Assembly: GCF_000429165.1 (NCBI RefSeq)
Contig: NZ_AUBI01000001.1
Span: 310,001 to 374,000 of the forward strand
DNA: 64,000 nucleotides
Reading direction: 5' to 3'
Source: Acetobacter nitrogenifigens DSM 23921 = NBRC 105050
GTDB taxonomy: Bacteria > Pseudomonadota > Alphaproteobacteria > Acetobacterales > Acetobacteraceae
Positions 1-64,000 of this stretch are shown in pieces. A model generated the notes under the pieces. It saw only the letters and a list, made by a program, of their open reading frames with translations. It did no database searches and was not told where the DNA came from. A program made the position numbers and the translations under genes. Numbering within the stretch: the stretch's first letter is position 1; each line of letters starts with the position of its first letter.

Positions 1-1
1 G

Positions 2-685
2 CGATATGGATCGCCCACGCGACGCGTTGCGGGCGGACGAAGTGCGGATCCGGCCACAGCACTCTCCGGCGTGACGTTTTCGGTTCCACAGGGTGGTTTC
101 CGTTGGCTTTTAGGGCCGTCCGGTGCGGGAAAATCATCTCTGCTGCGCCTTCTCCATCTTGAAGCCCTGCCGCAATCCGGAGAGCTTGAAATCCTCGGAA
201 CCCATGTGGGCGTCGATGTGAAACGGGCGACGCTTGCACGGCTGCGTCAACGTGTGGGTATGGTCCATCAGGACTTTCGCCTGATGCCCACGCTCTCAAT
301 CAGCGATAACGTCGCCCTTCCGCTGCGTCTGGAACGGCGAGACGAAGCCGCAGTTGCAGACGAAGTCGCCGCCATTTTGCGTTGGGTCGGTCTTTCGGAA
401 CGCAGCGGCGCCTTACCTGCGGAGCTGTCGGGCGGCGAGCAGCAGCGGGCGGCGATTGCACGCGCGGTCATCGCACGTCCCGGCGTGGTTCTCGCCGACG
501 AACCGACCAACGCGCTGGAAGAATCCCAGTCCAGCCGCATCGTCGGCATGTTGCGAGAAGTGTCCGCTCTCGGCGCCACCGTAATCGTCGCCACCCATAA
601 CGATGCTCTGGTACGACGCTTCCCCGCCCCTGCGCTGCGTCTTGAGCGTGGCCGCCTGACCACCGATGAATCGAGCACGCCATGA
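2..685 (+). CDS. ftsE: Cell division ATP-binding protein FtsE (5' end outside window)
   Basis: ATPase subunit of the FtsEX ABC-type complex at the divisome, which controls septal peptidoglycan hydrolases at the inner membrane. The frame is open to the window edge, and the residues before the GTG at 71 (RYGS...ALSGV) look like the normal FtsE N-terminus, so the real start lies upstream. Walker A (GPSGAGKSS) is at about 113-139, followed by Q-loop (VHQDFRL), signature LSGGEQQR and Walker B VVLADEPT. The stop at 683-685 lies upstream of the preferred ftsX start. The FtsX-like gene directly downstream separates it from other small ABC ATPases such as LolD. Confidence 0.9.
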   Translation, partial: RYGSPTRRVAGGRSADPATALSGVTFSVPQGGFRWLLGPSGAGKSSLLRLLHLEALPQSGELEILGTHVGVDVKRATLARLRQRVGMVHQDFRLMPTLSISDNVALPLRLERRDEAAVADEVAAILRWVGLSERSGALPAELSGGEQQRAAIARAVIARPGVVLADEPTNALEESQSSRIVGMLREVSALGATVIVATHNDALVRRFPAPALRLERGRLTTDESSTP

Positions 686-743
686 CGCGGCAGGAGAGGT
701 GTCCGCGAAAGGCGTCCTGGACAAGCACAGGACGGGACGGCCG

Positions 744-1826
744 ATGAGCGAAGCGCGGGGACGCCGTAGAGACGGTCTTGCATTGTCACGCGCCCTGCCC
801 GACCGAAGTCTTCTGGCTATGGTCGCGGCGATGAGTCTTCTCGCCAGCCTGACCTACGCAGGCGCCGTAGGCGCGCGCGCCTTGTCGTCCCGCTGGGCTG
901 CAGGCGCAGCCAATCTGGTGACTGTGCAGGTGCCGGACCCCGAAAAACTGCCCGCCGACACAGTTTCCGGGTCGGCGGCGAGCGTAAGCAAAGCCACGGC
1001 GCACGGCGACGGAGCCTCCAGCGCCTCATCTGCGCTCCCGGCCTCTCAGGTGGAGAAACAGAGCGGCGGGCAGAATGCGGCGAAGCCGGACATGACCCGC
1101 GCAGCCGCGATTGAGGCCGTCTTGCAGGCGTCGCCCGACACGCAGCTGGTCCATCGCCTGAACGCCAGCGAAATCGACAAGCTGCTCGCCCCATGGCTCG
1201 GCGCAGCCGGAGCGTCCGCACTGCCGCTACCGGCCGTCATAGAGGTTCATCTCTTTCACAGCGCGAAGCTGTCCGCCGACACGATCGCCTCCATCGCCAA
1301 AATCGCGCCAGGCTCATTGATCGAACGCAATGACGCTTGGCGTGTGCGCCTTCTCGACATCGCACGCAGCCTTCTGGCCTGTGCTGCACTGGCCATTCTT
1401 CTCGTCGGCGCAATCGGGGCGGCCGTCATTGCCATGGCGACACGTCTCGGTCTTGGCGCGCGTCGGGAAAGCATCGAAATCCTGCACGGCCTGGGCGCGG
1501 TTGACGGCTATGTGGCGAGCCGCTTCGCCCGCCGCGTAGCCGGACTTTCTCTTGCAGGCGGCATGGCCGGAACCTTGCTCGCGCTTCCGCCCCTGGCCGG
1601 GATCGCACGCCTTATGGCGCCGCTCTCGGGCGGCGGAGCCCTAAATTTTGGAAGCGGAGAAACGGGCTTCAGCATAGCCGAAACGATGACCGCGCTCACA
1701 ACGTTATGGGGGGAGACGCCACCGGCGCTTTTGTGGGGGCTCGGCGTCGTGCCCTTCGCCGCCGCCTTCATCGGCTGGATCACCGCCCAGGTGATGGTCC
1801 GCGTATGGCTTCGTCGTCTTCCCTGA
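744..1826 (+). CDS. ftsX: Cell division protein FtsX
   Basis: Integral membrane partner of FtsE, 360 aa from the ATG at 744, which is preceded by a GGACGGG stretch. An in-frame ATG at 666, inside ftsE, is possible but would add an unusual leader. The sequence shows a basic N-terminus, one membrane helix (about residues 25-45), a periplasmic segment and three C-terminal helices, the FtsX layout. The periplasmic part carries a low-complexity Ala/Ser-rich insert at about residues 75-115, which makes the protein longer than the usual 300 aa. It overlaps the next gene by 22 bases. Confidence 0.88.
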   Translation: MSEARGRRRDGLALSRALPDRSLLAMVAAMSLLASLTYAGAVGARALSSRWAAGAANLVTVQVPDPEKLPADTVSGSAASVSKATAHGDGASSASSALPASQVEKQSGGQNAAKPDMTRAAAIEAVLQASPDTQLVHRLNASEIDKLLAPWLGAAGASALPLPAVIEVHLFHSAKLSADTIASIAKIAPGSLIERNDAWRVRLLDIARSLLACAALAILLVGAIGAAVIAMATRLGLGARRESIEILHGLGAVDGYVASRFARRVAGLSLAGGMAGTLLALPPLAGIARLMAPLSGGGALNFGSGETGFSIAETMTALTTLWGETPPALLWGLGVVPFAAAFIGWITAQVMVRVWLRRLP

Positions 1827-2431
1827 CCGCGCCGTCCCGACGGCGCGGACCACTATTCCGACTGCTGTCCACGCTCTGCGTCGGGCTACTCGTCTGGGTC
1901 GGGGGGTTCGTATGGTTCGCGTTCGACGCTCTGAGACCTGCCGCGCCTCCGCCAGTTTGCGACGGGATCGTAGCCCTCACCGGCGGCACGGGACGGGTGG
2001 ACGCCTCGATCGACCTCCTGCGCGAAGGATTTGGCAAACGTCTGCTGATTTCCGGCGTCGATCAGCAGGTGCGGCTGAAGGACGTGGCGGCGTCCTTGCA
2101 ACCGAATCTCGCCGCGCGGATCACACTCGGATGGCGCGCATCGTCCACCGCCGGAAACGCATTCGAGACCGCGACATGGGTGGCCGATCACCATATCAAC
2201 AGCCTTATTGTCGTTACGGCAGGCTATCATATGCGGCGCGCCCTGCTGGAGTTGTCGCGAACCATGCCGGATCTGGAGCTGCATCCCTTTCCCGTGCAGT
2301 CCCCGGCGTTACGTCAGCCGTTCAGGCCTTCGACCCTGCATCTGCTTTTACTGGAATATAACAAACTGCTCTTGGCCTTCGTGGCGCCGGTGCGTTTCTT
2401 CCGTCACGCTGCGGACGCTGATTCACCATAG
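1805..2431 (+). CDS. YdcF/ElyC-like DUF218 membrane-anchored protein
   Basis: 208 aa from the ATG at 1805 (MASSSS), overlapping the end of ftsX. A basic N-terminus and a single membrane helix (about residues 18-40) precede a DUF218 domain with its usual blocks: DGIVALTGGTGR, LLISGV, an ST.GNA.ET block and VVTAGYHMRRAL. Family members act near cell envelope and peptidoglycan precursor metabolism, but the precise reaction is unknown. Overlap with ftsX implies co-transcription with the division genes. A longer start at 1706 inside ftsX would add only low-complexity Arg-rich sequence and is rejected. Confidence 0.8.
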   Translation: MASSSSLTAPSRRRGPLFRLLSTLCVGLLVWVGGFVWFAFDALRPAAPPPVCDGIVALTGGTGRVDASIDLLREGFGKRLLISGVDQQVRLKDVAASLQPNLAARITLGWRASSTAGNAFETATWVADHHINSLIVVTAGYHMRRALLELSRTMPDLELHPFPVQSPALRQPFRPSTLHLLLLEYNKLLLAFVAPVRFFRHAADADSP

Positions 2432-2457
2432 ACCTCCCACACGAGCGACGGCGTCGC

Positions 2458-3438
2458 TTAACCTGGGCACGGCACTTCCCGTCGCCATAGACGACGCAGC
2501 AGCCGTCCATCAATAACAGCGAGACCGCAGCCGATCAGCACCGCTCCTGCCAGAGTGTTCCACTTCAGGGTCTCACCAAGCAGAAGCGCGCCCATCGCCA
2601 GAGCGCTTACCGGCACGAGGAAGGTCACCAGCACGGCCTGATTGGCGCCGTGGACCGTCAGGATTCTGAAAAAGATCAGATACGCGAGGGCCGTGCTCAG
2701 CAACGCTATTCCCAGCCACGCCGCCCATGTTTCCGCGCCAAGCCCCCTCCATGCGGAGAGGCCGTCATGCAGCAGCGCAAGCGGCAAAATCACTAGTGCT
2801 GCGCCCGCAAGTTGCCCGGTCGTCAATTGCAGCGGCGCCACTCCGTGCAGCTTGCGCGTCAGGACAGCGCCAATGGCGTAAGAGGTCGTCGCGCCGAGAC
2901 AGGCCAGTTCCCCCGGCAGCACAGACAGGGACAATCCACTGAGAAGATCTCGCCCGATCAGTACGGCGACCCCACAGAAGGCGCAGGCGATGCCGACGAT
3001 TTTCCGGCGGGTCAGTCTGTCGTCGCGCGACGACAGATGCATCGCGATCCCTGTAAAAATCGGCGTGGTGGCGTTCAGCGTCGCGGCCACGCCACTGGTC
3101 ACGAACCGCTCGCTCCACGCGTAGAGGGAGAACGGGATCGCGCAGTTGAACGCGCCCAGAACCAGAAACCAGCCAATTTTTGAGGCGCCAAGAGGAAATT
3201 CCCGCCGTCCGACGACAAGAACCGCCAGCAGCGCCACCGCCGCGAAGCCAACACGCCCGAACACGAGCGTCAGGGGTGGCAGAGACGGGGCCAATACCTT
3301 GTAGAAGAAGAACGATCCGCCCCACAGAATCGAGAGAAATCCCAGAGTGATCCAGTTCTGCCCGACCTGATGACCCATTTCGCCGCCTGTGGCCGCTCGA
3401 GAAGAGACGGCGGTCGCGCGCGACGTTTCCCTGTTCAT
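2458..3438 (-). CDS. EamA/DMT-family drug/metabolite exporter
   Basis: 326 aa from the ATG at 3438, chosen because GGAAG lies about 8 bases upstream; an ATG at 3378 is the alternative. Ten hydrophobic segments arise from two EamA repeats. The first repeat holds the typical LGFLSILWGGSFFFYKV block and the second ends in a GALLLGETL..N..GA.LI motif. The family exports metabolites, amino acids or drugs across the inner membrane; the substrate cannot be read from sequence. It runs convergently to the ftsEX-ydcF genes. Confidence 0.85.
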   Translation of the reverse strand: MNRETSRATAVSSRAATGGEMGHQVGQNWITLGFLSILWGGSFFFYKVLAPSLPPLTLVFGRVGFAAVALLAVLVVGRREFPLGASKIGWFLVLGAFNCAIPFSLYAWSERFVTSGVAATLNATTPIFTGIAMHLSSRDDRLTRRKIVGIACAFCGVAVLIGRDLLSGLSLSVLPGELACLGATTSYAIGAVLTRKLHGVAPLQLTTGQLAGAALVILPLALLHDGLSAWRGLGAETWAAWLGIALLSTALAYLIFFRILTVHGANQAVLVTFLVPVSALAMGALLLGETLKWNTLAGAVLIGCGLAVIDGRLLRRLWRREVPCPG

Positions 3439-3564
3439 AAAACGCTTCCGCCTTCCCGCGCGAAACCGCGAAACAGAGAGAAACGACGTCTCTCCGCACA
3501 TCCGCGACGCCGGACGATCATGGATGAGCGATAACGACCACGCAAGACGCACAAATTCCGTCTG

Positions 3565-4167
3565 TCACGCATCTCTGACCGACGCACATACTCCGGGAAT
3601 TTCGCATGTGTAGGTTTCGCGGACGAGGCTGAACGGCTCACCATCGGAACGAAATAACGTGGCCACATGGCGAAGAATTTCAGCAGGCGCAACGATCTGC
3701 CGTCCGGTCGGCGGCGCATCGGAGAATGGCCAGGACCAGAGCCATTCCCGGCGAGCCGTGACGCGGGTGAACGCAAGCGCCGCGACCACCCGGCCGAACG
3801 GCTCGTCGGACGTATCCAGACTTTCATTCATCCCATCGGTCAGGCGGGATGCGACGTACCAGTTCTCCGCACTCGACAGCACCAACCCGGCGCAAAGCAG
3901 GCGAACACGTCGGCAGCGCATCCGCTCCCCTTCAGGCGGCTTGAGAAAAAGCAACGCGTCATCAGGCTGCGCGCAGAACATCTCATCGGTTTTTTCGGCG
4001 ACAAGCCGCGCGGGAGGCGTCACGCCGTGACCTTCGCACCATCGTTCAAGTGCGCGTGTCGCACTGTCTTCCGCCAGAAGCGCGCAGTCGAAGGCCTCCA
4101 GCCGACGTCGGATCATGGCCCTGTCAGCCGCGGTGTCCCGCAGGACGTCTTGTGCGAAGGCTGTCAT
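3565..4167 (-). CDS. Chorismate-lyase-like protein (putative)
   Basis: 200 aa from the ATG at 4167, 10 bases after the methyltransferase stop, so the two are probably one transcript. The middle carries RRVRLLCAG..LSSAENWYV..RLT..MN..LDTSDEPFGRV, a pattern I associate with the chorismate lyase/UTRA-like fold, in which chorismate is cleaved to 4-hydroxybenzoate and pyruvate for ubiquinone synthesis. That link is from memory of family pattern, not a search. There is no signal peptide or membrane segment. If wrong, this is a conserved hypothetical of the same operon. Confidence 0.5.
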   Translation of the reverse strand: MTAFAQDVLRDTAADRAMIRRRLEAFDCALLAEDSATRALERWCEGHGVTPPARLVAEKTDEMFCAQPDDALLFLKPPEGERMRCRRVRLLCAGLVLSSAENWYVASRLTDGMNESLDTSDEPFGRVVAALAFTRVTARREWLWSWPFSDAPPTGRQIVAPAEILRHVATLFRSDGEPFSLVRETYTCEIPGVCASVRDA

Positions 4168-4177
4168 TCGGCGCCGC

Positions 4178-4897
4178 TCACCCTGGCTCCAGCACCTGAC
4201 GCCGGAGTTCGACCCGTCCCGGAGTGGCAAGCAATGGCGTGCCGCTCCATTGGTCCTTCACCGCTTCCATAATCACGACGCCGCCCATGGTCGGTAGCAA
4301 CGTTCGGCCGGCACGCTCAACGATGACGCCCGGGCGACCGCGAGCAAGGCGCCCGAAAGGCGGTGGATACAGGCCGGTTTGTCGGCGTTCGACATGAAAC
4401 AGCGCCTGCGAAAGCCTCCGCGCGATCTGCCGCTGCGAGAATGGCGTCCCCTGCCCGAACGGGGTCGCATCGTTGAGCGCCCAGACTCCGCGCCGGTTGG
4501 GAACGATCAGCAGCAACTTTCCGTCGTCGCGCAGCAACTTCCAGACGGCGCGCAAGAGCGTCGATGCGGCGTCGGTGGTCTCCAGCGCATGAATGAGCAA
4601 GACGCGATCGAACGACAGGTCGTCAAAGGGAAGTTGCGCCGGATCAACCACGCAGTCGTGATCACCGCCCTCCACGGGAGCGCGGGCCGTCAACGGCGTG
4701 TTGAGGCGCGCGGATATGGACACCCCCACCCGTTCACGCCATAGCGGCAGGAACGGTGAGGCGAAGCCGAGTCCCAGCAAACGAAGCCCGCTCAGGTCGG
4801 GCCACAGTTCGAGGAGCCGCCCTCCCAACACCTCCGCAGCGGCGCCCCCTGCCGAACCCGCATAAAACTCTGACGCCGTACGAACTTCTTGCTGCAT
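4178..4897 (-). CDS. Class I SAM-dependent methyltransferase
   Basis: 239 aa from the ATG at 4897, which leaves a 55-base divergent gap to gloB; a longer start at 4993 would overlap gloB. The glycine-rich SAM site is degenerate but recognisable (LRLLGLGFASPFL). It is followed by a FDRVLLIHALE block and LLRDDGKLLLIVPNRRG, typical of methyltransferase type 11 proteins. In alphaproteobacteria such a gene is often divergent from gloB, as here. The substrate is unknown. Confidence 0.75.
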   Translation of the reverse strand: MQQEVRTASEFYAGSAGGAAAEVLGGRLLELWPDLSGLRLLGLGFASPFLPLWRERVGVSISARLNTPLTARAPVEGGDHDCVVDPAQLPFDDLSFDRVLLIHALETTDAASTLLRAVWKLLRDDGKLLLIVPNRRGVWALNDATPFGQGTPFSQRQIARRLSQALFHVERRQTGLYPPPFGRLARGRPGVIVERAGRTLLPTMGGVVIMEAVKDQWSGTPLLATPGRVELRRQVLEPG

Positions 4898-4952
4898 GCG
4901 GCGTACCCTACCATGAAGGCCGAACCCCGCCGCAACGCCGGAGACACGTCCC

Positions 4953-5681
4953 ATGCCGATCGTTACGTTTCCTGTCCCAGTCTTGAGCGACAATTACGTC
5001 TGGTTGCTACGGGACGATGAGACCGGCCAGATCGCCGTGGTCGATCCTGGAGACGCAGCGCCCGTCCGCGCTGCGATCGAAGCCCACGGCGGGCGGCTCG
5101 ACCTTATCCTGCTCACGCACCATCACGCGGACCATACGGGCGGCGCGACAGCCCTGCGCGACCGGTATGGCGCAAGAATGATCGGTCCAGCCTACGAAGC
5201 AGCGCGCCTGCCGCCTCTCGATCTCGCGGTTCAGGACGGCGATTTTGTCGCGTTCGGCGCTTGCGAGGCGCGCGTTATCGCGACGCCGGGACATACCGCC
5301 GGGCACATCGCCTACTATTTCGACTCTCCGGCTTCACTTTTCTGCGGCGATACGCTGTTCAGCCTCGGCTGCGGACGTCTTTTCGAAGGCACGGCAGCCG
5401 ACATGTTCGCAAGCCTCCGCCGTTTCGACGCGCTGCCCGGCGCCACGCTCATCTACTGCGGCCATGAATACACGGAGTCGAACGCGCGCTTCGCCCTACG
5501 CGTCGATCCCGACAACTTGGCGCTCACCCACCGGGCCGAGGACGTGCGCGAGCTTCGTTCGCACAACGAACCGACTGTGCCATCCACCATGGAGAGCGAG
5601 CGCGCCTGCAACCCCTTCCTGCGGGCGCCCGACGTCGACACGCTGGCGCATCTGCGACGCGAAAAAGACCACGCAAAATAG
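4953..5681 (+). CDS. gloB: Hydroxyacylglutathione hydrolase (glyoxalase II)
   Basis: Hydrolyses S-lactoylglutathione to lactate and glutathione, the second step of methylglyoxal detoxification. 242 aa, close to family length. The metallo-beta-lactamase THHHADH motif is at residues 55-61. GHTAGHI, FCGDTLFS.GCGR.FEG and YCGHEYT..N follow, so all metal ligands and the glutathione-binding basic patch appear present. It starts 55 bases from the divergent methyltransferase. Confidence 0.93.
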   Translation: MPIVTFPVPVLSDNYVWLLRDDETGQIAVVDPGDAAPVRAAIEAHGGRLDLILLTHHHADHTGGATALRDRYGARMIGPAYEAARLPPLDLAVQDGDFVAFGACEARVIATPGHTAGHIAYYFDSPASLFCGDTLFSLGCGRLFEGTAADMFASLRRFDALPGATLIYCGHEYTESNARFALRVDPDNLALTHRAEDVRELRSHNEPTVPSTMESERACNPFLRAPDVDTLAHLRREKDHAK

Positions 5682-5713
5682 GCCTCAAGATCAGCTTTTC
5701 GAACGTCTGTTTT

Positions 5714-6805
5714 TTAGTGCGGGGGCGTGGCGTCGAACGCTGCAGACAGATCCGCCAGAGGAACTGCGCCAAGCATCCACATGCCGCCCCGCAAGCGTAG
5801 CGGCACGGATATCAACGCCCCGCTTTCACCGGATTCGGACGGCGCGGCGCGTCGTCCCCCGTCGCCTGCGGCAGCGACCGTGACAGGCGGAGCGGTCGCG
5901 TCGCTTCCCTGGAAGTCCGCCAATTCCCGATCCAGCAAACTCACGACCCTCGCAAGAGCGGGCGACGCCGCTCCGCCCGCCGCAGCCCTGCGCACCGCAG
6001 CCGCAAGGCCGACGCCAACGAGATCGAAATCGCCCGTCCAGTCCAGCCCGCGCACAAGGCGACCCGAAAGCCGCATATTAACCGGGCCAACGGTCCCCCG
6101 CGCGAGATGCAGCAGAACCACCTGACTGGACTCATTTCCGCCGATGGACGCAGCCACACGTAGCCCATCGACCTGCTTACCCAGCCCGGGCAGCGCTACG
6201 GGCAGATTCAGCCTCTTCACCGAGATGTCCCCGGCCAGCCCCCCGTTCGCATTTCCCCAGGCGAGTCTCGCGTCCAAACCACGCAGTCCGAAGGCAATAA
6301 GCTTTGACGACACGGGGCTTCGCTCGATTTCCAACGCCAGATTCGACGCAGTGACGGCCGCGCCCACGCCATCGGCGCTGGCGGCCCTGTGCAAAACAAG
6401 CTGAGCGCCATCAGACGTGATGCGCGCTGCGAATAACACGCCCTCCGCATCACCGGGCGACGGCCGAGCGAACAACGCCACAGCTTGCGCGCCTTCAGGA
6501 GCGACCGAAACTCTGTGCGAGCGCAGCAAATCAGTGCTTATGTCGAGGCGCTCGGCGGCATAGAGCACGCGCTTTCCATCCAGAACGCCGCTTATCCTTA
6601 CATTGCGCAGTGTCGCACGGCGGATGATAAGCCCCCCCCACGCAGAGGCACGAGACCAGCTGACAACCCAGCCATGGCGCGCCATATCCTGCCGTCGCGC
6701 GTCGAGCGTTGAAAGCGCCGCCCGCTCGCCGCCGGGCATCGGCGTCACCGCGACGACAGACAACGCCAACGTAGACAGGACCACCAAGGGCCAGCGGATT
6801 CTCAC
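5714..6805 (-). CDS. DUF2125-like envelope protein
   Basis: 363 aa from a GTG at 6805. The first ~20 residues form a membrane or signal segment (RIRWPLVVLSTLALSVVAV). The rest is rich in short beta stretches and resembles the DUF2125 family, which is found in alphaproteobacteria and has no known function. The GTG overlaps the stop of a possible small upstream frame (GTGA). An in-frame ATG at 6889 would put 28 charged residues before the signal and is less likely. The protein is expected in the inner membrane with its bulk in the periplasm. Confidence 0.65.
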   Translation of the reverse strand: MRIRWPLVVLSTLALSVVAVTPMPGGERAALSTLDARRQDMARHGWVVSWSRASAWGGLIIRRATLRNVRISGVLDGKRVLYAAERLDISTDLLRSHRVSVAPEGAQAVALFARPSPGDAEGVLFAARITSDGAQLVLHRAASADGVGAAVTASNLALEIERSPVSSKLIAFGLRGLDARLAWGNANGGLAGDISVKRLNLPVALPGLGKQVDGLRVAASIGGNESSQVVLLHLARGTVGPVNMRLSGRLVRGLDWTGDFDLVGVGLAAAVRRAAAGGAASPALARVVSLLDRELADFQGSDATAPPVTVAAAGDGGRRAAPSESGESGALISVPLRLRGGMWMLGAVPLADLSAAFDATPPH

Positions 6806-7017
6806 TTCACATGCCGCCGCATCTTCAGCGGCCAATGCACCGGCGTTGTTACATTTTCTGGCCGCAATTCGCGCCGGACCGGAATCCACTTACCAGATTT
6901 TATCCACAGCCCGTCCACACGCTCGTCCCCAATGCCGGTGAAAACGCCGACGCCGTCCTGATGTGACGTCTGGCTATTCCGACGCAAGGGAACGCCAGCC
7001 AAAAAACGCGGGCCCAA
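6802..7017 (-). CDS. Possible small hypothetical protein (71 aa)
   Basis: A 71-residue frame whose stop overlaps the GTG of the DUF2125-like gene by four bases. Its C-terminal half (DERVDGLWIKSGKWIPVRRE...) looks protein-like, but I do not recognise it. A perfect DnaA-box 9-mer lies inside it, so the stretch may instead be non-coding. Without homologues this is only a candidate. Confidence 0.25.
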   Translation of the reverse strand: MGPRFLAGVPLRRNSQTSHQDGVGVFTGIGDERVDGLWIKSGKWIPVRRELRPENVTTPVHWPLKMRRHVK

Positions 7018-7350
7018 GCGGCTCTCGAGGGTTTTTTAAGCTCGAAGACATCATTCGCCGGTCACATTCGATCCGGTTTTTCAATGCTCCAAGCTGCAAA
7101 CCTCGACAGAAAGGCGTCGTTCGCCGCTTTTCTCCCACAGAGTTATCCACAGAACGCTCTTGATCTTTCCAGCCTAGAAGACGTGCATAGCTCACGGCAG
7201 GAGATTGCGAACGCATTGGGCTTGGCGCTCCCCGGCTTCACTGCCCTGACCCAACTCGCCTGATCCGTAGCAGTCGTCGTGCGAGGCTTCCGACGCCACT
7301 ACCGTCGGCCTCCTCGCAACCTGACAACCAACGGCGTCTTTTAAGCGAAA
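6806..7350. other. 545-bp intergenic region with two DnaA-type boxes
   Basis: Between the DUF2125-like gene and plsC, both on the minus strand. It holds TTATCCACA at 6900-6908 and again at 7143-7151, same orientation, exactly the strong DnaA-box 9-mer. Apart from the possible 71-residue frame no convincing gene is seen. There is no marked AT-rich unwinding stretch. Confidence 0.5.
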
Positions 7351-8094
7351 TCAGTCCCCTGCATTCGGACCAGTCACTTCCCCAGATGTTTCGCCATCGA
7401 AGCGACGCTCTCCCGCGCGCCAGGCCGTCCTGATCTCGCCGAGCAGGTCTCCACGCTTCTCCACCTCCAGTTTCTTGCCAATTACAATGGAGATGACGCC
7501 CGGACGCTTGAGAAATCCTTTCCGCCCCCAGTAACGGCCCGAATCGGTCGCGACGGGATAAACCGGAAGCGACGCATGCCGCGCCACGGCGGCGACGCCC
7601 GGTTTCAGCGAGACGATCTCGCCGGGCGCGACGCGCGTCCCTTCGGGGAAGATAATGATCTGACGCCCGTTCGCAGCAGCCTTCGCCGTTTCCTTCAACA
7701 AGCTGCGCATGGCCTTGGAGCGCGCGCCTCTCTCGACCGGGACCATACCGGTCAGCAGCAGCATCGGTCCGACGAGCGGAATGCGGGTTAGTTCCTGCTT
7801 CATCACATAGGCAGGTTTCGGCAGCAGCGTCATCCAGACCAGCGTATCGAAGGCGGATTGATGCTGGGACGCGATCAGAAACGCGCCATCGGCAGGCAGC
7901 CTCTGCAGTCCTTCCACCCTGAAGGTCGTCCCGCACAGCACGCGCAAGCCGCCGATCAGCAATCTGCACCAGAGCTTCGCATAGGGGAGCGCCAGGCGAG
8001 CGGCGAAAAGCCTGATGGGGAACGCCAGGACGCCCATGACAATCGTAAGCGCGACCAGATAGAGGCTATAAGCCGTGGAGCGAAGCAGGATCAT
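7351..8094 (-). CDS. plsC: 1-acyl-sn-glycerol-3-phosphate acyltransferase
   Basis: Acylates lysophosphatidic acid to phosphatidic acid at the inner membrane. 247 aa from the ATG at 8094; the longer frame to 8337 lacks sensible N-terminal sequence. One or two N-terminal hydrophobic segments precede the catalytic HX4D motif (HQSAFD, residues 78-83) and the substrate-binding FPEGTR (149-154). The TGMVPVERGAR block lies between them. It is divergent from psd, so three phospholipid synthesis genes lie together. Confidence 0.88.
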   Translation of the reverse strand: MILLRSTAYSLYLVALTIVMGVLAFPIRLFAARLALPYAKLWCRLLIGGLRVLCGTTFRVEGLQRLPADGAFLIASQHQSAFDTLVWMTLLPKPAYVMKQELTRIPLVGPMLLLTGMVPVERGARSKAMRSLLKETAKAAANGRQIIIFPEGTRVAPGEIVSLKPGVAAVARHASLPVYPVATDSGRYWGRKGFLKRPGVISIVIGKKLEVEKRGDLLGEIRTAWRAGERRFDGETSGEVTGPNAGD

Positions 8095-8381
8095 ACGGCA
8101 CCTGACTGAAACCGGATCCCGACACGGGTTCGGACGGGTGTCCCGGCTTTTTGTTACAGAGCGCGCCCTGCCCTTCGCAGCCTTCGGCCCAAGGGAGAAT
8201 CTGCTCAGGATCAAAGCCGCAGAAACACATGAAAACCATGCGCGGCCTCGGAGAAATAGCGGATGCAGACCAGAAAATCGCGAGCGTCGCAAGCGGGGCG
8301 GCTCGACGTCAGCCACGAACGAACACCCCCGACGCACGGCGAGACTTGATTCTCGCAGCGCGAACCGCCAAGAACGCGATC
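8095..8381. promoter_or_regulatory. Divergent plsC/psd intergenic region
   Basis: The 287-base gap between two phospholipid genes should hold both promoters. No clear -35/-10 pair or operator stands out by eye. The plus-strand frame remains open through this gap, so the psd start at 8382 rests on homology and not on a stop codon. Confidence 0.3.
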
Positions 8382-9077
8382 ATGTCGCTCATTTCCTCAA
8401 TCAAGCTCGTAATGGCTCGCCCTCACCCGGAGAGCTATCGGTTTTTGCTGGCCTCCGGCGCGGCGACCGCGCTCGGTCGGTACCTCGGGCGACGGCTGAA
8501 CTGCCCCGTCCTCCGTGGCGCAGGGACAGCGAGCGGCCTGTTCTTCGCGTTCTGCCTCTATTTCTTCCGTGACCCCCAGCGCACGCCGCCGCCGCGCGAA
8601 GGACTGGCCGTGGCGCCGGCTGACGGCCGCGTCGTGTCGGTCGAAAAGGTGGCGCCGCCCGTGGAACTGGCTATGGGCGACACGCCGGTCTGGCGCATCG
8701 CCACGTTCCTGTCGGTCCTCGACGTGCACGTGAACCGCTCGCCCGTCGCCGGTTCGGTCGCGCGCGTCGCCTACCACCCCGGCAAGTTTCTGAACGCCAG
8801 CCTGGACAAGGCGTCCACCGAAAATGAGCGCAACGCCATCAGCATCGTGCTTCCCGACGGCCGCATGGTCGCCGTGGTGCAGATCGCGGGCCTCATCGCG
8901 CGCCGCATCGTCTGCTCGGTGAAGCCGGGCGACGCGCTGGAAGCGGGCGAGCGTTTCGGCCTGATCCGCTTTGGCTCGCGGACGGACCTCTATCTTCCCC
9001 CCGGCGTCACCCCGCTGGTCTCGGCCGGTCAGACGATGATCGGGGGCGAGACCGTCATGGCGCAGCTTGACGGATGA
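8382..9077 (+). CDS. psd: Phosphatidylserine decarboxylase proenzyme
   Basis: Converts phosphatidylserine to phosphatidylethanolamine. 231 aa from the ATG at 8382, the short alphaproteobacterial type. Visible motifs are FFRDPQR (61-67), APADGRV, DVHVNR (114-119) and the C-terminal FGSR (197-200). At FGSR the chain is expected to self-cleave between Gly and Ser to make the pyruvoyl group. pssA follows by 124 bases in the same direction, so the two steps are encoded side by side. Confidence 0.92.
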
Positions 9078-9201
9078 TCTCGTCCCATGGCCTGCCGACC
9101 GCAGCCGGCGCATCGGGCCATGATCCTCGTCACCTCGGAAGACGGCCTTGCATGACGCTGGCCCGACAGGCGCACCGGGCTCGCACGGCGAGAGCATCGT
9201 C

Positions 9202-10083
9202 ATGTCGGAACTGACGCAGCAAGCCCGGCTTCGACGCCGGCGCCGTCTTCGGCGGGTCCGGGCCCGGCGCGCGCGGGTTCGGGGGCTTTCATTCAATCGC
9301 CTGATACCCAACCTGCTGACCATGCTCGGCCTCTGCGGCGGTCTGATGGGCATGCGTTTCGCACTGGATGGACGGTTTCATGACGCAGCGATCGCGCTTC
9401 TGATCTCCGCCGTCATTGATGGGCTGGACGGACGAATCGCGCGCCTGCTGCGCGGCGCGACGCGCTTCGGCGCTGAATTCGACAGCCTTTCCGACTTCCT
9501 CTGCTTCGGCGTCGCGCCGTCTTTCGTGCTTTATCTCTGGGCGCTGAAGGATGCAGGGCGATACGCCTTCCTGCCGTGCATCATGTTCACTGTCTGCATG
9601 GCGCTACGCCTCGCCCGCTTCAATGCCAGCCTCGATGGAGAGGACGACAAGCCGAAATACGCCAGCAACTTCTTCACCGGCGTTCCCGCGCCAGCGGGCG
9701 CAGGACTTGCGCTGTTTCCGCTGTTCCTCGGGCTCGAGGCGAACAAGCTGGGTTATAACGACGTCTACGATCTTACGCGATTGCCGTTCCTGCCCATCGT
9801 GACGTTGATCAGCACTGCGTTCTTGCTGGTCTCCACCCTGCCGGTATGGTCGTTCAAGAACTTCAAGATTCCTGCAAAATTCGTACTGCCGGTCATGCTA
9901 AGCGCCTGCGCCTACGCCGTCGTTCTTGTGGCCGATCCATGGGGAGCGCTCGCCGCGGCCGGAGTCATTTACGTCGCGCTGTTGCCGCTCAGTCGCCTGA
10001 GCTTCCAACGCTTGCGCAAGGCAGCGGAAGAACTGCAGGAAGACCCCGAGGCTGAGGAAGAAGCGCGCCTCGCCGCACGCTGA
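9202..10083 (+). CDS. pssA: CDP-diacylglycerol--serine O-phosphatidyltransferase
   Basis: Makes phosphatidylserine from CDP-diacylglycerol and serine at the inner membrane. 293 aa from the ATG at 9202. The N-terminus is very Arg-rich (residues 9-27). The CDP-alcohol phosphotransferase signature is complete: DG-x2-AR-x8-G-x3-D-x3-D over residues 76-98. Several membrane helices follow, and the tail is acidic. It is likely co-transcribed with psd. Confidence 0.92.
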   Translation: MSELTQQARLRRRRRLRRVRARRARVRGLSFNRLIPNLLTMLGLCGGLMGMRFALDGRFHDAAIALLISAVIDGLDGRIARLLRGATRFGAEFDSLSDFLCFGVAPSFVLYLWALKDAGRYAFLPCIMFTVCMALRLARFNASLDGEDDKPKYASNFFTGVPAPAGAGLALFPLFLGLEANKLGYNDVYDLTRLPFLPIVTLISTAFLLVSTLPVWSFKNFKIPAKFVLPVMLSACAYAVVLVADPWGALAAAGVIYVALLPLSRLSFQRLRKAAEELQEDPEAEEEARLAAR

Positions 10084-10108
10084 CTTCCGACCACGGGACA
10101 TCTCCACG

Positions 10109-10133
10109 CTTCCGGCGCCTGAGCGCCCGGAAG
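10109..10133. terminator. Hairpin between convergent pssA and the hyf-like operon
   Basis: CTTCCGG/CCGGAAG stem continued by CGC/GCG with one bulged C and a CTGA loop. It lies 25 bases after pssA and 62 bases after the end of the opposing operon. There is no U-run, so intrinsic termination is uncertain. Confidence 0.4.
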
Positions 10134-10195
10134 CCCTGGCTTCGCTTCCATTTCTCGACGCGACCGACGGTCCTCACGGGGGCGTCTGTGTGCGA

Positions 10196-10738
10196 TCAGG
10201 CCGCCGTGTCTCTGGTCGAGCCACTGCGCGCTCGCGCCGTCACTGCGATCACCGCCCCAAGAATTTCCGAAGGCGTGGGCGGACAACCGGGCACGAACAG
10301 ATCGACCGACGCGTGATTCTCCAGACCGCCCAACGTGGCGTAGTTTTGCGGGAAAAGCCCTCCGTCGCGCGCGCAGGCCCCGACTGCGATCAAGCCTTTC
10401 GGGCGTGGCATCGCCTCCCATGCCGCCCGTATCACGGGCGCCATCATGCGCGAGCAGCCGCCTGTCACCAGCAGCATATCCGCCAGACGCGGCGAAGCGG
10501 AGAACTCGACCCCCGCCTCGGCGAGACCATATCCACCCGTCTTCAAAGCCTCGACTTCAAGACCACAAGCCTCACACCCGCCACTGTCGACATGAAACAG
10601 GACCAGCGGGGATCGGGAAACGACCGGGGGCAGGGCCGGGCCGGCGGGCGCGACCAGCGCTGTGAAGAGCGCCCGTACCATTGATGAAGACATAGGTCGC
10701 CTCCGCCCCAGCTTATCAACATCCGTCAAAGACTTCAT
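10196..10738 (-). CDS. Hydrogenase-4/FHL small subunit-like protein (HyfI/HycG/NuoB family)
   Basis: 180 aa, last gene of a six-gene operon. It keeps the N2-type [4Fe-4S] ligands expected of NuoB/HyfI: CEAC (C55, C58), VGAC (C122) and PGCPPTP (C152), with an extra Cys at 95. The start at 10738 overlaps the large-subunit stop as ATGA; an internal ATG at 10693 is possible. It should form the peripheral electron-transfer module with the large subunit. Because that partner has no NiFe ligands (next gene), the name hydrogenase should not be taken literally. Confidence 0.82.
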   Translation of the reverse strand: MKSLTDVDKLGRRRPMSSSMVRALFTALVAPAGPALPPVVSRSPLVLFHVDSGGCEACGLEVEALKTGGYGLAEAGVEFSASPRLADMLLVTGGCSRMMAPVIRAAWEAMPRPKGLIAVGACARDGGLFPQNYATLGGLENHASVDLFVPGCPPTPSEILGAVIAVTARARSGSTRDTAA

Positions 10739-12354
10739 TGATCCACCGCCGCCGCCGAGACGCCGAAAGACGCCGTCACGACATCCACATCCAAAGCCCT
10801 TGCGCCAACAAGCGCCGCTTCCTGCGCCATCAAGATGGAGGGAGAAGGGTCGGCGATAAAGACCTGTTCCACACGCCCCTTACCCAACCCTACGACATAC
10901 CAGACAGCGCCATGAGCCGCCTCCACAGCGCCGAACCCCCAACACGGGTCAACCGGCGTGGGGAAGGCGGCGCACAGAGCGTCTGCCTCCTCAGCCAGCA
11001 ATGTCGCGCCCAGTGAATCGAGAAGCTCCAGACTCTCCAGAATCTCGTCAATCCGAAGGTCGGCGCGCGCACGGGCGTCGCCGCCGGTACGGGCGCAAGG
11101 CCGCAACTGCACGGCGCCATAGGCCGCCTGCCCCAGCCTGAGATCGCCACCGCGCCCACAAGCCCGTCCGACGACGCCGCCCAGTCCCAATGCGTCCATT
11201 TCCGCACGTCGTGTCATCCCCAGACCGGCAAGGCGCGCGAGCAGTCCCGGCGTCGTGCGCCACACGCCACGCAACGCGGCGACCTCACTGCGGCCGAACG
11301 CCGCCAGTTCCTGACACACCCACGCCAGAACCTGCGTTTCCGAGCGCGCGTCCCCGCCGGACGCGGCGCCGCCAATGGCGACCCCACCCGGACATATGCA
11401 ATCCATCAGCGTGCGCTTGCCCAGCGCCTTGCCACAGAACCTCATGAGCGTTTCCCGTGCCGCGAACAGGCGTGCGCTTACAAGCGCAGCGTCCGCCACC
11501 TGCGCCAGGCGCGCGAGCGCGGTCAGATGCGCGGAAACACGTTCGATCTCGCATAACGCCGCCCGCGCGACCTCGGCGATTAGAGGCGTGGCAACGCCTG
11601 CCGCCCGCTCCGCCGCCATGCAAAACGCCCATTGATGGGCCGCCGCCATGCTTACCGAAATACGCCCCGCCAGATCCGCCGCCGCCAAAGCAGTGCCGCC
11701 GCACATGCGCGAAGCGACCCCGCGGTGGGTGTAGCCGACGCGACTTTCGACAGAAGCCACAGCTGGTCCGGTCGGGCCGGGCGCGACGCCAAGCAGCAAA
11801 TGCGCAGGGGCAGCGAACCCGCCATTCGCGGGGCCGCGTGTGGCGATAGTCCCGGATCGAACCACCGCATCCGGAAGTTGTCCGAATTCCGGAATCTCGG
11901 GCGCGTATGTCGCAGCCCCCGGCCGGGCGGACAGAGGCGCGCTCGCGGTCCATGCGGCATGATCGACAAGCGGGCGCGTATCGCGCGCGTCCATCGCCTC
12001 GACGCCCCATAGATCATTGATTCGCCGCTCGAACGACGCGGCGGCCGGGCGCGGCCCCGACAGACCGGGATAACGTGCCCCATCCAGCTTCAGGACGGCC
12101 ATCAGTGGCCGGTCTCCGCCCTGACGCGGATCGGCGAACAGCGCCTGCACTGTGTCTCCGTCGCACCACAATCCGATGAAGGACAAGGGGTCGGCGGACA
12201 AGCTCTCCTGCAAGCCTCGCCATTCCATCTCGTCAAGTTCGAAGCGCCACGACGCGCCGACCGCGCGCCCGGATCGTATCAGCGCAGCGCTGTCACGGAG
12301 CCCCTCCGCGTCTTCTTTCGGTGGCGCGCCGAAGGGGATGAGACCGCCATTCAT
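10735..12354 (-). CDS. Hyf/Hyc/NuoCD-like large subunit lacking NiFe ligands
   Basis: 539 aa from the ATG at 12354 (ATGA with the preceding gene). The N-terminal third resembles the NuoC/30-kDa module and the rest the 49-kDa/hydrogenase large-subunit fold, with GYTHRG at 208-212. Where HycE/HyfG have the first Cys pair (CGIC), this protein has SVSM (233-236). Where they have DPCxxC near the C-terminus it has DPSPSIL (502-508). Both ligand pairs of the NiFe site are therefore missing. This fits an energy-converting-hydrogenase-related (Ehr-type) or complex-I-like module and not a hydrogenase. The reaction is unknown. Confidence 0.8.
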   Translation of the reverse strand: MNGGLIPFGAPPKEDAEGLRDSAALIRSGRAVGASWRFELDEMEWRGLQESLSADPLSFIGLWCDGDTVQALFADPRQGGDRPLMAVLKLDGARYPGLSGPRPAAASFERRINDLWGVEAMDARDTRPLVDHAAWTASAPLSARPGAATYAPEIPEFGQLPDAVVRSGTIATRGPANGGFAAPAHLLLGVAPGPTGPAVASVESRVGYTHRGVASRMCGGTALAAADLAGRISVSMAAAHQWAFCMAAERAAGVATPLIAEVARAALCEIERVSAHLTALARLAQVADAALVSARLFAARETLMRFCGKALGKRTLMDCICPGGVAIGGAASGGDARSETQVLAWVCQELAAFGRSEVAALRGVWRTTPGLLARLAGLGMTRRAEMDALGLGGVVGRACGRGGDLRLGQAAYGAVQLRPCARTGGDARARADLRIDEILESLELLDSLGATLLAEEADALCAAFPTPVDPCWGFGAVEAAHGAVWYVVGLGKGRVEQVFIADPSPSILMAQEAALVGARALDVDVVTASFGVSAAAVDQ

Positions 12355-13616
12355 CTCTCCACCCCGTCTGCAAAGCCGCTGACACCCGACCGAGCCACGG
12401 CTTGATCGGCGCCCGCTCCACGTCGTCGCGCCATAGCCGGAAACGGCGCCACGACGACCAGGGCCGCCAGCAAGATTGAATGAGCCTGAAGCGCCTGCGT
12501 AAGGAGAAGCACCGCGCCGAACGCAGGAAGCACAAGCAGGACTCCCGCCTGCCGTTGCAAGAACGCCGAGACCGGGTCGCCACGACCTGGAACGCCATTC
12601 TCCAACAGCCAGGGCGCCGCCAACGTCGGTCCCATGAGAGCCAGCAGCGCGGCGCTCGGGCAACCTGCGGACGCCGCGATCGCCGCAAGCCCGAGACATC
12701 CCGACACGACGAGCATCGGTCGCCCGGCTGCCGATCCGCTCACCAGTCGCGCCGCCGATACAACGACGGAAAGGAATCCAGTCACGATCAGAGCGAACGA
12801 CAGTGGCGCGAACAACGACACGGGTTCCGAGCCCACCTGGACCGTGGCCAGCAGGATCGCCGCCATGCAGAACCTGAACACGCTCAGGACACGCGCCGAC
12901 GACAGCGTTTCTCGACCCCCGTTACGAAGATATTGCTCCACCACGAACGGCGCGACGGGGAACAGGCCGCCCAGTATAACGAAACCGGCGCCCAACAGGA
13001 CGGCGCCAGAAGCCGCTACCGGATGCGCCGCCCCTGCAATCGCGGTCAGCGCGCCTACGGCATTCCGGCGAAGAGCGTCCCATCCGGAGAGCGCCGCTCC
13101 TCTTCTTCCGTCGTGAAAGACGGTCAGCAACGCCGAGCCCGTAAGCAGCATGGCCAATGCTACCGGCGTCAGAGCCAGAGAAAGCGCGAGGGCCGTGAAT
13201 CCCGCGCCCCAAAACGAAAGCGCAGGTCCCAGCTTCTCCCGGTCTGACCGGGAGAAGTGCTCGCCACGCTCGTCTCCCGACGCGACCGCCTCTTCGTGAA
13301 GCGCGCCTGCCTGAAAAGCGGCAGCTTGAGAAGACAGAGCCCGGGGCGCCGCAGCCAGCAGCTCCATGACCAGCCCGACCGAGACCAGCACGCGTCCCCA
13401 TATCGCAACCGATCCGGTGTCCACCCACGACATCGACGGACGACCATGCCCGGTCGCAGCGATTATCCCGGCCATTACAGACAAAAGCAGACCGACTGCG
13501 GCGACGGGAACTGCAACCGAAACGCTACGCCCCTGCCCGATCGCGCCGAGCGCAATCCCGGCCAGAAAAGGCCAGGCGAGAGCAGCCAGAACCAACAGAT
13601 CGACCACTTCAGTCAT
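12351..13616 (-). CDS. HyfF/NuoN-like antiporter-type membrane subunit, divergent
   Basis: 421 aa from the ATG at 13616, overlapping the next upstream gene as ATGA. About twelve hydrophobic segments in the proton-translocating antiporter arrangement. It is shorter than typical HyfF (around 520 aa). In the region where antiporter subunits normally show P-x-H-x-W-L-P-x-A-H it reads LFPVAPFVVEQYLRN, so the His/Trp/Asp residues are replaced. Assignment rests on topology and position between HyfE-like and large subunits. Confidence 0.65.
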   Translation of the reverse strand: MTEVVDLLVLAALAWPFLAGIALGAIGQGRSVSVAVPVAAVGLLLSVMAGIIAATGHGRPSMSWVDTGSVAIWGRVLVSVGLVMELLAAAPRALSSQAAAFQAGALHEEAVASGDERGEHFSRSDREKLGPALSFWGAGFTALALSLALTPVALAMLLTGSALLTVFHDGRRGAALSGWDALRRNAVGALTAIAGAAHPVAASGAVLLGAGFVILGGLFPVAPFVVEQYLRNGGRETLSSARVLSVFRFCMAAILLATVQVGSEPVSLFAPLSFALIVTGFLSVVVSAARLVSGSAAGRPMLVVSGCLGLAAIAASAGCPSAALLALMGPTLAAPWLLENGVPGRGDPVSAFLQRQAGVLLVLPAFGAVLLLTQALQAHSILLAALVVVAPFPAMARRRGAGADQAVARSGVSGFADGVER

Positions 13617-14215
13617 GACGGGGCCTCGGGCTCGTCCCCGACACGACGCAGTGACAGGCGCTCGACAAAACGCAACCCGGCGCCCGACAACGCCAGCATG
13701 ACCGCGCTCACCGCCCAGATCGGCGGGATCTCTCCACGACAGACGGCCAGCAAGAGCGCGCCATCGCACGCCGCAAGCACGCCGGCGAACTGCCGCAATG
13801 GTCCCGCGCCAAGCGCCGCCACCGTCACGCCGACCAGCGTAACCGGGAGCGCCACCCCGGCGCCGCCTCTGATGACGCTGGCGCTCGTCGCTCCGATTGC
13901 GGTGGCGACCGGGTCAGAAAAGCTTAACCCCGCTCCGACGACCAGCAGCAGCGCCAATCCGAACGTCGCAACCGAACGGCCTGTCACGACAGACGAAACG
14001 GAGGCGTAGCCACGCAGACGCCACGCCGGAACGCCGCCCGCAAGCAGCGCCGCAGCGGCGGCGAACCACAGCGCAAAGACGTCCGGAGAGCGGAAATCGA
14101 ACGAAGCGTCGATAACCAGCAACGCCGTCGCCACGGCCAGAACGGGCGCGGCGGCGAAACCGACCAGTACGAGAGCCAGAGAGGCCAGTTCAAGGAGGGC
14201 GAGCACGATGCTCAT
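13613..14215 (-). CDS. HyfE-like membrane subunit
   Basis: 200 aa from the ATG at 14215 (ATGA overlap with the HyfC-like gene). Strongly hydrophobic with about six membrane helices. Length and the WAVSAVMLALSGAGL..FVERL ending fit HyfE/NuoK-like subunits. Membrane-arm component of the complex; no enzymatic motif is expected. Confidence 0.65.
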   Translation of the reverse strand: MSIVLALLELASLALVLVGFAAAPVLAVATALLVIDASFDFRSPDVFALWFAAAAALLAGGVPAWRLRGYASVSSVVTGRSVATFGLALLLVVGAGLSFSDPVATAIGATSASVIRGGAGVALPVTLVGVTVAALGAGPLRQFAGVLAACDGALLLAVCRGEIPPIWAVSAVMLALSGAGLRFVERLSLRRVGDEPEAPS

Positions 14216-15204
14216 CGAGAGGCGCTTCCTGCAGCGTCGGGGGCGGCCCACGTTTCCGAAGACGGTTCTGACGGCGTAGCCGCCAGTTGCAGGGCCAACA
14301 CCGCGAGCACGAGCGCCAGACCGCCACGCAGTCGCGCAGTCGCCACCGGACCGAAAGCGATCGCGCGGGCCGACGCCAGCACACAGGCGACGACCGCCGC
14401 CCGCGCCAGCCAGAACGCCGCCGTCAGACCACAATCGCCAAACCAGACGAACTGCGCTGAAACGCTCGCCCCCGAGACTGGCGGCGCGGCAAGCGCGCGC
14501 GGCCACGCGAGATCGCCCGCAAGTGTGATCCACGTGAGGTCGAGCACATCGCTCGCAAGCATCAGCATCGCACGTTCGCTCCCCTGAGCTTCAAGAGGCT
14601 CTGACACTCCCCACGTCGGCCCTATGGCGAGCAACGCGACCCCGGCGAGCAGGAACGCTCCCCGTGGAGCAGTTTCATCCTCACGCAGCCCTGCCAGAAC
14701 CGCATCCAGATCCGTCGTAACGCCAGTGGCGAAAAGAAGCGCCACGATCAGCAGCAACGCAGGCGCCGCTGTCGCTCCAGCCGCGAGACGCAGCATGGCG
14801 CCTCCTGAAATCTCCGCCGGGTCGTTCAAGGCGGGCAGTTGGACAAGAAACCGTGCGGCCGCCAGAAGGCCGCCGATCATCAGGATATCGGCAGAACCGG
14901 CGGGCGTCAGATGAACCGAGAAGGCCGGAGCCAGACAAGCCGCCGTTATCGCCGCCCCGCAAGCCAACGGAGCAGCAGCGACAAGAAGTGGGTTCGAGGG
15001 AATGATGTCTGAAAAATCAACCGAGGGCGTGCGCCACGCAGACACAATCCGCCGCCAGCGCAGAAGCGACGACGGAGCCCCCCCGCCGGTCAGACGCGCG
15101 GCGAAATGATCGCGCACTCCGGCGATCAGCGGCGCGGTGAGAACCACCGCAGCCAGTTGCGCCGCCAGCACGATCAGGGAGAGAAACAGATGCATCGCCG
15201 TCAT
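14212..15204 (-). CDS. HyfC/HycD-like (NuoH family) membrane subunit
   Basis: 330 aa from the ATG at 15204, sharing ATGA with the preceding gene. The N-terminus holds a hydrophobic helix followed by PLIAGVRDHFAARLTGGGAPSSLLRWRRI and then SNPLLVAAAPL, the HycD/NuoH order in which this loop contacts the peripheral arm. About eight helices. This subunit normally connects the electron-transfer arm to the ion-pumping arm. Confidence 0.7.
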   Translation of the reverse strand: MTAMHLFLSLIVLAAQLAAVVLTAPLIAGVRDHFAARLTGGGAPSSLLRWRRIVSAWRTPSVDFSDIIPSNPLLVAAAPLACGAAITAACLAPAFSVHLTPAGSADILMIGGLLAAARFLVQLPALNDPAEISGGAMLRLAAGATAAPALLLIVALLFATGVTTDLDAVLAGLREDETAPRGAFLLAGVALLAIGPTWGVSEPLEAQGSERAMLMLASDVLDLTWITLAGDLAWPRALAAPPVSGASVSAQFVWFGDCGLTAAFWLARAAVVACVLASARAIAFGPVATARLRGGLALVLAVLALQLAATPSEPSSETWAAPDAAGSASR

Positions 15205-16943
15205 CCCCAGAGCGCCCCTATGATCAGGCCCAATCCCGCCAGCGCGAGAGCGATGGCGAGCCCCTGATCCTCGACGCGCGATACACGAACGGACAATATG
15301 CGGACGCCTGTGATCAGCAGCCGCGCCTGCCGACGGAGGCCTCTGCGCCATGTCGCGCCGCAGCCCGGCCAGAGCAGCACGCGGGCCAGATCGCCCTGCA
15401 TGGAGAGGGAAGGCCATATACGCGGCTCGCCAAAAGGCAACCAGGAAGCGCGGGTCTTCATGCCGCCGGCCCACGGCGCCGATTGCGACGATCCCCGTTC
15501 AGCCAGAAAGGCGGCGCCGAAGCGTGATCCGGACGCATCTTCCATCGGGCTTTGTCTGGCAGGCCGGACCTTGGCGATGCGCGCCAGGCTGGCCGCGAAG
15601 ACCACGCAGACGAACAGCGCCAGCGGCGTAAACCGCGAAAGGCCGTCCGGCGCGATCAGGCTCAGCAACTGCGTCTGATCGGTGAACCCGGCGCCGCCTG
15701 AAAATGCGCGCAGAACCGGCCGGGCCGCGAAGAAAAGAACGCCCGGCGCGAGCGCCGCCGCCATGGTGAGGCCCAGGCCACAAAGAACAGGCGTAGCCTC
15801 GGGCCACGCAACGTCCTGCGTCGCCGCCATGCGTGGCGTCCGCGCGCCGCCCAACAGGGTCTGTGTCGCAACACGGGCGGAGGCGAGTCCAGCCAACCCG
15901 ACGAGCGCCCCGAAACAGGCCAGCGTCAGCAGGAATGGCGTCTTTGCAGCAAGGGAATCGCCAGCCGGCGATTCGAGAACGATTTCAGTCTCCAGCCAAA
16001 GGAGGGAAAACGCCCCCGAAGGCGGCAGGAAGGAGACAAGAAACAGCGCGCCCGCGAACAGACTGGCGAGGCGAGGCGCGAAAAGCGGCAGACCCCCGAG
16101 CCGATCCAGGTGATCAGACCCGGCGCGTGCGGTGACCGCATCCCCCAGCGCCAACAACACGGCGGCGGCAGGCCACACGGTCACAAGCCCGAGCACGAAA
16201 GCCTTCTCCGCCGTGCTGGCGGACAGCGCCATGTCCGCCGCTCTCGCCTGAGCGGCCAATGCGGCGGCAACGAGCATGAAAGCGAAAACAATCGACGCCA
16301 GAGACAAAAGAGCCTCGCTTAGCGTTCGGCAGGCCAACGCACGCACGGCCCTCCATGCGCCGACCACAAGCGCGCCGGCCATCAGAAGCGCAGTCGGGCC
16401 TGCTGCGAGCGGCTCAGCGTGCTGCAATACGCTACGTGACGCCACAAGGAGGGCAAGGCTCATGACGAGCAGATGCGACCGGTCGACCCGCTTCGTCCCG
16501 CCCCCTGACACGCACAGCAAGAGGGCGCCGCAAATCAGCCAGTCCGACCGCCACAGGCAGGCGGCGCCCAGCAGCAACGCGGGCGCGGCGACGTCGCCAC
16601 CGCCGCGGGACGGCCTGGCGGCGACCAGAACCGCACCCGACACGACGAAAGCGAGCAAAACGGGATCAACGCAAAACGTGGCCAGGCACGCCAGAGCGTA
16701 ACCCCAATCAGTACGGTCTCGCGCTCCGGCCGAAGTTGCGGCGGCATGAGACGCTCCGGCCAGAGCCAAGGGAACGAGCGCCAGAGGAAAGAGAAACAAC
16801 GCGCCAATTGCGTCAGGCCGCGCAAAAGCGGCGCCCGAAGGAAACGGCCAGACCGCAACGGCGGGAAACGCCGCACAACAGACGCCACATAATGGCGCCG
16901 CGACCCACAGGGCGACGGAGATCGTTACGAGCCGGGCGTGCAC
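15201..16943 (-). CDS. HyfB/NuoL-like antiporter-type membrane subunit, divergent
   Basis: 580 aa, first gene of the operon, with a GTG start at 16943. Many membrane helices. A recognisable antiporter stretch is D-x2-DRLGGLPLFAPRLASLFAGALFLVSFLPPSGAFSLLWLE, equivalent to the R/D-x-LGGL...PP-x-GF block of HyfB. The preceding helix reads AEKAFVLGLVTVWPAA where HyfB has an H-A-L-F-K-type sequence, so key channel residues are only partly kept. Shorter than E. coli HyfB (about 670 aa). Confidence 0.7.
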   Translation of the reverse strand: MHARLVTISVALWVAAPLCGVCCAAFPAVAVWPFPSGAAFARPDAIGALFLFPLALVPLALAGASHAAATSAGARDRTDWGYALACLATFCVDPVLLAFVVSGAVLVAARPSRGGGDVAAPALLLGAACLWRSDWLICGALLLCVSGGGTKRVDRSHLLVMSLALLVASRSVLQHAEPLAAGPTALLMAGALVVGAWRAVRALACRTLSEALLSLASIVFAFMLVAAALAAQARAADMALSASTAEKAFVLGLVTVWPAAAVLLALGDAVTARAGSDHLDRLGGLPLFAPRLASLFAGALFLVSFLPPSGAFSLLWLETEIVLESPAGDSLAAKTPFLLTLACFGALVGLAGLASARVATQTLLGGARTPRMAATQDVAWPEATPVLCGLGLTMAAALAPGVLFFAARPVLRAFSGGAGFTDQTQLLSLIAPDGLSRFTPLALFVCVVFAASLARIAKVRPARQSPMEDASGSRFGAAFLAERGSSQSAPWAGGMKTRASWLPFGEPRIWPSLSMQGDLARVLLWPGCGATWRRGLRRQARLLITGVRILSVRVSRVEDQGLAIALALAGLGLIIGALWG

Positions 16944-17408
16944 CGCACGATTATCGGCGAGGATGCAGGCTGCGACCGCAAACGCGAAGGGAAGGAAAGT
17001 GAGTATTGGTGGTGGTCCGGTCGAAAAGCGCGTGACGTGTTCGGCGTGATCCTAGAGCATCGTCGAGCCGGACGGAATCTGTCGGGACGAGAAACTGATC
17101 GCGCAGCCAAAGAAGTTGGCGCCCGGACCCGCGCCTCAAGCCCGCGACGATACGCCTGGTTTCCTAACAACGCCTTTCGATGTCCGTTGGGTTGACCTCA
17201 GATTACGGATCCGACGTGTTGAGGCGCGGCCCGCCTTCTCAAAAGAAGCAGCGCCCCCCTACCCTCGGGCTCCGACGTGGCCTCACCCTGCGGAGGCTCG
17301 CCAAAAAATCTCCAGAGCATGCCGAGGCCGCGCGTCCGTGGCTGCCGTCTGGAAAAACCTTTCTGGAAACGCTCCGAAACGCAGTTGCGCACAGACTAGT
17401 GGGGCGTC
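16944..17408. promoter_or_regulatory. 465-bp gap upstream of the hyf-like operon
   Basis: Lies between the parC stop and the first gene of the hyf-like operon, so it should hold the operon promoter. I see no tRNA, no clear -35/-10 pair and no strong terminator for parC. A short CTTCT/AGAAG hairpin is near 17240. Confidence 0.3.
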
Positions 17409-19616
17409 TCAGCCCTTGCGCAGCGCCCACGGGGCGGCGGGTTTGCCAGGAGCGCCACGCTTGCCGAGCCATTGCTTCAGGTCCTCGAAGCCGCGCGGCC
17501 GTGCGGCGCCCGCCCAGAGCAGTCCCGTTTCAGCGGAGAAGGTCGCCGCCTGCTTCAATCCGCCATCCGCATATTTCTGCAGCGCGACGCCGAGGCCACG
17601 GGCCATGACCGGCATCTGGTCGAGCGGGAAAATCAGGAAGCGACGGTTGGTTCCCAGCACCGCGACGTGATCGCCCTCGACTGCGGAGCAGACAGCGGCG
17701 CTTTCGTCGCCCTTGAGGTTCAGCACCTGTCGCCCGCTACGCTTTTCTGCTGCGAGATCAGCGTCCGCAACCAGCATGCCGCGTCCGGCGCTGGAGGCCA
17801 CCAGCCATTTTTCATGAACGCCCAGCGGGAAGACGGCGAGGATGTCCTCGTCGTTCGAAAGATCCATCATCAAACGAACTGGCTGCCCGTCGCCGCGGCC
17901 ACGCGGCAGGTCGGCGGCGTTGACCGTGTAGGCGCGCCCATCCGTCGCAAAGAAGCAGATCCGGTCCGTGCTCTGGCACGGCAGGGCCAGACGCAGCGAA
18001 TCGCCCTCCTTGAACTTCTGCGCCGCAGCGTCGATTCCATGCCCCTTGACCGCCCGGACCCACCCTTTTTCGGACAGGATCAGGGTCAGCGGCTCGCGCT
18101 CGATCATGGTGGCTGCGGAGATGTCGATTTTCTCCGGCGCCGCAGCCAGCGTGCTGCGCCGGGCGCCGAGCGCGCCGGAGCCAAACGCCTTGCCGATCGC
18201 CTTCACCTCGTTGGCGATGTTCGCCCAGCGCAGCGTGACGTCGCCGAGCAGCGCCTTCAGAGAATCTCGTTCAGCGCTTAGAGACCCATGCTCCTTGCGG
18301 ATCTCGATCTCTTCGAGCTTGCGCAGGCTGCGCAGGCGCATGTTCAGGATCGCTTCCGCCTGAACCTCTGTCAGGCTGAACGCCGCCATCAGACCGGCGC
18401 GGGCGTCGTCTTCCTCGCGGATGATGCGGATCACCTCGTCGAGGTTCGCGTAGACGGCGAGGAAACCCTCCAGAATCTCGATCCGGCGCTCAACTGCGGC
18501 CAGGCGATGGCGGCTGCGGCGCTCCAGAACCTCATGCCGGTGATCGAGCCATGCGCGCAGGACCTGCCGCAGGCCAAGCACGCCGGGCGCGCGGTCGGGA
18601 CCGAGCACGTTCATGTTCAGCGGGAAACGGCTTTCCAGCGCGGTGGCGCGGAACATCGTCTCCATCAGGACCTCGGCATCCACGGCGCGGGTCTTGGGCT
18701 CGAGGATCAGGCGGATGTCCTCGGCGCTTTCGTCGCGCACGTCGCCGAGCAGCGGCAGTTTCTTTTGCTCGATCAGATCCGCGATCTGCTCGATCAGGCG
18801 CGACTTCTGCACCTGATACGGAATTTCGGTGACCACGATCTGCCAGGTTCCGAAGCGTCCCTGCTCGACCGCCCAGCGCGCGCGGATGCGAAAGCCGCCA
18901 CGGCCGGTTTCATACGCCTGCAGGATCGCCGCAGGTTCTTCGACGATCAGACCGCCCGTCGGGAAATCCGGGCCGGGCATGTGCTGCAGCAACTCGGCGG
19001 TCGTCGCGTCCGGCTTGCGGATCAGCAGCGCGGCGGCGGCGCAGATTTCTCCTGCGTTGTGCGGCGGGATGCTGGTGGCCATGCCGACGGCGATGCCCGC
19101 TGCGCCGTTGGCTAGCAGGTTCGGAAAGGCTGCCGGAAGCACGACGGGTTCGCTTTCTTCCCCGTCATAGGTCGGGCGAAAATCGACGGCGTCGTCGGCG
19201 ATGCCTTCCAGCAGCGCCTGCGCCACCTTCGTCAGGCGCGCTTCGGTGTATCGCATGGCCGCCGCGTTATCGCCGTCGACCGAACCGAAATTTCCCTGCC
19301 CTTCGACGAGCGGGAAACGCACGGCGAAATCCTGCGCAAGACGCACCAGCGCCTCGTAGACCGAAGCGTCGCCATGCGGGTGGTATTTACCGATTACGTC
19401 GCCGACGACGCGTGCACACTTTTTAAACCCGGATGTGGGATCGAGGCGAAGCTGATGCATCGCGTACACGAGACGCCGATGCACCGGCTTCAGCCCGTCG
19501 CGCACGTCGGGAAGCGACCGGGACATGATGGTGGACATGGCGTAGGCCAGGTACCGCTCGCTCAGCGCGTCGGCGAGCTTCGTATCCTCAATATGGCCTT
19601 CGAACGTGTCACTCAT
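17409..19616 (-). CDS. parC: DNA topoisomerase IV subunit A
   Basis: Decatenates daughter chromosomes together with ParE. 735 aa from the ATG at 19616, which has GGAGGA 6 bases upstream. The winged-helix/5Y-CAP part contains SLPDVRDGLKPVHRR, KCARVVGDVIGKYHPHGD and the catalytic Tyr123 in MRYTEARL. The C-terminal part is the shorter beta-pinwheel of ParC and lacks the GyrA-box, which argues against GyrA. Confidence 0.92.
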   Translation of the reverse strand: MSDTFEGHIEDTKLADALSERYLAYAMSTIMSRSLPDVRDGLKPVHRRLVYAMHQLRLDPTSGFKKCARVVGDVIGKYHPHGDASVYEALVRLAQDFAVRFPLVEGQGNFGSVDGDNAAAMRYTEARLTKVAQALLEGIADDAVDFRPTYDGEESEPVVLPAAFPNLLANGAAGIAVGMATSIPPHNAGEICAAAALLIRKPDATTAELLQHMPGPDFPTGGLIVEEPAAILQAYETGRGGFRIRARWAVEQGRFGTWQIVVTEIPYQVQKSRLIEQIADLIEQKKLPLLGDVRDESAEDIRLILEPKTRAVDAEVLMETMFRATALESRFPLNMNVLGPDRAPGVLGLRQVLRAWLDHRHEVLERRSRHRLAAVERRIEILEGFLAVYANLDEVIRIIREEDDARAGLMAAFSLTEVQAEAILNMRLRSLRKLEEIEIRKEHGSLSAERDSLKALLGDVTLRWANIANEVKAIGKAFGSGALGARRSTLAAAPEKIDISAATMIEREPLTLILSEKGWVRAVKGHGIDAAAQKFKEGDSLRLALPCQSTDRICFFATDGRAYTVNAADLPRGRGDGQPVRLMMDLSNDEDILAVFPLGVHEKWLVASSAGRGMLVADADLAAEKRSGRQVLNLKGDESAAVCSAVEGDHVAVLGTNRRFLIFPLDQMPVMARGLGVALQKYADGGLKQAATFSAETGLLWAGAARPRGFEDLKQWLGKRGAPGKPAAPWALRKG

Positions 19617-19658
19617 ACCGGTCCTCCATGGGCGCCACACATAACGGAGAGCCACGTT

Positions 19659-20123
19659 TTGGCCAACACGCCCTGTCGCCGCACAACGCGATCAGAACGC
19701 ATCCACGCCCTGTCGCTGCAAACGGCGTTGCCGCTGGCGACGCTCGTCACGCTGAGCGCGTGCTCCCCGGCCGCGCCATTTCTGAAGACTGGAGATGAAC
19801 TCGCGCATAGCGGTTTCACCGCCCATTACGCCGACACGACCGAACGCTACGCCATGATGAACCTGTTGCCTGCGGGCATGCTGACATACCGACCGACTGC
19901 GACAGGGCCGGTTTATCTCTATGCTGACCGGCTCGGGTGCGGTTGCGTCTATATGGGCGGACGCTCCGCGTTCGCCGAGTATTCACGCGGGCATCAGGCG
20001 CCCGCCTACGCCGCCATGACCGCGGAACTCAACCAGCATCCGGGATGGGACTGGAGCGTATGGTCAGGCAACGCCGATCCGGGACCGTCTCAGCCACGGC
20101 ATGTCATCGGCGCAGAGTGGTGA
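19659..20123 (+). CDS. Putative lipoprotein of unknown function
   Basis: 154 aa from a TTG at 19659 preceded by GGAGAG; an ATG at 19590 inside the divergent parC region is the alternative. A basic N-terminus and hydrophobic stretch end in the lipobox LSAC, so the mature protein should be lipid-anchored. The mature part (GDELAHSGFTAHYADT...GWDWSVWSG) is not one I can name. The Ivy-like gene follows 93 bases downstream in the same direction. Confidence 0.65.
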   Translation: MANTPCRRTTRSERIHALSLQTALPLATLVTLSACSPAAPFLKTGDELAHSGFTAHYADTTERYAMMNLLPAGMLTYRPTATGPVYLYADRLGCGCVYMGGRSAFAEYSRGHQAPAYAAMTAELNQHPGWDWSVWSGNADPGPSQPRHVIGAEW

Positions 20124-20216
20124 GGACGTGCCAGAGCTTTCACAATCGCCTCCTTGCCGGTAGATTGAAAACAGACCGTCTAAAGAAAAAACAAAAAACA
20201 GTTACGGGAGAATTTC

Positions 20217-20672
20217 ATGAAATTGGGCGCATTGCTGGGAGTCATGCTCGCTGTCGGCGTCACAGTTTCCTCCGCTCAGGCAGACCCCGCGACGTTCAAT
20301 ACCTATTCAACGGACCCACACTGGTCCGCGCGACTGAACGCAATGTTTGGAAAGACGTCCAAACCAGACTGGCTGAAAAACGCCACGTCATCCGAAGCCG
20401 TGTCTGTCACGATGGACGGCAAGCCATATACGGTGCTGCTTGCATGCAAACGACATGATTGCGGCAATCATCAACTCGCCATTCTCTTCGACAATGCGAC
20501 GATTTATGGCTTGCGCTTTGAGGCTACGAACGGCGTCCCCAAAGAAACGCTGACGTGGTTCAATATCGGCGGCGGACCAGAGAGCATCGACGGGAAAACG
20601 ATCCTTTACGCGGCGATCACCGGCAGTCTTTTCAATCACCCTGAGGCGTTCGCCTTTCCGGCAGAAAAATAG
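20217..20672 (+). CDS. ivy: Ivy-family lysozyme inhibitor
   Basis: 151 aa with a signal peptide cleaved probably after AQA (residue 22). The defining CKxHDC loop is present as CKRHDC at 77-82, followed by GNHQLAILFD; in Ivy this loop plugs the lysozyme active site. Periplasmic protein that protects peptidoglycan from C-type lysozyme or controls lytic transglycosylases. The start at 20217 has GGGAGA 7 bases upstream. Confidence 0.85.
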   Translation: MKLGALLGVMLAVGVTVSSAQADPATFNTYSTDPHWSARLNAMFGKTSKPDWLKNATSSEAVSVTMDGKPYTVLLACKRHDCGNHQLAILFDNATIYGLRFEATNGVPKETLTWFNIGGGPESIDGKTILYAAITGSLFNHPEAFAFPAEK

Positions 20673-20719
20673 ACGCCTCACTCTCCGAGCCAAGGCCTAA
20701 AACCCGAGAGCGAACGGCT

Positions 20720-21100
20720 TTATTCAGCGGCGGCCGCAAAAGCCTCGTGGGATGCCGTTTTCTTTTCGAAATACGCATGCGCGTCCCCCCAATGTTTCAA
20801 CGCCATGATGACGGGCTCCAGAGATCGTCCGCGCTCAGTCAGGCTGTACTCCACTTTGGGAGGCACTTCCGCATAAACCGTCCGCAGCACGAAGCCGTCC
20901 TGCTCCAGTTCACGTAGCTGTGCTGTCAGCATACGCTGCGTGACGTTCGGCAAAAGCTTGCGAATTGCGTTGAAGCGCAACGTTCCTTGCAGAAGGTGAA
21001 AGAGAATGACGCCCTTCCACTTTCCGTCGATCAGTTCGAGCGTCGCCTCCACAGCGCAACCCGGGCTGCAGTCCAGTTGTTTATGGCGGATACGGGGCAT
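20720..21100 (-). CDS. HxlR-family transcriptional regulator
   Basis: 126 aa from the ATG at 21100. It has the HxlR layout: C-x3-C near the N-terminus (DCSPGC), a winged helix with GKWKGVILFHLL, LRFNAIRKLLPNVTQRMLTAQLRELE, then EYSLTERGRSL. Family members often sense quinones, aldehydes or thiol stress through the N-terminal Cys. It is divergent from the alcohol dehydrogenase-like gene, with a palindrome in between, and so likely controls that operon. Confidence 0.85.
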   Translation of the reverse strand: MPRIRHKQLDCSPGCAVEATLELIDGKWKGVILFHLLQGTLRFNAIRKLLPNVTQRMLTAQLRELEQDGFVLRTVYAEVPPKVEYSLTERGRSLEPVIMALKHWGDAHAYFEKKTASHEAFAAAAE

Positions 21101-21104
21101 GACG

Positions 21105-21120
21105 GTATCATTTCCGATAC
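21105..21120. promoter_or_regulatory. Candidate HxlR operator palindrome
   Basis: GTATC-N6-GATAC inverted repeat just upstream of the hxlR start in the 100-base divergent gap. Size and position suit a dimeric winged-helix repressor that controls both directions. Confidence 0.45.
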
Positions 21121-21200
21121 TATGGGCGTTATATGTGCGTTCTTGCAGAGAGTGATGATAGCGCCCCATCTTCATTTCATACAATGATGGAGCAGAAATC

Positions 21201-22220
21201 ATGCGTGCCGTTGGTTATCAGTCTTCCCTCCCAATCGACGCCCCCAGCGCACTGGAGGACATCGAACTTCCCACGCCCACCCCGACCGGGCGCGACCTTC
21301 TGGTCGAAATCCGTGCAATTTCTGTCAATCCCGTCGACGCCAAGGTACGAAAAAGCGCCGCGCCCGCACCGGGCCAGTGGCGTGTTCTCGGCTGGGACGC
21401 CGCCGGTGTCGTCACGGCGATAGGCCCAGAGGTGCGTGATTTCGCGGTAGGAGATGAGGTCTTCTACGCTGGGTCGCTGCCGCGACCGGGCACGAACGCC
21501 GAGTTTCATCTGGTCGATGAACGCATTGTCGGGCGCAAACCAAAATCACTGGACTGGGCGCAGGCCGCGGCCCTCCCGCTGACTGCGATCACGGCCTGGG
21601 AAATGCTGTTTGATCGCCTCGATATTAGGCGGAACGTGCCCGGAACGACGCCAACCCTGCTGATCATCGGCGGCGCGGGCGGCGTCGGCTCGATCGCGAT
21701 CCAGCTGGCGCGCGCCCTGACGGACGTGACCGTCATAGCCACCGCCTCACGTCCGGAAACACAGGAATGGGTCCGTAGCCTTGGCGCGCATCATGTGGTC
21801 GACCATCGTTCGCCCCTCGCCGCGCAGATCGCAAGCCTTCCGACTGGCGCTCCAGGGTTCGTGTTCTCTACGACCCAAACGGACCAACACTATGCCGATA
21901 TCGTGGAACTGCTGGCGCCGCAGGGGCATTTCGGATTGATCGACGATCCGCAGACGCTCGACGCAATGCCGTTCAAGCGCAAGAGTTTGTCGCTCCACTG
22001 GGAACTGATGTTCACCCGCCCCATGTACGGCACAGCCGATATGGCCGAGCAGGGCAAGCTTCTGAACGAGGTCTCTGCTCTGGTGGACAGCGGCCGCATC
22101 CGCACGACGCTGGGCGAGAATTTTGGCCCGATCAACGCAAGCAATTTGCGTCGGGCTCACGCTCTTATCGAAAGCGGTCAGGCGAAGGGAAAAATCGTTC
22201 TCTCAGGCTTCGGCGTGTGA
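21201..22220 (+). CDS. Zinc-type alcohol dehydrogenase-like / quinone oxidoreductase (MDR superfamily)
   Basis: 339 aa. The N-terminal GroES-like fold contains SVNPVDAKVR and GWDAAGVV..IG. The cofactor domain has GGAGGVGSIAIQLAR, the NADPH-binding loop of the ZADH/QOR branch, and lacks the catalytic-zinc Cys/His set. It likely reduces quinones or enones using NADPH. The divergent HxlR regulator and downstream SnoaL and cupin genes suggest a quinone or electrophile response. Confidence 0.85.
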   Translation: MRAVGYQSSLPIDAPSALEDIELPTPTPTGRDLLVEIRAISVNPVDAKVRKSAAPAPGQWRVLGWDAAGVVTAIGPEVRDFAVGDEVFYAGSLPRPGTNAEFHLVDERIVGRKPKSLDWAQAAALPLTAITAWEMLFDRLDIRRNVPGTTPTLLIIGGAGGVGSIAIQLARALTDVTVIATASRPETQEWVRSLGAHHVVDHRSPLAAQIASLPTGAPGFVFSTTQTDQHYADIVELLAPQGHFGLIDDPQTLDAMPFKRKSLSLHWELMFTRPMYGTADMAEQGKLLNEVSALVDSGRIRTTLGENFGPINASNLRRAHALIESGQAKGKIVLSGFGV

Positions 22221-22232
22221 AAGGCGTCAATC

Positions 22233-22619
22233 ATGAGTACAGAACCAACGGATATCGTGCGTCTTTGGTATGCGACCGGCGATGCATCGCTGCTGGCGGA
22301 TGATATCGTCTGGACCGTTCTTGACACGTTCCCCGAAGGGGGACGCCATGTCGGACGGCGGGCAGTGACCGAACGTTTTTTCCCCGCCGTCAAAAGCCAT
22401 TTCACAGAATACGCCGCGCAACCCGAGACATTCGTGGTTTGCGGGGAAAACGTCGCGACGTCGGGATTTTATCAGGTGCGCACGAAGCGCGGACAAGCAG
22501 GAACTGTCGCTTTTGCGCATTTCTGGACCGTTCGAAATGGCCAGATCGTCGCGCTTCATCAAGTCGCGGACACTGCACGCCTGCAGGATCTTCTACGCAG
22601 TGAGGAGGCGGGCTCGTGA
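22233..22619 (+). CDS. SnoaL-like / NTF2-fold protein
   Basis: 128 aa, 12 bases after the dehydrogenase. The pattern of one helix pair, then D-x-VWTV.DT-P-GG, F-x2-V and a final FWTVRNGQIVALHQVADTA is typical of NTF2-like SnoaL proteins, which bind small hydrophobic ligands. Its stop overlaps the GTG of the cupin gene (GTGA), so translation is coupled. Confidence 0.72.
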   Translation: MSTEPTDIVRLWYATGDASLLADDIVWTVLDTFPEGGRHVGRRAVTERFFPAVKSHFTEYAAQPETFVVCGENVATSGFYQVRTKRGQAGTVAFAHFWTVRNGQIVALHQVADTARLQDLLRSEEAGS

Positions 22620-23050
22620 CCACCGACCAACACTCGTCCCTCAAAGGCGTGAAAGGTGATCGCTTCGACCTCAACGCCATCGCGTCATCGTTTCCGGATG
22701 CGGCCGACACGATGCTGCTGGACACCTACCTGACTGACACGCCGTCACGCAGCATCCGGGTTTTTCGCGTCTACCGCGGCGTCCCTGCGCATTATCACAC
22801 TCAATGCGACGAAATCCTGCATGTCCTTTCTGGCGAGGGAACATTCTGGATCGACGACCCGGCGACAGAGGCTGCTTTCGCGCCCGGACATCTTCTCGTC
22901 TTCCCCCGGCGGGCGGTGCACGCCTTGCCGCGCATACTGCGCTCCCCCGTCGTGTTCCTGGCGATCGACACGCCCCGTCGGGAACAGGACGACGTCACAT
23001 TCGTCAATCAGGAAGACGGAGCGTCAAAACAGTTTATCGCGGGGATATGA
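22616..23050 (+). CDS. Cupin-domain protein
   Basis: 144 aa with a GTG start overlapping the previous stop. The first cupin motif is PAHYHTQCDEILHVLSGEG, with His59, His61 and Glu66 as likely metal ligands; the second is PGHLLVFPRRAVHAL with one His. Single-domain cupins include dioxygenases and isomerases, and the substrate here is unknown. Confidence 0.78.
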   Translation: MTTDQHSSLKGVKGDRFDLNAIASSFPDAADTMLLDTYLTDTPSRSIRVFRVYRGVPAHYHTQCDEILHVLSGEGTFWIDDPATEAAFAPGHLLVFPRRAVHALPRILRSPVVFLAIDTPRREQDDVTFVNQEDGASKQFIAGI

Positions 23051-23054
23051 CGTC

Positions 23055-24233
23055 GTGAGAAAAACCAACTCCGCGAGTTCCTCACGGCGACGCATTCGAT
23101 ACGCCGCCATGGCGGCCGGGTTCTTCCTTTACGGTTTTTGGGCTCTGCATTCCGGCAATGCCCGGACATCCATTCTGGACGTGCAGGCGTCGAGTTCGGA
23201 GCTGGACTGGAATGCCGTGGCCATCTCTGCGGATCGCGTAATCGTCGCCGGGCCACGCTGGACCGGTTCTCACGGTCCCTCCGTTGCAATTCTGACAAAG
23301 CAAGGCGCTCTGCAAGCATTTCCGACTGTTGAATGGAATAGCTGGAAACCGGGTCTCGACGCCACAAAGCATTTCGTCAATGTGAACGCCCTGCATATCG
23401 ATCCGGAAGGAGCGCTCTGGGTTGTCGACACCGGAACGCCGCAATTTGGCGGACCAACGCTCGTAAACGGCCCGAAACTGGTCAGGCTCGATCCGCAGAC
23501 GGGAAACGTTCTCCGAATTTACGCTCTGGGTCCAGACGTGGCGCCGCGGGGAAGCTATATCGACGATATCCGCTTCAACGGTCCGCACGCTTATCTGACC
23601 GATGCGGGAAAAGGCGCGATTTTGGTGCTTGATATCGCAACGGGCGTCTGTCGACGTGTTCTCGACGGCGTTCCAGCGACACAGGCGCGTCCCGGACGGC
23701 CAATCGTCATGGAGGGCGATGTCGTAAGAACCAGCAATGGTGCGCCCCTTCTGGTCAACGCCGACCCTCTGGAAGTCAGCCCTGACGGGCGCTTCCTCTA
23801 TTTCGGTCCCCTCGAGGGGCCGTGGTCGAAAGTTCCTACCGCGTTGCTGGACAACCCGGCGACCCCCGCCGCAACGCTTGCCGCATCCGTCGAACCCTGG
23901 GCGGATTTGCCTCCGATTGGCGGCAGCGCGATGGACGAACAGGGCGCTCTCTACTTTACGGTCCTGAAGGACAAGACTGTCTATCGGCGTGATCCGGACG
24001 GGCGGATAACGCCGCTTGTCTCTGATGATCGTCTGAACTGGGCGGATGCGCCATTTCTTACTCATGATGGACAACTGTGGCTTCCGGTCGCGCAACTCAA
24101 CAGGCTGCCGCAGTTTCAGCAGGGCCGGTCGCGCGTAGCTCTCCCATTTCTGCTGCTGTCCATGAAAGTACGTCCCGGCCGATATGGCCGGGCAGCGCCA
24201 ACTACCGAACGAGGCATCCGTTCAGGCGGTTAG
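23055..24233 (+). CDS. Yellow/major-royal-jelly-like (SMP-30-type beta-propeller) secreted protein
   Basis: 392 aa from the GTG at 23055; an ATG at 23109 is also possible. A basic N-terminus and hydrophobic segment (about residues 18-32) act as signal anchor. The propeller shows repeated blades: VNALHIDPEGALWVVDTGTPQFGG, LVRLDPQTGNVLR, YIDDIRFNGPHAYLTDAG, GRFLYFGPLEGPW and GGSAMDEQGALYF. This is the bacterial MRJP/L-dopachrome-tautomerase-related pattern. A role in aromatic or melanin-like chemistry is inference from the family. Only 4 bases separate it from the cupin. Confidence 0.75.
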   Translation: MRKTNSASSSRRRIRYAAMAAGFFLYGFWALHSGNARTSILDVQASSSELDWNAVAISADRVIVAGPRWTGSHGPSVAILTKQGALQAFPTVEWNSWKPGLDATKHFVNVNALHIDPEGALWVVDTGTPQFGGPTLVNGPKLVRLDPQTGNVLRIYALGPDVAPRGSYIDDIRFNGPHAYLTDAGKGAILVLDIATGVCRRVLDGVPATQARPGRPIVMEGDVVRTSNGAPLLVNADPLEVSPDGRFLYFGPLEGPWSKVPTALLDNPATPAATLAASVEPWADLPPIGGSAMDEQGALYFTVLKDKTVYRRDPDGRITPLVSDDRLNWADAPFLTHDGQLWLPVAQLNRLPQFQQGRSRVALPFLLLSMKVRPGRYGRAAPTTERGIRSGG

Positions 24234-24372
24234 TGAGCCGCACCCGCACGAGCGCGCCGAAAATCGAAGTTCCATCAACATGGGCAATTTGCGCCTGACC
24301 CATGGTCGTATCAGCTACGGTCGGGCGAAGGGCAAATCGCTTTTTGGGCCTTCAGAGCGTAAATGACATTGC

Positions 24373-25413
24373 TCATTGAGGCTCCAACACGCACTGCTTT
24401 TGCGCGTTCCAGCGCCAGAGCGTGTCGTTTGTAAGTTCAGTGTTGCCCCACCACCGATGAATCGGGACATAGTCAGCCATATCGGCCTGCCCCGCCGCCA
24501 GACGCAGACCAATGTCCGTCAAACTCAACCGGCTGTTCCGGTGGGCGTCATAAGCCGCCTGTGGAAAGGCCTGACCCGCAACCGGAGCCCGCCTTAGCGG
24601 ATTTGGCAAAGTCCCACGGATCACAGGCGTTGGCCCCGCCGCCAATTGTTGCAGGCTCTCCTCAATATAGCAGCTATCGAACCGGGGGCCGCCGAGCTCC
24701 GCATAGGCGCCATTTACCACAGACGCCCAGTTGGCGTCCGGGTTAAGCGCCTGCGTGACAAGCGCCGCCTGTGTCGCGCTCAGGCCTGTGTCGTGCGCTG
24801 GAAGCTCGGTGAGCATTTTACGGCCCGCTTGATACAGGAATGGAAGAGCCCCCACAGCGTTTGGCGTCAATTGAGAAAACTTTCGCGGATCTGGCTGACC
24901 AAACGCCGACCAGAACCGCCGGGCGGCCTGAATATGATCTTGAGCGAGCCCTATTTTTTTGGGCCTGAGCCGCAGAAGGGCATCCGCACTGATGCTCCCG
25001 ACTGCGTCACCGGAATGAATCAAACTGACATTACCCGGCACGACGTCGAAGCTACCGAGATAAACAAGAAAATGAACCAGCGTGATCTGTCCACGCACCG
25101 TTGGGTCGAACCAGCACTCTACCGCATCAAACTGTTCCATATATCTAGAGAGATTGCCCTCATGTTTAAAAAACTGTGAATCGGGCTGTTCAAGGCCGGT
25201 CAGAAGAATGAAGTTAGGACGCCTAAGAGGACTCCAGACCTCAAAATAGGACGCCGTGTCCGCTTGTGTTGGCAAAGGGCCGAAGAGCGAGAATGCGGAT
25301 TTTTCAGAACCGTCAGTGTCGTGCAGAAGATTGATCGAACGCTCCGCGTATTGCGCGAGCTTTACATGGCCCATAGTGGAATCGGAGTCGCATAAAAACA
25401 GTCTTTTCAGCAC
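24373..25413 (-). CDS. DUF1835-like protein of unknown function
   Basis: 346 aa. The pattern LLTGLEQPDSQFF, DAVECWFDPTVRGQ, then a helical region and a C-terminal LSLTDIGLRLAAGQAD...WWGNTELTNDTLWRWN resembles DUF1835-type proteins, soluble and functionally uncharacterised. No signal peptide or catalytic motif stands out. Base composition is noticeably more AT-rich than its neighbours, suggesting acquisition. It stands alone between the Yellow-like gene and the metal efflux operon. Confidence 0.6.
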   Translation of the reverse strand: MLKRLFLCDSDSTMGHVKLAQYAERSINLLHDTDGSEKSAFSLFGPLPTQADTASYFEVWSPLRRPNFILLTGLEQPDSQFFKHEGNLSRYMEQFDAVECWFDPTVRGQITLVHFLVYLGSFDVVPGNVSLIHSGDAVGSISADALLRLRPKKIGLAQDHIQAARRFWSAFGQPDPRKFSQLTPNAVGALPFLYQAGRKMLTELPAHDTGLSATQAALVTQALNPDANWASVVNGAYAELGGPRFDSCYIEESLQQLAAGPTPVIRGTLPNPLRRAPVAGQAFPQAAYDAHRNSRLSLTDIGLRLAAGQADMADYVPIHRWWGNTELTNDTLWRWNAQKQCVLEPQ

Positions 25414-25594
25414 TACGCATTACCTCCGCTGGCGACCATCTCTCAATCAGGCGTCATGCCGATCACGTCATAGAGGAACTCAGACTGCTCCTTACGGCAG
25501 GAAATATGGAAGTACTTTCTCGATAACGCCGCGTGAGGCGCCGCAAGATCAACGCCGTATGTCTCTCGCCCGGATAGAAGCGCTCGCGCTCCAA

Positions 25595-28500
25595 TCACCG
25601 TCCCGGCGCGCGTCGTTCTCTCCAGTGACTCAGCTTGATATATAGCGAAGGCAGCACCAGCAACGTCAGCGCCGTACACGACACGAGGCCGCCGATCACG
25701 ACGGTCGCCAACGGTTTTTCAACCTCCGCCCCCTCGCTCATGGAAAACGCCATGGGAAAGAAGCCCAGGCACGCGACCGAGGCCGTCGCCATGACCGGCC
25801 GAAACCGTTCGCGCGCCGCAGTGGTCGCGGCGGAAAAAGCGTCCATGCCGTTACGGCGCTTTTCCTTGACCCACGAAATCAACACCACACCGTTAAGCGT
25901 CGCCACGCCAAACAGGGCAATAAACCCTATGCCCGCCGAGATGCTGAACGGCATTCCACGCAGCCAGATCGCGATGACGCCGCCAGTCGCAGCGAAAGGC
26001 AGATTGACGAAAACGAGGCCAGCCAACCAGGGATCGCCCAGGGCGAGGATCAGCAGCAGGAAAATCAGCCCCAGCGTTATGGGCACAACGACCGCGAGAC
26101 GCGCTGATGCTGTCTGGAGATTTTTGAACTGTCCGCTCCATTCGACCCTGTAGCCGGGCGGAAGAGCCGCGTCCTTCGCAACGGCGGCCTGCGCCGCGCT
26201 GACGAACGACGCCAGATCGCGGCCACGCACGTTCGCCTGCACCATCATCCGCCGTTCGCCCTGAATGCGACGTATTGCGGCAGGCCCATCGTCGAGCGTG
26301 ATATGCGCAACCTGCGACAGATCAACGACATGATCGTCCCTTGTCACGACCGGCAATAACCGGATCTTCTCCAGTGTGTCGCGCGAAGACGGTTCGATAC
26401 GGACCTCCGTCGGAATAAGAGCGGCGTCCAGAGACACGGGTGGCCCGACGTGGCCACCGATGGACTCCACGACATCCAGAACCTCGGACGTCGGCACATT
26501 CAATCGAGCCACGGCCTGACGATCGACGTCGATATGCAGGTACGGGATCGTCCCCACGTCCTGCGGGGCGACATCGGCGGCGCCGGGAACCGCTGCGATC
26601 ACCTGTGCGATCTTCGCTGTCAAGGCCGTCAAAACTTTGAGATCTGGGCCATAGACCCCGACCGCGATCTGCGAGCGCACGCCGGATTGCAGGTCGTCCA
26701 TCCGCATCTGGATCGGCTGGCTCCAGTTGTAGAGCGATCCAGGGTTATACTTCCGCAGCGCCTCGTCGAACGCACGGACAAGTCCCTCCTGCGTGTCCGC
26801 CGTCCGCCATTCTGATCGCGACTTGAGCAGGATGTAGGTATCGGTCTGCTCTCCGCCCTGCGGGTCGGTCGGAATTGCCGAAGTTCCGGTGTTACTGACG
26901 AGAGTCCTTATTTCCGGGAAGCGTTTCAGCGTGTTTTCAATCGCATTGACCGCGCGAACCGACGCCTCCAGCGATATGCCTGGCAGGCGGGTGGAGGTGA
27001 CGATCAGATCACCCTCCTGAAGCTGCGGGATAAACTCTCCACCCAACCGCGTGGCCAGCAGCGCGGAAACAGCGAAGATCGCCAGCGCCACGAGCGTCAC
27101 GCGACCGGTGTTCGCGACGCAATACCGCGAAGCCGGCAGAAAACCGCGACGAAGAAACGCAATCAGGCGCGTGTCATGTCCGGTTTCGTCGTCATGCTCC
27201 GCGTCCTCGTGATCCGCCTCTGCGTGGTTTTCGTGCATCGCAGGAGGTTTCATCAGCATCAGGCACAGCGGCGGCACGCAGACCAGCGCGAAAGCCAGCG
27301 ACGCCAGAAGTCCGAGAATGACCGTCTCCGCCATGGGCCTGAACATCCGTCCTTCGATCCCCTCCAGAGTAAGGATCGGCAGGTAGACGAGGATGATGAT
27401 CAGAATGGCGAACGTCACAGGGCGGGCGATGAGGCTCACAGTCGCCGCGATGCCTTCAGCGAACGACATCCCGGGCGTGGGCCTGCGGCTGAGCACCGTC
27501 TCCACGATGACCAGAGCGCTGTCGACGATCATCCCGAAATCGATGGCGCCAAGGCTGAGCAGGTTCGCCGAGATGCCGAGATGATTCATCCCGACCATTG
27601 CGACCAGCAGCGAAAATGGAATGACCGAAATGATGACCAGCGCCGCGCGCCAGTCACCGATCACCGCCATCAGCACGACGAAAACCAGCGCCGCGCCCAT
27701 CAACAGGTTGTCGCGCACGGTCATGATGGTGACGTTGGTCAGCGTGGAGCGGCTGTAATAAGGGACCAGCCTTACGCCCTGCGGCAGCGAACGGTTAAGT
27801 TCCGGCAGGGCCTTCTTGATTCGCGCCAACGCCTGACGCGCGTTCGCGCCTTCGCGCAGCAAAACCACGGCGTTGACGATTTCGCCTTCTCCGTCCCGCG
27901 TCACCGCGCCAAGCCTGGGCAGCCTTCCCTCATGAACGGCCCCGAGATCGCGCACATGGATCGCCTCGCCGTTCGGACCACTACGGACCTCGATCGCTCC
28001 CAGTTCGTCGAGGCTGTCGATCAGCGACCGGCCGACGATGACGCGCTGCTCGTCATTATGCTCGATCCATGCGCCGCCGGCCGCCTCATTGCCTGTATCG
28101 ACCGCGTCGAACACATCTTCCGCCGACACGCCATACCGCCGCAGCGTCTGAGGATCGAGTTCCACCTCATAAGTCTCGGCCGCGCCGCCGTTGACGTTAA
28201 CGTCCACGACGCCGGGAACCAGCCGGAGCTTCGGCACGACGCTCCACGTCATGATCCTGTTGAGTTCGGCAAGAGAACGGCCTGGACCGAGGATCTGCAA
28301 ATGCATGATCTCGCCCATGCCCGTCGTCATGGGCCCCATCGAGATCGAGACGTGGTGGATCGGAACGGCGTCCCGCGCTTCCGCCAGTCGCTGGGAGACG
28401 AGTTCACGGTCACGATAGATATTGGTGTTGTCGCCGAATTGCAGATAGAGCACCGATACGCCAGTGCGCGACACCGACCTCATCGTATCAAGCCCGACCA

Positions 28501-28720
28501 CGCCCGAAAGCACGGTCTCCACCGGCAGGGTGACCAGCCGCTCGACCTCCTGCGTCGGCAATCCGGGCGCGCTGACGGAGACCAGCACCTGACGCGGCGA
28601 TATGTCCGGTACCGGCTCCACGGCCAGCGAGCGCAGGTCGAACACGCCGACGATCATCAGCAGAACCGCCGCGCCGAGAACCGCGCGGCGGCGACTTAAC
28701 AGCCCCAGAACGAATTTCAT
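25595..28720 (-). CDS. Heavy-metal efflux RND transporter (CzcA/CusA family)
   Basis: 1041 aa, the inner-membrane proton-driven pump of a tripartite efflux system. The start at 28720 overlaps the fusion-protein stop as ATGA. The first helix is followed by the large periplasmic loop (SVSAPGLPTQEVERLVTLPVE). Helix 4 carries DFGMIVDSALVIVE, with the paired Asp and Glu used for proton relay in the HME branch. A His/Asp/Glu-rich segment (HENHAEADHEDAEHDDE) lies in the central cytoplasmic loop and could bind metal. Metal identity (Co/Zn/Cd/Ni or Cu/Ag) cannot be fixed from sequence. Confidence 0.9.
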   Translation of the reverse strand: MKFVLGLLSRRRAVLGAAVLLMIVGVFDLRSLAVEPVPDISPRQVLVSVSAPGLPTQEVERLVTLPVETVLSGVVGLDTMRSVSRTGVSVLYLQFGDNTNIYRDRELVSQRLAEARDAVPIHHVSISMGPMTTGMGEIMHLQILGPGRSLAELNRIMTWSVVPKLRLVPGVVDVNVNGGAAETYEVELDPQTLRRYGVSAEDVFDAVDTGNEAAGGAWIEHNDEQRVIVGRSLIDSLDELGAIEVRSGPNGEAIHVRDLGAVHEGRLPRLGAVTRDGEGEIVNAVVLLREGANARQALARIKKALPELNRSLPQGVRLVPYYSRSTLTNVTIMTVRDNLLMGAALVFVVLMAVIGDWRAALVIISVIPFSLLVAMVGMNHLGISANLLSLGAIDFGMIVDSALVIVETVLSRRPTPGMSFAEGIAATVSLIARPVTFAILIIILVYLPILTLEGIEGRMFRPMAETVILGLLASLAFALVCVPPLCLMLMKPPAMHENHAEADHEDAEHDDETGHDTRLIAFLRRGFLPASRYCVANTGRVTLVALAIFAVSALLATRLGGEFIPQLQEGDLIVTSTRLPGISLEASVRAVNAIENTLKRFPEIRTLVSNTGTSAIPTDPQGGEQTDTYILLKSRSEWRTADTQEGLVRAFDEALRKYNPGSLYNWSQPIQMRMDDLQSGVRSQIAVGVYGPDLKVLTALTAKIAQVIAAVPGAADVAPQDVGTIPYLHIDVDRQAVARLNVPTSEVLDVVESIGGHVGPPVSLDAALIPTEVRIEPSSRDTLEKIRLLPVVTRDDHVVDLSQVAHITLDDGPAAIRRIQGERRMMVQANVRGRDLASFVSAAQAAVAKDAALPPGYRVEWSGQFKNLQTASARLAVVVPITLGLIFLLLILALGDPWLAGLVFVNLPFAATGGVIAIWLRGMPFSISAGIGFIALFGVATLNGVVLISWVKEKRRNGMDAFSAATTAARERFRPVMATASVACLGFFPMAFSMSEGAEVEKPLATVVIGGLVSCTALTLLVLPSLYIKLSHWRERRAPGR

Positions 28721-29904
28721 TGCGACGACGCCGCAGCGTCGGCAGGCGGGTTGAGCAACGCCTGCGATTTCAGCACGAAGCTGCCATCCGTAACCACGAT
28801 GTCTCCGACCTTCAGACCGCTGGCGATCACCACCTCCCCGTTCAGAGACGGACCAACCTCGACATGACGCGCTTCGTAGCGGTCTGGCGCGATCTGCACG
28901 AAGACGCACGGCAACGCCCCGATCGTCTGAAGGGCGCTCGCCGGCACTATCTGGCCGCTTACCGTTCCGGCGAAGAACAGACGCGTGCGCACCAGCATGC
29001 CCGCCCGCAGGGAGCGGTCCGCGTTCTTCACGAGACTGCGCACCAGCACGCGACGCGTCCCCGGATCGACGCCCCCCTCGATCAGATCGACTTTGGACTC
29101 AATCGCCTTCCGCTCCGTCGCGACGCGCGTCTCCTGCCGGTCGCCGACCGACAGCCGGGCTGCGTCGGCTTCCGACACCTGGGAGACAATCCAGACGGCG
29201 CTGAGGTCATCGACCTCCACAGGCGCCACCGTAGCGTTCGACACGTCGCCGCCAACGGTGACATTGATACGCAGCACCACGCCGTCGACAGGCGATATGA
29301 CACTGGACACGATCCCCTGCGCCCTTTGCGTCGGCGAGGAAAAACGGGCCATCCGTTCAGTCTCGTTCTGCACCATCGACCGCCGCTGAGCGACCATCGC
29401 CCGAGCGTCGGCCAGCCGGGCCTTACGCCGTTCAGCCTCCCCCGCAGACACGACTCCGCCGCGCAGTGCGCTGGCGCGTTTCCAGGCGAGCGCCGCATCC
29501 TGTTCGAGCGCCTCCGCCTGCTGCAGCGCCGCCTGCGCGCCGAGCAGCTTCTGCTTCTCGTCGCTCAGGCTGAAATCATCGTAGGTCAGCAACGCATCGC
29601 CACGACGAACGATCTGCCCCGGACTCACCAGCACTTCCCGGACGCGCCCGGCGCCGACGGGGTGAATCCTGCTGATGCGCCTTTCGTCCGCTGCGATATA
29701 GGCCTGCGCGTCGATGTGCGGCGCGATTGCGCCCGGACGCGCCGCCGCCGTGTTGATCCCAAGGGTCTTCAGCGCCTCCGGGGCGATCATCATGGGCGTT
29801 GTCGGCCAATCCGCCTGCGCCAGAGCAGGCTCCGGAGATGCGACGCCGAATATCGCGCCCAGAGCGCAGAGAAACGCTACGCACAGGAACGATGCAGTTC
29901 TCAT
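28717..29904 (-). CDS. RND efflux membrane fusion protein (CzcB-like)
   Basis: 395 aa with signal peptide ending near PALAQA. Barrel-sandwich hybrid parts flank a long alpha-hairpin (DEKQKLLGAQAALQQAEALEQD...), and a beta-barrel and membrane-proximal domain follow, the periplasmic adaptor design. It overlaps both neighbours by ATGA, so all three efflux genes are translationally coupled. Confidence 0.87.
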   Translation of the reverse strand: MRTASFLCVAFLCALGAIFGVASPEPALAQADWPTTPMMIAPEALKTLGINTAAARPGAIAPHIDAQAYIAADERRISRIHPVGAGRVREVLVSPGQIVRRGDALLTYDDFSLSDEKQKLLGAQAALQQAEALEQDAALAWKRASALRGGVVSAGEAERRKARLADARAMVAQRRSMVQNETERMARFSSPTQRAQGIVSSVISPVDGVVLRINVTVGGDVSNATVAPVEVDDLSAVWIVSQVSEADAARLSVGDRQETRVATERKAIESKVDLIEGGVDPGTRRVLVRSLVKNADRSLRAGMLVRTRLFFAGTVSGQIVPASALQTIGALPCVFVQIAPDRYEARHVEVGPSLNGEVVIASGLKVGDIVVTDGSFVLKSQALLNPPADAAASSQ

Positions 29905-31196
29905 GGCGTCTGTCCGGTCATGAGGAGTATTCTTACAAGAGCGGATCTCCACAATACATCGGCCTGCGTCGCACGCTGGTTCGCGTCCAGTTCCGCACGT
30001 CTGGCGCGAAGATATTCGATAACCGGCGTCTCTCCGACGCTCCATGCCTTGCCCAGTTGGGAGGCCCGCGCGCTCAACGCCTGTTGCGTGGCCCGCGCAT
30101 GGCCCAGAACCACGAGAGCAGAGGACATTCGCGCTTCAGCCTGCCGATATTCGACGGCGACCTTCCGGCGCGCCAGCTCCGCGTCCCGGTTCGCAGCGCC
30201 CATGGCGCTCACGCCCTTCATCAGCATTGGCACGTTTCGCGCGGAGCTTGGCAGTGCGGTCTGAAACTGCACGCCGAACTGCGTGTCCCACGGACTTCCG
30301 TACTGCTCCTGCCGGGACAGAGACACGCCGATTTCCGGATTGGGCATGTATGACCGCTTCGCAAGATCGTAAGACGCCTTCGCGCTGCCCACCAGCGCAT
30401 CCGCCAGTTCGATCCGGGGATCATTGCGGGGGTCGAGTTTCTGCACGCGTGCAGCCAGAAGGCGGCCGTCCAGCGCCATCAGGTCCGGAATTTCGTCCGT
30501 TCCCGTCAGAGTCAGCAATTCCGCACGCGCGGTCTCTATCCGTTGCTCCCTGTCAGGAATTTGGCCCGCTACGTCTTCCCGCTCAGCCACGATCGCCTCG
30601 TGATCGGAGGCGGCGATCTCTCCTGTTCTCAGCGCCTTCTGCGACGCGGACAGGGTCTGGTCGAGCAAACCCTGAGTCGACCGGAGATTGGCGATTTCCC
30701 GCCGGAGCGCAACAGCGGCGCTGGTAAGGTCAAGCACCCGGACAGCCATCAGAAGACGCTGGACCTTCAGGCGCGAACGCGCGACGGACTCGTCCGCCTG
30801 CGCATTGCGCACGCTTGCCGAACCTTGCCCCGGCAACCAGAGCGGCATGCTTACGCTGCCCTGATACGTCGTGTATCCGACCTTGCTGCCTATGAAATGG
30901 TCATCGAGGTATTCGCCGCTGAGAACCGGGCCGGAAGGAAACCACGCGTCAAGCGCGCTGGCGGATTTATGTGCGGCGTTTGCGTCCGTCTGGCTGGACC
31001 GCGCCTCCGGATCGGCGCTCCAGGCCGCGATGATCGCCTCGTGCAGGCTTTCCGCCCTGCCAACTGGCGTCGCGAAAGCAAGCGCGACGATGGATGTCGC
31101 AGCGCCAAGAATGCGGGGGACAAGCGCAAGGGCGCGACCATGTGCCGCCGCAAGGGCGGGCAAGCGCTCTTTCGATCTCATGCCTTCTTTTTGCAT
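29901..31196 (-). CDS. TolC-family outer membrane efflux protein (CzcC-like)
   Basis: 431 aa, first gene of the efflux operon. Signal sequence near residues 22-48 (cleavage probably after GRA), then two long coiled-coil halves typical of the OEP family. It forms the outer-membrane exit duct. The ATG at 31196 opens on an AT-rich upstream region that should hold the promoter. Confidence 0.85.
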   Translation of the reverse strand: MQKEGMRSKERLPALAAAHGRALALVPRILGAATSIVALAFATPVGRAESLHEAIIAAWSADPEARSSQTDANAAHKSASALDAWFPSGPVLSGEYLDDHFIGSKVGYTTYQGSVSMPLWLPGQGSASVRNAQADESVARSRLKVQRLLMAVRVLDLTSAAVALRREIANLRSTQGLLDQTLSASQKALRTGEIAASDHEAIVAEREDVAGQIPDREQRIETARAELLTLTGTDEIPDLMALDGRLLAARVQKLDPRNDPRIELADALVGSAKASYDLAKRSYMPNPEIGVSLSRQEQYGSPWDTQFGVQFQTALPSSARNVPMLMKGVSAMGAANRDAELARRKVAVEYRQAEARMSSALVVLGHARATQQALSARASQLGKAWSVGETPVIEYLRARRAELDANQRATQADVLWRSALVRILLMTGQTP

Positions 31197-34042
<2,846 letters not shown>

Positions 34043-34156
34043 CGGTTTGCGCATTTACATCGGTTTCGGACGAGGGCTGACGCAGGAGTGATGTTATTCG
34101 CTCGTTCGTCTCCGTTCGGTTGAAAAACGATCAGATTACAGTAAAAATCCCCTATT

Positions 34157-34176
34157 ATAGCTTATTATAAAGCTAT
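34157..34176. repeat. 20-bp inverted repeat
   Basis: ATAGCTT-N6-AAGCTAT, perfect 7-bp arms, in the AT-rich gap between the aminotransferase pair and the IS5-type relic. It could be a weak terminator stem or an insertion-related scar. Confidence 0.4.
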
Positions 34177-34204
34177 TTCCGGAGTATAAAGTGAAATTAC
34201 ATCT

Positions 34205-34448
34205 TGCTTATACTTGGCGCCTTGCACGATCGTGAAGACAGGAAAGCGGCATGGCAATTGCCGCCGCTGGCAGCCCGTAGTGACGAAATAGAAGATCGCC
34301 TCCATGACCCAGCATACACTCGCCTTCCCGGTCATTTCCTCTCTGATGTCAATGACGCAATCAGCGCCCATTCGGCATCACGCAGGTCGCTTGCATACTC
34401 CAAGCCCTCCCGGCGATACTGCGCTTGGGTGGTTTCAGTCCAAGCCAT
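34205..34448 (-). pseudogene. IS5-family transposase relic (N-terminal fragment, frameshifted)
   Basis: Reading from the ATG at 34448 gives MAWTETTQAQYRREGLEYAS-DLRDAEWALI, the conserved IS5-group (IS1031/IS427-like) transposase start, ending at a premature stop after SERK. A second frame continues with VMEAIFYFVTTGCQ-RQLPCRFPVFTIVQG, the next conserved block of the same protein. There is thus a frameshift, a small internal deletion, and loss of everything downstream including the DDE core. No terminal inverted repeats were identified. Confidence 0.75.
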
Positions 34449-34651
34449 TTTGATCTCATCGGGTTCTCGCAAACCCATGAATTATAACCTGCTGAAATCA
34501 CTCAACTCATCTCCGGCCAGACAGTACGAACATGGGTGATTCGCCTATAACCGTCTGAATTACGTAAAGTTTTCATTTTCGTATCATATTGGACGCCGTA
34601 GTGGGACCGTGGTATTTCGACATCAAGATTTGAAATGCATCAGGAATTCTT

Positions 34652-35488
34652 ATGACTGGCTTCCATTATACGGCGATTACAGCATCAGTTGGAAAGGGTG
34701 GGATGAATCATCGCCGTGATGTTGTCGCAATACAGCAATTGATTAATGCGCACTTGCCTATTGGCCTTTCGAAATTGACTGTCGATGGAGCGTGCGGTCC
34801 GCTGACAATCAACGCTATCAGTGAAGTTGAACGTAAAATTGGCGGAATAGCCGCCCCCGACGGCCGGCTTGATCCGGGTGGCCGCACATTGCGGGCGATT
34901 AATTTCGGTCGAAAAATTCTGCATCATCGCCATCAGGAGCATTCTGCTCCGCATCAATCGGTCGTGCGGCAAAATACGCATTCGGCGCATCTTCCGGCCT
35001 ATCGTCCGAGCCCCAGAGTTTTGACGTCAGCAGGGCCGTCGTCAGCCGACGGCATTCGGGCGGACATCGTTCAGGCGGCGCAAAAGGCGCAGGCCTGCTG
35101 GGGAGTGCCTGCGTCGATCAGCATTGCGCAATGGGTTCTGGAGAGCGGGTCTGGGAAGCATATGCCTCCAGGGTCGAATAATCCCTTTGGCATCAAGGCC
35201 GCCGCCGGGCAGGCGGCGGTATATGTCACCACGCGCGAAGAGACCAAGGATCACCGGTCGATTTACATCAAGGCCGGTTTCCGCAAGTTTGCCTCCATGG
35301 CGGAAGCTTTTGATGAGCATGGCAAGCTTCTTGCGACCCATCCGGCTTACAGCCTGGCCCAGAGCCGCACCAACGACCCTGACGGCTACGCCGATGCGCT
35401 CACGCATCACTATGCGACGGATTCCCTTTACGGAACGCTGCTGAAGTCGATCATGAAGAAAAAAGATCTTTACAAATATAACCGGTAA
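34652..35488 (+). CDS. Peptidoglycan-binding / GH73 glucosaminidase-type hydrolase
   Basis: 278 aa. Residues 12-85 form a peptidoglycan-binding-like domain (NHRRDVVAIQQLIN...LTVDGACGPLTINAI...PDGRLDPGGRTL). A His-rich linker (90-125) leads to a GH73 lysozyme-like domain with the probable catalytic Glu164 in AQWVLESGSGK, then NNPFGIKA and YADALTHHYATD. There is no signal peptide, so export would need a holin or a specialised secretion system. It is preceded by the IS5 relic and faces a secreted protein gene convergently, 1 base apart. Endolysin or T6SS-type effector are both possible. Confidence 0.75.
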   Translation: MTGFHYTAITASVGKGGMNHRRDVVAIQQLINAHLPIGLSKLTVDGACGPLTINAISEVERKIGGIAAPDGRLDPGGRTLRAINFGRKILHHRHQEHSAPHQSVVRQNTHSAHLPAYRPSPRVLTSAGPSSADGIRADIVQAAQKAQACWGVPASISIAQWVLESGSGKHMPPGSNNPFGIKAAAGQAAVYVTTREETKDHRSIYIKAGFRKFASMAEAFDEHGKLLATHPAYSLAQSRTNDPDGYADALTHHYATDSLYGTLLKSIMKKKDLYKYNR

Positions 35489-35489
35489 T

Positions 35490-36062
35490 TCAGGTTTTCT
35501 GGTCGGATTTCAGGCATCTGGATAACTGAACGATCACCTTGTCGTAAACAGCGCTCTCTTTTTGCGTGTATTTCAATTCGAAAACGACATAGTGGTCGCC
35601 GCTGTCCAGAATTTTACTGTAAAAAACGCCGTCTTTTCCATCATTTCCGGATACGACGGCCCAGTCCTTGCGCACGGCCTGATACGTTGTTTTACCGGAA
35701 CTCCCCGCCAGCTGCGTAGACTCCATCTTTGCGTTATCGGCGAGCGTCAGACCGTCAACGTGGTTTCGGCCAAACACGCTGAGCTCCACGCCGTTATCGC
35801 CAAAAAACGACTGTCCATCCCCGTTATCGGGCTCCCCTTGTGGCTTCAGCAAAGAAGCCGGATAGCAAATTTGGTAATGAAAACGGGCATTCCCATAAAC
35901 CTGCCAGTCCTTGGGAATCTCGTCAGCCAGTGCCGCAGGAACCAGAACCAGCACGCAGACTGCCATCGGCAAGAATTGCATAAGATGCTTGAGGGATGAA
36001 ATCTGCACGGTATTCTTGAAATTCAAGATTGAGAAACTCCGGAACTTTTTTCGTGTCGTCAT
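35490..36062 (-). CDS. Secreted protein, candidate immunity partner of the GH73 hydrolase
   Basis: 190 aa from the ATG at 36062. Later starts (a TTG near 36026, ATG at 35981) are possible, because the hydrophobic signal (MAVCVLVLVPAALA) begins only at about residue 33. The mature part has DWQVYGNARFHYQICYPASL, then GEPDNGDGQ-F and a beta-rich body with a C-terminal Cys; I recognise the pattern as a widespread uncharacterised periplasmic family. Tail-to-tail placement against a signal-less peptidoglycan hydrolase inside an IS-bounded islet suggests protection against it. That role is inference. Confidence 0.6.
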   Translation of the reverse strand: MTTRKKFRSFSILNFKNTVQISSLKHLMQFLPMAVCVLVLVPAALADEIPKDWQVYGNARFHYQICYPASLLKPQGEPDNGDGQSFFGDNGVELSVFGRNHVDGLTLADNAKMESTQLAGSSGKTTYQAVRKDWAVVSGNDGKDGVFYSKILDSGDHYVVFELKYTQKESAVYDKVIVQLSRCLKSDQKT

Positions 36063-36753
36063 TGTTCACTGATACATGGATTTTACGAAGTGATGAAGCT
36101 CTTCGGACGCCGATCCCTGCCTGTTTGGCTTTGTGCGAGGATGCGCGACGGAAGGGAGTACCCCGACTCCCGAGAGGCTGGAGCCGGTTGGGGAGCATGG
36201 ATTCCTTCCGTCTTCGCTCGTCCCTGAACAGTTACCTGAGACATTCGATCCGCATGACACGGACATGAACCCTCGCCATAGCACAGACAGTCATTAGATA
36301 CGATCTTTCGTGCGCCTTCCTCGATCTCTGCGACCTACCTTCCGCCCGAACACCGCGCATTCTCAATACCCGTGACGTTATCGCCGAATGCGCCGAAACG
36401 TTCACGCCCAAACCCTCGTCGTCTTCGAAGCTTCCAGCGGCTGCGACGACATCCTCATCACCGTCGCGCGTCAGTTGATCGTCATACTCAACGCCATGAG
36501 GCAGAAAAGGCAGTCTCTGCAGGCCCTGTGATCAACACAGTTGCCCTTAATACCCACCGATGCTGAGTTTATGTGCCCTAAAAGACTGGATTCCATGCGG
36601 CAGCACCGGCCACCACCAGAACGCAACGGACGCAAAGACACCCACTACATTGCCCCAGATCCCTTGAGCCGGAACGCGTGACGACATGCGGCCAGCTTGC
36701 CGTCGGATCATTCGCCAGTGGACGACAACCCGGCGCAATGCCAGCATGGCCGG
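36063..36753. other. 691-bp gap holding the IS110 relic
   Basis: Between the candidate immunity gene and the M3 peptidase. Apart from the IS110-type relic no gene is recognised. The last ~200 bases before 36754 must hold the peptidase promoter. Confidence 0.45.
36288..36531 (+). pseudogene. IS110-family transposase relic
   Basis: One frame reads IRYDLSCAFLDLCDLPSART-RILNTRDVIAECAETFT, the start of an IS110-type transposase. A frameshift near 36401 leads to TLVVFEASSGCDD, the next conserved block. This joins directly to VARQLIVILNAM, which belongs near the C-terminus, and a TGA at 36529-36531. The element is thus frameshifted and internally deleted, and it has lost its catalytic core. Confidence 0.7.
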
Positions 36754-38442
36754 ATGATCCCGACCTTCGCCTCCCTCACCTTTCCCCGCCCCACGGAAGC
36801 CAGCCTCGACGAAGGCTTCGGCGCCGTCCTCTCCCTGCTGGACGCGGGCGACCTCGCTGGCGCGCTCGCCCGTTTCGATACGGAACGGCGGACGCTGGAA
36901 AGCTGGGCGTCGCTCGCTTATCTGCGCTTTTCTCAGGACACGACGGACGAGACCGCCAAGGCGGAGCGCGATTACGCGGACAAGATCGGCCCCAAAGCCA
37001 CGGCGCATGAGGTCGCGATCAAGAAGCGGCTTCTGAACGACGTAGACCGATCGGCGCTGGTGAATCTTGTCGGCCCGCATGTGACCAAGCTGTGGGAGAG
37101 CGACGTCACCACCTTCGACACCCGCATTGAAGCCGCGCTGGAGGAAGAAGCCCGCCTTTCCGGTGAATACACCGCCTTGCTCGCTGCGGCGCGGATCACG
37201 ATCGGGGACGCCACGGTCAATCTGTCCGGGCTTGCGCCATGGCTGGAGAACCCGGACCGCGCGGTGCGTTACGAGGCCGAGGCGGCGCGCTGGACCTTTT
37301 TTGCGGAAAATGGCGCAAAGCTGGACGATCTTTACGATCGCTTGGTGAAATTGCGTCACGGTATGGCCACGACTTTGGGCTTCGATACCTACACGCCACT
37401 TGGCTATCGCAGGATGCGCCGGGTCGATTACGGGCCGACGGAAGTCGCACGTTTCAGGGACGACGTCCGCACCCATGTCACGCCGCTCGTCGCACGGATT
37501 CTGGAAGACCGCCGTGCGGAGATGGGCTGGGACGCCGTGCGTTACTGGGACGAGAACTTCATCGACGCACTCGGCAATCCGAAGCCTGCCGGGGATTACG
37601 ATCTGCTGATCGCGCGTGCGCAGACCATGTTTGACAGGATGTCCGGCGGGCTTGGTCCCTTCTTCCGCGACATGGTTGATGGCGGCTATCTCGACCTCAA
37701 AAACCGCGACGGCAAGGCGGGCGGCGGGTTCTGCACGTCGTTCCCGAATGTCGGGATGCCGTTCATCTTCGCCAATTTCAACGGCACGCATGGCGACATC
37801 AACGTCTTCACGCACGAAATGGGCCATGCCTACCAGAACTGGCGCAGCCGCGACCTGCATGGCGTTGACGAATTATGGCCGACGATGGAGGCGGCGGAAA
37901 TCAATTCCATGGGGCTGGAATTCCTGACCTGGCCGCATATGGAACTGATGGTCGAAGACGGCGCCGCAGATCGCTTCCGCCGCATGCATCTGATCGGATC
38001 GCTCAGCTTTCTGCCTTATGGCGTCTGCGTCGATCATTTTCAGCATGAAATTTTCACCAACCCGGACATGACGCCCGCGCAGCGCCATGCGCTCTGGCGA
38101 GATCTGGAAAAGCAATACATGCCGTGGCGCGATTACGGCGATCTGAGCTACCCCGCAGCAGGGGGGCGGTGGCAGGCGCAGGGCCACATTTACAAATCAC
38201 CATTCTACTACATTGATTATACGCTCGCGCTCTGCTGCGCGATGCAGATTTGGTTGCTGTCGCGACGGGACGAGGCTGCTGCGACGACCGCATATGAAGA
38301 CCTGTGCGCGCGCGGCGGATCTGCCGCGTTCACTGCGCTGATCGCGGAGGCAGGTCTGATCTCACCCTTCACGCCCGGCGCCCTGGCGGATGTCGTCAGG
38401 GAAGCAGCGCAGTTTTTCGATACACCCGGCATGGAGGACTGA
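36754..38442 (+). CDS. M3-family oligoendopeptidase (PepF-like zinc metallopeptidase)
   Basis: 562 aa from the ATG at 36754 (MIPTFASLTF). The zinc site HEMGH is at residues 354-358 in NVFTHEMGHAYQ, with the third ligand Glu in EAAEINSMGLEF downstream. The C-terminal YYIDYTLALCCAMQ...FTPGALADV is typical of the PepF/oligopeptidase F branch. No signal peptide, so it is a cytoplasmic oligopeptide-degrading enzyme. A 19-codon upstream extension exists but lacks homology features. Confidence 0.9.
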   Translation: MIPTFASLTFPRPTEASLDEGFGAVLSLLDAGDLAGALARFDTERRTLESWASLAYLRFSQDTTDETAKAERDYADKIGPKATAHEVAIKKRLLNDVDRSALVNLVGPHVTKLWESDVTTFDTRIEAALEEEARLSGEYTALLAAARITIGDATVNLSGLAPWLENPDRAVRYEAEAARWTFFAENGAKLDDLYDRLVKLRHGMATTLGFDTYTPLGYRRMRRVDYGPTEVARFRDDVRTHVTPLVARILEDRRAEMGWDAVRYWDENFIDALGNPKPAGDYDLLIARAQTMFDRMSGGLGPFFRDMVDGGYLDLKNRDGKAGGGFCTSFPNVGMPFIFANFNGTHGDINVFTHEMGHAYQNWRSRDLHGVDELWPTMEAAEINSMGLEFLTWPHMELMVEDGAADRFRRMHLIGSLSFLPYGVCVDHFQHEIFTNPDMTPAQRHALWRDLEKQYMPWRDYGDLSYPAAGGRWQAQGHIYKSPFYYIDYTLALCCAMQIWLLSRRDEAAATTAYEDLCARGGSAAFTALIAEAGLISPFTPGALADVVREAAQFFDTPGMED

Positions 38443-38454
38443 CTTAAAAACCTT

Positions 38455-38476
38455 TCGCCTGAGGGGTGTCAGGCGA
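38455..38476 (+). terminator. Hairpin after the M3 peptidase gene
   Basis: TCGCCTGA-GGGGTG-TCAGGCGA, perfect 8-bp stem, 12 bases past the stop, followed by TCTTACC. The weak U-tract leaves efficiency uncertain. Confidence 0.5.
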
Positions 38477-38545
38477 TCTTACCCTCACCGCCCTAAACCA
38501 ACGCGCAGCCTGTCCGATCAGGCAGGTTACGCCACCGGGACGACG

Positions 38546-39394
38546 CTAACGCCGCTCCCGTAGCCGAAGAACTCCCGTCAGGCCGACACGAAGGACCTTG
38601 ACCACGGGCGTGGGCAACATGCGCCGCAGGGCGATGAGCGCCCTCCTGGATGGCGGAAGTCCGGGGCGCTCCAGATAGTGGGTGTTCTGGCTGCCGATCT
38701 CCACCGGATCATCGCTCTCTGTATAAAAATACGCGATCAGCGCTCGCCTCGTCCGGCCTTCCGGAAGCGGGGCCGGATATCCGTGGGCCGCATCCGGAGA
38801 TTGTCCCATGAGCAGCGTCCGCCCCATGATCGGCGCCACCCTGACGTAGCACTTGCGTTCTTTCAGGTTCCACAGCTCAAGCTTGCCACCGTCTTCTTCC
38901 GTCCACCCTTCATTGAGATAGGTGATGAGCGCCAAACGATTTCTCATCCCCGTTGTCGGATGGCGCTGGAAATCGACATGGACCTCAAAGTGTCCGTGCA
39001 CGCCAGCTTCATGCAATCCGCCGCCATAGAGACTGAAATCGGGAAGAAGAGAGCCGATCCCGGTCACCCGCTCCATAAGCGTGATGAATTCCTGTGAGTA
39101 CACAACGCGAAAATATCGTGCAATTTCCTCAGGAAGCGACACCGGGTCGTCCAGCATGCGCTTGTTTTGAAGCGCCGTATGATGAGACGTCCAATCCGCG
39201 CGCGGAGCCGAAGAAGCGTCTGAATTGACGGACGAAAGAAGGCTTCTTTCAAAGAAATCGTCGATAACCAGATGCGGGAACGGCACAGCGTCTCTATACG
39301 AACGCCGCCATTGCTCCAGCGTGTCGGCAGTCGGTGAACGCCAATCGGTGGTCACGGGCAAATCGCCTTCCTCCTTTCCGATCGTCGCAACCAT
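38546..39394 (-). CDS. 2OG-Fe(II) oxygenase (prolyl-4-hydroxylase-like)
   Basis: 282 aa. The double-stranded beta-helix carries HxD (His139, Asp141 in HVDFQRHP), the distal His204 (DAAHGYP) and a 2-oxoglutarate-binding Arg in the EGRTRRALI stretch. LITYLNEGWTEEDGGKLELW between them is a family hallmark. Proteins of this type hydroxylate proteins or modify small metabolites; the substrate is unknown. The gene stands alone with AT-rich sequence upstream. Confidence 0.82.
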   Translation of the reverse strand: MVATIGKEEGDLPVTTDWRSPTADTLEQWRRSYRDAVPFPHLVIDDFFERSLLSSVNSDASSAPRADWTSHHTALQNKRMLDDPVSLPEEIARYFRVVYSQEFITLMERVTGIGSLLPDFSLYGGGLHEAGVHGHFEVHVDFQRHPTTGMRNRLALITYLNEGWTEEDGGKLELWNLKERKCYVRVAPIMGRTLLMGQSPDAAHGYPAPLPEGRTRRALIAYFYTESDDPVEIGSQNTHYLERPGLPPSRRALIALRRMLPTPVVKVLRVGLTGVLRLRERR

Positions 39395-39816
39395 TACAAA
39401 TCATTTCTTCCGCGACGAGAATAAAGCAATGCGCAGAGAGACAACCCGCCGCCAGCGGATTTGCAGCCGCCACAAAAGCAGCAACATCAAGTATTACGTA
39501 CGCACACGCTTTATATTTTCATATGCGAGAAGAAACAAAGTCGACTGCGCTCTCGATTTACTGAAATATACGCTTCAGGCACCAGATTACATTCGGAAAG
39601 GACAGGAACTTCAGAGCCAACGCTCAAGGAGGCGATCTCTGAATTCCTGTTCGTTTCCGAACGATGTCTGAACCACCCATAAACTTCTCAGCACATTGAG
39701 CGCAAGCTTTATAACAAAATATCGTTAATATCAATTTCACGTTAATAAATTGTTAAATATAACACGCTGAAAAATATACAGTATTTATAGGACATCTCAA
39801 AATTGGATCGTTAAAG
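39395..39816. other. 422-bp AT-rich gap
   Basis: Between two minus-strand genes. The part at 39700-39800 is very AT-rich. I see no gene and no clear terminator. It should contain the promoter of the oxygenase gene. Confidence 0.4.
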
Positions 39817-40542
39817 TCACGTCGCGTACGACGGATCCTCGGCGTCAAGAATACGTTTCATTTCTGCGAAATGTTCGCGGGAGAAGTCAGTTATCCCTTC
39901 CCACGCGCGTGCGGTCTTTTCCGCGACATCTGCATCCAGGATTTTCAACGGCTGTCCGGTCGCATAAGCGTTCACCAGAATCTGGCAGGCGCGTTCGAGG
40001 GTGTAGATGTCATCGAAGGCCTCTCCAACATTCTCCGCCGTCACCAACACCCCATGGTTGCCCATCATCAGGCGTGACCGATCACCCAGCAGGTGCGCCA
40101 GCCGCTCACCCTCCGCCACCGTATCAGCCATGCCGCCGTAGTTCGTGTCCTGAGCAACGCGATTGAAGTAGCGCGCGGAATTTTGCTCTATCGGCAAAAT
40201 TGTGGGGTCTTCGAGGCAAGCGATCGTCGTTGCGTGGATGGGATGCAGGTGCATCACAACCCGCGCCTTGGGAAGCAAACGGTGAATCTGGCCATGAATG
40301 GACCAGGCGGTCGGATCGATATCGGGATGGCGGCTGGACGCAACGTCTTTTGCATCCAGCAGCACAAGGTCGCTCGCGCGGATACGCGAAAAATGTCGCC
40401 ATTTGGGGTTAAGCAGAAACCAGCGTCCGTCCTCAGAGACGGCGGCGCTGAAATGATTCGCCACCGCCTCATGCAGACCCAGCTTCGCCGTGATCCGAAA
40501 CGCCGCCGCGAGATCTATTCTGATACGCTGCTCATCGGTCAT
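39817..40542 (-). CDS. Class II aldolase/adducin family protein
   Basis: 241 aa. The zinc-binding His-x-His is at 98 and 100 in VVMHLHPIHATTIA, and the third His is in MGNHGVLV. The N-terminal VANHFSAAV motif fits the aldolase/epimerase fold. Members include sugar-phosphate aldolases, epimerases and decarboxylases, so the reaction is not determined. No sugar operon surrounds it. Confidence 0.83.
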   Translation of the reverse strand: MTDEQRIRIDLAAAFRITAKLGLHEAVANHFSAAVSEDGRWFLLNPKWRHFSRIRASDLVLLDAKDVASSRHPDIDPTAWSIHGQIHRLLPKARVVMHLHPIHATTIACLEDPTILPIEQNSARYFNRVAQDTNYGGMADTVAEGERLAHLLGDRSRLMMGNHGVLVTAENVGEAFDDIYTLERACQILVNAYATGQPLKILDADVAEKTARAWEGITDFSREHFAEMKRILDAEDPSYAT

Positions 40543-40744
40543 CGCGTCGGTACTCCTGTGCCTGGCTGTTGTTTCGACGCCGAACCATGACCAAGACGCC
40601 TGTCGGGGACAAACAGGGTTTTTATGTGTCGGGCTTCGTCAAAATATGTGTGTAGCCTCTCGTTACGGCGCGACAGCTTCGAAGGCTGACGTCACCTCCA
40701 CGTCCGATCTTGCCCGAAAGTCAGGCCTCCCTTCGTCCACCGAC

Positions 40745-41173
40745 TTAATCGGCGGACACGATCCCTCTCGCCGCCACCAGAGGCAAAACATGACCAACCA
40801 TGAGCGGCGCCAGTGGGAGCGAGGCCGCGTCCGACGCGGCCACCCAAAGCGCTTCCGCAATCTCGGCCGAAGCCTTCGCCATTTGCGTCGTACGAAAATG
40901 AAAGAGTTCCGCCGTCACGATCGCCCCGGCCTCGTTGGCGGCGGGAGCGGAGAAAGAGCCTAACGGCGTGAGAAAATGTTCGTCCACGACAAACCCGACC
41001 TCCTCCGCCAGCTCCCTCTTCAGCGCATCAACAGGCTGCTCTCCCTTCTCGATTTTCCCACCGGCCAGCATGAACCACTTCGATCCGGCCTTCCTGACCA
41101 CGAGAAGCCGCCCTGCGCCGTCGTCTATGACTGCAGCGGCGATTCGTATGACTGGCGCGGCAAGATCGCTCAT
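40745..41173 (-). CDS. NUDIX hydrolase
   Basis: 142 aa from the ATG at 41173; upstream codons give no sensible sequence. The Nudix box GX5EX7REUXEEXGU is exact at residues 39-61 (GKIEKGE...RELAEEVGF). The family cleaves nucleoside diphosphates linked to another moiety; no specificity motif is obvious. Confidence 0.85.
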   Translation of the reverse strand: MSDLAAPVIRIAAAVIDDGAGRLLVVRKAGSKWFMLAGGKIEKGEQPVDALKRELAEEVGFVVDEHFLTPLGSFSAPAANEAGAIVTAELFHFRTTQMAKASAEIAEALWVAASDAASLPLAPLMVGHVLPLVAARGIVSAD

Positions 41174-41563
41174 AGACAGAAAAATCCTCTGTGCCTTGGG
41201 GCAATGATCGTCGATACGACTACTCCGCCCGGAAAAAACCGCAGCAGATTCTCGATCGTAGCGACGCGAAATCTGACTGTCGATCTGACACAACGATCAT
41301 GCATTGAACCCATTTCGAAACATATGCCGCGCCCCGCTGCATCCGAGTTCCTTGCTATCCCTGTAGCGCCGACCAGATCCGACACTGCCTGGTTTGACTG
41401 TGAGTGCATCGCCCGCGTGCAGTCAGTAAGCATCACCGTCGACACGGACGGCCAGTCTGGACCGCTGGGCCAGTCCCACCGCACCAACACGGCCTATCCA
41501 CGACGCCAGGCGAGCGAATACAAGCGTTCCCAGCTACTGCCACCTCACCGGAGAATCGCCGCA
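41174..41563. other. 390-bp divergent region, NUDIX / WYL regulator
   Basis: The plus-strand frame is open across this gap but carries no recognisable domain, so I treat it as intergenic. Promoters in both directions are expected; none is clear. Confidence 0.35.
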
Positions 41564-42250
41564 GTGTCCCGCGCCAGCCGCTTGCTAGACCTGCTTCAAG
41601 CCCTGCGCCGTCGTCGTTACCCCGTTACCGCCGCCACGCTCGCAAGTGAGCTGGGCGTCTCGACGCGCACGATCTATCGCGACGTCGGCACGCTGATCGC
41701 GCAAGGCGCTGCGATAGAGGGGGAGGCTGGCGTCGGTTACGTGCTCCGACGAGGATATCTTCTTCCACCCTTGCGTTTCACCAACGATGAACTGGATGCG
41801 TTGATTCTCGGCCTGCGCCTCGTCCGTCACCGCGACGACGAAGATCTGGAACGGGCGGCGGCCGACGCGCTCGCCAAGATTTCGGCGGTCCTGCCAGATA
41901 CGCACGCGCACGAAGTCGAAACCAGCGGCATGCTCGCCGGGCCGTCCGGGCGGAACGAAACGCCCTGCCTCAAGGTCATCCGACAGGCGATCCGCGACGA
42001 GATGAAATTGTCGCTGCGTTACACGGACAAGGAGGGAAACGCGACCGAACGCACGATCTGGCCCGTCGCCATCGGCTTCTTCGAGACCTCCGAGATGTTA
42101 GCCGCATGGTGTGAGAAACGCGCAGACTTCCGACATTTCCGACTGGACCGCATCGAGAGCGCCGTGCCGGGGTGCGGGCGTTACCCACGACGGCGACGCA
42201 TTCTGTTGGCCGAATGGCGCGCGCAGACAGGAATCTCCATACCCTACTGA
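41564..42250 (+). CDS. HTH/WYL-domain transcriptional regulator (YafY type)
   Basis: 228 aa from a GTG at 41564 with GGAGA about 10 bases upstream. The N-terminal DeoR-type helix-turn-helix is RLLDLLQALRRRRYPVTAATLASELGVSTRTIYRDVGTL. A linker and then a WYL-like domain follow (SLRYTDKEGNATERTIWPVAIGFFE...). The family often regulates a VOC protein next door, as here (61 bases downstream). Confidence 0.85.
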   Translation: MSRASRLLDLLQALRRRRYPVTAATLASELGVSTRTIYRDVGTLIAQGAAIEGEAGVGYVLRRGYLLPPLRFTNDELDALILGLRLVRHRDDEDLERAAADALAKISAVLPDTHAHEVETSGMLAGPSGRNETPCLKVIRQAIRDEMKLSLRYTDKEGNATERTIWPVAIGFFETSEMLAAWCEKRADFRHFRLDRIESAVPGCGRYPRRRRILLAEWRAQTGISIPY

Positions 42251-42310
42251 CAGAAACTGTCTCTCCCCTCCTCCAGATGAACGTCGTTCCAATCATCAGG
42301 AGACCGACCC

Positions 42311-42661
42311 GTGTTTCTTTCAACCTCAACAATTCTCTATGTGGACAATCCTGCCGCCAGCGCCGATTTCTATCATACCCTATTGGGGGTTGAGCCAGTC
42401 TGGCTTGCGCCGGGCTTCGTGCTCTTCAATCTGCCAGACGGCGGCCGCCTCGGCCTATGGAATCGAAATAACGCCTTACCAGCGGGCGCCGACAGTGAGA
42501 TTACGCTTACAACGGAAGACCCCGACGCGGTTCACAAACTGTGGGTCGAAGCAGGATACACGGTGATTCAGCCGCCGACCGATATGGCGTTTGGCCGCAA
42601 TGTCGTGGTCGAAGACCCAGACGGTCATCGCCTACGCGCCTTTCGACCGGCGGCGAGGTGA
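42311..42661 (+). CDS. VOC-family glyoxalase/bleomycin-resistance-like protein
   Basis: 116 aa, GTG start preceded by AGGAG. It shows the paired beta-alpha-beta-beta-beta modules: LYVDNPAASADFYHTLLGVEP and EDPDAVHKLWVEAGYTVIQPP..FGRNVVVEDPDGHRLRAF. It could bind or modify a small electrophile or antibiotic. Likely co-transcribed with the YafY-type regulator. Confidence 0.82.
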   Translation: MFLSTSTILYVDNPAASADFYHTLLGVEPVWLAPGFVLFNLPDGGRLGLWNRNNALPAGADSEITLTTEDPDAVHKLWVEAGYTVIQPPTDMAFGRNVVVEDPDGHRLRAFRPAAR

Positions 42662-43002
42662 AAGACGCTCTACGGGTCACAAGCACTTGCGCAGAGTCAA
42701 GTCGTGAGTGACCTGAGTTTCCGCAAAGCACTTCAGGAGAAGTTCCAGACATCAGATGTGGGGTGTTACGAACTTAGTCGAATATGGCGTGACGATTCAC
42801 GATAACATTACATTACTTGTAAGTGCAAAAATTATGCGGGGGCAGAAGAAACTCTGCTCCAGAAAAAAGTGTTTCTGCAAATGGGAACAAAGGCCAATGT
42901 CATGAAAAATATAATCTCGCCACCATCATATCTAAGTAAGTTGACGAAATGGACGAGCCTAAAGCGGTAAAGTTCCGTAGGAATTATCTCGCGCTCTGGA
43001 GT
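42662..43002. other. 341-bp gap
   Basis: Convergent gap between the VOC gene and the end of the nitrilase operon. It is more AT-rich than its surroundings. No gene, IS end or strong terminator is recognised. Confidence 0.35.
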
Positions 43003-44829
43003 CTACGCGGCAGACATATTCCGCACCGAAGAATCCGCACCCTCTCTTGTCACTCCATCGGAAACACTGAGAGAATTTCTGGTAATTTTTCCTGATATTG
43101 TTGTAGGCAATCGTTTTACAAATCGAACTTCTTTAAGACCGACCCATCGGCCAAGCCCCTGATGAACCTGTCCAATAATAATTTCGACAGAGAGTGGGCA
43201 GTCCAGATCAGAATTCGCCACAACATAGGCGACTGGGCGCTGTCCTCTCAACTCGTCAGCAACCGCCACTACGGCACAAGCGTGAACGCCAGGATGAGCG
43301 GAGATGATTTTCTCGATCTGCACGCCCGAGATTCGGCGACCGGCGACTTTGATGACATCGTCAGAACGCCCGAGCATATGGACGGCGCGCGAAGCCTCGA
43401 TCATGCCTTCATCGAAAGTACGGTAATACATGCCGCTCTCATCCAGATACGCCGTAGGAACATGGATCGCCCTTTCCTTCCAGACCCCCGCCAGGCAACC
43501 GGGTGGCAGCGGCAGGGACAGAAGAATCTCGCCGCATTGTTCGTCCATTTCGGACGGTGCGATCACCGGGTTGAATCCCGGCGCAGGCCGCCCGATGTCA
43601 TTTTTTAGCGAAGCAGGTTCACGCTCGGGCAGACCGAAAAAATGCGCGGTGATGCTCCAGCCAGTTTCCGTCTGCCACCAGTGGTTGACGACCGGCTTCT
43701 GAAAATACGCCCGCGCCCATTCTAGCAACGTCGGATCGGCATACTCTCCGGCTACGAAAATTCGCGCCAGCGCCGGTAACACCGCCTGAGGCTGACGACG
43801 GCTTTCCTGTCGCATGAGCCGCATCTGGGTGGGCGTGGTGAACAGGCATTTCACCTTATGCTCATGACAGAGGGCGTTAATGGCGGACGCTGACGCCCCG
43901 CCTTCAACGATTACGCTGGTGCAACCGCTGATCAGGGGCGCGTAAATGCCGTAGGAGTGACCAACGACCCAGCCAAGATCCGATGTCGTGAAGAATGCAT
44001 CGCCCTGCCTGCACCCGTAAATCAGTTCCATCGACAGGGCGAGCGCCACAGCGTGTCCCCCATTATCCCGCACAATACCTTTAGCATTACCTGTCGTTCC
44101 GGATGTATGAAGGATATAGAGCGGGTCTTCGGACCTAAGCACGACTGGATCCACAGGCGCCGACTGCTCCAGCACATGAAAGTCATGATCGCGCACCGGC
44201 AGGGGCGAGGCCGCGCAGCCCTTGCGCTGCACGATCACGCAGGCCTGCGGCCTGTGAGCGGCCCCGGCGAGCGCCTCGTTCAAGCCGGGCGCCGATGGAA
44301 CTGCCGTCTGTCCTTGAAAACTGCAACTGGCGACGATGATGACTTTCGGGGCCACGTCATCAATCCTGCGAGCAAGTTCAGGCCCTCCGTAACCGGAAAA
44401 AACCACCACATGCACGGCGCCGATCCGCGCGCACGCCAGCATTGCGACAACCGTCTCGATCATCGTCGGCATGGCGATCAGAACCCGATCCCCCTTGCCT
44501 ACCCCTAGCGCGCGCAAACCACCGGCAAATCCTGCCACCCGGCGCTGCAGTTCCCGGTAGGTCACGATCTGCCGTTCCCTCGTCGCGCAGGAATGCCAGA
44601 TCAGCGCCGCTTGGTCGCCGCGTCCACTTTCCACATGCCGATCCACGGCGTTGTGGCAGGTGTTGAGCGTCGCGCCCGGAAACCAGTCATGCCAGCCGTC
44701 CGCCCGCGCGCGGTGCGCGATCGCAGGCTCCTGCTCCCATGTGACGCGTCGAGCCGCATCCAGCCAGAACAAATCTGGCTGGCCTGAAGCCGCGTCATAC
44801 ATCGCTTCATAAGTCGCCCATGGCGGCAT
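43003..44829 (-). CDS. AMP-forming acyl-CoA synthetase (propionate/acetate-CoA ligase-like)
   Basis: 608 aa from the ATG at 44829, with GGAGGG 8 bases upstream; a GTG at 44838 is too close to that site. Adenylation motifs are YILHTSGTTGNAKGIVRD, WWQTETGW and the hinge GRSDDVIKVAGRRIS. The catalytic Lys of the C-terminal domain is kept in TISGKITR. Its overall plan is that of PrpE/Acs with an N-terminal lid (GATLNTCHNAVDRH). It is 16 bases after the MSMEG_0569-type flavoprotein, hence the last gene of the nitrilase operon. Confidence 0.85.
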   Translation of the reverse strand: MPPWATYEAMYDAASGQPDLFWLDAARRVTWEQEPAIAHRARADGWHDWFPGATLNTCHNAVDRHVESGRGDQAALIWHSCATRERQIVTYRELQRRVAGFAGGLRALGVGKGDRVLIAMPTMIETVVAMLACARIGAVHVVVFSGYGGPELARRIDDVAPKVIIVASCSFQGQTAVPSAPGLNEALAGAAHRPQACVIVQRKGCAASPLPVRDHDFHVLEQSAPVDPVVLRSEDPLYILHTSGTTGNAKGIVRDNGGHAVALALSMELIYGCRQGDAFFTTSDLGWVVGHSYGIYAPLISGCTSVIVEGGASASAINALCHEHKVKCLFTTPTQMRLMRQESRRQPQAVLPALARIFVAGEYADPTLLEWARAYFQKPVVNHWWQTETGWSITAHFFGLPEREPASLKNDIGRPAPGFNPVIAPSEMDEQCGEILLSLPLPPGCLAGVWKERAIHVPTAYLDESGMYYRTFDEGMIEASRAVHMLGRSDDVIKVAGRRISGVQIEKIISAHPGVHACAVVAVADELRGQRPVAYVVANSDLDCPLSVEIIIGQVHQGLGRWVGLKEVRFVKRLPTTISGKITRNSLSVSDGVTREGADSSVRNMSAA

Positions 44830-44845
44830 GGCGCGCACCCTCCGC

Positions 44846-46093
44846 TCAGGCTACAGGAATGTCCTTGCCGGTGATCTGACTGGCCAACCACGCAGCGTCG
44901 CGAGAAACGCCGGAGAAGCGTCCGGACCCCCATGTATGCAGCCACGGCAACCCGAGAAAGTAGAATCCCGGCGCATCCGTCACGCCCCGGCGCCATACAG
45001 GTTTGTTGGCTCCGTTAAAGACCGGCACGTCAATCCAGCGATAGTTAGGGCGAAAGCCGATGCACCAGACGATCGAGGTGACTCCGGCAGCTTTCAGATC
45101 CAGCGGCGCATTATTCGCATCCGGCTCCCACAATGGGACATAAGGCGCTTCCATTGGCGCGTCGACGCCTTCGCGGGCGATGTAGGCGTCTATGGATTTC
45201 TTTATGTCCGAATTCGTCTTGTCCGCTTCATCGAGATTCTCTTTCAAATCCGGAAGAAAATGCGCCACGTCTTCGCCGATGGTATCCAGCGTGCCGTGCA
45301 GCCCCACCCCCTCTTTCGCAAAAAGGCGCAAATCAAGATCGTGGCCACCGTTGCGGCCGGTGACATAGTGATTGGTCTTGTCACGTGCGCCGTCACGCAG
45401 AGGGTGGTTGTCTACTGTCAGGTCATAGAACCGCATATCGGCGAGCCAGTCCACGACGTCGCGTCCACGATAGAACCGGGAGACGCGGGGCGCCGACCCG
45501 ACGCACAAATGGACCTTACGTTTTTCCAGAAACAGGTCTTCGACAATCTGCGCGCCTGACTGGCCGCTTCCCACCACCAGCACAGCTCCTTTCGGCAATT
45601 GCGCAGCATTACGATAGTCCTGTGAGTGAACCTGATATATCGAAGAATCTATTGCGCTGGCGTAACCCGGAATCACAGCGTCCTGATATGCGCCCGACGC
45701 GATCACTACGTGCTGTGCGCGCCAGACGTCGCCACCAGCCGCTACGCGGTAAGCACCATCTTCATGACGGGTGATGGAGGTGACCGCAGTATGCTCGCGC
45801 AAGGGAGGATTAAATGACTCAACGAAGCCTTTTACATAATCTATAATTTCCTGCTTCACCATAAAACCGTGTGGATCCTTCCCCTTGTAGGGATGACCGG
45901 GAAGCGCGCACTGCCAGTTGGGGGTGACGAGGCAGAAATTGTCCCAGCGTTCATCGTCCCATGAATGGCAGGCCGTCTTCGCTTCAAAGACAATGTGCTC
46001 GACTTTCTCCTGACAGAGATACCAGCTCATTGAAAGACCGGCCTGCCCTCCCCCGACGACGATCACGGGGACAGATTTTTCACTCTGTGTCAT
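44846..46093 (-). CDS. MSMEG_0569-family flavin-dependent oxidoreductase
   Basis: 415 aa from the ATG at 46093. FAD-binding VIVVGGGQAGLSMSWYL is at the N-terminus, a second Rossmann motif VLVVGSGQSGAQI lies in the middle, and SIVWCIGFRPNY closes the FAD domain, the pattern of flavin monooxygenase-like proteins. Characteristic blocks are DNFCLVTPNWQCALPGHPYKG and YFLGLPWLHTWGSGRF. Family membership follows from these and from its position in the Nit1C cluster. It probably oxidises a product of the pathway. Confidence 0.85.
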   Translation of the reverse strand: MTQSEKSVPVIVVGGGQAGLSMSWYLCQEKVEHIVFEAKTACHSWDDERWDNFCLVTPNWQCALPGHPYKGKDPHGFMVKQEIIDYVKGFVESFNPPLREHTAVTSITRHEDGAYRVAAGGDVWRAQHVVIASGAYQDAVIPGYASAIDSSIYQVHSQDYRNAAQLPKGAVLVVGSGQSGAQIVEDLFLEKRKVHLCVGSAPRVSRFYRGRDVVDWLADMRFYDLTVDNHPLRDGARDKTNHYVTGRNGGHDLDLRLFAKEGVGLHGTLDTIGEDVAHFLPDLKENLDEADKTNSDIKKSIDAYIAREGVDAPMEAPYVPLWEPDANNAPLDLKAAGVTSIVWCIGFRPNYRWIDVPVFNGANKPVWRRGVTDAPGFYFLGLPWLHTWGSGRFSGVSRDAAWLASQITGKDIPVA

Positions 46094-46107
46094 AAGAATA
46101 TTCCGTT

Positions 46108-46395
46108 TCAGAATCCAAAGGAGAGGATGCGCACCTGCGCGTCGGACAGATTTAGAAAAGGGGCGCCAGCCTGCCGAATGGCGTGAAGCTGGCCAAGGGC
46201 ACGGCTGCACGGAAAACCGTAGCGCACGCGAACCCGCTCGCTGGCCTCCGTCAGGGCGATGTCCGCCTTTTCAAGAAACTCGTGGATCGGGTAATCCTCC
46301 CCGGGTTGGAAATGATCGCGTATGACCAGAGACGGGGAGTAACAGTCGGTCTCCTTTCCGTCTGGCCAGCGCACGCGAAAAATCATTTCAGGCAT
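46108..46395 (-). CDS. MSMEG_0570-family nitrogen starvation response protein
   Basis: 95 aa, MPEMIFRVRWPDG...CYSPSLVI...ALTEASERVRVRYGFPCSRAL. Length and sequence match the small MSMEG_0570 family found only in nitrilase clusters of this type. It overlaps the glycosyltransferase stop by 8 bases and lies 14 bases before the flavoprotein. Biochemical role unknown. Confidence 0.85.
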   Translation of the reverse strand: MPEMIFRVRWPDGKETDCYSPSLVIRDHFQPGEDYPIHEFLEKADIALTEASERVRVRYGFPCSRALGQLHAIRQAGAPFLNLSDAQVRILSFGF

Positions 46396-47563
46396 GGTTG
46401 TGTGACTCCTGAGCAGGGACGCCCGCGCGTGACAGCGCCGCCAGACGTCGGTATGCGGGGAGGTGCCGATTGGCCACGTTGCGCCAATCGAAACGACGAG
46501 CTGTTGCGGGGCCGCTGACCTTAAAGCGGGTAGGGCTCCGGGCGCTTAGAGCGTCACGCAACGCGCGAACGAGTGTCTCAGGACGATCCGGCAAACACCA
46601 GAACGCCTCAAGACTATGAAGATGTTCCGTGAATGGCGGCACGGCGGGCGTCACCGCCGGTATCCCGCATGCGAGGGCTTCAAGCGGACACAGGCCAAAG
46701 CCTTCCGTCTGCGAGGGATAGGCCAGAACGGAAGATTGCCGGTAAAACGCGGGTATATCGTCATCCGCGACGACGCCGGTCACGGTGACTGCATCGGCAA
46801 GTCCACTGGTCTGAACGCGTTCATCGAAAAGACGGCGGTAATCGGAATGGTCCAGCAACGTGGCGCCGCCGACAATCACGAGATGCAGGCTCGGATTCTC
46901 CCGACGCAAAATCTCAAACGCCTCGAGAAGAACAAGCGTGTTCTTGCGACGCTCCACCCCGCCAATCGAGAGAATGAGGCGAGCGCCCTGCGGAAGTCCG
47001 TAACGTTCACGAACATCGCGGTCTCGGAGCGCCGGATCCGAAGAAAACTTCGCCAGATCGACGCCGTTTCCAACCACAGGCGCATCCCGCCCATATTCGG
47101 CAAGAAGAGCATCCCTCCAGACTTGACTGACGGTGAAAAGCTCGGTCGCAGCCGTAACTCCCCGTCTCTGTCGGGCTGCGACACCGGGATGAGAGAAACG
47201 GTCCAGATGGTGGACTGTTCGGGCAAATCCCGTGATCCGCCCTTCAGTCGCCAGATCCGCCAGCGCGTTGGCGCTTATGGGATCCTGCGCGTGCAGCACA
47301 TCGAAATGCACGGCGCTCCGCAATGCATCCGCGATCTCTCCAATACGCCGTTCCACCAGCGTCGGGAGATCCGCTTCAGGTTTCGCCGGGATGCAGCGCG
47401 TGGCGCAACGAGGCGTGCGGAAAAAACCTGTTCCCGCCTCATCCGGCGCAATCAGGACGGCTTCGTGCCCGGCGTCGCGGAGAGCTTCCGCCAACGCCAT
47501 GCCATGCACCACGCCGCCGCGTGGGTTGGTCGAGTGGGTCAGGATTCCGATCGAGAGCATCAT
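46388..47563 (-). CDS. MSMEG_0565-family glycosyltransferase (GT4 type)
   Basis: 391 aa from the ATG at 47563 (ATGA overlap with the preceding stop). It opens SIGILTHSTNPRGGVVHGMALAEAL. The GT-B C-terminal half holds ILSIGGVERRKNTLVLLEAF and the donor-site motif AYPSQTEGFGLCPLEALACGIP with the conserved Glu residues. In this cluster context it is the MSMEG_0565 family; acceptor unknown. Confidence 0.85.
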   Translation of the reverse strand: MMLSIGILTHSTNPRGGVVHGMALAEALRDAGHEAVLIAPDEAGTGFFRTPRCATRCIPAKPEADLPTLVERRIGEIADALRSAVHFDVLHAQDPISANALADLATEGRITGFARTVHHLDRFSHPGVAARQRRGVTAATELFTVSQVWRDALLAEYGRDAPVVGNGVDLAKFSSDPALRDRDVRERYGLPQGARLILSIGGVERRKNTLVLLEAFEILRRENPSLHLVIVGGATLLDHSDYRRLFDERVQTSGLADAVTVTGVVADDDIPAFYRQSSVLAYPSQTEGFGLCPLEALACGIPAVTPAVPPFTEHLHSLEAFWCLPDRPETLVRALRDALSARSPTRFKVSGPATARRFDWRNVANRHLPAYRRLAALSRAGVPAQESHNHA

Positions 47564-48531
47564 GGCGCAAACCCCATGAGCGGCGTTTGAGCGAGATCCC
47601 AGTAAGTTTCTTTTTCTCCGTCCCATATGACGTCGAGCCGCAGCGTGCTGTCGCAACGACCGATGACCGCCGCCGCTATGTCGCGCCCGTGAAACCGGGC
47701 CATGATCTCTTCCGCATCATCAGGACGGGCCGTCAACAGATAGCCATAGCTTGGGAAGGCGGATAGCCAGCGCTCCATCGGGGCGCTCTTGGGACGCGGA
47801 ATGTCGTCGAGTGCGATGGTCATGCCGACGCCCGAACATTCAGCCAACATGAGCGCAGTGCCGAGCAACCCGGCCATGCTGATGTCCTTGGCTGCACGAC
47901 TCAGACCGTCCTCCGCGATAGAGGGAAGAAGTTCAATGTCGCCCCGCAGTCGAGCCGCTCCTTCGACGCCGCGCAGAGATGAGCTTGCGTCCCAGAACGG
48001 ATGTGGATCATGCCAGCGGCCACGCAGATCGATTGCAGCGATCAGAACCTCGTCTGGTCGGGCGTCGAAGCTGGTCAGCAGATGACGTGCGCGCCCGAGG
48101 ATCGCTACAGAAAGCGAGTTATGAGAACTGCGCATGTTGGTATGGCCACCGACAACAGGCACTCCATAGGCGTCGGCCCCGTTATGCAGGCCGGCCAGGA
48201 TGGAGGCGGCCGCCTCCGACGTATCGCTCCACAGCGCATCCACCACTGCCGTCGGACGACCACCCATGGCCGCGATGTCGCTGACATTGACCATCACGCC
48301 GCAATACCCGGCAAACCACGGCATGGCGCGAACAAAGCTGTCCTGAAAACCTTCACTGGCCAAAAGAAGATAGCCATCGCCATCCGGTATCGCGGCGCAA
48401 TCGTCACCCAGGCGGACAGCCTCGCGGCTCGCAGGGCTCAGGATCGCCGCCACCTCTGCAATGTCCTCTTTGGCGGCGAGCGCACGACTTTGGCGCAGCG
48501 TGCGCAGCAGAGTGGCGAGTTCGCGCGTCAT
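47560..48531 (-). CDS. Sll0787-family AIR synthase-like protein
   Basis: 323 aa from the ATG at 48531, which overlaps the GNAT stop by one base (TAATG). AIR synthase/selenophosphate synthetase fold: AVRLGDDCAAI with nucleotide-binding acidic residues, MVNVSDIAAMGGRPTAVVDALW, GGHTNM and AKDISMAGLLGTALML. It probably uses ATP to activate a small substrate. Regular member of the Nit1C cluster. Confidence 0.85.
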   Translation of the reverse strand: MTRELATLLRTLRQSRALAAKEDIAEVAAILSPASREAVRLGDDCAAIPDGDGYLLLASEGFQDSFVRAMPWFAGYCGVMVNVSDIAAMGGRPTAVVDALWSDTSEAAASILAGLHNGADAYGVPVVGGHTNMRSSHNSLSVAILGRARHLLTSFDARPDEVLIAAIDLRGRWHDPHPFWDASSSLRGVEGAARLRGDIELLPSIAEDGLSRAAKDISMAGLLGTALMLAECSGVGMTIALDDIPRPKSAPMERWLSAFPSYGYLLTARPDDAEEIMARFHGRDIAAAVIGRCDSTLRLDVIWDGEKETYWDLAQTPLMGFAP

Positions 48532-49094
48532 TACGCCACCCGCCGGGTTCTGGGTTGCGGGCGCAACAACCATGTCTGATCCTGCTCATGAGCCGGATAG
48601 CGTGAGAGATCTGCCTCCATGTCGTGGTGAGGCAGGCCATGCAGCGTGATCTCCCCGAGACTTTTCCAATGCAGGCGACGAAAGAACAGCACGTTCTGCT
48701 CCTGAACCTGCGCAAGAAATTGGCTGGCCCCAAGCCCGTGCGCCGTGCTGACCGCCATGCGGATAAGTTCGGCGCCGATCCGCCCCAGTCGCCGGTGATC
48801 TTCCTGTACCGCCAGACGGGAACCGCGCCAGACACCGGGTTCAGATTCATGGATGCGTACCGCGCCTACAACCCGATCCGCCATTCCCGCCATGCAGCAG
48901 GCGGCGACGATGGGAATGGCGACTTCATCGACAACATCGCGATCATCGCCAGAGAAAACACGTTGCTCTTCACAAAACACTTCTCGACGTAAAGCGTAAT
49001 AGCCGGCGCGCTCCCACGACGTCCGGGCAAGCCGCACGACGTATTCCGTCGGAACGAACGGGCGTTCTCCTACATCTGCGAGGTCCATGCTCAT
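48531..49094 (-). CDS. MSMEG_0567/Sll0786-family GNAT acetyltransferase-like protein
   Basis: 187 aa from the ATG at 49094 (ATGA with the radical SAM stop). GNAT core: REVFCEEQRVF, VVGAVRIHESEPGVWRGSRLAVQEDHRRLGRIGAELIRMAV, FLAQVQEQNVLFFRRLHW, and a C-terminal GLPHHDMEADLSRYP. The acetyl-CoA loop (here EDHRRLGRIG) is recognisable. Acceptor unknown. Confidence 0.83.
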   Translation of the reverse strand: MSMDLADVGERPFVPTEYVVRLARTSWERAGYYALRREVFCEEQRVFSGDDRDVVDEVAIPIVAACCMAGMADRVVGAVRIHESEPGVWRGSRLAVQEDHRRLGRIGAELIRMAVSTAHGLGASQFLAQVQEQNVLFFRRLHWKSLGEITLHGLPHHDMEADLSRYPAHEQDQTWLLRPQPRTRRVA

Positions 49095-50200
49095 TGTTCG
49101 TAGGCCGAAAGCGAGGAACAGGCGCCGCAGCGACCACATCCCGCGCGGATGTCGGTGGATTTCATGTTAGCCTCCCGCAACATGCGTCCCAGCGGAGCCA
49201 GAACCGACTTCATAAAATCACTCGAAGGAGGAGCGTGATTTTCCAGAGGCGTTCCAGAAATAGGCACGAACGGAACGACGAAGGGATAGACTCCCAACGC
49301 GATCAGACGCTCAGCCAGAGCCAGGATGTCTTCGACCCCGTCGCCCAGACCAGCCAGGATATAGGTATTGACCTGCCCGCGTCCGAAGATGGGAACGGCG
49401 CTGGCGAATGCGTCCATGTAACGATCGACGCTGACTGTGGCTTTGCCCGGCATGATCTTTTCACGCACAGTCTGCGTGGCTGCTTCAAGGTGCATGCCCA
49501 GACTGTCCGCACCCGCATCGCGCAGACGCTGGAACCAGCTGTGATCGCGTGGCGGCTCGCATTGCACCTGAAGCGGCAGGTCGACCGCCGCCTTGATGGC
49601 GCGGGCGGACTCCGCCAGCACCGCGGCGCCACGGTCGACCACGTTGGGCGTGCCGGTCGTAAGCACCATGTCCCGCACGCCGTCCAGTTCGACCGCCGCT
49701 TTGGCGACCTCGGCGAGTTGCGCAGGTGTTTTGTAGGCGATCGTCCTGTCGGCTTCCAAAGACTGCCCGATGGCGCAGAACTGACACGACGTTCTTCTGT
49801 CGGCGTAGCGAATGCAAGTCTGATGCACTGTGGTCGCAAGCGTATCACGCCCGTGCAGCAGCGCGATTTTCCAATAAGGAACGCCGTCCGCCGTGGACAG
49901 GCCGTAGAAGCGCGGGGCGGTCGGGAAATGAATTGTGCCGAGAGCCTGACCCTCACGCACCAGTGTGCTGGCGCCGCGCTGATCCGGCGGGCTCGCCTGA
50001 AACGGAGAGCGACGGGCGCCGGACGTATAGACCGGGACCATGATGGTCTGGCCGGCGATAGTGATCGTCTTATGATCAGAAGGGCCGGCGCCGCCCTTAC
50101 GGGCAATGCCGCCGATATCGTCGCCAATTTGCAAGCCGAACGATTGCAGATCGGTGAGAAGCTTACGGCCGGAGATCGTGCCAAGCGTCGGGACGGTCAT
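49091..50200 (-). CDS. MSMEG_0568-family radical SAM protein
   Basis: 369 aa, start overlapping the nitrilase stop as ATGA. The cluster-binding cysteines appear as Cys129-x9-Cys139-x2-Cys142 ([19 protein letters not shown]) and not the canonical Cx3Cx2C. This spacing I associate with the MSMEG_0568 family. A C-terminal CGRCGAC (Cys355, 358, 361) could bind a second Fe-S cluster. [10 protein letters not shown] and a [10 protein letters not shown] barrel strand follow. Likely performs the radical step of the nitrilase pathway. Confidence 0.85.
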
Positions 50201-51171
50201 TGTGTGACCTCGTCATCAGAAGAGAAAAGTCTTGCGTCAGCATCGGGATAGCGAACAGTTCGGGCCGGACGCCGGTCATGAAGCAGGCTGAGCAATTCCG
50301 GACGCGCGTAATGTCCCACTGAGTCCATCATCCGCTTGCGTTTGGTGATCAGGGCGAAGTCGAGATCGGCGATCACCATCCCCTCGCCTTCAGTCAGCGG
50401 CGCGCCAAGGAGTTTGCCCTCCGGTGAAACGATGGCGGTGAAACACCCACCACGCAGCGGCCCCTCAAGCGCCGGGTCGCGCGCCACCTCCCTGATCTGT
50501 TCTTCCGTGAGCCATCCGGTGGCGTTCACCACAAAGCAGCCGGATTCCAGCGCATGATGTCGGATGGTCACCTCCATCTGATCGGCGAAAATCTGGCCCA
50601 CCAGCGAACCCGGAAACTGGGCGCAGTGAATTTCCTCGTGCTGGGTCATCAGCGCATAACGGGCAAGCGGGTTGTAATGCTCCCAGCACGCCAGAGCCCC
50701 GATACGCCCGGCGGCGCTTTCGACGACTTTAAGGCCAGCGCCGTCGCCTTGCCCCCAGACCATACGCTCATGGTAGGTAGGCGTGATTTTTCGCCGCTTG
50801 AGCAGGATGTCTCCCGTCGCGTCGAAAATAATCTGTGTGTTGTAGAGAGTGCCGAAATCGCGCTCATTCACGCCCAGCACGACGACCATGCCCGTATCAC
50901 GGGCGGCTTCAGCCACCATGTCCGTCACCGGTCCGGGAATGACAACCGCGCGCTCGTAAAGCTCCAGGTGCTCTCCGCCGAAGCGGAAAGCTGGTTGGAT
51001 GAACGAGAAATAGGGGTAATAAGGCACAAAGGTTTCGGGAAAGACCGCCAGCTTCACACCTTTTCCAGCGGCGTCACGAATGGCCTGACAGACTTTCCGG
51101 GCAGTACCCAGACCGTCGTCACCCAGGACGGGGCTGATCTGGATAGCAGCGGCTCGAATGATGCGTGACAT
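50197..51171 (-). CDS. Nit6803-type nitrilase (Nit1 branch)
   Basis: 324 aa. Hydrolyses an organic nitrile, or cyanide-derived nitrile, to acid and ammonia. The catalytic triad is visible: Glu46 ([12 protein letters not shown]), Lys128 ([20 protein letters not shown]) and Cys162 ([15 protein letters not shown]). [15 protein letters not shown] is typical of true nitrilases. The rest of the cluster supports the Nit6803 assignment. It ends in ATGA with the radical SAM gene. Confidence 0.92.
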
Positions 51172-51195
51172 GGCTTGCGGTCCTCCCTTCTGCCC

Positions 51196-51678
51196 TCAGA
51201 GAGTCCAGGTATTGAGGATGAAAGCGTTGTCTCGCCGGGCCAGCAGGATAATGTCGAGCACGTCCTGCGGGTTGATCGGCGTAATGCCCGGGATCAGATT
51301 TTGTTCGCCGTAACCGTAAAGAGCCTGAAGCGCGAAGCGGCAGGCGTAAACTTTTCCGCCTTCTTCAAGTATTTTTGAAATCTGGTTGTTGCAGTTCATA
51401 TGCCCGGGAAAAGCCTCGTCACCAAGACGGGGAAAGCCGCGCTGCACGCCAAGGGTGACGCCCGGTCCGTACAACAATACGGACGTTTCAAACCCTTTTC
51501 GAATCAGACGCGTGGCCTGAAGAAGATTTACAAATCCGACCGAACCCTCGTTGGCGACGGTGTGGAAAGTGACGAGGGCCTTCTCGCCGGGTTGCGCTTT
51601 AACGTCTTCAAAAACCTTGTTTTCATAATTGACGAAACAATCGCCATCTTTATGCGGAGCGTGTTCGACTTTTGGCAT
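51196..51678 (-). CDS. MSMEG_0572/Sll0783-family nitrogen starvation response protein
   Basis: 160 aa, first gene of the nitrilase operon, with GGGAG 7 bases before the ATG at 51678. The pattern [62 protein letters not shown]...[11 protein letters not shown] resembles the DsrE-like fold and matches Sll0783-type proteins, which accompany Nit1 nitrilases and respond to nitrogen shortage in cyanobacteria. Confidence 0.87.
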
Positions 51679-52016
51679 GACATTTCTCCCGTGTAATGCG
51701 GTCTCCGGCGAGAAACCGGGGCCGACCGCGTTGCCGAAGCAAACGTGACACGGGAAAATTCTGCGGCAAAATTTTGTATGGGCACGGAAATCGGTACAAT
51801 AAAATCAATGCAAAATGAATCTCATCATTTCGCATGAACATAGACATACAAAAAGAAACTGCACATCATACAATCTATCAAAATTCTTAGAAGTCATTGT
51901 TTCAATGCATTTTTTTTATCACGAATTCGTGAACGTTGCACTTTCTTGATTTTCCCGCGCGCTCGAATCATTCGCAGAGTTGAGCGATTTGATCGGCTCC
52001 GCCTGCAATGGCCCGG
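51679..52016. promoter_or_regulatory. 338-bp promoter region of the nitrilase operon
   Basis: AT-rich gap between the MocR-type regulator stop and the first operon gene. Besides the CATACAA boxes it holds a GCGGTC/GACCGC inverted repeat with an inner CCGG pair at about 51700-51730, just before the start codon, which could fold in the leader RNA. No sigma-54 GG/GC element was recognised. Confidence 0.4.
51774..51873. promoter_or_regulatory. CATACAA boxes upstream of the nitrilase operon
   Basis: TTGTATG at 51774-51780 and CATACAA at 51845-51851 and 51867-51873. The last two are in direct repeat offset by 22 bases (two helical turns). The same CATACA core occurs twice at the upstream MocR-type regulator, so these are candidate regulator sites. 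Confidence 0.45.
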
Positions 52017-53420
52017 TCACACAATATCCGCGAAGCCGGGAGAACGCTTGTGTTGTAAGATGGACAGGACGCCGTGGAGAGATTCTTCAAGGCTGGCCGC
52101 GTCCGGCGCACTGCCCAGAGCGATCCGGGCACGCTGTGGAGGCTCGCCGCTGATGGCGAACACGGTGCTCGGGACAAGCGCTAGCCCCCGTCTGCGGGCA
52201 TAAGCCACAAAGTCCGCACTCCCCCACCAATCGGGAAGCTTCAGCCAGACATGAGGCCCATCGGGATTCATACAGTGCTGATCACCCAAAACCTTACGGG
52301 CGATCGACTGCCGAAGACGCAGCTCTCTCTGAATAGCGTGCAGAATCGTGTGGGCCTGCCCGGTCTGCATCCAGCGAACTGCAAGCGCGCTCAGTAACCC
52401 GGCATTGGTAAGCACGATCGCACGAATGGCGGCGGTGACGCGCCGGGTCATATCCGCATTCGGAAGAGCGACATAAGCAGTGCGCAGGCCCGGGCTGAGC
52501 GTCTTGGCGAGCGTCGCGATGTAGCTGACACGGCAATGGTCGAGCGCCGCCAGCGCGGGCGGCGGGTCGTTCATCAACAGGCTGTAAGGGTCGTCTTCGG
52601 CAATGTGCAGATGGTGACGTTGAGCGACCTTCAGAATATCCTTGCGTCTTTGCAAAGACATCGTGGCCGTGGTGGGGTTATGGATTGTCGGGATGCAGTA
52701 CAGCAGCCGAGGGTGATGCTGAGAGCAGACCTGATCGAGTTGCTCAGGCGCCATGCCTTCGTCGTCGCTGTCTACGCCGACGAGAATGAGACCAAACTGA
52801 GCCGCGATCGTCCGAATTCCCGGATAAGCGATGCGATCGGTGACAATGACGTCTCCCGGCTGCGTGTGTGTGCTCACAATTGCCGCCAGCGCGCTCTGGG
52901 CGCCTGGCGTGACCAGAATTTCGTCCGTCCGCCGCTGCCCTATGGCAGGAGCGATCCATTTGGCGCCGAGTTGACGCTCCTCGATCGTGCCGCCCGTAAC
53001 CCGGTAGGACATCAGGCTGTTTAGGTCCTGCTGCTTCAGAAGAGCCGTAATATCGTTCTGGATCATACGCTGAAGCGACGGATCTTGCGGAATGGGGGGA
53101 AGGTTCATGGTCAGATCGACCACAGCCGGGCCGGTATGCCGCCAGTGGCTCTCGCCCGCCCCCACCCGAACGAAGGTTCCGCGACCGACCGTGGCGTCTA
53201 TGAGCCCTCTACGACGAGCCTCCGTGAAGGCGCGCGTCACGGTGGTAAGGTTCGTGCCAAGGTAATCCGCAATCGTTCGCTGCGGTGGCAGTCTGTCGCC
53301 CTCGCGCAAATCGCCCTTGCGGATGGACAGCGCCAGCGCGTCAACGATCGTCAGATAAATTGAGTTGGGACTGCGGCTGATTTCATCTTTCCAATGAGCC
53401 AGATAAGTTTCAGCGGGCAT
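52017..53420 (-). CDS. MocR-type regulator (GntR HTH fused to PLP aminotransferase-like domain)
   Basis: 467 aa from the ATG at 53420, chosen because GGAA lies at suitable distance; an ATG at 53435 sits inside a CATACA repeat. The GntR winged helix (LREGDRLPPQRTIADYLGTNLTTVTRAF...GLIDATVGRGTFV) is followed by a fold-type I aminotransferase domain with TPGAQSALAAI, AEDDPYSLL and the PLP lysine in TLAKTLSPGLRTAY. Position directly upstream of the nitrilase operon, same strand, suggests it controls it. Confidence 0.85.
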   Translation of the reverse strand: MPAETYLAHWKDEISRSPNSIYLTIVDALALSIRKGDLREGDRLPPQRTIADYLGTNLTTVTRAFTEARRRGLIDATVGRGTFVRVGAGESHWRHTGPAVVDLTMNLPPIPQDPSLQRMIQNDITALLKQQDLNSLMSYRVTGGTIEERQLGAKWIAPAIGQRRTDEILVTPGAQSALAAIVSTHTQPGDVIVTDRIAYPGIRTIAAQFGLILVGVDSDDEGMAPEQLDQVCSQHHPRLLYCIPTIHNPTTATMSLQRRKDILKVAQRHHLHIAEDDPYSLLMNDPPPALAALDHCRVSYIATLAKTLSPGLRTAYVALPNADMTRRVTAAIRAIVLTNAGLLSALAVRWMQTGQAHTILHAIQRELRLRQSIARKVLGDQHCMNPDGPHVWLKLPDWWGSADFVAYARRRGLALVPSTVFAISGEPPQRARIALGSAPDAASLEESLHGVLSILQHKRSPGFADIV

Positions 53421-53432
53421 GAGATGAAATTC

Positions 53433-53473
53433 CATACATTTGACGCGTATTTTCTGCGTAAAGCACCATACAA
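53433..53473. promoter_or_regulatory. CCATACA direct repeats at the MocR-type gene
   Basis: CATACAT at 53433-53439 and CATACAA at 53467-53473, each preceded by C, offset 34 bases. Direct repeats at this spacing resemble the GabR binding arrangement, so autoregulation is plausible. Confidence 0.45.
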
Positions 53474-53699
53474 TTAACGCAGCCAGCCGTCTTCTGAATA
53501 TGAAGTTCGGCGCCCCGGCCTCCGCTCGCCAACATCAGCGCGATCTCGCGAACCTTCGAGCCCCCTTCATCAACCGGAAAACCGATGAAAACATTAACGA
53601 TCCAATAGAAATTTCATCGCTTCATTGCGGAAGTAATTTTTCGATATCACCACAACGAAACAAAGAGAGTAATCGCGTTCGCATGCGCAATAATCGCCA

Positions 53700-53728
53700 T
53701 AAAAAAAGGGAGGGCGAAATCGCCCTCC
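53700..53728 (-). terminator. Intrinsic terminator of groES-groEL
   Basis: On the minus strand a 10-bp GC-rich stem (GGGAGGGCGA/TCGCCCTCCC at 53707-53728) is followed by a run of seven U. It lies about 30 bases past the groEL stop. Textbook rho-independent terminator. Confidence 0.9.
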
Positions 53729-53756
53729 CCTCTTCGGAACCATATGTTCGACTGGA

Positions 53757-55427
<1,671 letters not shown>

Positions 55428-55457
55428 TCAGTAAGGGGGATCTGAAGCCAGCCCTGT

Positions 55458-55751
55458 TCAGGCGGCGATCACGCCCAGAATGTCGCTTTCCTTCATGATG
55501 AGCAGGTCTTCACCGTCAATCTTGACCTCGGTGCCGGACCACTTGCCGAACAGGACGCGGTCGCCAGCCTTGACGTCCAGAGCCACGATCTGGCCCTGCT
55601 CGTTACGAGCGCCGGAGCCAACAGCGATGATCTCGCCTTCCATCGGCTTTTCCTTGGCGGTGTCGGGGATGATGATCCCGCCAGCCGTCTTTTCTTCACC
55701 CGTCAGGCGACGGACCACCACACGATCGTGCAGGGGACGAAATTTCGTCAT
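55458..55751 (-). CDS. groS: Co-chaperonin GroES
   Basis: 97 aa from the ATG at 55751 with GGAGCG upstream. Starts [15 protein letters not shown] and carries the mobile loop [19 protein letters not shown] that contacts GroEL. The C-terminal [13 protein letters not shown] is typical. Caps the GroEL ring. Expression is governed by the promoter and CIRCE element upstream. Confidence 0.97.
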
Positions 55752-55837
55752 TATGGATCGCTCCACATCTTTCTGGGGCGGCGCCCTCTTGAATCAAGCA
55801 ACGCCACCGTTTGCCACGCGCTTAACGCCGCGGTGCG

Positions 55838-55864
55838 TTAGCACTCCCACCCCGGGAGTGCCAC
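55838..55864. promoter_or_regulatory. CIRCE operator (HrcA site)
   Basis: TTAGCACTC-N9-GAGTGCCAC, one arm perfect and the other with two mismatches to the consensus. It lies 87 bases upstream of groES and over the predicted transcription start, so HrcA would repress the operon until heat stress. Confidence 0.9.
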
Positions 55865-55868
55865 GATT

Positions 55869-55897
55869 GAGATAGGATCGCCCCCCGGCCCTGTCAA
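55869..55897 (-). promoter_or_regulatory. groESL promoter
   Basis: On the minus strand TTGACA (55892-55897), a 17-base spacer, then TATCTC (55869-55874). This is a good housekeeping-type promoter placing the start within the CIRCE element. Confidence 0.7.
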
Positions 55898-56329
55898 GGA
55901 TCGTGGTTGATTTTTATAACCGAAGACAAGCCTCTGTTTTCATTGTGTTATTTAAAAATTTACCGACCCGCTCGCGTTTTCCGCTCGGCTGGGCCAAGCA
56001 TGAAATTTTGATGGCGCCACGCGCGCAATAAAACAGCTCCACAGCTCAACAGGCGGGCGCCACATAGCGCGCTCGTCCCACCCCGCGTCAAAAAGCAGGC
56101 GGGGTCGACGCTCACGAAGGGCGCAGGAGCACAACGCTCATCCGCCGCACTTCGCGATGAAATGAGTTCGAGGAAGCGCCTCTCAATTCCGCCTTCGGCG
56201 CCCGTCGCCGCAGACTATTCAGACGCCACTACGATACTCCGCCGACCATATCGACGGCACATGAAGGCTCACGGTCCACCCAAAGGCTTGGCAACCCTCC
56301 ATCGGGTTGCCTCCCCTGACCCCGTCCCT
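55898..56329. other. 432-bp gap between groESL promoter and the csp gene
   Basis: No gene recognised. It ends with the csp terminator-like hairpin. A plus-strand open frame across it has no protein-like character. Confidence 0.4.
56290..56311 (-). terminator. Hairpin downstream of the cold shock gene
   Basis: GGCAACCC-N6-GGGTTGCC, perfect 8-bp stem 18 bases past the csp stop. Only a short, interrupted T stretch follows on the minus strand. Confidence 0.55.
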
Positions 56330-56533
56330 TCAGAGCAACTGGAGATTCGTAGCCGCGACTTTTCCGCGCTCGGTCACCAGATCGAAACTGAGTTTTTGAT
56401 CCTCAACAAGACCACGAAGTCCGGCCGCCTGCACCGCCGTAATATGAACGAACACATCCTTGTCGCCTTCGTCCGGGACTATAAAGCCGAAGCCCTTGGT
56501 GGCGTTGAACCATTTCACGGTACCGGTTGGCAT
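56330..56533 (-). CDS. Cold shock domain protein (CspA family)
   Basis: 67 aa from the ATG at 56533. OB-fold RNA/DNA-binding protein with RNP1 KGFGFI and RNP2 VFVHI, starting [16 protein letters not shown]. Acts as RNA chaperone. The 167-base gap to the upstream adenine deaminase gene may contain its own promoter and leader. Confidence 0.93.
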
Positions 56534-56700
56534 CTTACTGTTCTTTCCTTTTCTTCCACTGCGGGCGTCATCGTCCCGCGATGGCGGCTCACCCTGATCA
56601 CTGCGGAAAACCACCGGCAGAGCTCGCAGCATCCGCTCACGGAAGAAACAACGCTGTCAAGCCGCGTTTGGTTACCGTTCCAACATTCGACCGACGGGCG

Positions 56701-58539
56701 TCATTTTTCGAAAAGCGGAATCTGCTCCATCGCGGGCACAGTGATCAGTCCCCGATCGGTAATGCGTATCTCGGGGATGACCGACAATGGGATCAGATTG
56801 AAGCCCATATATGGCAGCGTGCAACCTAACGCGCTCCATTCGCGCTTCAGGATTTCGGTTTGCGCCGCCACCACCCCGCCGCGCTCGTCCGACAGCAACC
56901 CCGCTATCGGCAGGGCCACCAGCGCCTTCACCTGTCCTCCAGATACGACCGCCACGCCACCGCGCGCATCGCGGATCGTCTCAACCGCCAGGCGCATGTC
57001 CGCTTCATGCCGCCCGGCGACGATAATGTTGTGGGCGTCATGCCCCACGCTGCTGGCTACGGCCCCCTCCGTCAAACCGAACCCGCGCAGCAAGCCGTGC
57101 GCGACGCCGCCATTGCGCCCATGGCGTTCAAGAATAGTCACGAAGCAAAGATCATGCGCGTCCAGAACGGGCTCCCACGCACGCGCCTCCGCCAGTTCAA
57201 GAACCTCGTGCCGCAGCGGAATTTCTCCCTGCGCGCCAACGCCGATCACGTTGGCGCGGCATGGCCCGTCGGGCAATTCCGGCGTCAACGCGCCGATTTC
57301 CGGCAGAATCACCGTGCGATAGGCCGCATCGGGGTAACGATAACGCGCCTCCGAAAGCTGCCGGTCGAGAACTGGCGTGATCTTTTTATGTTCGACGACC
57401 GGAACGCCGCCATACCAAGTGTCTTGCACCTCCAGCGCATCGTTGAGCAGCACCAGATCGGCGCGGCGTCCCCCGCCCAGTCCGCCGATATCGTTTTCCA
57501 TGCCAAAGCGAGTCGCGCCATGCAGCGATCCCATGCTCCACGCCACTTCCGACGACAGGCCTGCAGCCACGGCCTGTCTCACCACCCAATCCTGACCGAA
57601 CAGAAACAGGTCGTCTGCGTCGCGATCATCGGTGCATACGCAGACCCTTTTCGGCGATGCTCCCATCTGCGTAACCGCCCGAATCGCTTGCGGTAGCGAA
57701 TGCCAGGGCGTCGTCGCTGGTCCACCGCGCAAAAAGACCCACACGCCGGCTTCTATCAGATCGTCAGCGATCTCGCCGGTGATCGCCTCATGCGTGTCCG
57801 TCACGCCGGAGGCGGCGTACGCCGCCACGAACTCCCGCCCATAAACATGGCCGCTAACTGGTCGACCGCGCTTCAGCGACTCCGCGACGATGGCATGGCT
57901 GCGTTCATCGCCCAGGCAAAGCGGCACGAAGTCCATTTTCTCACCAAGCGCGACCGCCTCCGGCCAGCGATCAAAAATTCCGCCAATCTTCTCCGGCGTC
58001 AGGTCTCCACCTGCCGTCTCACACTGGGGCGACGTCGCGGGCACGGTGCTCGGCACGGTCAGAAATACGTTCAACGGCGCCTGACGCGCATCCTCAAGCA
58101 TCCACTCGACGCCCGCGACGTCGGCGACATTGCCGATTTCATGGCTGTCACAAAAAATTGTCGTCGTGCCATTGAGCAGCGCTGCTTCCGCGTAGGCGCA
58201 AGCCGTCATCATGCTGCTTTCAATATGCAGATGCGGGTCGACGAGGCCGGGGGCCAGGATCCCGCCCTGCACGTCCCTGACGGCGCCGGGAGCATGTCCG
58301 GTCGCCCGCCAGCTTCCCGCCGGCTTTATCGCCGCGACGCGGCCACCGCTGATCCAGACCTCACGGTCCGTCAGGATTCTCTCAGAATAGGTGGACAATA
58401 CCCGCGCGCCGGTCAGCACCAGATCCGGCGCGGCGCGCCCGGACGCGACAGCCGCCAGGCGACACGTCATCGTATGAAGCGGATCGACCGAAAAGCGCGT
58501 CAGGAGCGAGGGGCGGATCGGGTTGTGCTGTGTGCTCAT
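56701..58539 (-). CDS. ade: Adenine deaminase
   Basis: 612 aa from the ATG at 58539 (ATG at 58551 also possible). Deaminates adenine to hypoxanthine in purine salvage. Amidohydrolase metal site [15 protein letters not shown], then [16 protein letters not shown] and [10 protein letters not shown] (catalytic Asp). The C-terminal ade-type domain contains [13 protein letters not shown], and [14 protein letters not shown] is a family hallmark. Confidence 0.92.
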
Positions 58540-58728
58540 AGGGGCGAGCATAGTCAGGTCTGATACGACCTGTCTGCTATTCTCACGTCATGGCGCGTGA
58601 TGATTTTCATGATAGGCCGAAAAGCCGCCGACAGCGGGCGACGTGCTCTGAAGCCGTCTCCCTTTCGTCATCGTTCCCGCCCCGCCTCACCCGACTTTGA
58701 CCGGACGGCGGCTATCCCGGATCTGAAC

Positions 58729-59094
58729 ATGCCTGATACTGACGTCACGATCTATCACAACCCCCGTTGCGGCACGTCCCGCACGGTGCTGGAAAAGCTT
58801 CGTGCGGAAGGGCTCTCTCCCCGCGTCGTTGAGTATCTGAAAACCCCGCCGGATCATGAAACACTGCTCCGTCTCGGCCGATCCAGTGGCGTCGGATTGA
58901 AAGGCCTGCTTCGGGCGAAGGAGGCTCTGGCAGAAGAACTGAACCTCGGTCGGGCGGACATTGAGGAAGATGAGCTTCTGGATGCGATGCTGGCGCATCC
59001 TGTGCTGATCAACCGCCCGATAGTCGAGACGTCTCTCGGCGTACGCCTGTGCCGTCCAGCAGACGTTTTAACGGAGATTCTGCCCGCCGCCTGA
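58729..59094 (+). CDS. arsC: Arsenate reductase, glutaredoxin-dependent type
   Basis: 121 aa from the ATG at 58729. ArsC/Spx fold with catalytic Cys14 in IYHNPRCGTSRTVLEKL, VEYLKTPPDHETL, the HPVLINRPIV block that holds the arsenate-binding Arg, and a C-terminal RPADVLTEIL. Reduces arsenate to arsenite with glutathione/glutaredoxin. An aquaporin-like gene follows in the same direction, which may offer an arsenite exit. Confidence 0.88.
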   Translation: MPDTDVTIYHNPRCGTSRTVLEKLRAEGLSPRVVEYLKTPPDHETLLRLGRSSGVGLKGLLRAKEALAEELNLGRADIEEDELLDAMLAHPVLINRPIVETSLGVRLCRPADVLTEILPAA

Positions 59095-59221
59095 TCTCTC
59101 AACATCACGTGTGGAGAAATCGCAAGGCGGGGAAAGGTTTCGCGGCGGAAGCACGCGGAACCCCGCCATTTCCACGCCATGTCATTACTCATCAACGTAT
59201 CGACAGGGAGGCCCAGCCCCT

Positions 59222-60175
59222 ATGGACACCGACCGTCGCCACGAAGCGCGCCATGCTCGACTTCCGCATATTCATTTCCCGCACATTCACTTCACCAGGA
59301 AGGAGCTTGAGGACCGCCCTTTGGCTGGAGAGCCGCACCCGGATCACCCGCTGCACTGGAAGCTTTACGCGTGCGAGGCGATCGCCACGGCTGTGCTGAT
59401 GATTATCGGCGTGACGACCAACACGCTGCTGAGCGCGCCCTCATGGTCCGTCGGCGCGTGGCTCGGGCAGCGCCCCTTACTGCAAACTGCACTTTGCGGC
59501 CTGTGCTTCGGCGGGGCGGGAACTCTGGCCGCCATGACCCGCTTCGGAAAAGTCAGCGGCGCGCATCTCAGTCCCTCCGTATCGCTGGCGTTCTCTCTTG
59601 GCGGTCAGTTAAAGCCACTCGATCTGACCGGATATTGCTGCGCGCAAATTGTCGGCGCTGTCGCGGGGTGCGCGTGCGTGGCAGCTTCCGCAGTTTTGAT
59701 ACCGGGTTGGGGCAACTTTGTTCATGCCGGGCATTACGCGGCCACATTACCTAACCCAACGCTTGACCCGGGCTGGGTGGTGGCGACCGAAACCGTCGTC
59801 ACGTTTGGCCTTATTCTGGCGATTTACTATGCTGCGGCGAAACCCCGTCTGCATTTCATCGCTCCATGGATCGGCGCGATCTATTTCTTCGCCATGAACC
59901 CGATCTTCGCCTGGATATCTGGAGACAGCACGAATTTCGCCAGATCTTTGGGGCCTGCGCTCTTTGATCGGAACTGGACGTCGCTCTGGATTTATCTGGC
60001 TGGCCCGCTTCTCGGCAGCGCGCTCGGGGTTGGGGCGATAAAATCCCGCATCTTTGGCCGTCTTCACGCGGTCGAGGCGCGGGTCGTGAATTTCGGCCAC
60101 CACGGACGAGTGCCGCGTCTCGAAGCGCCCGAGGCGACGCCCCAGCCTGCGGCCGAGCATTTTCCGTCCAGCTAA
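59222..60175 (+). CDS. MIP/aquaporin-like membrane channel with altered NPA motifs
   Basis: 317 aa from the ATG at 59222 (GGGAGG upstream). Six membrane helices with His-rich N-terminal tail (residues 8-24). The first half-helix motif is SGAHLSPSVSLAF, with SPS (117-119) in place of NPA; the second is STNFARSLGPAL, with NFA (238-240) in place of NPA but the following Arg241-Ser242 kept. Strong changes at both NPA sites suggest altered selectivity. The neighbouring arsC recalls rhizobial arsenic operons where an aquaglyceroporin exports arsenite. Confidence 0.78.
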   Translation: MDTDRRHEARHARLPHIHFPHIHFTRKELEDRPLAGEPHPDHPLHWKLYACEAIATAVLMIIGVTTNTLLSAPSWSVGAWLGQRPLLQTALCGLCFGGAGTLAAMTRFGKVSGAHLSPSVSLAFSLGGQLKPLDLTGYCCAQIVGAVAGCACVAASAVLIPGWGNFVHAGHYAATLPNPTLDPGWVVATETVVTFGLILAIYYAAAKPRLHFIAPWIGAIYFFAMNPIFAWISGDSTNFARSLGPALFDRNWTSLWIYLAGPLLGSALGVGAIKSRIFGRLHAVEARVVNFGHHGRVPRLEAPEATPQPAAEHFPSS

Positions 60176-60451
60176 CGCCCCCTCTCGTTGCGTCAGTTTG
60201 CGGCGCCAATTCCTGACTTCTGGCTTGGCTGAAGTTTTCCCGATCAAACATCGGCTGACTGGCCACGGCTGCATACTCCCGACAACTCGGAGCATAGGCG
60301 CGGATCGGTGTCATATTGGGAGAGCCGGATAAACGGTCCAACGCACCGAGAATCGTCTGGCCGGGATGAAGGGCCATACACGTTCAAGCTTTATCGTGGC
60401 GCATCCGCGCGATTGCGGGCGAAATGCCTGCGCCCAGCGTCAGGCCCTCGA

Positions 60452-60577
60452 TCAGTTGGGTAGAGACCAGTCCAGCCAGGCCAGCAAGGCAACGACGATC
60501 AACATCACCAGATGCATGTAGACCAGAGCGCGCACGCTGATGACCGGCGCGTCGTCTTTCGCCTTGCGCTTCGCCAT
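60452..60577 (-). CDS. Small single-span membrane protein (41 aa)
   Basis: 41 aa from the ATG at 60577 with GGAG 8 bases upstream. A charged N-terminus (AKRKAKDDAP) and one helix (ALVYMHLVMLIVVALLAWLDW). Not recognised. The clear ribosome site and basic-then-hydrophobic layout make it a plausible real small gene; a longer frame to 60649 exists. Confidence 0.5.
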   Translation of the reverse strand: MAKRKAKDDAPVISVRALVYMHLVMLIVVALLAWLDWSLPN

Positions 60578-60693
60578 GAACCCATCTCCGCTGATGCCTG
60601 AAATCGAACATGCGTCCATGAAGCCATGTGAACGGAGCAAGCTCGACAAACGATTAACCGAAGTTACGCTTTCGCATGAAGTCGTAACGCGCT

Positions 60694-61188
60694 CTAGTTT
60701 GCGCTGATATAGGGCAGATGATGGTAGGCGCGGTTAAAATAAACCAGTCCACCCACGTCTCCGCCCAGGCGGATCGCCTGTACTGCGCCGAAAATCACCG
60801 TATGCGTGCCGACCTCGACCATCTGCGTAATGCGGCAATCGAAACTGGCGACCGCCTCTTCCAACGTCGGCGCGCCGGTTTCCAACGTCGTCCAGTGGCC
60901 AAGAGCGAATCGCTCCGACATCTCCATCGGCGAGGCGAAATGGTTCGACAGGGCGTCCTGCCCCGCGGAAAGCACATTCACGCAGATGGCTCCCAACTCC
61001 GCAAAAGCCGGTCGGGCGCGTGTGGAGCGATTCAGACAAACCAGCAACGTGGGGGGCGTGTCCGTAACCGAACAGACTGCAGAGGCGGTGAAGCCAACCG
61101 GGGCGTCCAGACTCCCCGTGGTGACGATCGTGACCGCCGCGCCCAGACGCGACATGGCTTCACGGAATACTGCCGCATCTACGGACAC
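60694..61188 (-). CDS. Flavin reductase family protein (HpaC/FMN-binding split barrel)
   Basis: 164 aa. The FMN-binding split barrel shows FREAMSRLGAAVTIVTTG, PVGFTASAVCSVTDTPPTLLVCLNRST and a C-terminal GGLVYFNRAYHHL. The small component of two-component monooxygenases supplies reduced flavin; no partner monooxygenase is adjacent. Divergent from the enoyl-CoA hydratase-like gene. Confidence 0.87.
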   Translation of the reverse strand: MSVDAAVFREAMSRLGAAVTIVTTGSLDAPVGFTASAVCSVTDTPPTLLVCLNRSTRARPAFAELGAICVNVLSAGQDALSNHFASPMEMSERFALGHWTTLETGAPTLEEAVASFDCRITQMVEVGTHTVIFGAVQAIRLGGDVGGLVYFNRAYHHLPYISAN

Positions 61189-61351
61189 CTGCGCGCTCCC
61201 TCCTGCACTGCCTCCGCCTGCGCGCGATTTTCACTGCGGTCTGGAGGCACAAGCACTCACCCGTAAGAGATTAGGCGACCTCCGACAACCATATATAAAA
61301 GTAAGGGCAAAACCGGCCCGGTCGGTTGAGAGAAAAAGCAGCGGCTCCACG

Positions 61352-62416
61352 ATGAACCATTCCCCCTACCCGATACTCGTCGACCGGCGCGGTCATGTGG
61401 GCCGCATCACCCTTGATCGCCCCAAAAACCTGAACGCAGTTGATCCGACCATGGCGCGAGCAATCCTTGCCACGCTCGACACGTGGAGGGACGACCCCGG
61501 CGTCCAGATCGTCCTGATAGACAGCTCTTCGCCCCGCGCGTTCTGCGCTGGCGGCGATATCAAAAACATCAGGGCGATAATCGAGAGTGAAGGGCCACGT
61601 AAGGCACTGGCCGAGATGTCCGTGCCTTACGTGACCATGCTTGCGATCGCATCCTACCCCAAGCCGGTGGCGACGGTCATGGATGGGATCACGATGGGCG
61701 GCGGCGTAGGGCTTGGAGCGCACGCCCGGCACAGGATCGTCACCGAGCGTTCCGTGCTCGCGATGCCTGAGACGGCTATCGGCCTGACGCCTGACGCGGG
61801 GGGCTCCTGGTTGCTTGCTCGTGCGCCGGGCATGCACGGATTACGTCTCGCCTTGACCGGGGGCCGTATATCGGGCGCGCAGGCCGTGGCGCTTGGGTTC
61901 GCGGATCACGCCATCGCCTCCGACGCGCTTGCGGACCTTTTCGACACGTTGTCGACGGAGGCTCCGCAGAGCGTCGACAACCTGCTCTCGTCATTTGCTT
62001 CAGCCCCGGCCGCTCCTTCTCTATCGAACGTGATCAACGAGACCTACGACTTCCGCAATGTTTCGCCCTTTGAGGGCCTACCCCTGCTTATGGCGCGTCT
62101 CGAAACTCTCGCGAAGAACGAAGACGCGCATGACTGGGCTGCTGCCGATCTTGGAATCCTGCGTGGCGCCTGCCCGTTTTCGCTACACGTCACATGGCTG
62201 GCCTGGAACGCGCTGCAAGGCGGCGTGACGCGAGAAGAGGCCTTTGCGCAGGAAACGCGTCTGGTGGGACATCTGCTCAACCGCCCAGATTTTATGGAGG
62301 GCGTACGTGCGCGGCTCATCGACAAGGACAATGCGCCCGTCTGGAGTCCACGTTCAATCGGAGACGTGACGAGGCAGGCCGTGCTGAGTTGCTTCAATCC
62401 GGATGACGCACCGTAA
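61352..62416 (+). CDS. 3-hydroxyisobutyryl-CoA hydrolase-like (crotonase superfamily)
   Basis: 354 aa from the ATG at 61352. Crotonase core: ITLDRPKNLNAVD, AFCAGGDIKNI (oxyanion hole), GITMGGGVGLGAHARHRIVTE and MPETAIGLTPDAGGSWLLAR. The C-terminal helices, with ETRLVGHLLNRPDFMEGVRARLIDKD, are typical of HIBYL-CoA hydrolases of valine breakdown and longer than simple hydratases. No valine operon is adjacent, so the substrate is inferred. Confidence 0.85.
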   Translation: MNHSPYPILVDRRGHVGRITLDRPKNLNAVDPTMARAILATLDTWRDDPGVQIVLIDSSSPRAFCAGGDIKNIRAIIESEGPRKALAEMSVPYVTMLAIASYPKPVATVMDGITMGGGVGLGAHARHRIVTERSVLAMPETAIGLTPDAGGSWLLARAPGMHGLRLALTGGRISGAQAVALGFADHAIASDALADLFDTLSTEAPQSVDNLLSSFASAPAAPSLSNVINETYDFRNVSPFEGLPLLMARLETLAKNEDAHDWAAADLGILRGACPFSLHVTWLAWNALQGGVTREEAFAQETRLVGHLLNRPDFMEGVRARLIDKDNAPVWSPRSIGDVTRQAVLSCFNPDDAP

Positions 62417-62490
62417 GACTTCTCCCGAGCGATCTAAGAACGCGCGAGCGACGAACGCGAGACGACGCCCCATCAGGGGGGGCGCTCCAA

Positions 62491-62523
62491 CAAAAAGGCC
62501 GCCATCGGAAGATGGCGGCCTTG
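62491..62523 (-). terminator. Intrinsic terminator of the TonB-dependent receptor gene
   Basis: Perfect stem GGCCGCCATC/GATGGCGGCC with 4-base loop, extended by AA/TT, and TTTTTG on the minus strand, about 30 bases after the receptor stop. Confidence 0.85.
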
Positions 62524-62549
62524 CAGTCGCTCACACCAGGAACGAACGA

Positions 62550-64000
62550 TCAGAAGTCGAGACCGACCTGAGCGAAAACATACCGACCGATGATGGCCGA
62601 GCTATAGATCGCATTGGCGGTATTGGTCGCCGCATCGAATACGAAGGGCGGTTTCTTGTCGAGAAGGTTGTTGACACCAACTTCAAAGTTCCATTTGTGC
62701 AGGCGGTAGTTGACCGTCACGTCATGTGTGAAGATGCCCGGCGTCTTCCACTGTCCCGCCGTCTGGCGGTTCAGATCGTTGGTTCCATCGTTCCACACCA
62801 TGCCCCCGGTGTAGTGCAGCATGTAAGTGAATGTCAGGTTATCATGCGCCCAGGACGCCGTAGTGTAGTTCGTCACACGCGGAATGCCGTTCGTGCCGCC
62901 GACGCCCGACGATCCGGCAAAGAACAGCCGCCCTGCGTAATTGTACCACGGGCCGCCGGGCTCGTTCTGCTGAAGATAACTCACGATCTGCTGGAAGTTG
63001 TTTGACAGCGTCAGCACGTCGACCGGCGAAACGCGAACGTGGTAATCGAGATCAAAGTCGATGCCCGAAGTCTTCAGGCCGCCGAGATTCTCGTCCAACG
63101 TTGTGACATAATTAAGCTGCTGGTTGGAGTTTCTCGAAATCGCACTGCAATATTGCGTCGCTGTTCCCGTGTAGCATCCGTCAAGCGCGTACTGCGCGAG
63201 CACAGAGCTGATCTCGTTCTTGACGGTGTAGTGCCAGTATTCGACGGACGCCGTGAGGCCCGGAATCCAGCGCGGCGTGATGACCGTGCCGAACGTGTAG
63301 GTGCGGCCCATTTCCGGAGACAGTTTCGCGTTGCCGCCGCTGATCGCCGGCACCTGTCCCGGGTTAGCCACTTCAAAGGTCGCCGGGTTCGTAATGCCGT
63401 CTCTCTGGCAGCGGGCGATCACGTTCGCAGCAAGACCGGCGTAGGAAGACACCTGCGCGCAGGGATCGGTCGCAGCTGCGTAGCCGAGCGACTGGCCACC
63501 ATACAGCTCATAAACATTCGGCTGTCTGTAGGAGGTTCCCAAAGTGCCGCGGAAGCGGATATCGCGGGTCGGGGCCCAGTCAATCCCGACTTTCCAGTTC
63601 TGCGTGTTGCCGAACGTGTTGTAGTGTGACCAACGGCCCTGAGCGTCGACCGTAAGGTCACGAGCGAGGAATGCATTGTGCAGCAGGTTCAATTTTGCTT
63701 CGCCATAGACCTCGGTAGCATTGAAGCCACCACCGGAATAGGCCTGCGTATTGCCGGTCGTGTCGCCGGACTGCGCGAGGATATCAGGCGTATAGCTCAG
63801 CTGTTCGCTACGATGCTCAAGACCAAACGCCAGACCGAGCTGTCCGCCGTTTTCATACGGCATCTTCACGACGCGATCATTGTTCACGCGAAGGTTGAAG
63901 TCGCGCAACATATACTGCGCAGTGTCATGTTGGGTGAACTTGCCGTAATTGGCGGCCTGCGCCGACATAGGCGCGAACGGATTCTGCAGCACGCATCCGC
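62550..64000 (-). CDS. TonB-dependent receptor, C-terminal part (5' end outside window)
   Basis: At least 480 residues, open to the window edge. Beta-barrel strands with RDIRFRGTLGTSYRQPNVYELYGG, YTFGTVITPRWIPGLTASVEYW and a final GRYVFAQVGLDF whose C-terminal Phe is the outer-membrane insertion signal. Substrate unknown. The Cys pairs in ATDPCAQ...RCQRDG and GCYTGTATQYC recall receptors of the NW/maltodextrin-type group in alphaproteobacteria. The N-terminal plug lies outside the window. Confidence 0.9.
   Translation of the reverse strand, partial: GCVLQNPFAPMSAQAANYGKFTQHDTAQYMLRDFNLRVNNDRVVKMPYENGGQLGLAFGLEHRSEQLSYTPDILAQSGDTTGNTQAYSGGGFNATEVYGEAKLNLLHNAFLARDLTVDAQGRWSHYNTFGNTQNWKVGIDWAPTRDIRFRGTLGTSYRQPNVYELYGGQSLGYAAATDPCAQVSSYAGLAANVIARCQRDGITNPATFEVANPGQVPAISGGNAKLSPEMGRTYTFGTVITPRWIPGLTASVEYWHYTVKNEISSVLAQYALDGCYTGTATQYCSAISRNSNQQLNYVTTLDENLGGLKTSGIDFDLDYHVRVSPVDVLTLSNNFQQIVSYLQQNEPGGPWYNYAGRLFFAGSSGVGGTNGIPRVTNYTTASWAHDNLTFTYMLHYTGGMVWNDGTNDLNRQTAGQWKTPGIFTHDVTVNYRLHKWNFEVGVNNLLDKKPPFVFDAATNTANAIYSSAIIGRYVFAQVGLDF

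Follow-up and report, generated by a model that had tools for sequence, protein, structure and literature searches.

What a membrane complex built on the hydrogenase-4 plan might do once its metal site has gone is the question raised by a gene cluster of Acetobacter nitrogenifigens, located in the 64,000-nucleotide stretch of DNA that was analysed as a whole and is referred to here as the window. A preliminary description of the sequence had proposed a six-gene hydrogenase-4-like cluster in an acetic-acid-type bacterium. The host agreed with a 97% protein match to Acetobacter sacchari, and six genes were found at 10196-16943 on the minus strand in the order B-C-E-F-G-I, with a 4-base overlap at each junction (Table 1). 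This is the gene order of Hyf. A survey of 65 loci, near-duplicates L021-L023 included, recognised the complete order in 51 and part of it in the remaining 14, so that the arrangement lies far beyond chance expectation.

Table 1. Positions in the window of the six genes and of the segments discussed in the text.
Feature	Position	Strand	Basis
HyfI/HycG (NuoB)-like small subunit, 180 aa; C55, C58, C122, C152	10196..10738	-	Oxidored_q6, E 2e-23
HyfG/HycE (NuoCD)-like large subunit, 539 aa, without NiFe ligands	10735..12354	-	Pfam Complex1_49kDa; alignments
SFGVSAAAVDQ, true counterpart of DPCxxC	10738..10770	-	alignment with true NiFe subunits
SVSM, residues 233-236, at the CGIC NiFe-motif position	11647..11658	-	alignment with true NiFe subunits
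PANGGFAAPAHLLL, diverged counterpart of the canonical PVHAGIIEPGHFRF segment	11791..11832	-	alignment
HyfF-position membrane subunit, 421 aa	12351..13616	-	position
HyfE-position membrane subunit, 200 aa	13613..14215	-	position and weak similarity
HyfC/HycD (NuoH)-like membrane subunit, 330 aa	14212..15204	-	profile match to canonical HyfC, E 7.5e-22
SDVLDLTWITLAGDLAWP motif of the HyfC-like subunit, common to Acetobacter and some neighbouring genera	14500..14553	-	conserved D, W, D columns
HyfB/HycC-like antiporter-type subunit, 580 aa from the first GTG	15201..16943	-	NCBIfam hydrogenase 4 subunit B, 1.5e-6

The nearest solved structure to the large subunit was E. coli HycE (1e-15), which was also the top match in a fold search with a poor AlphaFold model; the models of the large and B subunits were built from five sequences, had pLDDT values of 46 and 48 and were used for fold searches only. 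Alignment with true NiFe subunits placed SVSM in the position of CGIC, as had been proposed from the sequence. The second proposed motif was misplaced: DPSPSIL (residues 502-508) had been taken as the counterpart of DPCxxC, but the columns of the C-terminal ligands correspond to S533 and A536, approximately 30 residues later. The conclusion that the NiFe site has been lost stands despite this mismatch, because these columns also lack Cys. The four ligand columns hold S, M, S and A, and the possibility that the NiFe cysteines are retained elsewhere in the protein was not borne out, with no Cys at any aligned ligand column. Among 88 aligned large subunits three are true hydrogenases with four Cys, and the other 85 contain at most one, in five rows.

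The automatic names of these genes imply that they encode a true NiFe hydrogenase or a formate hydrogenlyase, and the proximity of the large subunit to HycE fits such an identity; the sequence nevertheless refutes it, and its probability is practically nil. The NiFe ligands are absent, profile searches of the window's genome gave no match to NiFeSe_Hases or HypD, and the cluster has no ferredoxin-type subunit. The lack of a NiFe maturation gene, proposed for the cluster, extends to the whole genome for HypD, which is present in 9 of the 41 genus genomes searched. None of the six genes encodes a formate dehydrogenase, and a search for the HyfA/HyfH-type C..C..C...C pattern found none in the window's cluster, both in line with the preliminary description. 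The same ferredoxin pattern matched ten frames across the 65 loci, eight of which were judged by eye to be chance, while the two convincing motifs (L080 and L083) each lie more than 3 kb away from the operon.

The window's large subunit fell within a family that lacks the NiFe site and carries SGDSTVA and NKSFNCSYSG, in a tree assembled without published Ehr references and with 17 hand-picked loci out of the 56 in L085-L140. Judged from the alignment and the tree, the whole family containing the window's cluster is without NiFe ligands, which represents a first round of loss. A second round can be traced in the acetic-acid clade, where comparison of the aligned subunits shows that large-subunit segments, most of the HyfC membrane acids and the HyfB lysines have also gone. 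This second stage is what is new, as Ehr-type complexes without NiFe ligands are already known. Of 41 second-stage large subunits, 40 form one clade (SH-aLRT 98) and the 41st branches adjacent to it. For the comparisons that follow, loci were divided into canonical and other by the C-terminal motifs of the large subunit with the B alignment already in view, and L066 was assigned to the canonical set later despite a partly degraded motif. Near-duplicates L021-L023 were excluded from the tree and from the comparison of large-subunit columns; L158 and L159, from the genus of L073, were counted in the tree. Large-subunit columns conserved at 90% in canonical members divide into 50 that are kept (≥80%) and 38 that are lost (≤20%) in the window's clade. 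Among those lost are the PVHAGIIEPGH segment, two residues of SGDS (G and D) and, towards the C-terminus, N487, K488, N491 and Y494. The column of the NuoD RLDY tyrosine, a residue of the quinone site, holds V in the window's protein.

The lysines of the antiporter subunits and the glutamates of the NuoH-like subunit carry protons in the complex I superfamily. The four membrane proteins of the cluster gave no Pfam match at E values up to 1, and charged residues retained in their less diverged relatives are missing from them. The frame of the HyfB-like gene is open up to 17051, so its true start may lie further upstream. Profile comparison of its product with canonical HyfB gave an E value of 3e-27, and the best fold match, from the low-confidence model, was HycC (7z0t_C, E 5e-4). 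The window's B is therefore a member of the antiporter family, yet it is without both channel Lys motifs. The TM7-type motif occurs in 26 of 26 canonical rows and the TM12-type in 23 of 26 (L066 being among those without), compared with 0 of 33 other rows for either; these 33 include L158 and L159, exclude the near-duplicates, and 20 come from Acetobacter.

A direct PDB search with the window's C subunit returned chance matches only and one with L065:7999-8984, a poorly chosen stretch, returned no match, whereas a canonical HyfC member matches HycD at 1e-45. In counts of charged columns that included both the near-duplicates and L158 and L159, E129, E202 and H207 of HyfC were present in 27/27 canonical and 0/39 other sequences, E208 in 26/27 and 2/39, and E137 in 27/27 and 5/39. 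Charged columns that survive among the non-canonical sequences are R31 (29/39), D96 (27/39) and R108 (20/39). The E subunit resembles its canonical equivalent weakly (hhalign E 0.004, probability 3.5%), with CDG opposite the canonical ENG segment. No direct similarity to HyfF was obtained for F (hhalign E 0.67). The gene at the F place still matches canonical HyfF in the clade relatives L055 (2e-7) and L073 (7e-7), and no chain of sequence matches was found to connect these genes to the window's F. At the place where the Lys would be expected, F reads GFVILGGLFP, as judged by eye only.

The HyfC-like subunit has also acquired conserved positions. Among loci that share the window's type, 23 of 36 carry the motif listed in Table 1, compared with 0 of 27 canonical loci, and the 13 without it are nearly all non-Acetobacter; this tally included L158 and L159 and excluded the near-duplicates. 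The clade-specific columns are W (28/29), D (26/29) and D (25/29), in a count that left out the near-duplicates together with L051, L053, L073, L076, L078 and L079 (early branches, long branches and the related genus designated g124). As 20 rows come from Acetobacter in each case, out of 29 for HyfC and 33 for HyfB, the clade-specific columns of both subunits may reflect shared descent. An EYSG pattern was present in 16/27 canonical and 0/36 other loci; it was set aside and not counted as evidence. The new Asp and Trp lie close to the positions of the lost Glu and His, some charged HyfC columns survive, and the membrane arm has been retained with the operon in most loci, all of which would suit an active ion-translocating Ehr enzyme in which acids of the HyfC motif replace the lost glutamates and pumping follows another route. 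Such a relocation is rather unlikely, given that both HyfB channel Lys motifs are absent from 33/33 loci, that conserved large-subunit segments have been lost too, and that F, by eye, is without the expected Lys. The preliminary interpretation is consequently upheld in part, the ion coupling that it proposed being disfavoured by the absence, in the window's clade, of the proton-carrying lysines, of most of the glutamates and of the conserved large-subunit segments.

The PDB relatives of the small subunit were NuoB, MbhJ and HycG (1e-26 to 1e-25). Its N2-type cysteine set is complete, as previously noted, and the same four cysteines occur together in 60 of the 61 loci aligned, near-duplicates included. 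The complex is predicted to bind a single [4Fe-4S] cluster, and the alignments show that the second round of loss spared the N2-type ligands and a large part of the large-subunit scaffold. In g124, represented by three species, three of the four N2 ligands have gone and the six frames are still open. The one pair available in this genus gave a dN/dS of 0.115 for the large subunit, similar to two neighbouring frames (0.12 and 0.20), with relaxed values for the small subunit (0.37), E (0.36) and F (0.33), the last two assigned by position. Open frames and a constrained large subunit after ligand loss are what would be expected of a pure structural scaffold without redox chemistry, on which other membrane proteins lean, and structural roles have been suggested for a deranged bc1 complex and a COX1-like protein in the same bacterial family (in passages of PMC10715153). 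For the clade as a whole this explanation is unlikely, because the four cysteines are so widely kept and because, in Acetobacter, constraint is generally stronger on the small subunit than on the other five. The relaxation of the g124 small subunit also argues against it, although E and F of that pair are relaxed likewise.

Selection on the cluster was assessed from seven unsaturated Acetobacter pairs, which gave dN/dS values of 0-0.08 for the small subunit, 0.08-0.18 for the large subunit and 0.02-0.28 for the membrane subunits; on these ratios the cluster genes in Acetobacter are under purifying selection. The large subunit was detected in all 36 other Acetobacter genomes examined and is unbroken in 32 of them, including genomes of 1.5 and 1.7 Mb, and split or partial in four. 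A general pseudogene state in close relatives, which would have undermined the preliminary description, is ruled out by these intact genes and ratios well below 1. A relic in slow decay, persisting merely for lack of time, would account for the fast evolution of the large subunits (34-50% identity to that of the window within the genus), the four split or partial genes, the 37 of 249 genomes of the bacterial family with no match at E 1e-14, and the raised dN/dS of the window's B (0.36) and C (0.33) against A. sacchari, where the neighbouring pssA (0.09) and parC (0.02) are lower. The intact genes in small genomes, the low ratios and the clade-specific conserved columns make slow decay quite improbable. 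The L045/L046 pair gave dN/dS values of 0.24-0.95, from frames with long out-of-gene ends.

Flanking genes were searched for conserved partners. In 31 of the 65 loci, a number that counts three near-duplicates, the fetched flank contains homologues of pssA and psd, which lie on the strand opposite to the operon in the 14 entries listed for each. Most adjoin the operon, and in L022 and L030 the distance is approximately 6-7 kb; they were rejected as partners, the pattern looking like inherited gene order. Methyltransferase-like and gloB-like neighbours were also rejected, as their positions change between loci. Around 22 canonical loci, 63 of 156 picked flanking frames were scanned, and among the 25 of 44 families listed the commonest, Phosphodiest, occurred at most four times.

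Taken from sequence, the cluster most likely encodes a non-pumping, non-hydrogenase membrane complex serving as an Fe-S relay, sensor or scaffold, roles that sequence does not distinguish. With middling confidence, a complex that has passed through two rounds of loss can be proposed now to relay electrons or sense redox state at the membrane, without pumping. Its six subunits would still assemble at the membrane with one [4Fe-4S] cluster, and would neither produce hydrogen nor pump protons by the classical route. As the cluster encodes no ferredoxin-type subunit, a cytosolic partner would dock directly on the small subunit. In g124 the complex may have turned into a pure scaffold. A more tentative and rather doubtful proposal is that a complex-I-family pump has become a neofunctional pseudo-complex, in which catalysis and pumping were removed together, one Fe-S cluster was kept as a sensor or relay, Acetobacter and its neighbours gained a new docking surface on the NuoH-like subunit, and one genus dropped even the Fe-S cluster. 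This proposal is weakened by two results: the HyfC motif is confined to Acetobacter and a few neighbouring genera, and the relaxation in g124 extends beyond the small subunit.

If the pseudo-complex reading is correct, selection has kept the architecture of complex I after its redox chemistry and pumping parts were lost, and a member of a respiratory superfamily has been retained for a role outside energy conversion. The acetic acid bacteria are an industrially important group in which respiration has other unusual features. The role of each part can be tested along a natural series that runs from less diverged Ehr relatives through the acetic-acid type to the ligand-less genus. Annotations of such genes as hydrogenase-4 or formate hydrogenlyase should not be read as hydrogen metabolism.

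A literature search yielded, among the matches listed, no paper on the six-gene cluster in acetic acid bacteria, and word searches for hydrogenase terms found none in PMC3751514, PMC6915089 or PMC5756330. The closest solved relatives of the window's G and B are HycE and HycC of E. coli formate hydrogenlyase-1 (HycCDEFG, 7z0s), and the gene order is shared with E. coli hydrogenase-4 (HyfA-I). In contrast to these systems, the window's large subunit is without CGIC and DPCxxC, its cluster has no HyfA/HyfH, the genome has no HypD and B has no channel lysine motifs. Complex I (NuoB, NuoCD, NuoH and NuoL/M/N) shares the NuoB-like N2 cysteines and the NuoCD-like large subunit, but the window's cluster has no NADH module or NuoI. 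The Ehr-like, non-hydrogenase reading of the preliminary description fits a group-4/NuoCD-type large subunit without NiFe cysteines beside a small subunit with N2-type cysteines. Ehr complexes are likewise group-4-hydrogenase-like membrane complexes with antiporter-like subunits and no NiFe ligands; the window's clade differs from them in also lacking presumed charge-carrying residues and large-subunit segments conserved in less diverged relatives. Their function is called unknown in a passage of PMC10284858 and hypothetical, with charge translocation supposed, in a passage of PMC6349859. None of the passages listed from PMC10715153 discusses the six-gene cluster, and in the text of that paper "hydrogenase" appears once (type 1) and "HyfB" is absent. 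The deranged bc1 and COX1-like proteins of Acetobacteraceae described in those passages are a different complex from that of the window, but they too are respiratory complexes that have been retained after the loss of their metal ligands.

The cluster consists of six minus-strand genes, each overlapping the next by 4 bases and lettered according to the Hyf gene order. Upstream of it is a frame recognised by eye as topoisomerase IV subunit A (parC)-like, and on the other side psd and pssA, named from the Pfam matches of homologues, are found on the plus strand. An identity of 97% between the large subunit and that of A. sacchari assigns the window to Acetobacter. Among solved structures the large subunit is closest to HycE from E. 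coli formate hydrogenlyase (1e-15); for the small subunit, NuoB, MbhJ and HycG are matches of similar strength. No Pfam family matched any of the four membrane proteins B, C, E and F at E ≤ 1, and B was the only one with a useful NCBIfam match. The B frame is open upstream of its first GTG (window 16943-17051) and the extension, in which no ATG, GTG or TTG start is listed, would add a hydrophobic stretch resembling that of its relatives.

Genes of the six-gene cluster and their profile matches
Gene	Position	Strand	Match
B, HyfB-like	15201-16943	minus	NCBIfam hydrogenase 4 subunit B, 1.5e-6
C, HyfC-like	14212-15204	minus	
E	13613-14215	minus	
F	12351-13616	minus	
G, large subunit	10735-12354	minus	Complex1_49kDa 4e-15
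I, small subunit	10196-10738	minus	Oxidored_q6 2e-23

When 88 large subunits were aligned, the true hydrogenases of three loci (L111, L112 and L164) had cysteine at all four NiFe ligand columns; the other 85 had at most one, with cysteine present in five rows. The window large subunit has S, M, S and A at these columns. The preliminary description was therefore correct in proposing loss of the NiFe site, but the motif it took as the DPCxxC counterpart, DPSPSIL, lies approximately 30 residues before the true counterpart of the second CxxC, SFGVSAAAVDQ. Its report of a cluster without a ferredoxin subunit also held, as no ferredoxin motif was found in the window's cluster. Neither a NiFeSe_Hases match nor HypD was found in the window's genome. 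HypD is encoded in 9 of 41 genomes searched in the genus, which makes it probable that some Acetobacter carry a true NiFe hydrogenase at another place. One 1.9 Mb genome of the same family (G089, L164:2869-9031) contains a true formate-hydrogenlyase-type cluster, in which CGIC and DPCYSC motifs and a ferredoxin subunit are all found.

The less diverged loci, for which canonical is our own term, have large subunits with the near-invariant segments PVHAGIIEPGHFRF, SGDSTVA and NKSFNCSYSG(H/V)DL, each of which is diverged in the window's kind. The canonical large subunits also have no NiFe ligands and so fit the Ehr description in the available parts of two publications (PMC6349859, PMC10284858). 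In a tree made by a quick method without bootstrap, and containing some long branches, 40 of 41 sequences of the window's kind formed one clade (SH-aLRT 98), nested among Acetobacteraceae-type canonical sequences and adjoined by L053. Three genomes have two copies, G143 (L053, L054), G159 (L058, L059) and G136 (L066, L067), each pair joining a copy of the broad SYSGHDL type to one of the Acetobacteraceae type, at differing stages of loss.

Proton transfer in complex I and related complexes runs through lysine and glutamate/histidine residues of the membrane channels. Good alignments were obtained between canonical C and HycD (1e-45) and between canonical B and HycC (3e-44). The TM7-type lysine motif of B was found in 26/26 canonical loci and its TM12-type counterpart in 23/26, compared to 0/33 for both in the other kind, of which 20 are from Acetobacter. 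In C the residues E129, E202 and H207 were each present in 27/27 canonical sequences and 0/39 others, a set that includes near-duplicates; the corresponding counts were 26/27 and 2/39 for E208, 27/27 and 5/39 for E137, and 26/27 and 5/39 for E188. Other charged C columns are retained, such as D96 (27/39) and R31 (29/39). Direct comparison of the window's F with HyfF gave no sequence match; the genes at the F place in loci L055 and L073 still match canonical HyfF, and the window's F is linked to these by position only.

Columns conserved at 90% in the canonical kind were scored as kept when present in at least 80% of the other kind and lost at 20% or below, with those in between uncounted. This gave 50 kept and 38 lost for the large subunit, and 27 kept and 13 lost for the small subunit, the four cysteine columns being among those kept. 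Of 61 aligned small subunits, 60 had all four N2-type cysteines noted in the preliminary description, as did further acetic-acid-type small subunits except those of the related genus g124. Excluding early branches, long branches and g124, columns conserved solely in the window's kind numbered 10/498 in G, 2/140 in I, 5/293 in C and 0/518 in B. The new C columns include W (28/29) and two D (26/29 and 25/29), against 2/27, 0/27 and 0/27 in canonical sequences; since 20 of the 29 rows are from Acetobacter, shared descent plays a part. The C motif Dx5-6W..L..D occurred in 23/36 loci of the window's kind (19 of 20 from Acetobacter, plus L045, L046, L047 and L078) versus 0/27 canonical loci, and in 17 of 72000 shuffles.

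Every one of the 36 other genomes examined in the genus had the large subunit, with full-length matches at 34–50% identity to the window. It was a single unbroken frame in 32 and split or partial in G005, G010, G025 and G029, where the breaks may be assembly errors or real. Matches at E 1e-14 occurred in 212 of 249 sampled family genomes (85/102 genera); one, G294:C1:467128-468447, carries an in-frame TGA. The six-gene order was complete in 51 of 65 loci, including three near-duplicates, and partial in 14. Of 17 chosen genomes, 16 had a small-subunit match, counting the true formate hydrogenlyase L164 and an orphan in G106 (L163:8270-8890), whose cysteines are intact and whose neighbours include an NrtR-type regulator and genes for NAD biosynthesis; no large subunit was found in the stretch fetched around it. 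Using an alignment of less diverged relatives as query, strong matches were obtained in 23/289 class genomes (>490 bits) and 56/299 phylum genomes (>500 bits), the two samples overlapping.

Seven unsaturated Acetobacter pairs, compared as stop-to-stop frames, gave dN/dS values of 0–0.08 for I, 0.08–0.18 for G, 0.02–0.23 for F, 0.12–0.20 for E, 0.05–0.25 for B and 0.07–0.28 for C. The window and A. sacchari gave 0.18, 0.13, 0.27, 0.13, 0.36 and 0.33 in the same order, with controls of 0.09 (pssA) and 0.02 (parC). These values indicate constraint on every one of the six genes, weaker for the membrane subunits. The L045/L046 pair of loci gave 0.24–0.95, probably inflated by out-of-gene ends, and in L040/L043 five of the six genes were saturated.

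The NiFe site, the classical B lysine motifs and most of the C channel acids are thus gone, and the Fe-S ligands and operon are retained. The complex would assemble on the membrane with one [4Fe-4S] cluster, a cytosolic partner may dock directly at the small subunit, and the complex would not pump via the usual route. It could relay electrons, sense redox state, or merely hold other proteins in place. Conservation of the cysteines favours a redox role in most species. A scaffold role is favoured in g124, where small subunits of three species (L141-L143) retain one of the four N2 cysteines; despite the loss of the other three, gene order is retained (L073, L158 and L159 in G259, G216 and G160), and the six frames are open and nearly equal in length, with E and F assigned by position. 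One g124 pair gave dN/dS of 0.115 for G, 0.37 for I, 0.36 for E and 0.33 for F, with 0.12 and 0.20 for two neighbouring frames.

No description of this second-stage form was found in the open-licence literature, judged from the top listings where result sets were large. Ehr complexes as such are already known, and the available part of one publication provides a precedent within the same bacterial family for respiratory complexes retained without their ligands (PMC10715153).
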